Source: a virus
Direction: 5' to 3' (one strand)
Length of the DNA: 29,345 bases
IMG/VR virus record: IMGVR_UViG_3300035116_000011
Span: 1-29,345 of that record
The notes beneath the pieces were generated by a model. The model was not told the DNA's origin and ran no database searches. It worked only from the letters and a program-made list of their open reading frames with translations. Made by a program: the position numbers and the translations under genes. Positions 1 to 29,345 of the stretch are shown piece after piece (positions within the stretch are counted from its first letter, which is position 1; each line of letters begins with the position of its first letter).

Positions 1-51
1 CTTGTTTTTACATATCGGTAATGATAAGTTTGCGCTATGAGGTAGTTTTCC

Positions 52-315
52 ATGAAAAAGACCAAGCCCGATGTTCCCCCGGCCCCCGAACTTCCCCGCG
101 GCTTTCTGGACCAGAAACTGCTGACGCCCAAGCAGGCTGCGGAGAAGCTGCAACTCCATCCCGTGACTCTGGTCAACTGGCGGGTGCAGTCGCATCGCAC
201 CGGCAAGCTATGGGGTCCTCCCTGGCTCAAAATCGGCTGGAAGATCCGCTATCCGCAGCATCTGCTGGAGAAGTTTGTGCAGGATTCGCTGGTCGATCCC
301 AGTCAGGCGGCATGA
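52..315 (+). CDS. Excisionase-like helix-turn-helix protein
   Basis: An 87-aa basic protein of the HTH_17 / excisionase type. Residues about 22-72 follow the usual order: a 'LLTPKQAAEKL' helix, a recognition helix ('HPVTLVNWR'), then a wing containing 'GPPWLKIGWKIRYP' and a C-terminal helix ('HLLEKFV'). Such proteins bind DNA and often steer the partner integrase towards excision, or act as small regulators. It ends one base before the integrase start, so the two are translationally coupled. A GAGGT ribosome site lies 8 bases before the ATG. The segment before it is A/T-rich (TTGTTT at 2-7, GATAAG at 23-28) and could hold a promoter, but the window edge cuts the view. Its role as Xis rather than another regulator is inferred from the fold and position. 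Confidence 0.75.
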   Translation: MKKTKPDVPPAPELPRGFLDQKLLTPKQAAEKLQLHPVTLVNWRVQSHRTGKLWGPPWLKIGWKIRYPQHLLEKFVQDSLVDPSQAA

Positions 316-316
316 A

Positions 317-1387
317 ATGTCGGTGTACGAGCGCACGATCCGATTAGCCAACGGCGAGACAGTCACGCGCTGGTGCGTGGACTTCTTTCACCACGGCAAG
401 CGCATTCGCCGCACCTGCGGCCCCGGCTGCCACAGCGAGACGCGCGCCAAGGCTATAGAAGTTCAGGAGCGCCTGAAGCTGGAGCGCCAGGGCTCGCGCG
501 TATGGACGGGCCGGATTCCCAGCCTGAAGGATGCCGCGGAGCAGTTTCTGGAATCGGCCGCGGCGGCGCAGGAAGCGAAGAACATGGCCGCCAACACCCT
601 GCGCCACTACCGCAACGCCTGGCATGCCTGGCTGGCCCCCACGCCTCTGGCGCGCATGCGCCTCGACCGCATCACCAGCGGCATCATCCGCGAGGTGGAG
701 TTCCCCGGCGGCCCGTTCACCAGCAAGAACGCGCGCCAATGCCTGGGGCACATTCTGCGCTGGTGCGCGGAGGAGAAGGGCTACATCATCGCCGCGCCGC
801 GCATCCGCTCTACGCGGGTGGCGGGGCGCAAGATTCGCATCACGCCGGAAATCGAGTCGCAGTTGCGCCTGCACATGAAGCGCGACTGCAGCGACATCTT
901 CACCCTCATGCTGGATGCGGTGATGCGCAACTGCGAGGTGTTCGCGATGCAGTGGTCGCGGATCGACTGGGAGCGCCGCCAGTATGCGGTGGCGCGCAGC
1001 AAGTCGGCGGCCTCGGAGCGCACTATTCCATTAAGCGAGCGGGCGCTGGCCATGCTCAAGGGGCGCCGGGAATCGAACGAGTGCGAGTGGGTGTTTCCTT
1101 CCCGCATTGGGCGCTGCGGGCATGTGCAGACGATAGCTAAACAGTTCCGGGAAGCGCGGGCCGCCGCGGGCATCGATGCGAGCATCAAGCTCTACTGCGC
1201 GCGCCATACGGGAGCGAGCGAACTATCAGAAATGGGAGTTGACCTGCTGACCCTGCGCGAATTATTAGGTCACGAGGACATTTCGACGACCAACAAATAT
1301 CTGCACGGATCGGCGGACGGGGCGCGGGAAGCGATCAACTCGAAGCAGCGCACACGGACCGGGCTGAAGCTGGAGAAGCGAGCATGA
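317..1387 (+). CDS. int: Phage integrase, tyrosine recombinase
   Basis: A 356-aa tyrosine recombinase that would integrate and excise the phage at its att site. The N-terminal part (about 1-165) holds an arm-binding-like domain and a core-binding SAM-like domain. The catalytic domain shows Arg204 ('VMRNCEVFAM'), the beta-hairpin Lys229, the box 'LYCARHTGAS' with Arg296 and His297, His319 in 'LLGHEDIS', and the nucleophile Tyr328 in 'NKYLH'. The first His of the usual His-x-x-Arg is a Tyr (Tyr293), which is known among bacterial and phage integrases. An in-frame TTG lies further upstream at 275, but the ATG at 317 sits one base after the stop of the excisionase-like gene and begins a typical 'MSVYERT' N-terminus. 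The stop overlaps the next gene by ATGA. The likely attP lies about 740 bases downstream. Confidence 0.93.
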   Translation: MSVYERTIRLANGETVTRWCVDFFHHGKRIRRTCGPGCHSETRAKAIEVQERLKLERQGSRVWTGRIPSLKDAAEQFLESAAAAQEAKNMAANTLRHYRNAWHAWLAPTPLARMRLDRITSGIIREVEFPGGPFTSKNARQCLGHILRWCAEEKGYIIAAPRIRSTRVAGRKIRITPEIESQLRLHMKRDCSDIFTLMLDAVMRNCEVFAMQWSRIDWERRQYAVARSKSAASERTIPLSERALAMLKGRRESNECEWVFPSRIGRCGHVQTIAKQFREARAAAGIDASIKLYCARHTGASELSEMGVDLLTLRELLGHEDISTTNKYLHGSADGAREAINSKQRTRTGLKLEKRA

Positions 1388-2013
1388 TGGGGATTTACCA
1401 AGCCACTTTGTACGACCGTCCAACATGGGGCGATCCGCAGCCCGTCAGGTTCGACGGGCAAGAGGTATCGCGGGAGTTTGTGGCGGAAACGTCCAGCAAG
1501 GCGCGATATAAGTTTTATCTAGAACTAAAAGAGCACATCGACGATCTGCGTTTTCAGGATATCCGTGTCCATTCGTTGTGCCGTCAACCGCGTCAGGTAA
1601 TGCAGGACGGATGGGGGGAGCGCCTAAAGACGGTCAATGCCATCATTCGCGTGATCGGCTCTCATGGGCGGCATTTCCTGAGCGAGAACTCAGACAGGCG
1701 GACGCTAGTACCCGACCCGTTCTTTTCCTACTTCGGCGTGGATGGCCGCAACGAACTCTGGTATGTGGACCGCTACACGCGCAAGCCGATCCTTGTTCGC
1801 CATCGGGACTGGCCGGGATTCTCTGACGGAGGAACTCTTCGCAGCCTGATTCAACACTTTGCGCACTACATCGAGGTCGGGGCGGGCATAGTTACCGGAG
1901 CCTTTGGTCCGTGGCCTGAGTGGCGTTGTGGCGGCGACCCCTGGGGCTACGGAGGCGACGGCATGCAGAAAGTGCGCGCCGAAATAACAGCTCTGCTCGC
2001 CTTCCAAAGCTAG
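1384..2013 (+). CDS. Unknown protein coupled to integrase
   Basis: A 209-aa protein I do not recognise. Its ATG overlaps the integrase stop (ATGA), so it is the third gene of the excisionase-integrase operon. It is soluble and aromatic-rich, without a signal peptide or membrane helix. The middle (about 110-150) reads like a mixed alpha/beta domain ('FFSYFGVDGRNELWYVDRY', then 'KPILVRHRDWPGF'). The C-terminal third is Gly/Trp-rich ('FGPWPEWRCGGDPWGYGGDG'). Codon use matches its neighbours. The tight coupling suggests a role in lysogeny or in the integrated state, or simply carriage with the recombination module. No function is claimed. Confidence 0.75.
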   Translation: MMGIYQATLYDRPTWGDPQPVRFDGQEVSREFVAETSSKARYKFYLELKEHIDDLRFQDIRVHSLCRQPRQVMQDGWGERLKTVNAIIRVIGSHGRHFLSENSDRRTLVPDPFFSYFGVDGRNELWYVDRYTRKPILVRHRDWPGFSDGGTLRSLIQHFAHYIEVGAGIVTGAFGPWPEWRCGGDPWGYGGDGMQKVRAEITALLAFQS

Positions 2014-2046
2014 CCTAGCCAGCGCAGGCTATTCATCTCTATGCAT

Positions 2047-2065
2047 GTCACAGTATGGTCACAGC
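2047..2065 (+). repeat. Phased repeat pair, putative integrase arm-type sites (left)
   Basis: Two copies of GTCACAG start at 2047 and 2058, exactly 11 bp apart, so both face the same side of the helix. They share the core (G)YCACAG(Y) with the pair on the other side of the tRNA-like core. Lambda-type integrases bind short direct repeats of this kind in the arms of attP. Binding is inferred, not shown. Confidence 0.5.
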
Positions 2066-2124
2066 GGCGAAACGAGCGGGGAAGCAGAAAGCTCTAAGAT
2101 GGTGCAAACAAAGGGACATTTCGG

Positions 2125-2170
2125 AGCCGACGGTCAGAGTCGAACTGACGACCTGCTGATTACGAATCAT
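2125..2170 (-). other. attP core: 3' half of a tRNA-Thr(CGT) gene
   Basis: Read on the minus strand, this segment gives an anticodon loop TTCGTAA (anticodon CGT, 2166-2160), the 3' anticodon-stem strand TCAGC (2159-2155), a 5-nt variable loop, a perfect T arm (GTCAG, loop TTCGACT, CTGAC; 2149-2133), and a 7-nt 3' acceptor strand CGTCGGC (2132-2126) with one discriminator base (2125). The 5' half is missing: the bases beyond 2170 neither complete the anticodon stem nor form a D arm. Tyrosine integrases commonly use the 3' half of a tRNA gene as the crossover core, so the phage copy restores the host tRNA on insertion. Its place between int and the virion genes fits attP. It is not a functional tRNA gene. 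Confidence 0.75.
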
Positions 2171-2309
2171 TGCACCAAGAATGATATCGCTATAGCCATC
2201 CATATAGAAACGCTTAAAATAAAGCACTTAGCAGTTTACTCTCCTGATGCCCCATCGCAGTCGAATGTGGATTCAGCAATCCAAAGTGTATTCCTGCCAA
2301 AGATTGAAC

Positions 2310-2328
2310 GCCACAGTTACGCCACAGT
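2310..2328 (+). repeat. Phased repeat pair, putative integrase arm-type sites (right)
   Basis: Two copies of GCCACAGT start at 2310 and 2321, again 11 bp apart and in the same orientation as the GTCACAG pair at 2047. The two pairs flank the tRNA-like core asymmetrically, about 60 bp on one side and 140 bp on the other, like the unequal P and P' arms of lambda attP. The second copy is also part of a GCCAC-a-GTGGC palindrome. Confidence 0.5.
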
Positions 2329-2520
2329 GGCACACCGCACATTTAAGCCGCATGATCCGGCTCGCCAGGATCGCCGCCTAGACGGCGCCGGCGCTAATTC
2401 TGATCGTTAGATTGAAATAATTCCCCCACCCTGTGGTACTGCTGGTCATTTACGCAACGTTGGAAGCGTTGCTCTCACCGCGCTCACTGCGTTAGTGGAG
2501 GAATCAAAGAGAGGCATCGC

Positions 2521-3021
2521 ATGAATCTTGCATTAGCGGGTGCTGTTCTGTTCACTGCTGGCACCATTTTAGCCGCCCTGCGGATCAGGCGTGGTCATTT
2601 ACCGGATCAGCCGCTATGGAAAAAGGTGCGCCTGGACATGGTGCGCGACCTGCAGCCGTTTTCGGGCGCCATCTACGATGAGGCCGGGCATCTGCTCGAC
2701 GATGAGGAACTGTGGCGGCGCATGGGCACCCGCGGCGTGAGAGCGATCTGGAGCGCGTTCGGGGCCATGTCCACGCTGGCCGCCGATCTGGTGCGGGCCA
2801 CCGACGACGGCCTGGGCAATGGCGGCTCGCCGCGGGGTCAGGCGCTCTGGCTGTCCACCTGGCAGGGCCGCGGGCTGTGCTGCCTGGCGCTGTTCGAGGC
2901 ATGGGCCAAAAAGAGGCTGCCGGCGGAGACGTCGCGCCCCTGCGCCCGCATGTTGGCCCGTCACTACGTAGATACCGCAATCGCTATCGAAGCGCTTGAT
3001 TCTGTCCTTGAATATGTTTAG
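2521..3021 (+). CDS. Unknown membrane-anchored protein
   Basis: A 166-aa protein beginning with a hydrophobic helix (residues about 3-20, 'LALAGAVLFTAGTILAAL') followed by Arg-rich residues, which suggests an N-terminal anchor with the rest in the cytoplasm. The soluble part is helical and charged, with no motif I can name. A GAGAGG ribosome site lies just before the ATG. It is the first gene to the right of attP, followed by a second + strand gene and a terminator, so the two may form a small unit separate from the late operon. It might act in lysogeny or superinfection exclusion, but nothing in the sequence proves that. Confidence 0.65.
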   Translation: MNLALAGAVLFTAGTILAALRIRRGHLPDQPLWKKVRLDMVRDLQPFSGAIYDEAGHLLDDEELWRRMGTRGVRAIWSAFGAMSTLAADLVRATDDGLGNGGSPRGQALWLSTWQGRGLCCLALFEAWAKKRLPAETSRPCARMLARHYVDTAIAIEALDSVLEYV

Positions 3022-3088
3022 GCGTATGATATTGCAATTAGGCGCAGACCTAAGCAATCGAAAGCTTGCTTTCCCAGAGGATTACGTG

Positions 3089-3565
3089 ATGACGCCACAA
3101 ATAGACATGATCCTGTCCCAGCGCAAGCGAGATATCATCGCTGAAATCAAGAGTTTAGTTCGTCCCGATGGCAAATCCAAGACGGCCGCCCTGCTTTCGG
3201 AGTATGAGCAGGTCACGCATCTGGAAAAGGCTTCGCAGGCCAGCCCCGACGCCACCCGCTACGTGGCGGTGGGCAAGCCCATCGCGGCGATCATCCGCTT
3301 TCTGGAGGACGAGGGCGAGCCGCGCACACGGGAGCAGATCATTACGGGAGTGCTGGCTGGCGGCTGGCGGGGGGGCAAGAGGGAGAACATGCAGTCGCTC
3401 TATGTAAGCATCGGCGTGTTCACCGCGCCGCATGGCCGGGGCACGAACGCCAGGAACGCGCCTTTGCGCATGATCGGCGACCGCATCGGGCTCAAGGTCT
3501 GGGAGTTGGAGCGGTGGGCGGTAGAGGAAGCGGATCCGGCACCTAAGCTAGCCTCTAATGGATAA
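3089..3565 (+). CDS. Putative winged-helix protein, unknown role
   Basis: A 158-aa protein. The frame is open from further upstream, but the ATG at 3089 has AGAGG 8 bases before it and avoids overlap with the preceding gene. The N-terminal part is a charged helix. From about residue 67 the pattern 'KPIAAIIRFLEDEGEPRTREQIITGVLAGGW' followed by 'ENMQSLYVSI' resembles winged-helix domains of the HARE-HTH type, in which the third helix contacts DNA. The end ('GLKVWELERW') could form the wing. It may therefore be a DNA-binding regulator next to attP. An inverted repeat (AAGCAA/TTGCTT, 3052-3071) lies in its leader. The assignment to a fold is tentative. The gene ends shortly before a strong terminator. 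Confidence 0.6.
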   Translation: MTPQIDMILSQRKRDIIAEIKSLVRPDGKSKTAALLSEYEQVTHLEKASQASPDATRYVAVGKPIAAIIRFLEDEGEPRTREQIITGVLAGGWRGGKRENMQSLYVSIGVFTAPHGRGTNARNAPLRMIGDRIGLKVWELERWAVEEADPAPKLASNG

Positions 3566-3605
3566 CCAGAGCAGGTGAGAGCACTAGACGAGCGGAGTGA
3601 ATGAT

Positions 3606-3641
3606 GGGGCCGGCGTCCACCCGCCGGCCCCGCCTTGTTTT
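3606..3641 (+). terminator. Intrinsic terminator
   Basis: A perfect 10-bp G/C stem (GGGGCCGGCG at 3606-3615 pairing with CGCCGGCCCC at 3622-3631) with a 6-nt loop is followed by GCCTTGTTTTA. It closes the 2521-3565 transcription unit. The stop codon of the convergent minus-strand gene lies in the T-run, so the hairpin also sits just past the end of that gene, although there is no T-run in the minus direction. Confidence 0.8.
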
Positions 3642-4095
3642 AATATTCGTTCGTGTAGGTAGTGTTGCCGATGCTCTGCCTGACGGCGGTATGGCTGGAG
3701 CCGTCACCGCTGTAGATGGTGTCGTAGATGGTATTGCCGATGCGCTGCGAGGTGATGCTCGTATGGCCGCCATCGGAACCGTAGAGGTTGGTATAGGACG
3801 TGCCTCCGATCTGCTGGGTAGTACCGTTGTACGTCCCACCGCTGCTGTCCGAGCCGCTGTGGTAGGTGGTACTGCCGATGCGCTGGCTGGTCCCGTTGTA
3901 CCCGCCGTATGTATCGTTCCCGTTCAGATAGGTTGTGCCGCCGATCTGCTGCGCCGTGCCGGAACCGGAGTAGGCAGGGCCGCTGGTGTTGTAGTAGGTC
4001 GTGCCTCCGGTCTGCTGGGTGGTGGTGTTGTACTGGGCGAGCGCGGGAATCGCAGAGAGAGCGATCAAGGCTAAAGTGAAAAGGAAATTCTTCAA
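3640..4095 (-). CDS. Secreted tandem-repeat protein
   Basis: A 151-aa protein with a clear signal peptide: Lys-Asn, a hydrophobic core to about residue 17, and an Ala-Leu-Ala cleavage site before 'QYNTTT'. The mature part is six imperfect repeats of about 23 residues, each built round 'QQIGGTTY' or 'QRIGNTTY' with Gly/Ser/Asp/Asn/Tyr linkers. It is low in charge and rich in Thr, Gly and Tyr, as expected of an extracytoplasmic beta-repeat protein. The start is a TTG with AGGAGA 9 bases upstream. It is the last gene of a minus-strand operon opposed to the late genes and ends in a convergent terminator region. It is most likely a lysogeny cargo gene acting at the host surface or periplasm. Its partner is unknown. 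Confidence 0.8.
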   Translation of the reverse strand: MKNFLFTLALIALSAIPALAQYNTTTQQTGGTTYYNTSGPAYSGSGTAQQIGGTTYLNGNDTYGGYNGTSQRIGSTTYHSGSDSSGGTYNGTTQQIGGTSYTNLYGSDGGHTSITSQRIGNTIYDTIYSGDGSSHTAVRQSIGNTTYTNEY

Positions 4096-4189
4096 GGTGG
4101 TTCTCCTATTGGTTAGGGGTTGATGGTTTGCCTGCCGCCAGGATCGGGGAAGGCGCTTCGTTGGAAACTTGTTTGCGCTAATGTTTCAG

Positions 4190-4357
4190 TTATGCGCTGA
4201 TGCGTTCGCGCTTGAACTTGCCCACGCGCTGGTCTGGTCTGTTCCACGCGGGGCTGCCGCACGAAGCGCAGCGCTTGGGCTCGCTGTCCGCGTGCCAGAC
4301 GTGGCCGCAGCGGTCGCAGGTGCAGCGCCAGCGGGTGACGGTTACGGCCTTCATCAT
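4190..4357 (-). CDS. Small zinc-ribbon protein, 55 aa
   Basis: A short gene: a minus-strand ATG at 4357 (with a second ATG directly after) and a TAA ending at 4190. The product has two Cys-x-x-Cys knuckles 12 residues apart ('CTCDRCGHVW' and 'CASCGSPAW'), a rubredoxin-like zinc ribbon, and a basic tail ('RVGKFKRERISA'). The start overlaps the stop of the coiled-coil gene (ATGA), and a strong GGAGGGGG precedes it, so it is the middle gene of a three-gene operon. Zinc ribbons of this size are common in phages and may bind nucleic acid or a host protein. The precise role is unknown. Confidence 0.8.
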   Translation of the reverse strand: MMKAVTVTRWRCTCDRCGHVWHADSEPKRCASCGSPAWNRPDQRVGKFKRERISA

Positions 4358-4563
4358 GCCCCCTCCTTGTTTTCGAGGTCCTGCACCCGCTCCTCCACAA
4401 CGGCCAGCCGCGCATTGAATCCCGTGGCGAATGCTTCATTGGTCCGGGACCGCGCCTCGATGCGCACAGCCCACTTGCGGAACTCTTTCAAGAGTGTAGT
4501 TTCAACCTGCTCGATGCGCTCCAGCAGTTCATTCTTCACTATTTGCAATTCATCGTCTGCCAC
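4354..4563 (-). CDS. Small coiled-coil protein, 69 aa
   Basis: A GTG start at 4563 with an AAGGAGA ribosome site 6 bases upstream. The product is almost wholly helical and charged. Heptad spacing is visible at residues about 6-30 ('LQIVKNELLERIEQVETTLLKEF') and again at 50-66 ('ARLAVVEERVQDLENK'), so it should form a coiled-coil oligomer in the cytoplasm. There is no membrane helix. It is the first gene of the minus-strand operon that continues through the zinc ribbon and the secreted repeat protein. It resembles in style the other small minus-strand coiled-coil genes at 15325, 25767 and 26046. Function unknown. Confidence 0.7.
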   Translation of the reverse strand: MADDELQIVKNELLERIEQVETTLLKEFRKWAVRIEARSRTNEAFATGFNARLAVVEERVQDLENKEGA

Positions 4564-4947
4564 GTTTTCTCCTTTACTGAAACCATCCTACGCGCATATG
4601 CAGCGCAATGCAAGAACAAAATGCATAATACTGCTAACATGAACGTGGTATTCGCACGCACCAGTCATCCTTTTCGATATCGCTATCGGGCTGTGCTATA
4701 GTTGCGAGCAACATGCAGCAACACCGGTTCTGCTAATCAGGTTGGCCGGCTCCTGAGCGCATCCACCGCAGCAATGCGGAAGGCACCGAAAACGGGCAGG
4801 CGAGGGTGAACGACTTCGCCGGATCAGCGCAGGAAAGAGCAGAAATCGATGCCGCGAACATATATTTTCCACGCGCGCGCATAGAAAAAGCCGGAATCTG
4901 CATGGAAGCAACACGGTTCCTAGCACCGATACGCTAGCCCTCCTGAT
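4564..4947. other. Divergent intergenic region
   Basis: About 380 bases between the minus-strand cargo operon and the first gene of the packaging operon. I see no convincing gene in it; the minus-strand frame over 4696-5187 has no ribosome site and lies opposite the gene at 4948. It must contain promoters for both directions. A candidate rightward promoter with an internal inverted repeat is listed separately. Confidence 0.6.
4673..4702 (+). promoter_or_regulatory. Candidate rightward promoter with operator-like inverted repeat
   Basis: TATAGT at 4697-4702 is a fair -10 box with a weak -35 (TTCGAT, 4673-4678) 18 bases before it. Between the boxes lies the inverted repeat CGATA-tcgc-TATCG (4675-4688), where a repressor or activator dimer could bind. 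If real, it would drive the packaging and head genes from 4948. Weak boxes make this tentative. Confidence 0.3.
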
Positions 4948-5247
4948 ATGTCCAACAACCATCGTGTCCGCAACATCACGCGGGGCTTCTCGCTGAAGCG
5001 CAAGCAGGCTGTGCGCGCCGTCGCCGAGTGCGCATGCGCATGGGTTGAGGTCGGCGAAACCATCCGCGACCTCAGCCTGCGCGAAGCCATCGCCGCCCGC
5101 AGCCAGCAATCCAGCACACGCGAGCCGATGCCCTTCGCCGAGCTGCCCGGCCTGCTCTACCGGCCACCCACAGCCGAGCAAGCGCACACCATGCGCAACT
5201 ATGGGCTGATGCAGGCCGCTAACCGATTCGCTGCTGAGAATGCGTGA
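4948..5247 (+). CDS. Unknown protein before small terminase
   Basis: A 99-aa protein, basic at its N-terminus ('RVRNITRGFSLKRKQAVRAV') and without signal or membrane segments. Its stop overlaps the next start (TGATG), so it is coupled to the small terminase gene and opens the packaging operon. There is no good ribosome site before the ATG at 4948, so the start is uncertain. I do not recognise the family. A regulatory or packaging-accessory role would fit the position, but the sequence does not show it. Confidence 0.55.
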   Translation: MSNNHRVRNITRGFSLKRKQAVRAVAECACAWVEVGETIRDLSLREAIAARSQQSSTREPMPFAELPGLLYRPPTAEQAHTMRNYGLMQAANRFAAENA

Positions 5248-5687
5248 TGCCAGCCGGTAGACCGACCGACTACAAGGCGGAATATGTTCAGCGCGTGGCG
5301 GAACTCGCGGCGAACGGTGCCACCGACATGGAAATCGCTGATGAGTTTGACGTTAGCGTTCGCACTCTCTACAGTTGGCGCGCTGTCCATCCTGAATTTC
5401 TACAAGCCTTAAAAGCTGGCAAAGAAATTGCAGACGAGCGAGTGGAACGTTCACTCTTTCAGCGTGCTACAGGCTATGAGCAGCAGACCGTGAAGATATT
5501 CATGCCTTCGGGTGCTGATAGCCCAATATTTGCTCCGTTCCGCGAAGTGATCGCACCGGACACAACGGCCTGCATCTTCTGGCTGAAGAATCGCAAGCCG
5601 AAGGAATGGCGCGACAAGTCAGAGCTTGAGGTTCCAGGGCTCGCATCGCTCGCGGACGTGATTGCAAAGGCTCGTAAGCGTGGATAA
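5247..5687 (+). CDS. terS: Terminase small subunit
   Basis: A 146-aa DNA-recognition subunit of the packaging motor. The N-terminal half holds a helix-turn-helix ('NGATDMEIADEFDVSVRTLYSWRAVHPEF', about residues 25-52) typical of this terminase small-subunit family. It is followed by a helical oligomerisation part ('LKAGKEIADERVERSLFQRATGY') and the conserved region ending 'TTACIFWLKNRKPKEWRDKSE'. It selects the packaging site on the concatemer and hands DNA to the large subunit. A GTG lies one codon before the ATG at 5247; I prefer the ATG, which overlaps the preceding stop. The large-subunit gene starts inside its 3' end. Confidence 0.9.
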   Translation: MPAGRPTDYKAEYVQRVAELAANGATDMEIADEFDVSVRTLYSWRAVHPEFLQALKAGKEIADERVERSLFQRATGYEQQTVKIFMPSGADSPIFAPFREVIAPDTTACIFWLKNRKPKEWRDKSELEVPGLASLADVIAKARKRG

Positions 5688-7173
5688 TCCTGAACTAGAA
5701 CTCGCGGAGGATATAGGCAGATTTACCGTCGATCCGCTCAGTTTCGTGCGCTATGCGTATCCTTGGCGCGAACCAAATAGCGAGCTGGCAGAATACGACG
5801 GTGCGCGCAAATGGCAGCGTGAAGTTCTGGAAACAATCGGCACCCATCTGCGCGGCCCTGATCGCTTCACTCCGCTGCTCTATGCGATTGCCAGCGGTCA
5901 CGGCGTCGGAAAATCGGCGCTAATAGCGATGATTACCGATTGGGCCATGAGCACCTGCGAGGACTGCCGGGTGGTGATGACCGCGAACACTGAGCCGCAG
6001 TTGCGCACCAAGACCTGGCCAGAAGTGAGCAAGTGGACGCATCTGGCTATCAACTCGCATTGGTGGAGCGTGACCGCAACCACCGTAAGCGTGCGCGAGA
6101 AGGCTCACGAGCGGCTGTGGCGCACCGATGCGATTGCCTGGAGCGAGAACAACACTGAGGCGTTTGCCGGCCTGCACAACAAAGGCAAGCGCATTGTCGT
6201 GATATTCGATGAAGGCTCGGCGATTGCGGACAAGGTCTGGGAAGTGACCGAAGGCGCATTGACGGATGAGCAAACGGAAATCATCTGGCTGGCATTCGGC
6301 AATCCCACGCGCAATACGGGCCGCTTCCGCGAATGCTTTGGCAAGTACAAGCACCGCTGGATCACTAAGCAGATTGACTCGCGCACAGTCGAGGGCACGA
6401 ACAAGGAGCAGATCGCCAAGTGGGTTGCGGACTATGGCGAGGATTCAGACTTCTGCCGCGTTCGCGTGCGCGGCGAGTTTCCGAGGGCAGGCGCAACCCA
6501 GTTCATAGGCGGCGACATAGTGTCCGGTGCTCGATCCCGCACGGTTGCGCCTTCAGGCTTCAAGGTGCTGGCTGTGGACGTGGCGCGCTTCGGCGACGAT
6601 CAGACAGTGTTAGGCATGCGGCAAGGCGGCCATCTGCGCATCCTGGCACGATTGCGCGGCCTGGACACGATGCAGGTAGCGGCGCGGGTCATGGAAGTGA
6701 TGCGCAACGAGCAGCCGCGGGCCACAATCATAGACGGTGATGGGCTCGGAGCTGGTGTGGTCGACTGCGTTCGGCACACGATGCGGGAGTGGTTTCCGGC
6801 TCATCCATTACATCGCCTGCAGGAGTTCCACGGCGGCAGTTCTCCGAACGATTCGAGCATGTTCTTCAATCGCCGCGCCGAGGTCTGGGGCATGATGCGC
6901 GAGTGGCTCAAGGAGGGCGACATTCCCGATGAGCCGGAGATTGAGACGGACCTTACCGGGCCTGAATACTACTTCTCGAGCAAGAATCAGATTCAGTTAG
7001 AGCGCAAAGAGGACATGAAGCGGCGCGGCCTGTCGAGCCCCGACGTGGGCGACATGCTGGCTATGTCATTTGCGGCCGCTCCTGCGGCGCTTGAGTATGA
7101 CGAGATGGCAACCGAGGCAGAAGCGGCCATCTTCGCGCATGCAGACAAGCGGTATCAAGAGGCGCGGCAGTGA
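5680..7173 (+). CDS. terL: Terminase large subunit (packaging ATPase-nuclease)
   Basis: A 497-aa motor protein of usual length. The N-terminal ATPase shows Walker A 'GHGVGKS' (73-79) and Walker B 'VVIFDE' (173-178, catalytic Glu178). The C-terminal RNase-H-fold nuclease shows the acidic residues expected: Asp300 ('LAVDVARFGDD'), Asp352 ('TIIDGDGLG') and Asp455/Asp458 ('PDVGDML'). It docks at the portal, cuts concatemers and pumps DNA into the prohead. The GTG at 5680 is chosen because AAAGG lies 9 bases upstream and overlap with terS is then small; a TTG at 5662 is an alternative. The gene ends with a 4-base overlap (GTGA) with the next. Confidence 0.95.
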   Translation: MDNPELELAEDIGRFTVDPLSFVRYAYPWREPNSELAEYDGARKWQREVLETIGTHLRGPDRFTPLLYAIASGHGVGKSALIAMITDWAMSTCEDCRVVMTANTEPQLRTKTWPEVSKWTHLAINSHWWSVTATTVSVREKAHERLWRTDAIAWSENNTEAFAGLHNKGKRIVVIFDEGSAIADKVWEVTEGALTDEQTEIIWLAFGNPTRNTGRFRECFGKYKHRWITKQIDSRTVEGTNKEQIAKWVADYGEDSDFCRVRVRGEFPRAGATQFIGGDIVSGARSRTVAPSGFKVLAVDVARFGDDQTVLGMRQGGHLRILARLRGLDTMQVAARVMEVMRNEQPRATIIDGDGLGAGVVDCVRHTMREWFPAHPLHRLQEFHGGSSPNDSSMFFNRRAEVWGMMREWLKEGDIPDEPEIETDLTGPEYYFSSKNQIQLERKEDMKRRGLSSPDVGDMLAMSFAAAPAALEYDEMATEAEAAIFAHADKRYQEARQ

Positions 7174-7559
7174 GGGAATGCAGGCAGTGCAGTAAAGAGG
7201 ATGCGCCCTGGTTCGAGCCTGCACCTTGCTCCTGCGGCCTGCCGCTGGATGAGGACGATCCCAGCCCGCTGAAGCACGCGGCGGACTGCAACGGCATCGG
7301 GCACGAGGTGGTGCTGTATCCGGTGCGCATCGACAAGCGCGAGATGACGTATGACCAGAAGCTGTTGCCCAAGTGGACGGCGAAGGGCTGGCGTCTGATG
7401 CAGAACGGCATCCGCTATTACCGCGTTAAGTATCTATGCCGCCAGTGCATCGTGGCCGAAGATGGCGCGCAGGAGCGGCGGCGGGAATACGAGAAGGCGT
7501 GCAAGGCGACGGCTGGCGGTGAAGCGATAAGTTACGCGCAGATGCTGGCGAGCCAATAG
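7170..7559 (+). CDS. Cys-rich putative zinc-binding protein
   Basis: A 129-aa protein starting at a GTG that overlaps the terL stop. It has three short Cys clusters: 'CRQC' near residue 4, 'CSC' near 20, and 'CRQC' near 90, with a further Cys at about 40. This fits one or two zinc sites. The C-terminal third is a charged helix ('EDGAQERRREYEKACKATAGG'). It lies between terL and head genes and is transcribed with them. Possible roles are packaging accessory or a DNA-binding factor, but I recognise no named family. Confidence 0.7.
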   Translation: MRECRQCSKEDAPWFEPAPCSCGLPLDEDDPSPLKHAADCNGIGHEVVLYPVRIDKREMTYDQKLLPKWTAKGWRLMQNGIRYYRVKYLCRQCIVAEDGAQERRREYEKACKATAGGEAISYAQMLASQ

Positions 7560-7571
7560 GAGAGAGCGACG

Positions 7572-7916
7572 ATGGCATGGACGGTATTTCAAGCAACGGT
7601 AACGACTCCCGGCACGCCCCAGCAACTGACCAGCTCGGTCGTGCCCGCATTCCCGACGATGAGCGGCAGCATGTCGGGCGTGGTCCTGCCCACGGCATCA
7701 GTGGTGGTCTTTCAGGCGGGGGCGCTGAACACGGCGAGCAAGAACATCTATATAGGTAGCAAAGGCATGACTGCCGGCACCGGGCTGTCGCTGCCTCCCG
7801 GCGTATGGTCGCCTCCGATTTCGCTGGCCGAGGGCGCGGTATCGCTGGCCGAGATTTGGATTGACGCGGACTCGGGGACGCTGGTCAAGGGCCTGACCGT
7901 GCTGGTGGTGGGCTGA
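7572..7916 (+). CDS. Small structural-type protein, unknown
   Basis: A 114-aa protein preceded by AGGAGAGA. It is rich in Thr, Ser, Gly, Ala and Val with almost no Lys/Arg, and is predicted to be all beta ('MSGVVLPTASVVVFQAGA', 'IYIGSKGMTAGTGLSLPPG', ending 'LVKGLTVLVVG'). This composition is typical of phage capsid decoration or accessory surface proteins. It lies in the head operon before the portal. Assignment as a virion protein rests on composition and context only. Confidence 0.65.
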   Translation: MAWTVFQATVTTPGTPQQLTSSVVPAFPTMSGSMSGVVLPTASVVVFQAGALNTASKNIYIGSKGMTAGTGLSLPPGVWSPPISLAEGAVSLAEIWIDADSGTLVKGLTVLVVG

Positions 7917-8377
7917 TGCGGCCGCGTATGCCGCAGAAGCCTGTCTGCCGAACCTGCGGAAAGCCGGTTCTGTTCGGCGACCTCTACTGCTCTAAGGAAT
8001 GCGGGCAGAAGCTCAAGACGGTCGCGGAGGCGCTGCTCGATGCGGGCTTTGTGGCGGATGAGCGGGCGCCCAACATCTATCGCAAGAATGGCATTGCGCT
8101 AACTGTGGAGGCGACGGCAAATGTCGGTTTGGACAAGGCTATTCGGCAGCACGGCGACATCCGCCAGCAATACGGCGCTGGAGGCGCTGTGCGAACTGAT
8201 GAAGGGCCAGCAGAAGCTGTTGGCGCAGCAGCAGGAGACGCTGGACCGGATCGTGACGGCGCGCTACGACCGCCCCCTGGAGCGCAGCCGGGCAACCGCG
8301 CCAACGGAGCCATTGCCGTCGTGGGCGATGAACGACCAGGGCGATTCGCGTCCCGACCCGGAAGCGGCGGAGATTGA
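7916..8377 (+). CDS. Zinc-ribbon protein with doubtful C-terminal frame
   Basis: The first 68 codons look real: the ATG overlaps the preceding stop (TGATG), and the product starts with a treble-clef-like zinc knuckle ('CRTCGKPVLFGDLYCSKECGQKL', two CxxC-type pairs) followed by a helix and beta strands ending near 'GIALTVEATANVG'. After 8121 the frame overlaps the next gene for 257 bases and changes character: it becomes Gly/Ala/Pro/Arg-rich with unfavourable codons, as expected of a shadow frame. Either the protein truly has a disordered tail of 85 residues, or a base change removed an earlier stop. The role is unknown. Confidence 0.6.
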   Translation: MRPRMPQKPVCRTCGKPVLFGDLYCSKECGQKLKTVAEALLDAGFVADERAPNIYRKNGIALTVEATANVGLDKAIRQHGDIRQQYGAGGAVRTDEGPAEAVGAAAGDAGPDRDGALRPPPGAQPGNRANGAIAVVGDERPGRFASRPGSGGD

Positions 8378-8435
8378 GCGGCAGTTGAGCAGGATCGCGA
8401 CGGCATCGGATGCGGAGTGGGTGAATGGCGACTAG
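8121..8435 (+). CDS. Small protein upstream of portal
   Basis: A 104-aa protein with a good ribosome site (GGAGG 9 bases before the ATG). The middle is a predicted coiled coil ('ALEALCELMKGQQKLLAQQQETLDRIV', about 19-45), followed by a disordered acidic tail. Codon choice in this frame is typical of the neighbours, which is why I take it as real over the overlapping frame of the preceding gene. Its last 11 bases overlap the portal start. Coiled-coil proteins at this place can be head-assembly factors, but the function is not established here. Confidence 0.75.
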   Translation: MSVWTRLFGSTATSASNTALEALCELMKGQQKLLAQQQETLDRIVTARYDRPLERSRATAPTEPLPSWAMNDQGDSRPDPEAAEIERQLSRIATASDAEWVNGD

Positions 8436-10725
8436 TGCGCAGGCCGGGCATCCCGAGGTAGCGCCGCAGACGGATGCGCAGGGCGCGCTGTCGGATCACA
8501 TCACGAAGATGTACAAGAGTGCCAGCCGGTCGCGCTATGCGGAGGAGCGGGAGTGGGCCACGGCTGGCTACTTCGACCAGAACAAACAATGGCTGGAGGA
8601 AGACCCGGCGGCGGGCGGACGCTTGCGCCCTATGGACCGCAAGAAGGATGCCAAGTGGCCGCAGCCGATCACGAACCTGTTCAGCAAAACGATCAATATT
8701 AACGCCAACGCCCTCGGGGCGGACATTCCGCGCATGCTGGCGCTGTCGGATAATTACGACGCGCGCAATCGCCGGGCGGCGGAAGCGGCCGAGAACGTCA
8801 TCGATGCCGGGAACCGCGAATCGGATATGGAGATCATCAACCCCACGCTGGCCAAGCGCGTCATATTATGGGGATGGGGATGCACCTATGACACGATTGC
8901 GTTCGATCATTCGACTGTTGAAGTGCCGCAAATCCCTGAAAGCGTACCGCCTCCTGATCCAGCAGCAGGAATGGGCGGAGGGGAACCAGGAGCAGAGGCG
9001 GCTATTCAACCCGCAGGCGGGGCCGTCCCGGCCGGCGCCGCGCCCCAAGTAGAACCCTCGCCCGAACTTCAGGCTATGGGCGTGCAGACGGTGCCCACGG
9101 CGCGCCTGCAGACATATTTACTGACACCCTTTGAAGTCTACCTGCCGCGCGATTCCGCGGACATCAACCTGACGCCCTGGCAGATCGTGCGCTGGCGCAG
9201 GCGGCTGGGGCTGGTCAAGGAGCTGTATCCCGATTATGCGGAGAAGTTCACCGCGGATACGGCTGATGTTGCCTTAGCGTTCTATTACCTCAATACGCTG
9301 CGCTCGCTCTCGTTTCAGAACAGCAAGATGAATGAGGCGGAAGAGGAATTCTGCACCATGACGGAATACTGGTGCGAGTGGACGGCGGTGCCTGAAGAGG
9401 TGCAGGAAAAGATTTCCGCCGAATGGGAAGCGCAGACCTCGGAGATTTACGCATCGAAGGGGCTGACGAAACTGCAGGCGGCGATTGAATATGGCCTCTT
9501 CGCAGTGCAGTGGCAGGGACAAATCGTGCAGTGGGCCGAGAATCCCTGGGATGGCGACTCGCCGCTGACGTTCTTTCCGTTCCAGAAGGACAGCGTTTCC
9601 GTTTATCCCAAAGGGCTGTCGGTGGAGCTTATCCCGCTGACCAAGTCGCTGAATCGCGTGGATTCGCTGATGCTGCGCGCGGTCATGAGCACAGGAACGG
9701 GCAAATGGCTGGTGCCGACGACGCAGCCGATCACGCAACTTTCGGGCGATCCGGTGGAGAAGGTAGAGTATGACCCTCTGGGCGATGGCAAAGTCAAGCC
9801 GGAGTTTATCAATCCCACGCCCTATGGCCCGGTGCTGATCCAGTTGCGGGAGCAGATTGTGGCCGATTTCAAGGAACTGGGCTACTCCAATTCGGTGGCC
9901 GAGGGCGAGATGCCGGGAGCGGGCACGGCCTTCAGGCTGGCGGCCTATATGGGCGCCAAGGCCGAAGAGACGCGCAAGACGATGCGCTATCTATGGGAGC
10001 AGGCGCATGAGTTGCGGGCGCGGAAGCTGATCAAGATGGCGCGCAAAGTCTGGACGGAGCCGCGCAAAGTGCAGACGGCCGGGTTTAATAACAAGTTTGC
10101 GGCGCAGCAATTGGAAGCGGCCGACATTCCCGAGGATGGCTACGAACTGAACGTCATTCAGGATTCGAGTAAGCCTAAGACGCAGACGGAGAAGCTGCAA
10201 GTGCTGCAACTGGCGCAGCAGGGCGGATATGTGAACCCGCAAGACCCGCAAACGCGGGAATACGTGCTCGAGGCTCTAGGCTTGCAGGATCTCGATCCCA
10301 CCGACCATCTGCAGTATATGAAGGCCGACCGCGATCTGGAGAAGCTGAAGCGGAACATACAGCCGATGGAGTCGCCGTTCGAGAAGTGGGATATTCCGCT
10401 GCGCGTGACGGCGCTCTACACGCTGACGGAGGAATTCGAGGACAGCCCGGAGAACATTCGCAACGGCATCCTGATGTATGCGCAGTATCTGAGCGACAAA
10501 CTGCAGGTAGCGCAGGGCGCGCCGCTGGGGCTGCCGCAGCCGGGACCGGGCGGGCCTCCGCCGTCGCCGGCAGACTTAGCCGCCAAGGGCGGTCCTGGCG
10601 GTCAGCCCGCAGCGCACGTTCTGGGGCAGGTTCCGGGCGCGCAGGTCAGTAATTCGCAAGTTCAGGGCGCGGCCGTGCGCGAGGCCGCCAACATCGTTCC
10701 CAACAGTCCCTCGCCGAGCGCGTAA
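8425..10725 (+). CDS. Portal protein
   Basis: A 766-aa portal protein, close to the size of the P22 portal (725 aa) and larger than siphovirus portals. It would form the dodecameric ring at the unique capsid vertex through which the terminase pumps DNA. The N-terminal part ('SRSRYAEEREWATAGYFDQNKQWLEE', then 'PITNLFSKTININANALGADIPRML') has the form of podovirus portals. Residues about 171-217 are a Pro/Gly/Ala-rich insertion. The core is followed by a long helical region ('TAFRLAAYMGAKAEETRKTMRYLWEQ', about 495-530). The end (from about 690) is a disordered Pro/Gly/Ala-rich tail. It follows terL and precedes scaffold and coat, the normal head-gene order. Confidence 0.88.
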   Translation: MATSAQAGHPEVAPQTDAQGALSDHITKMYKSASRSRYAEEREWATAGYFDQNKQWLEEDPAAGGRLRPMDRKKDAKWPQPITNLFSKTININANALGADIPRMLALSDNYDARNRRAAEAAENVIDAGNRESDMEIINPTLAKRVILWGWGCTYDTIAFDHSTVEVPQIPESVPPPDPAAGMGGGEPGAEAAIQPAGGAVPAGAAPQVEPSPELQAMGVQTVPTARLQTYLLTPFEVYLPRDSADINLTPWQIVRWRRRLGLVKELYPDYAEKFTADTADVALAFYYLNTLRSLSFQNSKMNEAEEEFCTMTEYWCEWTAVPEEVQEKISAEWEAQTSEIYASKGLTKLQAAIEYGLFAVQWQGQIVQWAENPWDGDSPLTFFPFQKDSVSVYPKGLSVELIPLTKSLNRVDSLMLRAVMSTGTGKWLVPTTQPITQLSGDPVEKVEYDPLGDGKVKPEFINPTPYGPVLIQLREQIVADFKELGYSNSVAEGEMPGAGTAFRLAAYMGAKAEETRKTMRYLWEQAHELRARKLIKMARKVWTEPRKVQTAGFNNKFAAQQLEAADIPEDGYELNVIQDSSKPKTQTEKLQVLQLAQQGGYVNPQDPQTREYVLEALGLQDLDPTDHLQYMKADRDLEKLKRNIQPMESPFEKWDIPLRVTALYTLTEEFEDSPENIRNGILMYAQYLSDKLQVAQGAPLGLPQPGPGGPPPSPADLAAKGGPGGQPAAHVLGQVPGAQVSNSQVQGAAVREAANIVPNSPSPSA

Positions 10726-10734
10726 AGGAGAAAC

Positions 10735-11055
10735 ATGGCAATCACTGCAGCGTTTACCAGCTTTGAAGTTCCAGGGGCCTCGAAAGTGGGCATCGTCGAG
10801 GTCGGCTTCAGCACCACCGATTACCTCACCAACGGGGTGGATGTGCGCCCCGCGATTCTGGCCGCGACGGGCTGCGTGCAACTGAGCGCGCTGGTTCCCG
10901 TTTCGCTCGGCCCCACGCTGACCGCGGGCATCGCCGACTTCAGTTGGGACCGGGCCAACTCCAAGCTCAAGCTCTACACCTCAGCAGCGGCCGAATGCGC
11001 CAACGCGCTCGATATTTCGTCGATTAAGGTCTATCTCTACGTAAAGGGGAATTAG
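10735..11055 (+). CDS. Small structural protein, possible head decoration
   Basis: A 106-aa protein with AAGGAG before its ATG. It is compact, all-beta and low in charge: 'MAITAAFTSFEVPGASKVGIVEVGFSTTDYLTNGVDV' at the start and 'SKLKLYTSAAAEC...SIKVYLYVKGN' at the end. I have seen this general pattern in short proteins of phage head operons that bind the capsid surface, but cannot name a family. It sits between portal and scaffold, ten bases after the portal stop. Confidence 0.65.
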   Translation: MAITAAFTSFEVPGASKVGIVEVGFSTTDYLTNGVDVRPAILAATGCVQLSALVPVSLGPTLTAGIADFSWDRANSKLKLYTSAAAECANALDISSIKVYLYVKGN

Positions 11056-11058
11056 CCA

Positions 11059-11502
11059 ATGCCAACCTTCCAGAAATGTGAAGTGGTGGATGCGTCGAAG
11101 TATGAAGGCCCGGCGCTGACGGTGGTCAATGACCAGCTGGGCGAGCAGGCGGCGCTGCCGGGCGATTACCTGCTGGGCACGGAGCGGGGCAAAATCCGCG
11201 TTATGGGTGCCAGGCAGTTCGAGGCGGAGTTCGTGGCGTACAGCAAGACTCCGTGCGATGACCAGTTGGCGGCGGCCAGGGCGGTGGTTGCCGACTTGAA
11301 AGGAAAGAGCGCCTCGCTGGCCGCCTCGAGCGCCGCGGCGGAGGCGGGTTTGTCTGCCGCGCAGGCGGAATTAGCGGCGGAAAAGGCGAAATTGGCTGAG
11401 TTGCAGGCAAAATACGATGCCCTGGCGTCGGCGGCGGCCCCCGCGGCGGCGCATGCGCAACCCGATGACGAAGCCAAAGACAAAAAGGCCGCCAAGAAGT
11501 AA
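11059..11502 (+). CDS. Two-part virion-associated protein with coiled coil
   Basis: A 147-aa protein. Residues 1-65 form a small beta domain with 'LPGDYLLGTERGKIRVMGARQFEAEFV', a pattern that recurs in short phage head-operon proteins. Residues about 72-125 are an Ala-rich coiled coil ('DDQLAAARAVVADLKGK' through 'ELAAEKAKLAELQAKYDAL'). The end is Lys-rich. The Ala-rich helix could make it a scaffold-like or linker protein. No catalytic motif is visible. Spacing to the preceding gene is three bases. Confidence 0.65.
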   Translation: MPTFQKCEVVDASKYEGPALTVVNDQLGEQAALPGDYLLGTERGKIRVMGARQFEAEFVAYSKTPCDDQLAAARAVVADLKGKSASLAASSAAAEAGLSAAQAELAAEKAKLAELQAKYDALASAAAPAAAHAQPDDEAKDKKAAKK

Positions 11503-11523
11503 CAACGGCTAGAGAGGAAAGAA

Positions 11524-11730
11524 ATGGGCGATCAGATTCAAGAATGGTTCACCTATCATGCGCCGAAAGGCGAGCAGCCGCAGCGTTACGAGGCTATTCG
11601 TGATGCCGCCAAGCAGTTTGCGTATGTGTTGCAAGCCAACACGAACCCCTGCGCAGACCAAACCGCCGCATTTCGCAAATTGCGTGAGTGTGTAATGACT
11701 GCGAACGCTTCGATCGCGCTGGAGGAATAA
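11524..11730 (+). CDS. Acb2/Tad1-type helical-hairpin protein, candidate anti-CBASS sponge
   Basis: A 68-aa protein whose form matches small phage proteins of the Acb2/Tad1 hairpin group: an N-terminal 'EWFTYHAPKGEQPQRYEAIRD' segment, a first helix ('AAKQFAYVLQANT'), and a second helix closing with 'AFRKLRECVMTANASIAL'. Known Acb2 proteins assemble as hexamers that bind and sequester cyclic oligonucleotide signals, so that CBASS (and, for some members, Thoeris) effectors are not activated. There is an AGAGAGGAAAG ribosome site, and the gene lies in the late operon between portal and scaffold genes, so it would be made late in infection. I recognise the family by pattern only; a head-associated small helical protein is the alternative. 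Confidence 0.6.
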   Translation: MGDQIQEWFTYHAPKGEQPQRYEAIRDAAKQFAYVLQANTNPCADQTAAFRKLRECVMTANASIALEE

Positions 11731-11731
11731 T

Positions 11732-12727
11732 ATGCACCCGTTGCTCCACATGATCATGCTTTTCGGCTTGCTTGATGGCGCGGATAGCGGCGTAAATGGC
11801 GCCGCGGTCATGGATGCGCCTCCCGCGGAGCCTGCAGGCTCGCCCAGTGAGCCTGTAACCCCGCAGGAACCGCCTGCGCCACCCGCAGAACCGCCTCCCG
11901 CCGATCCCAACGACCCCATGGCGGCCCTGCAGGCGGCGATGGACGCGCAGTTGGGCAAGGATGAGCCGGTTACGCCTCCAGCGACACCGGAGGCAGCCGC
12001 ACAGCCTCAGATTCCGCCCGAATTCGCGCAGGCGCTGCAGATTTCCGACTTTGTGAAGGAGCCGGCGCATGTCGAGCAGGCTATCAGGGCGGCGGACGAG
12101 GTTTGGAAGGTAGCCAGCGGCCAGGCCCCGGCCTCGAGTCTGCTGGAGGGCATGCGCGCGGCCAATCCCGAGGGATTCAAGGCGGTTATCGGCGACCTGA
12201 TTCCGTACATCGAGCAGATCACCGGGCGGGCATTCACCAATCAGCCGCCTTCGCCTCCCGACCCCAACCGGGCGCGCCTCGATGCGATTGAGAAGCGGTT
12301 TGCGGATCAGGAGACGGAACGCAGGCAGTCGGCGTACCGGGAGCAGGTGCAGGCGGCCAACAAGATCGCCACCGACTTCATCGGCAATTCGATCAAGGGA
12401 ACCTTTGCCGAAGGGCAGGATGCGCGCTTCTATGCGCTGCTGGCGTCCAAACTGGATGTAAGCGATGAGGGCATGCGGCAACTGCTCGGCGGCAATATCA
12501 AGCCGCTGGAAAAGGCTATCCGCGAAGTTAAGGCCGAGGAAGTCAGGGCATGGAAGGCTTACGGCGAAAACGTGAAAAAGCAGCAGCACACCCTGGCCAA
12601 TGCGGTTCCCGCCGTCAAGGGCGGCAATGGGGCAAGGCCGCCCGCACCTGATTCCATGAAGGCGCTGCCGGGGGAGACGACCTCGCAGGCGGTGACGAGA
12701 CTTTTGCAGGGCCGATCCGGCCCGTAA
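11732..12727 (+). CDS. Putative capsid scaffolding protein
   Basis: A 331-aa acidic, largely helical protein directly upstream of the coat gene, which is the scaffold position. Residues about 28-90 are disordered and very rich in Pro/Ala/Glu. Residues about 95-260 are helical ('FAQALQISDFVKEPAHVEQAIRAADEVWKV', then 'RLDAIEKRFADQETERRQSAYREQVQAANK'). The C-terminus is basic ('KAYGENVKKQQHTL' and 'SQAVTRLLQGRSGP'), where scaffolds usually contact the coat protein. GGAGG lies before the ATG. The first dozen residues are hydrophobic, which is odd for a scaffold, so an internal start such as the Met at residue 27 cannot be ruled out. Confidence 0.65.
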   Translation: MHPLLHMIMLFGLLDGADSGVNGAAVMDAPPAEPAGSPSEPVTPQEPPAPPAEPPPADPNDPMAALQAAMDAQLGKDEPVTPPATPEAAAQPQIPPEFAQALQISDFVKEPAHVEQAIRAADEVWKVASGQAPASSLLEGMRAANPEGFKAVIGDLIPYIEQITGRAFTNQPPSPPDPNRARLDAIEKRFADQETERRQSAYREQVQAANKIATDFIGNSIKGTFAEGQDARFYALLASKLDVSDEGMRQLLGGNIKPLEKAIREVKAEEVRAWKAYGENVKKQQHTLANAVPAVKGGNGARPPAPDSMKALPGETTSQAVTRLLQGRSGP

Positions 12728-12852
12728 TCAGACATTAGCAGCAAGGCGAAAGCATAACGGACCAGCTTTGAGGGCGGGTCCATGGGATGTCTCCGCGCCG
12801 GGCGGCTAAAACGCGCCGAAGGATACCCCTGCGGCCAATAAAGGAGACTCTC

Positions 12853-14106
12853 GTGGCAGATGCTAATACCATCACGAGGATTGGGGGCATCCTCAAGAAT
12901 GTCTATGGCCCCAAAATCGAGGAGCAGCAGAATAAGACCGCTGTCCTCCGCACCCGTTACGGAAAGGCCGATAACGAGTATGTCCGGTCCATGGCCGGCG
13001 ATCACTTCGAATTCCCGGCCAGGATCGGCGGCAACCGCGCCGGCGTGGCCCCGGCCGCTTCCGACGACGCGCTGCCGGTAGCAGGACGCCAGCAGGAGAA
13101 GAAGTTCAGCGTCTTCGACCGCGGCTATGTGGCCGTCATCAAGATGTTCGAGAAGGACATCCTGAACTCGGAGTCCAATCCGCAGGCGTTCGCCAACCAC
13201 CAGACTAACGAAATGACGCAGATCGTTACCGACACCGAGAAGGTCATTAACATTGACATCGCGGCCGGCGACGGCTCGGGCATTCTCGGCCTGGCGGCCA
13301 GCGGCACGGCCTCGGCCACCCAAACGCTGACGGTCAGCACCGCTTACGGCGGCTTCGGCTCGCGCTACATTCAGGTGGGCGACGTGGTGGACTTCTACAG
13401 CGCCAACCTCGTCACTAGCCGCTCGGCGGGCGCGGGGCTCACGGTCAACTCCATCACCCCATCGGCGGCGGGCGGGCCGGCGACGGTGGTGCTGTCGGCC
13501 TCGGTCACCACCACCACGGGCGATGTGCTGGTGCGCGGCGCGGGGCGCGTCAATAAGTCCTATATGGGGCTCTACGGCGCGACCAACAACCAGAATGTGA
13601 CCTTCCAGGGGCTGGCCACCGGCACGTATACGCTGCTGCAGTCCAACCTGATCGCGGCGGCGGGCAACTACCTCAACGAAGGCTATCTGCAGCAACTAGT
13701 CTCCGCCATCAACGTGGCCTCGGGCGAGGACATGGACGAGTTCGTGGCCTCGCATGCGCAGTTCGACGTGTACGAGGCGCTGGGGTTCGCGCAGAAGCGC
13801 TTTACCGACTCCACTATGGACAAGGGATACGAAACGCTCACGTTCAAAGGCAAGAAGTTTGTCAAGGATGTGGATGTTCCGCCTGCCGTCATCTATGGCA
13901 TCAAGCGCGACACGGTAAAGTTCGGGCAGGTCGCAGGGCTCAACTTCTCGGAGCTGGACGGCGGGGTGCTGAAGTGGGTTCCGGGGTTCGCGGCATACAC
14001 CGCGTATATGCGCGAGTATGGCAATTTTGTCTACACACATCCTAATCAACTAGGGTGCATCGGCGGGCTCGGATACAACACGTCCAGCACCGCCTACACG
14101 CGCTGA
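12853..14106 (+). CDS. Major capsid protein
   Basis: A 417-aa HK97-fold coat protein. The N-terminal arm and E-loop part ('LRTRYGKADNEYVRSMAGDHFEFPARIGGNRAGVAPA') is followed by spine-helix sequence with 'FDRGYVAVIKMFEKDI' and 'QTNEMTQIVTDTEKVINIDIAAGDGSG'. A Gly/Ser/Thr-rich beta insertion occupies about 155-232 ('RYIQVGDVVDFYSANL' to 'GDVLVRGAGRV'). Then comes the A-domain with 'DMDEFVASHAQFDVYEALGFAQKRFTDS' and a C-terminal beta part. The frame is open from 12787, but the GTG at 12853 has AAGGAG 7 bases before it and gives the natural 'MADANTITRIGG' start. It follows the scaffold gene and is closed by an intrinsic terminator. Confidence 0.88.
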   Translation: MADANTITRIGGILKNVYGPKIEEQQNKTAVLRTRYGKADNEYVRSMAGDHFEFPARIGGNRAGVAPAASDDALPVAGRQQEKKFSVFDRGYVAVIKMFEKDILNSESNPQAFANHQTNEMTQIVTDTEKVINIDIAAGDGSGILGLAASGTASATQTLTVSTAYGGFGSRYIQVGDVVDFYSANLVTSRSAGAGLTVNSITPSAAGGPATVVLSASVTTTTGDVLVRGAGRVNKSYMGLYGATNNQNVTFQGLATGTYTLLQSNLIAAAGNYLNEGYLQQLVSAINVASGEDMDEFVASHAQFDVYEALGFAQKRFTDSTMDKGYETLTFKGKKFVKDVDVPPAVIYGIKRDTVKFGQVAGLNFSELDGGVLKWVPGFAAYTAYMREYGNFVYTHPNQLGCIGGLGYNTSSTAYTR

Positions 14107-14112
14107 GCTTCT

Positions 14113-14149
14113 GGGGGGGACCGGTTTGCAGGCCGGCCCCCATTTTTTC
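14113..14149 (+). terminator. Intrinsic terminator after the coat gene
   Basis: A G-run (14113-14119) and CCGG (14121-14124) pair with CCGG (14133-14136) and CCCCC (14137-14141), with a small bulge and an 8-nt loop, followed by ATTTTTT (14142-14148). It begins a few bases after the coat stop codon. It would let the coat message accumulate separately from the tail genes, which would then depend on read-through or a further promoter. Confidence 0.8.
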
Positions 14150-14162
14150 TCAAGGACAATCC

Positions 14163-14606
14163 ATGATCTATCTCGTCGGCGAAGATGGGCGCTCCGTGCC
14201 CGACTGGTTCAGGCGCGGGCTCAAGAACATCGATAGTGCCCTGGTGTGCTATTACAACCGCTTTCAGAACCAGTTCTGCATCGACCGCTGCGTGCACGGC
14301 GCCGATTGCCAGTCCGCCGATCACGTTTCCTGCGAGAAGACCAATGTCCACATCTTCGAGCACATGAGCGAAACGGTGCTGGACAAGGTCCGCAGCATGG
14401 ATGCCTGGACGAAGTATGGCTCGAGCGGCGAGATGGGCCTCCTGCGGCAGAGGAAAGAGCGCGAGAATGCCAAGGCGGAATGGGATGCCAAAGCGCAGGA
14501 AGATTCGCGCGCCGCATGGCGCGACGGCTTCCGCGATGACCGCGTGCAGGTCAACAGGCTGCGCCACCTTCTGCAGCAGCATGATGTAGCGCGAGTCCAC
14601 AAGTAA
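14163..14606 (+). CDS. Unknown Cys-cluster protein after coat
   Basis: A 147-aa protein. The open frame reaches back into the coat gene, but the ATG at 14163 has AAGGA 7 bases upstream and lies after the terminator. Residues about 40-58 hold four Cys ('CIDRCVHGADCQSADHVSC') that could bind zinc. The C-terminal half is a charged helix ('RQRKERENAKAEWDAKAQEDSRAAWRDGFR'). Its place after the coat gene is where head-completion or connector proteins usually lie, but I do not recognise the family. Confidence 0.7.
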   Translation: MIYLVGEDGRSVPDWFRRGLKNIDSALVCYYNRFQNQFCIDRCVHGADCQSADHVSCEKTNVHIFEHMSETVLDKVRSMDAWTKYGSSGEMGLLRQRKERENAKAEWDAKAQEDSRAAWRDGFRDDRVQVNRLRHLLQQHDVARVHK

Positions 14607-14656
14607 CGGGGCCTGAGAGCCAAGGCGATCACGCAACGTTTACGAGGAGAGGAAGC

Positions 14657-15238
14657 ATGCCAGTCAGGTTCTACAATCCCGGCCCCGCCATGAACGAGCG
14701 CCTGCGCTATGACAACCCCATCGGCGATCCCAAGGAGTCGAACATGGTTTCCGGTCATATTCTCAATGTGCCGGAAAAGGACTTCTTCGACGTTCCCACA
14801 GAAATCAGGATCGACGAGAAAGAAGGGGAGTTTGTTGTCCCGGTGAAGTTCGCCGACCGGGTGCAGGCGCTTTACCGGCACATTGGCATAGTGCGCATCA
14901 ATCCCAACCCTAAACGCCCCATCGAGGACGACGACAACGTGGCCCTGAACGAGAAGGATGCGCGGGAGAAGGGTGAGCGGCTGTGGCGGGATTGCATGAT
15001 CGACATGGTGCGCGCGCATACCCAGCAATGCGCCGAGATTCGCAGCCACAACAACATTCCCACGCGCGCCCGCGGCACGACCGCCCAGGCGTTCAGGACG
15101 CTGGGCATCGAAGACCCCGCCAATGATGTGGCGGACGTGCTCAGCCGCAAGCAGGATGTGAGCGAAGTGGCCGAGCTGCGCAGGCAGTTGGAGGAACTGA
15201 AAACCCTGATGCTGACGGGAGCCAAGGCAGGCAAGTAA
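14657..15238 (+). CDS. Unknown late protein
   Basis: A 193-aa protein with GAGGAGAGG before its ATG. The N-terminal half is beta-like and mentions no motif I know ('MVSGHILNVPEKDFFDVPTEIRI', 'GEFVVPVKFADRVQALY'). The middle is basic and helical, and the C-terminus ends in a coiled coil ('DVSEVAELRRQLEELKTLML', about 165-186). It is transcribed with the gene before it, ahead of a minus-strand insertion. A connector or minor virion role is possible by position only. Confidence 0.68.
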   Translation: MPVRFYNPGPAMNERLRYDNPIGDPKESNMVSGHILNVPEKDFFDVPTEIRIDEKEGEFVVPVKFADRVQALYRHIGIVRINPNPKRPIEDDDNVALNEKDAREKGERLWRDCMIDMVRAHTQQCAEIRSHNNIPTRARGTTAQAFRTLGIEDPANDVADVLSRKQDVSEVAELRRQLEELKTLMLTGAKAGK

Positions 15239-15324
15239 TTGGAAATATTGCCGGTCTTGCGCCCCGGCTTGCCAGGTTATCAGCCTGGACGCTTCGCTAG
15301 CGGATGGAGGCCGCACGGCGGAGG

Positions 15325-15519
15325 TCAATTCTCTTCAAGATGCTTTAATCTCGCGTCCAATACTTCTTCGACGCGACGTAACTCCGCACGCCACAACTCG
15401 CGCATGTCGTCGAAGCGTTGATTGAGTGCTGCAAATTGCTGCTTGTTTTGAAGCCAGACGATTACCACACCGAAAGTGACGGGAAGGCTGCCCAGAAAGG
15501 CCGTGCCAATATCATGCAT
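15325..15519 (-). CDS. Small membrane-anchored coiled-coil protein
   Basis: A 64-aa minus-strand protein with GGAGAA before the ATG. Residues about 5-23 form a membrane helix ('GTAFLGSLPVTFGVVIVWL'), and 27-62 a charged coiled coil ('FAALNQRFDDMRELWRAELRRVEEVLDARLKHLEE'). This build matches the 58-aa protein at 26243-26419. It stands alone, against the direction of the late operon, between the 193-aa gene and the adaptor gene, so it has its own promoter and is probably expressed independently of virion genes. It could be a holin-like or host-modifying protein. The role is unknown. Confidence 0.75.
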   Translation of the reverse strand: MHDIGTAFLGSLPVTFGVVIVWLQNKQQFAALNQRFDDMRELWRAELRRVEEVLDARLKHLEEN

Positions 15520-15602
15520 CGTTCATTCTCCATGCGGCTGATTACCGCTGCTTTTCATGGTAGCACCCTGCAAATCGGGGGTGCGCCACGAATTTAGCCC
15601 AG

Positions 15603-16283
15603 ATGTACGCCAACGCCAATGCCAACTCGGGCTATGCGCGCGCCGACGGGGAGATTTACTCCGCCCTTGAGCGCGCCGGCTTCAAAGTGTTCTCGGCGGT
15701 GGTGAAAGAGAATCGCGGCTTCTTCATCAAGTTCGATGAAACCAGCCTGAGCCTTGTTCCCGGCACGCAGGAATACGCCATGCCGCCTGACCTGTCGCAG
15801 GTCGTGCATCTGGCCGAGCGCCAGAGCGCGGGGCAGGACTGGGCGCCCATCGGACCGGCAGACCTCCATACCGCGCTGACCGATCTGCAGATTGCCTCCG
15901 GCTGGAGTTCATTCTTTTCCGCTATGTACGGCAACCGCAGCGCCTTCGGGTTCTATGGGCCGTATCTCGATGCGGCGGCGGCTACGGGCACGGAGACGCA
16001 GAAGATCCGCATCACGCCCGCCATCGACGCCGCGCGCTCCTGCCAGCTCGTCTACACGGCCAAATGGCTGCCCATCACCGACGCCTCGAGCAAGGTCATG
16101 CTGCCCGATGAGGGCACTTATGCCATGGAATCCTTTGCCAGCGCGCAACTGTGCGGAGCCTCGGATGATACGAGAAAGGATACCTACAACGCGCAGGGCA
16201 GGGAAGATTTGCTCTCGTTCCTTACATGGGCACGGCAGCGGCAGAGCATGGCGCCGTCCACCGTTGCGACCTATGGTCCGTAA
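15603..16283 (+). CDS. Putative head-tail adaptor protein
   Basis: A 226-aa protein. The pattern of a helical start ('GYARADGEIYSALERAGFKVFSAVVKENRGFFI'), then 'SLSLVPGTQEYAMPPDLSQVVHL', and a late helical region ending in 'GREDLLSFLTWARQRQ' resembles adaptor proteins of podoviruses that sit below the portal. The stop is followed at once by the hub gene. The start is uncertain: there is no ribosome site before the ATG at 15603, and the frame is closed by a TAG at 15561-15563 with no other start between. The minus-strand small gene lies just upstream, so the N-terminus might have been shortened by that insertion. Confidence 0.65.
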   Translation: MYANANANSGYARADGEIYSALERAGFKVFSAVVKENRGFFIKFDETSLSLVPGTQEYAMPPDLSQVVHLAERQSAGQDWAPIGPADLHTALTDLQIASGWSSFFSAMYGNRSAFGFYGPYLDAAAATGTETQKIRITPAIDAARSCQLVYTAKWLPITDASSKVMLPDEGTYAMESFASAQLCGASDDTRKDTYNAQGREDLLSFLTWARQRQSMAPSTVATYGP

Positions 16284-18224
16284 ATGATCAATGGACTCAA
16301 TCAGGCCACCATCAGCGCGTTCAAGGGCAAGCGCACCACCGTCAACCTTGCGGATGCGGAGCCGGGAACGCTGCTGTCGGCGAAGAACCTGCTGATTCTG
16401 TCCGATGGCGAACTGCGCCGCGCGCCCGGGTACGCGCTGGTTGCCAAGGTGGGCAGCGGTCCCATCAAAGGGAAGTTGTACGACTTCCAGCGCACCGTGG
16501 ATCAGCGGCAGTTCGTGTTCGTGCAGTCGGGCGGCGAAATCTACAGTATGAACGCGGACGGGAGCGGAATCACCCTGCTCTCGACGGGCGAAACGGGCGT
16601 GCATCAGTTCGTGTTCAACTCCTTTGCCGCCTATTCCTCCGATGGCCACAACGCCTGGCGTTATGTAGACAAGGGCGGCGTGCTGACCAGGTACAAGTGG
16701 GGCATCGACGCGCCCGCTACAGCCCCGGCCATCGCCTTGAGCGCGGGCACGCTGACCCTGACCTATGGGCGCACCTATGTCTACTGCTTCGTGTCGAAAT
16801 ACACCGACTCGCTGGGCATACAGCGCATGAACATCGGGCCGCCCTCGCCCGTCTCCGCGCACACCGGCCCTATCGCCAATCAGGTGGTCACGCTGTCCAC
16901 GCTGGCGGTTTCGAGCGATCCGCAGGTTAATTACAAGTGGATATTCGAGGTCAGCGATTCGCCGCTGGATACCAGCGCGACGTATTACTTCGCCGCCGAA
17001 ATATCGAACGCTACAACCTCCTGGGGCGACACTCTGATTGACGATACGCTGGATTCGACGCGCCTCGCACCGTGGGATAACTTCCCGGCCCCGCCCGCGC
17101 CCATGCTCACTACCTGGCAGAACCGCATCGCGGCGGCCAATGGAAACCTGATCCAGTTGAGCGGATTCTCGGAAATCGTGCTCGGCATTCCCGAAGAGGC
17201 ATGGCCCCGGAGCCTGTTCTTCGAGGTTCCGAGCGGCAAGCGCACCGTCAGCGCCATTACCTCCATGCAGCAGGGCACGGTGCTGGTCGTGAGCACGCAG
17301 GACTTCTGGTATCTCTACACCGGCTACGATGCGAGCACGTTCACGGAGCAGGACCGGGTGGCGTCACCGGGCGCCGCCGGCCCGCTGGCGCTGACGCTGA
17401 CCCCGGAAGGGCTGGCCTACCTGTCCGCCAATCAGAGCCTGCGCCTGTGGCAGGGCGCAGGACTGCCTGCGGAACTGAGTGATCGGGTTTCCAATCACCT
17501 CCAGGGCACATACGCGCAGGAGGACATCGACCCCGATCACATTGACGAATCGCTGCTGTGCTGGTACGACTTCGGGGCCATGAACGCGCTGGTGGTGTTC
17601 GCGCGCACGGTCGATTCCGCCGCGGCCGGATTCAATCTCATGCAATTGTGGTCATTCGCCACCGAGGCGCGGGGCACGAGCGGCGAGTATGGCGGCGGCA
17701 GCGGCGTTTACACGCAACTGGTCGGCACCTTCCAGACGGACAAGATTCTATCTGTGCCGATGACCGCGGCGGGGTCCGTGGATGTGGGCTTCGCGGGGCA
17801 GGATTTTATCTACATGGGCGATGCGGCGGGCAACGTTTACCGCTGGCCGGATGGATTCACGGACAATGGCAACCCCTCGCCGGGCGTGGCGCAGTTGGCC
17901 TGGGGATTGCCCAACGAAGGCAAGTCCCGCTTTTACTGGACGGATGTGCTGACGGACCGATGGGATGCGGCCTGGGCGTTCGGCGTCTACGCGGTGACGG
18001 CCGATGCGCCCGACCAACTGCTGACGGCGACGGAGTTGAGCGTGCAGGCGCTGCCCAGCCCGGTGAACCAGTCAGGCATGGTCATTCGCGCCAGCATGAA
18101 CGCGCCCGGCGTGGCGACAGGCAAGTATGTCTCTGTCTACCTCACGTTTCCGAGCGATGACACCGAGGCGGTCGTGCGCAAGGTCACGCTGTCGTCGCGG
18201 CCGATCAATCAGGGGTTCGCTTAG
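16284..18224 (+). CDS. Tail hub/nozzle-like beta-propeller protein
   Basis: A 646-aa protein beginning directly after the adaptor stop. The N-terminal 'LADAEPGTLLSAKNLLILSDGELRRAPGYALVAKV' is the usual opening of podovirus proteins of the P22 gp10 / nozzle type. The rest is beta-rich with repeated blades ('GKLYDFQRTVDQRQFVFVQSGGEIYSMNADG', 'GVHQFVFNSFAAYSSDGHNAWRYVDKGG', 'QQGTVLVVSTQDFWYLYTGYDASTF', 'LTPEGLAYLSANQSLRLWQG'). It would close the portal-adaptor channel and carry fibres. Its TAG overlaps the stop codon of the convergent antitoxin gene by three bases. Identification rests on position and sequence style. Confidence 0.72.
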   Translation: MINGLNQATISAFKGKRTTVNLADAEPGTLLSAKNLLILSDGELRRAPGYALVAKVGSGPIKGKLYDFQRTVDQRQFVFVQSGGEIYSMNADGSGITLLSTGETGVHQFVFNSFAAYSSDGHNAWRYVDKGGVLTRYKWGIDAPATAPAIALSAGTLTLTYGRTYVYCFVSKYTDSLGIQRMNIGPPSPVSAHTGPIANQVVTLSTLAVSSDPQVNYKWIFEVSDSPLDTSATYYFAAEISNATTSWGDTLIDDTLDSTRLAPWDNFPAPPAPMLTTWQNRIAAANGNLIQLSGFSEIVLGIPEEAWPRSLFFEVPSGKRTVSAITSMQQGTVLVVSTQDFWYLYTGYDASTFTEQDRVASPGAAGPLALTLTPEGLAYLSANQSLRLWQGAGLPAELSDRVSNHLQGTYAQEDIDPDHIDESLLCWYDFGAMNALVVFARTVDSAAAGFNLMQLWSFATEARGTSGEYGGGSGVYTQLVGTFQTDKILSVPMTAAGSVDVGFAGQDFIYMGDAAGNVYRWPDGFTDNGNPSPGVAQLAWGLPNEGKSRFYWTDVLTDRWDAAWAFGVYAVTADAPDQLLTATELSVQALPSPVNQSGMVIRASMNAPGVATGKYVSVYLTFPSDDTEAVVRKVTLSSRPINQGFA

Positions 18225-18676
18225 TCGATTTGGTTTTCAATTTGCTTCACCATTTCAGTGGTGATTACGCCGCCTCTGGATGGAAAGCATGGCACACCGT
18301 TTGTTGAGTGGCATACTCGGACCTCTGTCTCAATCGTTTTACTCAAAGCCAGTTTTGCTTTGGTCAAATCGTGCAGTTGCTGAAGATTCAGCCAGAACTC
18401 CGGGCTATTGCCGAAAAACCGCGCCAGCCTTAGCGCAGTATCGGGGGTGATAGTCCGCTTGCCGCGCACAATCTCGCCAATCCGCGTGGCCGGAACGTGG
18501 ATGTTCATGGCGAGCTGATTCTGGCTGAGTCCCAATGGTTCAAGGAACTCCTTCGCCAGCATTTCACCGGGCGCAGTGGTCACATACCGATAATTCCAGC
18601 CGTTCGCTGGACGAACGAGCGGAATGTTATTTTTTGCCTTTGCGCTCATCGTGGTAGTCAACGATTTCGACTTCAT
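18221..18676 (-). CDS. higA: HigA-type antitoxin
   Basis: A 151-aa Xre-family antitoxin. The core is 'APGEMLAKEFLEPLGLSQNQLAMNIHVPATRIGEIVRGKRTITPDTALRLARFFGNSPEFWLNLQ', the typical HigA helix-turn-helix. It neutralises HigB and represses the operon. A longer C-terminal tail (about 45 residues) follows. I place the start at 18676, where GGAAGGAGG lies 9 bases upstream inside the toxin gene. ATGs at 18685 and 18649 are alternatives. It overlaps higB by about 50 bases, with the toxin gene first as usual for this family. The pair lies between the hub and the membrane protein gene, against the late operon. Confidence 0.92.
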   Translation of the reverse strand: MKSKSLTTTMSAKAKNNIPLVRPANGWNYRYVTTAPGEMLAKEFLEPLGLSQNQLAMNIHVPATRIGEIVRGKRTITPDTALRLARFFGNSPEFWLNLQQLHDLTKAKLALSKTIETEVRVCHSTNGVPCFPSRGGVITTEMVKQIENQID

Positions 18677-18926
18677 GGGCTCCATCCTCCTTCCAGTAAA
18701 AACAGATTCGATACTGCTTGTTGATCCTGATGCTGTGCTGCCCTGCCCTGCTTCCGGTCATCGGCTCCAGTTGATTTCCCGGAGGCTGTTTCAGGTCGTC
18801 GAGGTGAATTGCCACCGCAATCATGTGCAACTTGCGAAGCGCCACGCTTGCGATGCTATTCCAGCGGCGATTTTTGCCGGTCTGCGCCAACTCTGCGGTA
18901 TCACGATCTTTGAAACTTACGATCAC
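18627..18926 (-). CDS. higB: HigB-type toxin (RelE-like mRNA interferase)
   Basis: A 99-aa toxin of the plasmid-maintenance killer type. It begins 'MIVSFKDRDTAELAQTGK', continues with 'ALRKLHMIAVAIHLDDLKQPPGNQLEPMTGSRAG', and has the conserved 'HSIRINKQYRICFYW' and C-terminal 'HEVEIVDYHDE'. These proteins cut mRNA in the ribosomal A site. The length and all family blocks are intact, so it should be active. The start is a GTG. A TATAAT box lies only about 7 bases before it, which suggests a very short or absent leader. On a phage, the pair could stabilise the prophage or act in defence. Confidence 0.92.
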   Translation of the reverse strand: MIVSFKDRDTAELAQTGKNRRWNSIASVALRKLHMIAVAIHLDDLKQPPGNQLEPMTGSRAGQHSIRINKQYRICFYWKEDGAHEVEIVDYHDERKGKK

Positions 18927-18932
18927 ATTCTT

Positions 18933-18938
18933 ATTATA
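18933..18938 (-). promoter_or_regulatory. Putative higBA promoter -10 box
   Basis: A perfect TATAAT on the minus strand lies 6 bases before the higB GTG (18926). Transcription would then start at or near the start codon, giving a leaderless toxin message. A matching -35 is weak; TTGGAC is present but only about 11 bases away, too close for normal spacing. HigA would be expected to bind in this region. Confidence 0.4.
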
Positions 18939-19012
18939 TACCGCGAGGCGTCCAACGCGGCACAGTTAAGAGAAATAATGGCCGATTTCGATCTCGAATT
19001 GCGGAGGGAACA

Positions 19013-19201
19013 ATGATCTACATGCTGATCTACCTCATCATTGCGCTAATACTGGTGGGCCTGGTGTTCTGGGCTATCCAGTACCTGCCCATACCGCAGC
19101 CCTTCCTCAACATCATCCGGGTGCTGCTGGTCCTGATCGTGATCCTGTGGATTCTCTTCTATCTGCTGCCCGGCCTGCCGCATGGGCACTGGATAAACTG
19201 A
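19013..19201 (+). CDS. Small two-helix membrane protein, holin-like
   Basis: A 62-aa protein with GCGGAGGGAA before its ATG. It has two membrane helices (about 2-24 and 33-54) joined by a short 'YLPIPQPFLNIIR' loop, a build known from small bacterial and phage membrane proteins of the 'LPIP' type. Size and topology suit a class II holin. No endolysin or spanin is seen nearby, so a lysis role is not proven. Its stop lies two bases before the fibre gene start, so it belongs to the late operon, resuming after the HigBA insertion. Confidence 0.7.
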   Translation: MIYMLIYLIIALILVGLVFWAIQYLPIPQPFLNIIRVLLVLIVILWILFYLLPGLPHGHWIN

Positions 19202-19202
19202 C

Positions 19203-20852
19203 ATGGGCAGCAATGCCATCAGGACAGGCATGGGTTCGGCAGGCGGCGCCGCGGGTGGTATTACCATCGCCCGCCCCGATCCGGTCATCGCGCAGCGCAA
19301 TATCTGGATCGACGCGCAAATGTCCACGCCCGCCATCGGCGCTAATTGCGTCAGCGGGTTCTTGTGCATCCCCAACCCCACCAGCAAGGGCATCGACGTA
19401 TCCTTCCGCATCACCGACGCAACCGGCATACGCTCTCTGAGTCTGGTGCGCGCCGCGGTGATGGACATTGCGCAGGCCATCGTGCTGCAGACATGGACGG
19501 GCAGCGCCTCGGCGTTTACGTGGTCGGATACGGATGCCATTCTGCAGCAGACCGGGGGCGCATACTACTGGCTGAAAATGGAGCCGCTGAACGTCAATGG
19601 CAGCGAGCAGATCGTCGGGCCGCAGTTTATCCTGCTCAATCCTTCCCTCCTGCCCCCTCTGGCGGCTACCGGCATCAGCGCCTCGCACGCCGCGGCGGTC
19701 AATGGCACGGTGCTGGTCACTTGCAACGTGGCCGGAATCCCTGCAGGCGGCTCAGTCAAGATTTACGTCACCGGCTATGAGGGCAACCCCTCGCCGGTTG
19801 CCGTGGCGCAGCGTACCAGCTCGCCCATCCAGTTCACACTACAGGCGACGGGGGAAACGGTCACGATAAAGGCCGTTGCGGTGTCCGCAGGGGGGGCAGA
19901 GGCGTCCAGCGGTCCAACATGCGCCCTCACCCTCACCGGAAGCGCCACGGTGCCCGCACAGCCGCAGGGCGTGTCCGTGGCGCAACTGCCCACCGGCAAT
20001 CAGGTGATGTGGCCCGCGAGCCTCGAGGCGGGCGTGACCGGCTACCAGCTCTGGCGAGGGCAGCGAGGCGATGCGTTCAGCGCCGCAACGCTCCTGGCAT
20101 CCCCGCCGGCTTCGGGCGCGGGAACGGTAATCTACCTAGACACGGGCGGGCTGGCGGGCGACTATCAGTACTTCGTGATTGCGGTATCGGCGGCGGGAAA
20201 TAGCCTGCCCTCCCCGGCTGCGAATCCCATTGTGCTGTATTCCAGTTCGCAGATTCCGACCAATGTCCCCGCCAACACCACCAATTCCTGCGTGCTCGAC
20301 TCCATCCCCGTCAGCGGAACGGCCACGGTGCGCATCTACGGCTCAGGCGGCCTGGGCACAAGCTACACGCGGGTGCTGGGCTTTGGGACGGTCACGAGGG
20401 TGCCGGGAAGCGTTACCGGGCTCGTGTTCCTGACGCGCTATTACATCATTTACCACGCCGGCACCTATCTGGCGTCCACCACCTACTCCGACACCCTGCC
20501 CGATGGCTACGAATGGGTAGGAACGCTCACCACCTGCCCCTCGACCGGAAACACGCCTGCAACCTGCAACCTGAATTTCATCACCAGCGGCACCTCCTAC
20601 CACCTGTCAACCGTGGATGTGGGGAATCTCGGCTACGGATACGGGACGGCTGCCGTGGTGTTTGCCGGCGGGGTCGGGCCGATGCCCACCGTGATCGGCG
20701 TCTGCGATGGCGGGCAGGTGGTTTCCTACATCGTTAAGGTGGCCGGAAACATGACAGACATCAGCCTGCTGACCGTGGATGTGAACGTTGCCACGCCCTA
20801 CCAGGGCGGCGGGGCAGGCAACGGCGGCGCGCGTTACGTGCTGTCCTCCTGA
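19203..20852 (+). CDS. Tail fibre or surface protein with Ig/FN3-like domains
   Basis: A 549-aa beta-rich protein without charge clusters. After a Gly-rich start and an N-terminal domain (about 25-150), there is an Ig-like domain at about 153-245 ('ATGISASHAAAVNGTVLVTCNVAG' to 'VTIKAVAVSAGGAEASSG'). A fibronectin-III-like domain follows at about 250-345 ('QPQGVSVAQLPTGNQVMWPASL', 'VTGYQLWRGQRG', 'YQYFVIAVSAAGNSLPSP'). The C-terminal 200 residues are Gly/Thr/Ser/Tyr-rich and may form the receptor-binding tip. Such proteins decorate tails and mediate weak cell contact. It follows the hub and the membrane protein gene, consistent with a tail appendage. Confidence 0.7.
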   Translation: MGSNAIRTGMGSAGGAAGGITIARPDPVIAQRNIWIDAQMSTPAIGANCVSGFLCIPNPTSKGIDVSFRITDATGIRSLSLVRAAVMDIAQAIVLQTWTGSASAFTWSDTDAILQQTGGAYYWLKMEPLNVNGSEQIVGPQFILLNPSLLPPLAATGISASHAAAVNGTVLVTCNVAGIPAGGSVKIYVTGYEGNPSPVAVAQRTSSPIQFTLQATGETVTIKAVAVSAGGAEASSGPTCALTLTGSATVPAQPQGVSVAQLPTGNQVMWPASLEAGVTGYQLWRGQRGDAFSAATLLASPPASGAGTVIYLDTGGLAGDYQYFVIAVSAAGNSLPSPAANPIVLYSSSQIPTNVPANTTNSCVLDSIPVSGTATVRIYGSGGLGTSYTRVLGFGTVTRVPGSVTGLVFLTRYYIIYHAGTYLASTTYSDTLPDGYEWVGTLTTCPSTGNTPATCNLNFITSGTSYHLSTVDVGNLGYGYGTAAVVFAGGVGPMPTVIGVCDGGQVVSYIVKVAGNMTDISLLTVDVNVATPYQGGGAGNGGARYVLSS

Positions 20853-20860
20853 GGAGTGAT

Positions 20861-21094
20861 ATGGCGACCGAATATCAGGCGCGCACTTTCGACACCGGCA
20901 GCGGCGCCATCTTTCTCTTCGTGCAGGATGCGATTTTCGGCAATCGCAGCGCGCACACGATTTACGTTGCGGGCGCGAATGGGGTCGCGGACGTGGAAGC
21001 GGAAATAGCGCGCATCCTGGCCGAAGCGGACGACCATGCGCAAGTAATTCATGACCGCATGGTGGCGGCGGGATGGAAGGCGAATGGAAATTAG
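20861..21094 (+). CDS. Unknown small late protein
   Basis: A 77-aa protein with GAGGAG before the ATG. It is a likely small alpha/beta domain: an N-terminal beta part ('AIFLFVQDAIFGNRSAHTIYVAG') followed by a helix ('VADVEAEIARILAEADDHAQVIHDRMVAAGW'). Its final 11 bases overlap the start of the GNAT-like gene, so the two are coupled. I recognise no family. It may be a chaperone or accessory for the neighbouring fibre or core proteins. Confidence 0.65.
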   Translation: MATEYQARTFDTGSGAIFLFVQDAIFGNRSAHTIYVAGANGVADVEAEIARILAEADDHAQVIHDRMVAAGWKANGN

Positions 21095-21482
21095 GCAGGC
21101 GCGGGCGGATGAGCTGCCGTACCTGCAAGCGCGGCTGGCGGAAACGGAGCACGAGGAAATCAGCCTCGATCTCGCCCGCGTGTTCGTGGCCGTGGAAGGC
21201 GAAACGATCCTCGGCGTGCTGCCGTTAAGACTGATATGGCAGGCGGAACCGCTTTACGTGCTGCCGGAAGTGAGCAACTGCATGACCCGGCGCAGGGTGA
21301 CGCGCTCGCTGCTCAAGGGCGCTGAAGCGTGGCTCGCGGATCGCAGCCAGAACCGCACCGGAATCCACTGGTACTTCGCAATCATTCGCAAACGGGCCGC
21401 AATGCTGGCGGCTCCCAAGATGGGATTGTGGCGCATCTACAAGGGCGCTGCGCACTTCGTTAAGTATTTGGAGGCTAAATGA
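21084..21482 (+). CDS. GNAT-fold protein, T7 gp13-like
   Basis: A 132-aa protein starting at the ATG at 21084 (GGAAGG upstream; the frame is open further back). The start 'MEIRQARADELPYLQARLAE' and the strand 'RVFVAVEGETILGVLPLRLIWQAEPLYVLPEV' follow the acetyltransferase fold. The later part ('LLKGAEAWLADRSQNRTGIHWYFAIIRKRAAMLAAPKMGL') has the helix and 'N...FLKTIG'-like block seen in T7 gp13, a GNAT-fold virion-assembly protein of 138 aa. The acetyl-CoA-binding loop motif (Q/RxxGxG/A) is not evident, so catalysis is doubtful. It directly precedes the internal virion proteins, exactly where gp13 lies in T7. Confidence 0.6.
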   Translation: MEIRQARADELPYLQARLAETEHEEISLDLARVFVAVEGETILGVLPLRLIWQAEPLYVLPEVSNCMTRRRVTRSLLKGAEAWLADRSQNRTGIHWYFAIIRKRAAMLAAPKMGLWRIYKGAAHFVKYLEAK

Positions 21483-22117
21483 GCAGCAAGGCCCAAGACG
21501 CATCGACCCAGAAGCAGGCATCCGCGGGCGCAACCGCGCAGGATACGGCGCTGGCTAAAAACGCGGCTGCTAATCAAAAATTCGCTGATACGACCCGCCA
21601 GCAGCTATTCGGCACCGGAGGCAAGGGCGGCACCATGGGCGGATTCCTTGATCCGTCCTCGCTGAATCAGAGCGGACTCAGCGGCACATACCAGAATATG
21701 TACTCCAATGCCGCCAACAAGCTCGCCAACACCACCCAGAACGCGGTCGGCAACACCATGCAGAACCTGGCTAATCGCGGCATGGGACGCTCGCCGGCCG
21801 GATTCGCCGCCGATCAGCAGCGCAAAGCCTATCAGGACATGGCGGGGCAGCAGGGCGACCTCTATACGGGCGCGGCGCAGGGACAGCACGGCGAGGCGCT
21901 GAGCAACTTCTGGAACGCTAACAACATGCTCAACTCGAACGCCTCGCAGACGGCGAATCTGTCGCTGCAGGGCAATCAGGCGGCGGCGGGCAATTATGCC
22001 AATCTGTACGGCACCGCCAGCCAGCAGGTAGCGAATCCGTGGGCGGTAGCGGGGCAGACGCTCGCGGGGCTGGGTAGCACCGCCGGAAGTATCTACGGCG
22101 CAGGAAAGAAGCCATAA
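21479..22117 (+). CDS. Internal virion protein, T7 gp14-like
   Basis: A 212-aa protein overlapping the preceding stop (ATGA). It is rich in Ala, Asn, Gln and Gly with few charges, and ends with an Ala/Gly-rich amphipathic segment 'VAGQTLAGLGSTAGSIYGAG', much as T7 gp14 (196 aa) ends. Such proteins are stored inside the capsid or core and form the outer-membrane part of the ejection channel. The centre ('MQNLANRGMGRSPAGFAADQQRKAYQDMAGQQGDLY') resembles the Gln-rich helix region of that family. Order and size support the call. No sequence motif is diagnostic on its own. Confidence 0.6.
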   Translation: MSSKAQDASTQKQASAGATAQDTALAKNAAANQKFADTTRQQLFGTGGKGGTMGGFLDPSSLNQSGLSGTYQNMYSNAANKLANTTQNAVGNTMQNLANRGMGRSPAGFAADQQRKAYQDMAGQQGDLYTGAAQGQHGEALSNFWNANNMLNSNASQTANLSLQGNQAAAGNYANLYGTASQQVANPWAVAGQTLAGLGSTAGSIYGAGKKP

Positions 22118-22158
22118 ATGGCAGCCGAGTTCGCTCGATTCGCTTGAGGAGGAATTTG

Positions 22159-23709
22159 ATGGCACCAGTTCCGCAACTTAATCCGAACATGATGCAGCAA
22201 GCGGGAATGGCTAATCCCTTTGGGCAGCCTCCCCCGCCTCCCACTTCGCCTTCGCTCGGATTCCAACTTTTTGCCGCAGACCCGTTGAATCAGCACAAGA
22301 TCATGCCGTCGATGACGGACCAGGGAGCGCCCCTCCAGCCGAATGCGGGCGCTCCGCAGCCGATGGCGATGGCAAGTTCGACACCACCTGCGGTTCAGCC
22401 GATGGCAAGCGCTGCACCCCCGCAGCCTTCGCAACTCGGCATAGATACGGCGAAACTGCACGACCTGCAGGAGAAGGGTTCAGGCGCAAGTCAGGTCAAG
22501 AACCCGTGGGGTCGCGGGTTGGCAATAGCTGGCGATATCGGGGGTTCCATGCTGCTCGGTACAGGCATGGCGGCAATTCCGGGGTCTACTGCGCACAATC
22601 TGTTTCTCCAAAACCAGCTGGCGGGCAGGGTGGCGCAGGGCCAGGAAGCGGCCAAGAGCGCATCCGATCTGGCCTATCAGCAGGCGCAGACGCAGAATCT
22701 GCTCAACCCGCGCGACAAGTTCACGCCTCTTTCAACTGACCAAGGCTATGTCGCTTTTGATCCGGCAACGGCCGCGACCAAGCCGATGATGGATGCGCAG
22801 GGCAATCCGATATCTGGCCCAGATAAAAAAGGGAACATGCAGCAGCTTTATTCCGATGCCGTGGCTGATGCAATGGCGCGCGGAGTGGACCCGAATCAAG
22901 ACCCGAAAGTGCAGCAGTTGTCCGATGCCATCACCGGACTGCAACGGGTTCCGGCCCCCAAGGAACCAGCCAAGGACGACAGGGCGATTGCGATTTATTC
23001 AAAGCCGCCCGCGCAGCGCACTGCCGAAGAGAATGCTTATCTGAAAGGGTATGAGACTTACGTTGACAAGACGAAAGTGCAGCCGGGCGTTCAACGGGCG
23101 CAAGTTTACCTTCAGATGCCGCAAGCAGTAGCGGATGCGAGCGTACCGGGCGGCGTTCGCTATGAAACCAAGGCAAAATCTATCGGGCAGGCCGCCCCGC
23201 AAGGAATCGAGACGCAGGTTCCGCTGGCGACAGCGAAAGCATTCGCGGTTGGAACACCGGCAGCAACGCTTACCAATATCAACACTGCCGATGCGCATAT
23301 TGCGCAACTCCGAGAGATTGGGCAGGCGCTCAAGAACGGAAATGTGCAACTCGCCAACAGAATCGGCAACGAGTTTGCGACTCAAACCGGCAGCGCGGCC
23401 CCGCTTAATTTCCAACTTCTCAAGACGGCGCTCGCGGCTGAAATCGCAAAAACGACTACGGGCGGGGTGGCAACGGTCGAGGAAACGAACGAGATTTCCA
23501 AAGCTCTCAATGCGGCAAACTCTCCCGATCAGTTGATTGGCGTCACCGATGAAGCACAGAAGCTCATGGGCTCAAAGCGTCAGATGCTCCAGCAGCAATA
23601 CCAGGGCGGCATGAGTGGACAGCCGAACTTCGGCAACCCGATGGCACCGCCGACGAGCGGCAAGGCTGATTACGAATACGTGCCTGGAAAGGGTCTGGTG
23701 AAACAGTAA
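22159..23709 (+). CDS. Internal virion / DNA-ejection protein
   Basis: A 516-aa protein with GAGGAGG 8 bases before the ATG at 22159; an upstream in-frame TTG is less likely. The N-terminal 100 residues are disordered and rich in Pro, Met and Gln. A Gly/Ala-rich, membrane-active-looking stretch follows ('GRGLAIAGDIGGSMLLGTGMAAI', about 120-142), then helical Gln/Ala-rich sequence. It probably corresponds to the second core protein (T7 gp15 or P22 gp16/gp20 position), which passes into the cell with the DNA. No enzyme motif is visible. It is followed by the next core gene with a one-base overlap. Confidence 0.6.
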   Translation: MAPVPQLNPNMMQQAGMANPFGQPPPPPTSPSLGFQLFAADPLNQHKIMPSMTDQGAPLQPNAGAPQPMAMASSTPPAVQPMASAAPPQPSQLGIDTAKLHDLQEKGSGASQVKNPWGRGLAIAGDIGGSMLLGTGMAAIPGSTAHNLFLQNQLAGRVAQGQEAAKSASDLAYQQAQTQNLLNPRDKFTPLSTDQGYVAFDPATAATKPMMDAQGNPISGPDKKGNMQQLYSDAVADAMARGVDPNQDPKVQQLSDAITGLQRVPAPKEPAKDDRAIAIYSKPPAQRTAEENAYLKGYETYVDKTKVQPGVQRAQVYLQMPQAVADASVPGGVRYETKAKSIGQAAPQGIETQVPLATAKAFAVGTPAATLTNINTADAHIAQLREIGQALKNGNVQLANRIGNEFATQTGSAAPLNFQLLKTALAAEIAKTTTGGVATVEETNEISKALNAANSPDQLIGVTDEAQKLMGSKRQMLQQQYQGGMSGQPNFGNPMAPPTSGKADYEYVPGKGLVKQ

Positions 23710-25598
23710 TGCCGAGAGTCAAACTGCCGAACGGAAAGACCGCATCCTTCCCCGAGAGCATGAGCATGCAGGATATTCAGTCTGCAATCGAGTCAGACCC
23801 CAACTCTGGCGCTCTCCCCGCTGGCGCGACTGGCTCACTTCCCGGCGTGCCGACGCCTAGCCGCAATCTGAACTACGTCGCCAACATCGACAGCCCCACG
23901 AATCTGGTATCCGGCGCCTGGAGCGGCATCAAGAATTTGTTCACCCCTCAGACGGTAGCGGGAATGGGCCAGCCATTCATGGCCTCGGGCATGGCACCGG
24001 GCGGCATATATCCGACCACCGCTCCGATGGGAATGGGCGACACCGGCAAAACGTCGCTGCGCCTCAACACGCAGGCTCAAGGTGCCGCGCAGCAGCAGCA
24101 GGGCGAGCAGGGGATGTATGCGGTCAGTCATCCGATGGAGACTATCGGCAACGTGGCCGGTCCTGCATTGCTCACGGCGGGGCTGACGAAGGCTGTAAGG
24201 TTAGGGGTCCCCGCGTTCAAAGGCGCAATTACCGGAGACGTGAACGCGCCTATACCGGGCCAGACGATCACGCCCGCAGAGCGGTTCGCGGCCATGAAAA
24301 GCATGGGCATCAATCCAGATGCGGCGGAAGCGACGAACTCTCCATTCCTAAAGACCGTCAAGAAAGTGAATCAGAACAGCCTTACGGCTGCGCCCATATA
24401 CGAGAGGACTGCCGCAGGCAACGTTCAGGCCTTGCAAGACTTCACCGGCAATACGCTCGATACCATGTCTCCGCTCTCGCCTGAAGAGGGCGGCGCGGCG
24501 GTTCAAAAAGGATTATTGCGGCATCAGGGCGAACTCAAGCAAGCCGCAACTACGGGGTTCAACGCGCTCGATACCCAAGTGGGGGACAAGCCCATTCCCG
24601 GCGCAAAGGGGCTTCAGCAGCAAGCCAAGAACATCGTCGCGCAGAATGCGGAGTATTACCGCCTGCACCCGGAACTGGAGCCGACACGGGCAACGGCCAT
24701 CGTTAAGGATTTAGCTCGCGGCGGTCCCGCAACCAAGCCAGCGCCCAAGGTTGTTCCAGGCTTCGGCGCGGCATCGGCTACGCCTCCCGCAGCGGTCCCG
24801 CCGCGCGTCCCAACATACACGGAACTGCACCGGCTACGCTCCGACCTGCTCGACTTCAACAATACCAATCCTGATCTTGTGAAGAACCAGTCAAACGCAT
24901 GGATTTCGCAGTTGGCGGGGGCGGCGGATCAAGCCATCACATCCGGCGAAGGCGGGTTGACGCCTGACCAGGTGCAGACGTTCCGCACGGCGAACGAAGC
25001 ATGGAAAACCATGAAGGGCACGTATGACAATCCGCAAAGCCCTTTGTACAGCGCGGCGCGAACGGCTGAACCTTCGAGGCTCGTGGGCGGAATCTCTAAG
25101 ACTCCCGAGATGGCGCGCACGCTGACGAGTAACCTCACGCCGCAGGAAGTCGGGCCGATTCAGCGCGGCGTGGCTGAAGGTGCGCTCAAGACTACAGCGC
25201 AGGGACCGTACAACTTCAGGACGTTTCAAGGTACGTTCAACCGTCTCGCCCCGGACTATAAGCAGGCGCTTTACACGCCGCAGCAACTCGAAAGCTTGAA
25301 CAATATCGGGCAGGCGGGCAGCGTCCTGAACACGGACTTAAACCCTAGCGGGTCAGCGAAGTTGGGGCAGGGAATCGGAGAGGCAGGGGCGATGGGCGCA
25401 TCCCTATTGCATCCTGTGGCGCTGGCTGGAAATGTGCTCTATCACGGGGCGCAGCATCTGATCGGTCGCGCCATGAACAATCCCGCAGTCGTGAACGCCC
25501 TGATGCGGAGCAGCGCCCTTACGCCTCCGACTCCGGGTCTTTATCCGGGTCTGTTTGGTGCGGCGGCGACGGCTGGCGCTGGTAACCGGAATAGGTAG
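23709..25598 (+). CDS. Large internal virion / DNA-ejection protein
   Basis: A 629-aa protein, the last gene of the internal-core cassette; its ATG overlaps the preceding TAA. It opens with 'RVKLPNGKTASFPESMSMQDIQSAIESD', a small domain often found at the N-terminus of large phage virion proteins. The middle is helical with Ala/Gln/Thr bias, and there are hydrophobic Gly/Ala stretches near 150-170 and again near 560-585 ('EAGAMGASLLHPVALAGNVLYHGAQHLIG'), which could enter membranes. I see no lytic transglycosylase motif of the T7 gp16 kind. Its 3' end overlaps the antisense 52-aa gene by 80 bases. Confidence 0.6.
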   Translation: MPRVKLPNGKTASFPESMSMQDIQSAIESDPNSGALPAGATGSLPGVPTPSRNLNYVANIDSPTNLVSGAWSGIKNLFTPQTVAGMGQPFMASGMAPGGIYPTTAPMGMGDTGKTSLRLNTQAQGAAQQQQGEQGMYAVSHPMETIGNVAGPALLTAGLTKAVRLGVPAFKGAITGDVNAPIPGQTITPAERFAAMKSMGINPDAAEATNSPFLKTVKKVNQNSLTAAPIYERTAAGNVQALQDFTGNTLDTMSPLSPEEGGAAVQKGLLRHQGELKQAATTGFNALDTQVGDKPIPGAKGLQQQAKNIVAQNAEYYRLHPELEPTRATAIVKDLARGGPATKPAPKVVPGFGAASATPPAAVPPRVPTYTELHRLRSDLLDFNNTNPDLVKNQSNAWISQLAGAADQAITSGEGGLTPDQVQTFRTANEAWKTMKGTYDNPQSPLYSAARTAEPSRLVGGISKTPEMARTLTSNLTPQEVGPIQRGVAEGALKTTAQGPYNFRTFQGTFNRLAPDYKQALYTPQQLESLNNIGQAGSVLNTDLNPSGSAKLGQGIGEAGAMGASLLHPVALAGNVLYHGAQHLIGRAMNNPAVVNALMRSSALTPPTPGLYPGLFGAAATAGAGNRNR

Positions 25599-25677
25599 GA
25601 ATCTTGGCCTCAAGCAAGCCCTGCACGAAGAGGTAGATCAACAACCCGGCAAGAAACAACGGAAACGAAATCCACAT
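25519..25677 (-). CDS. Small membrane protein, 52 aa
   Basis: A short minus-strand gene with an ATG at 25677 (AGAGGAAA upstream) and a TAA ending at 25519. The product starts with a membrane helix (about 2-22, 'WISFPLFLAGLLIYLFVQGLL') and has a Pro-rich, charged tail ('SPPHQTDPDKDPESEA'). It is the most distal gene of the minus-strand operon that begins with mazE and lies antisense over the last 80 bases of the core-protein gene, so the two transcription units converge and overlap here. The role is unknown. Topology would suit a spanin-like or regulatory peptide, but there is no supporting motif. Confidence 0.6.
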   Translation of the reverse strand: MWISFPLFLAGLLIYLFVQGLLEAKIPTYSGYQRQPSPPHQTDPDKDPESEA

Positions 25678-25766
25678 TTACTTTCCTCTCAATTTCCAAG
25701 CATAGCAACGGAGAACGCACGCGGCGATGCCACTATTGCGCCATAACAGAGAGGGCGCGGGTTTAG

Positions 25767-26018
25767 TTACTGGGCGCTCTCCTGTTGCGGCCTCTGCCGG
25801 TCTTCGAGAGCGGAGATGCGCTTGTCCAGATTGAGTTTGTCTTCGAGCGATTGAAAGCGCACATTGAATTTGTCCTCGAGCGATTGAAAACGAAAATCTA
25901 CCGCTCTGAATTTCTCCTCCATCAGTTCGCGCAGGGCTTTCTGCTCCGCCTCGATTCGTTCCAGTTTGGGCAAGAGCAGCCGCTCCATGCCCGCCAACAC
26001 GCTTTCGACTACGGTCAT
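25767..26018 (-). CDS. Coiled-coil protein with 11-residue tandem repeat
   Basis: An 83-aa wholly helical, charged protein with AGGAGAA before the ATG. It begins with a short amphipathic helix ('VLAGMERLLLPKLERIEAEQKAL'). It then shows the repeat 'RFQSLEDKFNV'/'RFQSLEDKLNL', encoded by a 33-bp tandem DNA repeat. An 11-residue period is typical of right-handed or straight coiled coils. It sits in the minus-strand operon below MazEF. The function is unknown; such proteins can be oligomerisation or membrane-scaffold factors. Confidence 0.72.
   Translation of the reverse strand: MTVVESVLAGMERLLLPKLERIEAEQKALRELMEEKFRAVDFRFQSLEDKFNVRFQSLEDKLNLDKRISALEDRQRPQQESAQ
25830..25895. repeat. 33-bp tandem repeat within coiled-coil gene
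   Basis: Two adjacent 33-bp copies (25830-25862 and 25863-25895) differ at only a few positions and encode the duplicated 11-residue unit. Copy number could change by slippage while keeping the frame, lengthening or shortening the coil in steps of 11 residues. Confidence 0.8.
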
Positions 26019-26045
26019 TGATCCATTCTCCTGATGTCGGAACGG

Positions 26046-26237
26046 CTATACGCCCCCTTCGAGATCGTCAAGCCTGCGCCGGTGTTCCTGTGTGATCGCC
26101 AGCAAAGCCATGATTTGCATGTGCGTTTCCGTCAGTCCTTCGTGGACAAGAACGGAAAGTTTGGCCGTCGTCACTGCCAACTCGGTCAGCGAACTGGCCA
26201 AAGTCTCCATTGTCTTTTCCATTTCCTTCATCGTCAT
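26046..26237 (-). CDS. Small helical protein, 63 aa
   Basis: An ATG at 26237 with AAAAGGT upstream. The product is helical: a charged N-terminus ('MTMKEMEKTMETL'), a long Ala/Leu/Thr-rich helix ('LASSLTELAVTTAKLSVLVHEGL'), and a second helix ('MQIMALLAITQEHRRRLDDLE'). It is likely a coiled-coil or four-helix oligomer without a clear membrane segment. It is placed between the 58-aa membrane protein and the 83-aa coiled-coil protein, all co-transcribed below mazEF. No family is recognised. Confidence 0.7.
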   Translation of the reverse strand: MTMKEMEKTMETLASSLTELAVTTAKLSVLVHEGLTETHMQIMALLAITQEHRRRLDDLEGGV

Positions 26238-26242
26238 TCGGT

Positions 26243-26419
26243 CTACCTTTTCAGCATGTTGATGTCGGAACGAATGGCTCGAAGTTCGGTCGCCAGCTCG
26301 GAGCGCAGGTTTGATATCTGAGTGGACAGGTAAAAGAACCCCACTTGATTGATCACCAATGCAAGAAGGATCAGCACTGACGGAATGCCGATGGAAAGGT
26401 AAAGCTGCTGGTTTGTCAT
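26243..26419 (-). CDS. Small membrane-anchored coiled-coil protein
   Basis: A 58-aa protein starting at 26419 with an ATGA overlap with the mazF stop, so it is translated with the toxin-antitoxin pair. Residues about 7-31 are a membrane helix ('YLSIGIPSVLILLALVINQVGFFYL'), followed by a coiled coil ('ISNLRSELATELRAIRSDINML'). Short proteins opening 'TNQQ.Y..IGIPS' with this build are familiar to me from Acidobacteriota genomes, where their role is not known. The 64-aa protein at 15325 has the same design. Confidence 0.78.
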   Translation of the reverse strand: MTNQQLYLSIGIPSVLILLALVINQVGFFYLSTQISNLRSELATELRAIRSDINMLKR

Positions 26420-26787
26420 CGAGCCCTGATCTCCTCGTGTTTTCGCGGGGCGATTTGGAGCAGAACCGCAAGGTATTGACGCACCTTGGAGACAGTGACG
26501 GCGGAAGCCTTGGAATGGAATTCGGCGTGGCGGACGACCCAATCCAGACTCTTGACTTGATCGACCAGCACGGCTCCTTCGACGCCGCCAACCGAAACCG
26601 GCAGAGTAAACGGATAAGGCTTGACCTTGCTGGTCAGAGGGCAAACGATAGCCAGACCGCTGGCCCGGTTATAGCGCAGATCAGTCAACACCAGCGCGGG
26701 CCTGCGCTTGGCTTGCTCTCTACCCACTTGAGGGTCGAAGTCGATGAACACGATGTCACCCGTGTCGGGAACATAGGGCGTCACCAT
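26416..26787 (-). CDS. mazF: MazF/PemK-type toxin (mRNA interferase)
   Basis: A 123-aa toxin with the family blocks in order: 'GDIVFIDFDPQVGREQAKRRPALVLTD' (residues about 10-36, including the conserved Gly-Asp and Arg), 'IVCPLTSKVKPYPFTLPV', and 'AVLVDQVKSLDW'. MazF proteins are sequence-specific endoribonucleases. Length is normal and no block is missing, so the toxin is probably functional. It overlaps the mazE stop by 7 bases, and its own stop overlaps the 58-aa gene. In a phage, MazEF could serve as an addiction module for the lysogen or as an exclusion device. Confidence 0.93.
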   Translation of the reverse strand: MVTPYVPDTGDIVFIDFDPQVGREQAKRRPALVLTDLRYNRASGLAIVCPLTSKVKPYPFTLPVSVGGVEGAVLVDQVKSLDWVVRHAEFHSKASAVTVSKVRQYLAVLLQIAPRKHEEIRAR

Positions 26788-27026
26788 TCGATGATTTCTT
26801 TCCCAATCTCCGCGCCCAGCGATACCTCCGCATAGCGATTCTCGGGAGTGATCTGAGCCACCATTTGCGCCAGCGTGGGCAACTTGCTTATCCGATGCAA
26901 TTGCACGATGCCTTCAAGCACGACAATTTCCAGCGCATCACCGGCCTGAAATTGAACATCTTCCGCCACTGGTTTCGGAATCCTCACCGCCAAGCTATTA
27001 CCCCATTTCAATACCTGAGCCTGCAT
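26781..27026 (-). CDS. mazE: MazE-type antitoxin (AbrB-fold)
   Basis: An 81-aa antitoxin. The N-terminal swapped-hairpin DNA-binding domain is plain: 'VLKWGNSLAVRIPKPVAEDVQFQAGDALEIVV'. The C-terminal part ('ITPENRYAEVSLGAEIGKEIIEW') is the expected extended, acidic toxin-binding tail. GGAGG lies 4 bases before the ATG. It is the first gene of the minus-strand operon and is likely to repress its own promoter through the ATGTA/TACAT palindrome just upstream. Confidence 0.93.
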   Translation of the reverse strand: MQAQVLKWGNSLAVRIPKPVAEDVQFQAGDALEIVVLEGIVQLHRISKLPTLAQMVAQITPENRYAEVSLGAEIGKEIIEW

Positions 27027-27035
27027 GGTTCCTCC

Positions 27036-27051
27036 ATGTATCTACATTGTA
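27036..27051 (-). promoter_or_regulatory. mazE promoter -10 box with palindromic operator
   Basis: On the minus strand TACAAT (27051-27046) forms a -10 box 19 bases before the mazE start. The inverted repeat ATGTA-tc-TACAT (27036-27047) overlaps it and the likely start of transcription. AbrB-fold antitoxins bind such short palindromes, so this is a good candidate for autoregulation. No clear -35 box is seen. The fibre gene on the + strand starts only 19 bases further on. Confidence 0.45.
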
Positions 27052-27069
27052 TCACTAACGGGAGATGAG

Positions 27070-29345
27070 ATGCGCAGACTGGTCTGGATTGCCGTGACTA
27101 TGATCGCTCTACCGATTTGGGCGCAGACGCCCCCGCCGACCATGACGCAGTACACGGGAACGGTGCGCGACCTGACCGGCGCGGTTGTCACATCTGGCCG
27201 TATCACCTGGCAGACCAATGCCCCGGCCGGCGGAGCAATCGCCGGGACAGGCTCATTCGTCTCTACCACGGTCAGCTGCCAGATCAACGCCACAGGCAAC
27301 CCCGTCGCCTCGTCCGATGGCACCAGCCCCTGCCAGATCGTAAATAATACGGCTTTGACGCCCACCGGCACGTCCTACAAAATCTGCATTCAGGCATACA
27401 ATGCGCAGCCGGGTTCCTGTTTCAACAGCTTCGCCGTCGGCGGAACCGTTGACATTTCCACCATCGTGCCTACGCCGACCACGCAGCCCTATTACGGAAC
27501 CCCTGGCTCAGCGATGGGTCCACTAGGACCAACCGGACCAACCGGACCCATTGGACCCACCGGCCCTCCTGGACCGATAGGGCCAATAGGGCCAAGCGGC
27601 GGCCCTCCTGGACCGACAGGGCCAACGGGTCCAAGCGGACCTCCAGGCGGATCGCTTAGTTATCCTGGCGTAGTCTCCGATGGCTCCAACGGCATGATGG
27701 CGTCCAGTGGTGGATTCACCGGGCAGCAGATCGGAGCCCTACGCTACGCTTCACAGTATGGTGACAAGAGCACCAACGGCATCGGCAATTGTCTAGCTGG
27801 GACCGGGAACACTTGTATAGCTGATCCGACCTACGGCTTAACGGAGCAGCCTACTTGGAATAGTTTTCCTCCCGGCCCCAATCATCTTACCGATCTTCGT
27901 TTGAACGTGACCGGCAACACCTATTCCGATTGGACACAATCTAGTGGACTTGTGCCCGCGCAGACTCTCACTTGCCTTAATAAACTCAACAACTCTCGCG
28001 CTTTCTGCAATCAGATCTACCATATGGATACTGCGACTGGTTTTAGTCTCGGCTCTGGCGGCGTACAAATAGGACCAGCCAATTGGCATATTGATGTTGC
28101 CAATGCTGGCAGCCATGTTACATACGCCGCCGGGATTTCAGAGGCGACGACTTGGTCGCATATAAAGACGGGAGTCGGAGATAACGTTGTGGAGTATCTC
28201 TACAACTGGGGGTGGGGAGGACGTATATCCGGGTCTGATGAAGGAACTAAGGCGTTTGCGGCGCAGAATAACGAGTACAACTATTTTTATGAAGGAAGAG
28301 TTACAAGCGGAGCGGGGACTGGTCCTACTCAGCTTATTACTTCGCCGGTATTTACAGGATCAGGAACTAATCCAAATGGCATTCCTATGCCGGGGTCTTT
28401 ACAAGGGGTGGGTCAGAGGATTATTGACACCACGGCAGGTGCGTCTTACAGTGGACACTTCACCAACATAAATACGTCGGGCTGTGTTGCAACCAGTTGT
28501 TCGAATGTGACGGTGGATTTTGCAGTTCCAGTTTCAAATGCTTGGGGTACGCAAGTCGGTGATGTGCTCACACCAATTAATACAACCTGTTTTTACTCAG
28601 CCTCTTCCCTTAATTCTGTAGCGAATGCAAGCGGAGGTTCTACGGTCTACACTGGTACGATTGTGGGCGGCGGCAGCACCTCACAAACGGGATGCGCAGT
28701 AACGATTGCGGGATTCTCGACCGGTGCTAATAATGGAACGTTCACCGTTTCTGCTTCCACCCCGACAACCATCACAGTAAACAATGCCAGTGGCACATCT
28801 GAAAGCGCCAGTGCAACCGAGAGCATAATCCCATTTGCAACCCTAAGGTCTGTAAACATCTCCAACGTGGGCGGAACGGGGTTTGATACTACTCATACGA
28901 TCTGTTTTGATTCTCAGTTCCACGAGTTTACAAAGCCAGTTTCAGTTACCAACCCCACCGGCCCTACCGCCACGCTCGTCATACCGCTCAGACGCGCTCA
29001 CGCAGCCGGAGCATGGATCATGCAGGGCGGTGCGTGTGGATATGGCGGTGAAGCGACAGCCTACAACGTTGCCGGTGGCGCTGGAGAGACTATCCGCTAT
29101 CTTTGGGATGTGATCGGGTCGACCGCAACCGATACGATTCAAGCGGTGATTTATTCTGGGGCTACAATTGAACAGGGTCTGCCGCCTATAGTCTCACAAG
29201 ACTATGGAAGCTTCAACATATCCAATCTCAGTAATAGTGGTACTACAGTTTATGGAACTTACGTGAGCGTAGGAACGTTTGTATCTGCGCCATACAGTGT
29301 ATTAAATAAAGGTTCTATGCTTATAGCTGGAGCTAGCGACTCGGC
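27070..29345 (+). CDS. Secreted-type fibre protein with collagen-like hinge (3' end outside window)
   Basis: The frame opens at an ATG (GGGAG 5 bases upstream) and has no stop up to the window edge, giving at least 758 residues. It starts with a signal peptide (Arg-Arg, hydrophobic '[15 protein letters not shown]', then Gln-Thr). An N-terminal beta domain (about 27-145) has '[20 protein letters not shown]', similar to Ig-like regulatory domains. Residues 150-194 are collagen-like Gly-Pro-x triplets with one break. The remainder is a long Gly/Thr/Ser/Asn-rich beta region with scattered Cys, like fibre shafts and receptor-binding heads. Codons before the hinge are G/C-ending like the rest of the window, whereas after it many end in A or T. 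It could be a tail fibre, or a host-surface protein made by the lysogen. Confidence 0.72.
27562..27639 (+). repeat. 39-bp tandem duplication in the collagen-like segment
   Basis: Two adjacent 39-bp units (27562-27600 and 27601-27639) are alike except at a handful of bases, mostly third positions, and encode about four Gly-x-y triplets each. Further, shorter repeats (GGACCAACC and variants) lie just before. The segment is prone to expansion, contraction and recombination. Confidence 0.8.

Follow-up and report, generated by a model that had tools for sequence, protein, structure and literature searches.

A putative attP built on half of a tRNA-Thr(CGT) gene, with paired arm-type repeats, in a temperate tailed phage with a probable host among the Acidobacteriota

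The DNA analysed here, called the window, is a viral contig of 29,345 bp (IMG/VR record IMGVR_UViG_3300035116_000011) that has no end repeat. Its region 2047-2328 is very probably the attP of a temperate tailed soil phage, the host of which probably belongs to the Acidobacteriota (Terriglobia); the phage integrase (Int) would dock on paired arm sites. The original prediction had called this region a complete attP architecture. The attP, its tRNA core and the putative arm sites are upheld by the match to host genes, the layout of a related phage, the predicted Int and the finding of occupied sites in bacterial genomes, but "complete" was too strong, as we infer the crossover and the binding of Int, IHF and Xis.

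The putative attP lies in the interval 2013-2521, to the right of a phage open reading frame of unknown function. Its core (2123-2169, minus strand) is the 3′ half of a tRNA-Thr(CGT) gene, identical over exactly 47 bp to the tRNA-Thr(CGT) genes of two bacterial genomes, L007 and L008. On the minus strand, it begins in the anticodon stem, at its 5′ arm, and extends through the discriminator T to the second base of CCA, with the anticodon loop at 2160-2166 and the anticodon at 2162-2164. A tRNA-Thr(CGT) half had been placed at 2125-2170, which is right to within one or two bases. ARAGORN called no tRNA in the window, as would be expected of half a gene, and Rfam gave no match in the att region. 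A further copy of the 45-bp segment on the contig had been named as a sign against attP; we searched for one, and no second copy of the core was found within the contig.

Each side of the core carries an exact direct repeat with a lag of 11 bp, and all four copies lie on the plus strand, confirming the paired, phased and same-facing arrangement initially described. On the left, GTCACAG occurs at 2047-2053 and 2058-2064, with offsets of -76 and -65 from position 2123. On the right, the 10-bp repeat ACGCCACAGT, which includes the GCCACAGT of the original prediction, occurs at 2308-2317 and 2319-2328, placing the motif GCCACAG at +187 and +198. Each flank was put through 5000 dinucleotide-preserving shuffles, which we scored for exact repeats of at least 7 bp at lag 11. 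They arose in 1.0% of left and 1.2% of right shuffles, in both flanks together in 0.02%, and in both flanks with a shared 5-mer in none of the 5000. Only one other constellation with the same lag and a shared 5-mer exists in the window, namely GC-rich coding repeats at 11364/11431. We take the four repeats to be putative Int arm-type sites, to which the protein would bind. Between the core and the right arm, at +95, lies a candidate IHF/HU-like bend site, AATAAAGCACTTA (2218-2230, plus strand), with one mismatch to WATCAANNNNTTR; the background frequency of such matches is 0.41 per kb.

The left end of the window encodes the proteins expected to act at such a site. Int is a tyrosine integrase of 356 residues (317-1387, plus strand; Pfam Phage_integrase, 2.6e-26; phrog_1, 3.5e-49). 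A putative excisionase gene of the HTH_17/MerR-like type (52-315, plus strand) lies directly upstream of int; its product matches phrog_66, "excisionase and transcriptional regulator" (E=1.9e-4), and Pfam HTH_17 at 25.1 bits, under the 27-bit cut-off (E=2e-5). The open reading frame between int and the att interval (1384-2013, plus strand) matches phrog_23101, of unknown function (E=5e-16). The predicted domains of Int are an arm-binding β-β-β-α domain at residues 3-57, a helical core-binding domain at 70-154 and a catalytic domain at 177-347. An AlphaFold2 model built from a ten-sequence alignment has moderate overall confidence (mean pLDDT 77.9, pTM 0.53); its N-terminal domain comprises strands 3-9, 15-25 and 28-33 and helix 41-57, with block pLDDT values of 69-90. 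Foldseek matched the model to XerA, Tn1549 Int and full-length, core-site-bound lambda Int (1z1b), the last aligned over almost the full length. Int is thus predicted to be heterobivalent and lambda-like with an arm-binding fold, and a protein with arm-binding, core-binding and catalytic domains would need separate arm sites. Among the phage records searched, no match covered 80% of Int and all matches were below 60% identity; the virus group is one without close relatives in those records.

The most informative comparison is with a diverged relative, L003 (IMGVR_UViG_3300005436_000028; whole contig, L030 and L031), whose Int is 57% and whose portal protein is 86% identical to those of the window phage. 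A tRNA-Thr half is likewise present at the L003 attachment site; its T arm differs from that of the window. The two phages have in common an invariant 24-mer, CTGCTGATTACGAATCATTGCACC, of which 7 bases are non-tRNA. They also share, in part, one short box on either side of the core. In the window, TGGTGCAA (2100-2107, plus strand) is a perfect inverted match to the non-tRNA sequence TTGCACCA (2170-2177, plus strand); in L003, TTGCACC is kept, as is TGCAA at the same spacing. We considered that the 8-bp inverted repeat TGGTGCAA/TTGCACCA might form a stem closing a tRNA-like fold and dropped the idea: L003 retains just TGCAA/TTGCA, and a protein-binding reading is therefore preferred. Next to the anticodon loop, on its phage side, TTGCACCA likely completes a core-type site for Int, and TGGTGCAA may be contacted by Int or Xis. 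The identity block begins at the anticodon stem, and the 24 bp around it, non-tRNA bases included, are invariant where the T arms differ; the crossover may lie at the anticodon loop, as in anticodon-centred tDNA sites.

The arm motifs of L003 are spelled differently and hold nearly the same positions: CCCACAA, CCCACAG and CCCACAA at -65, +188 and +199, against -65, +187 and +198 in the window. The outer left site of the window (-76) was not found in L003. A probability of 7e-9 was obtained for the three coinciding positions, a figure that is not a formal test because the motif was widened after both phages had been viewed; the layout comparison itself rests on these two phages. Within 300 bp of the L003 site, the sole match to WATCAANNNNTTR, again with one mismatch, also lies at +95. 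The remaining flanks of the two phages have diverged to near random identity (29/100 bases on the left), and conservation of only these att elements amid diverged flanks argues that they are functional.

Left of its attachment site, L003 carries genes for a DnaB-like helicase, a RecE-like exonuclease and Erf, and on the right it carries virion genes. With phage genes on both sides, the L003 site is therefore an attP and not an attL or attR. In the window as well, judged by gene content, the core has phage DNA to its left and to its right, with terminase, portal and major head protein genes from 5662 onward. The window terminase (5662-7173) has no match in L030 or L031 despite the 86% identity of the portal proteins, which suggests an exchange of the packaging-gene module. 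Besides the integrase gene, L030 has a ParA-like gene (11868-12482) and a ParB-like/DNA methyltransferase gene (13289-14131) near its attP.

A contig from another metagenome, L005, is identical to the window through the att region. Over 7,965 aligned bases the two show no mismatch, and their sole difference is a 34-bp segment (window 4343-4376) absent from L005. Both contigs begin just upstream of xis, at most 42 bp apart; the genome may end here, or the junction may be a variable one. A scan with the portal protein retrieved further contigs of the same phage, none of which extends to attP. In a wider att scan with CTGATTACGAATCATTGC, the matches in L089 and L090 were set aside as chance matches in coding sequence, as they had no integrase match or paired arm motifs.

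The host was sought with a 45-bp exact core probe in a collection of 84,980 species genomes. Only three of these matched, and all three are Acidobacteriota MAGs. L007 (Acidobacteriaceae) and L008 (Terracidiphilus) have an intact tRNA-Thr(CGT) gene at the match, which provides the host gene called for by the original prediction. The L006 match is half a gene, bordered to one side by a tyrosine integrase gene and to the other by chromosomal genes, among them a relA/spoT-like open reading frame; by its context it is one boundary of a different prophage inserted into this tRNA gene. Of 399 Terriglobia genomes sampled, 118 contain the sequence CTGCTGATTACGAATCA. G331 has two copies 38.1 kb apart on one contig, one in an intact and one in a half tRNA-Thr(CGT) gene, and between them lie genes for portal, major head, tape measure, tail fiber and integrase-like proteins. 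A tyrosine integrase gene of G152 ends about 20 bp from an intact tRNA-Thr gene, and a half copy lies on a different contig. The prophages in G331, G152 and L006 thus identify the predicted attB as a gene used by phages in Terriglobia. The expectation of prophages bounded by the repeat was borne out by G331 and not by a prophage of the window phage itself. The capsid protein of the window phage had no relative among the 399 sampled Terriglobia genomes, and as no prophage of its virion type was found, the exact host is inferred. The core match suggests that the phage probably infects Acidobacteriota of the class Terriglobia. Relatives of Int in Terriglobia show a similar association with tRNA genes: at 7 of 14 loci, the integrase gene lies tail-to-tail with an intact tRNA gene, 9-74 bp from its 3′ end, these tRNAs being Arg, Glu, Lys or Met.

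These elements suggest how integration might proceed. The N-terminal domains of Int would dock on the left (2047-2064) and right (2308-2328) arm pairs, and its core-binding and catalytic domains would act at the anticodon loop, at about 2156-2175. An IHF/HU-like protein that bends the DNA at 2218-2230 would bring core and right arm together. When attP recombines with the host tRNA-Thr(CGT) gene, the host 3′ half would be exchanged for the identical copy of the phage, so that the junction next to int would carry an intact tRNA gene and the opposite junction a remnant of the 3′ half. Xis (52-315) would drive excision. When we joined window and host sequences in silico, the int side gave an intact tRNA-Thr(CGT) and the far side nothing that could be recognised, the same arrangement as at the tail-to-tail Int/tRNA loci in Terriglobia. 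The rebuilt gene ends in TCCG because the phage carries CCG (window 2119-2125) where the host encodes CCA, its own end being TCCA, an unusual outcome; L003 retains CCA. A two-part idea follows that we hold only tentatively and consider doubtful as a whole: that the Int N-terminal domains and arm sites co-evolve within a frozen intasome geometry, as the spelling shifts from GTCACAG/GCCACAG to CCCACAR with positions fixed within 1 bp, and that the tRNA-Thr(CGT) of the lysogen, its CCA changed to CCG, relies on 3′ trimming and CCA addition.

Other readings of the region were weighed. The site could be an attP in which one or both repeat pairs are bound by Xis or a regulator and are not Int arm sites. 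Excisionases do bind short direct repeats with a spacing near 10-13 bp in attP arms, and a putative xis gene is present. We nevertheless consider this improbable, because Xis sites are usually confined to one arm whereas related repeat pairs lie here on both sides of the core at conserved offsets, and because the predicted arm-binding domain of Int needs such sites.

Half tRNA genes also mark prophage ends, for example in L006, L073 and L076, and the one in the window might be an attL or attR belonging to an integrated prophage, or come from an assembly made at a prophage edge. The original prediction had argued for attP from the position of int on the left and of the virion genes on the right; its conclusion stands, but the argument is weak alone. 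An attP is better supported because the L003 site is phage-flanked, the window has neither host DNA nor a second core copy, and L005, from a separate metagenome, is identical through the att region, all of which makes an attL or attR very unlikely. The claim that the molecule is not integrated is very likely correct as well; it is not proven, since an attP junction is possible inside a tandem dilysogen. That the tRNA half is a chance or relic fragment unrelated to integration would agree with the lack of a tRNA call in the window. It hardly deserves credence in view of the 47-bp exact host match, the adjacent int and xis genes, the paired repeats and a layout kept in the diverged L003.

Reading the region as an attP marks the virus as temperate, and the exact 45-bp tRNA match would assign a virus seen only in metagenomes to a host clade. 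It also yields a precise attB prediction, a tRNA-Thr(CGT) gene used by other Terriglobia prophages, and the int-attP cassette offers a candidate integration vector to try in cultured Acidobacteriota. Two other features of the window were observed. Between the integration and packaging modules, an open reading frame (3640-4095, minus strand) encodes a putative secreted repeat protein, which begins like a signal peptide and contains repeated G-T-T-Y/Q-x-I-G motifs. Near the right end (27561-27638), a 39-bp tandem repeat would code for collagen-like G-P-x residues, perhaps in a tail fibre gene.

The mechanism and architecture are classical, and what is new is a further example in a poorly known phage group. 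Lambda resembles the window phage in its heterobivalent Int, predicted here, in arms that flank the core and in an IHF site, a candidate here. Unlike the predicted target of the window phage, the lambda attB lies outside tRNA genes; lambda has five arm sites, unequally distributed. The attP of Salmonella phage P22 is similar in its tyrosine Int and in the use of a tRNA-Thr gene as attB, in a different host phylum. The anticodon of that gene, thrW, is CGU, and the P22 core is about 46 bp. P22, ST104 and ST64T all target thrW (PMC2629481). Paired arm-type repeats around a tRNA or tmRNA core are described in mycobacteriophages, the pairs of L5 and Giles being in direct orientation (PMC3203893), and the cores of Tweety and Pixie are 47 bp long (PMC2884959, PMC3203893). 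L5, Giles and the cluster K phages CrimD and Pixie share with the window a tRNA or tmRNA core between arm-repeat pairs, with a different tRNA. The order also differs: attP precedes int (5′) in Tweety and the cluster K1 phages and follows it (3′) in the window, where an additional open reading frame separates the two. The Islander collection of tDNA islands comprises 2083 of class A, which are anticodon-centred, and 3760 with 3′ fragments (PMC4383910). Class A islands are like the window in their 3′ tDNA fragment and in an anticodon-centred site, a proposed one here, with an intact tDNA and a fragment after integration, as predicted for the window phage; those islands are integrated, whereas the window presents the putative attP within a phage contig.
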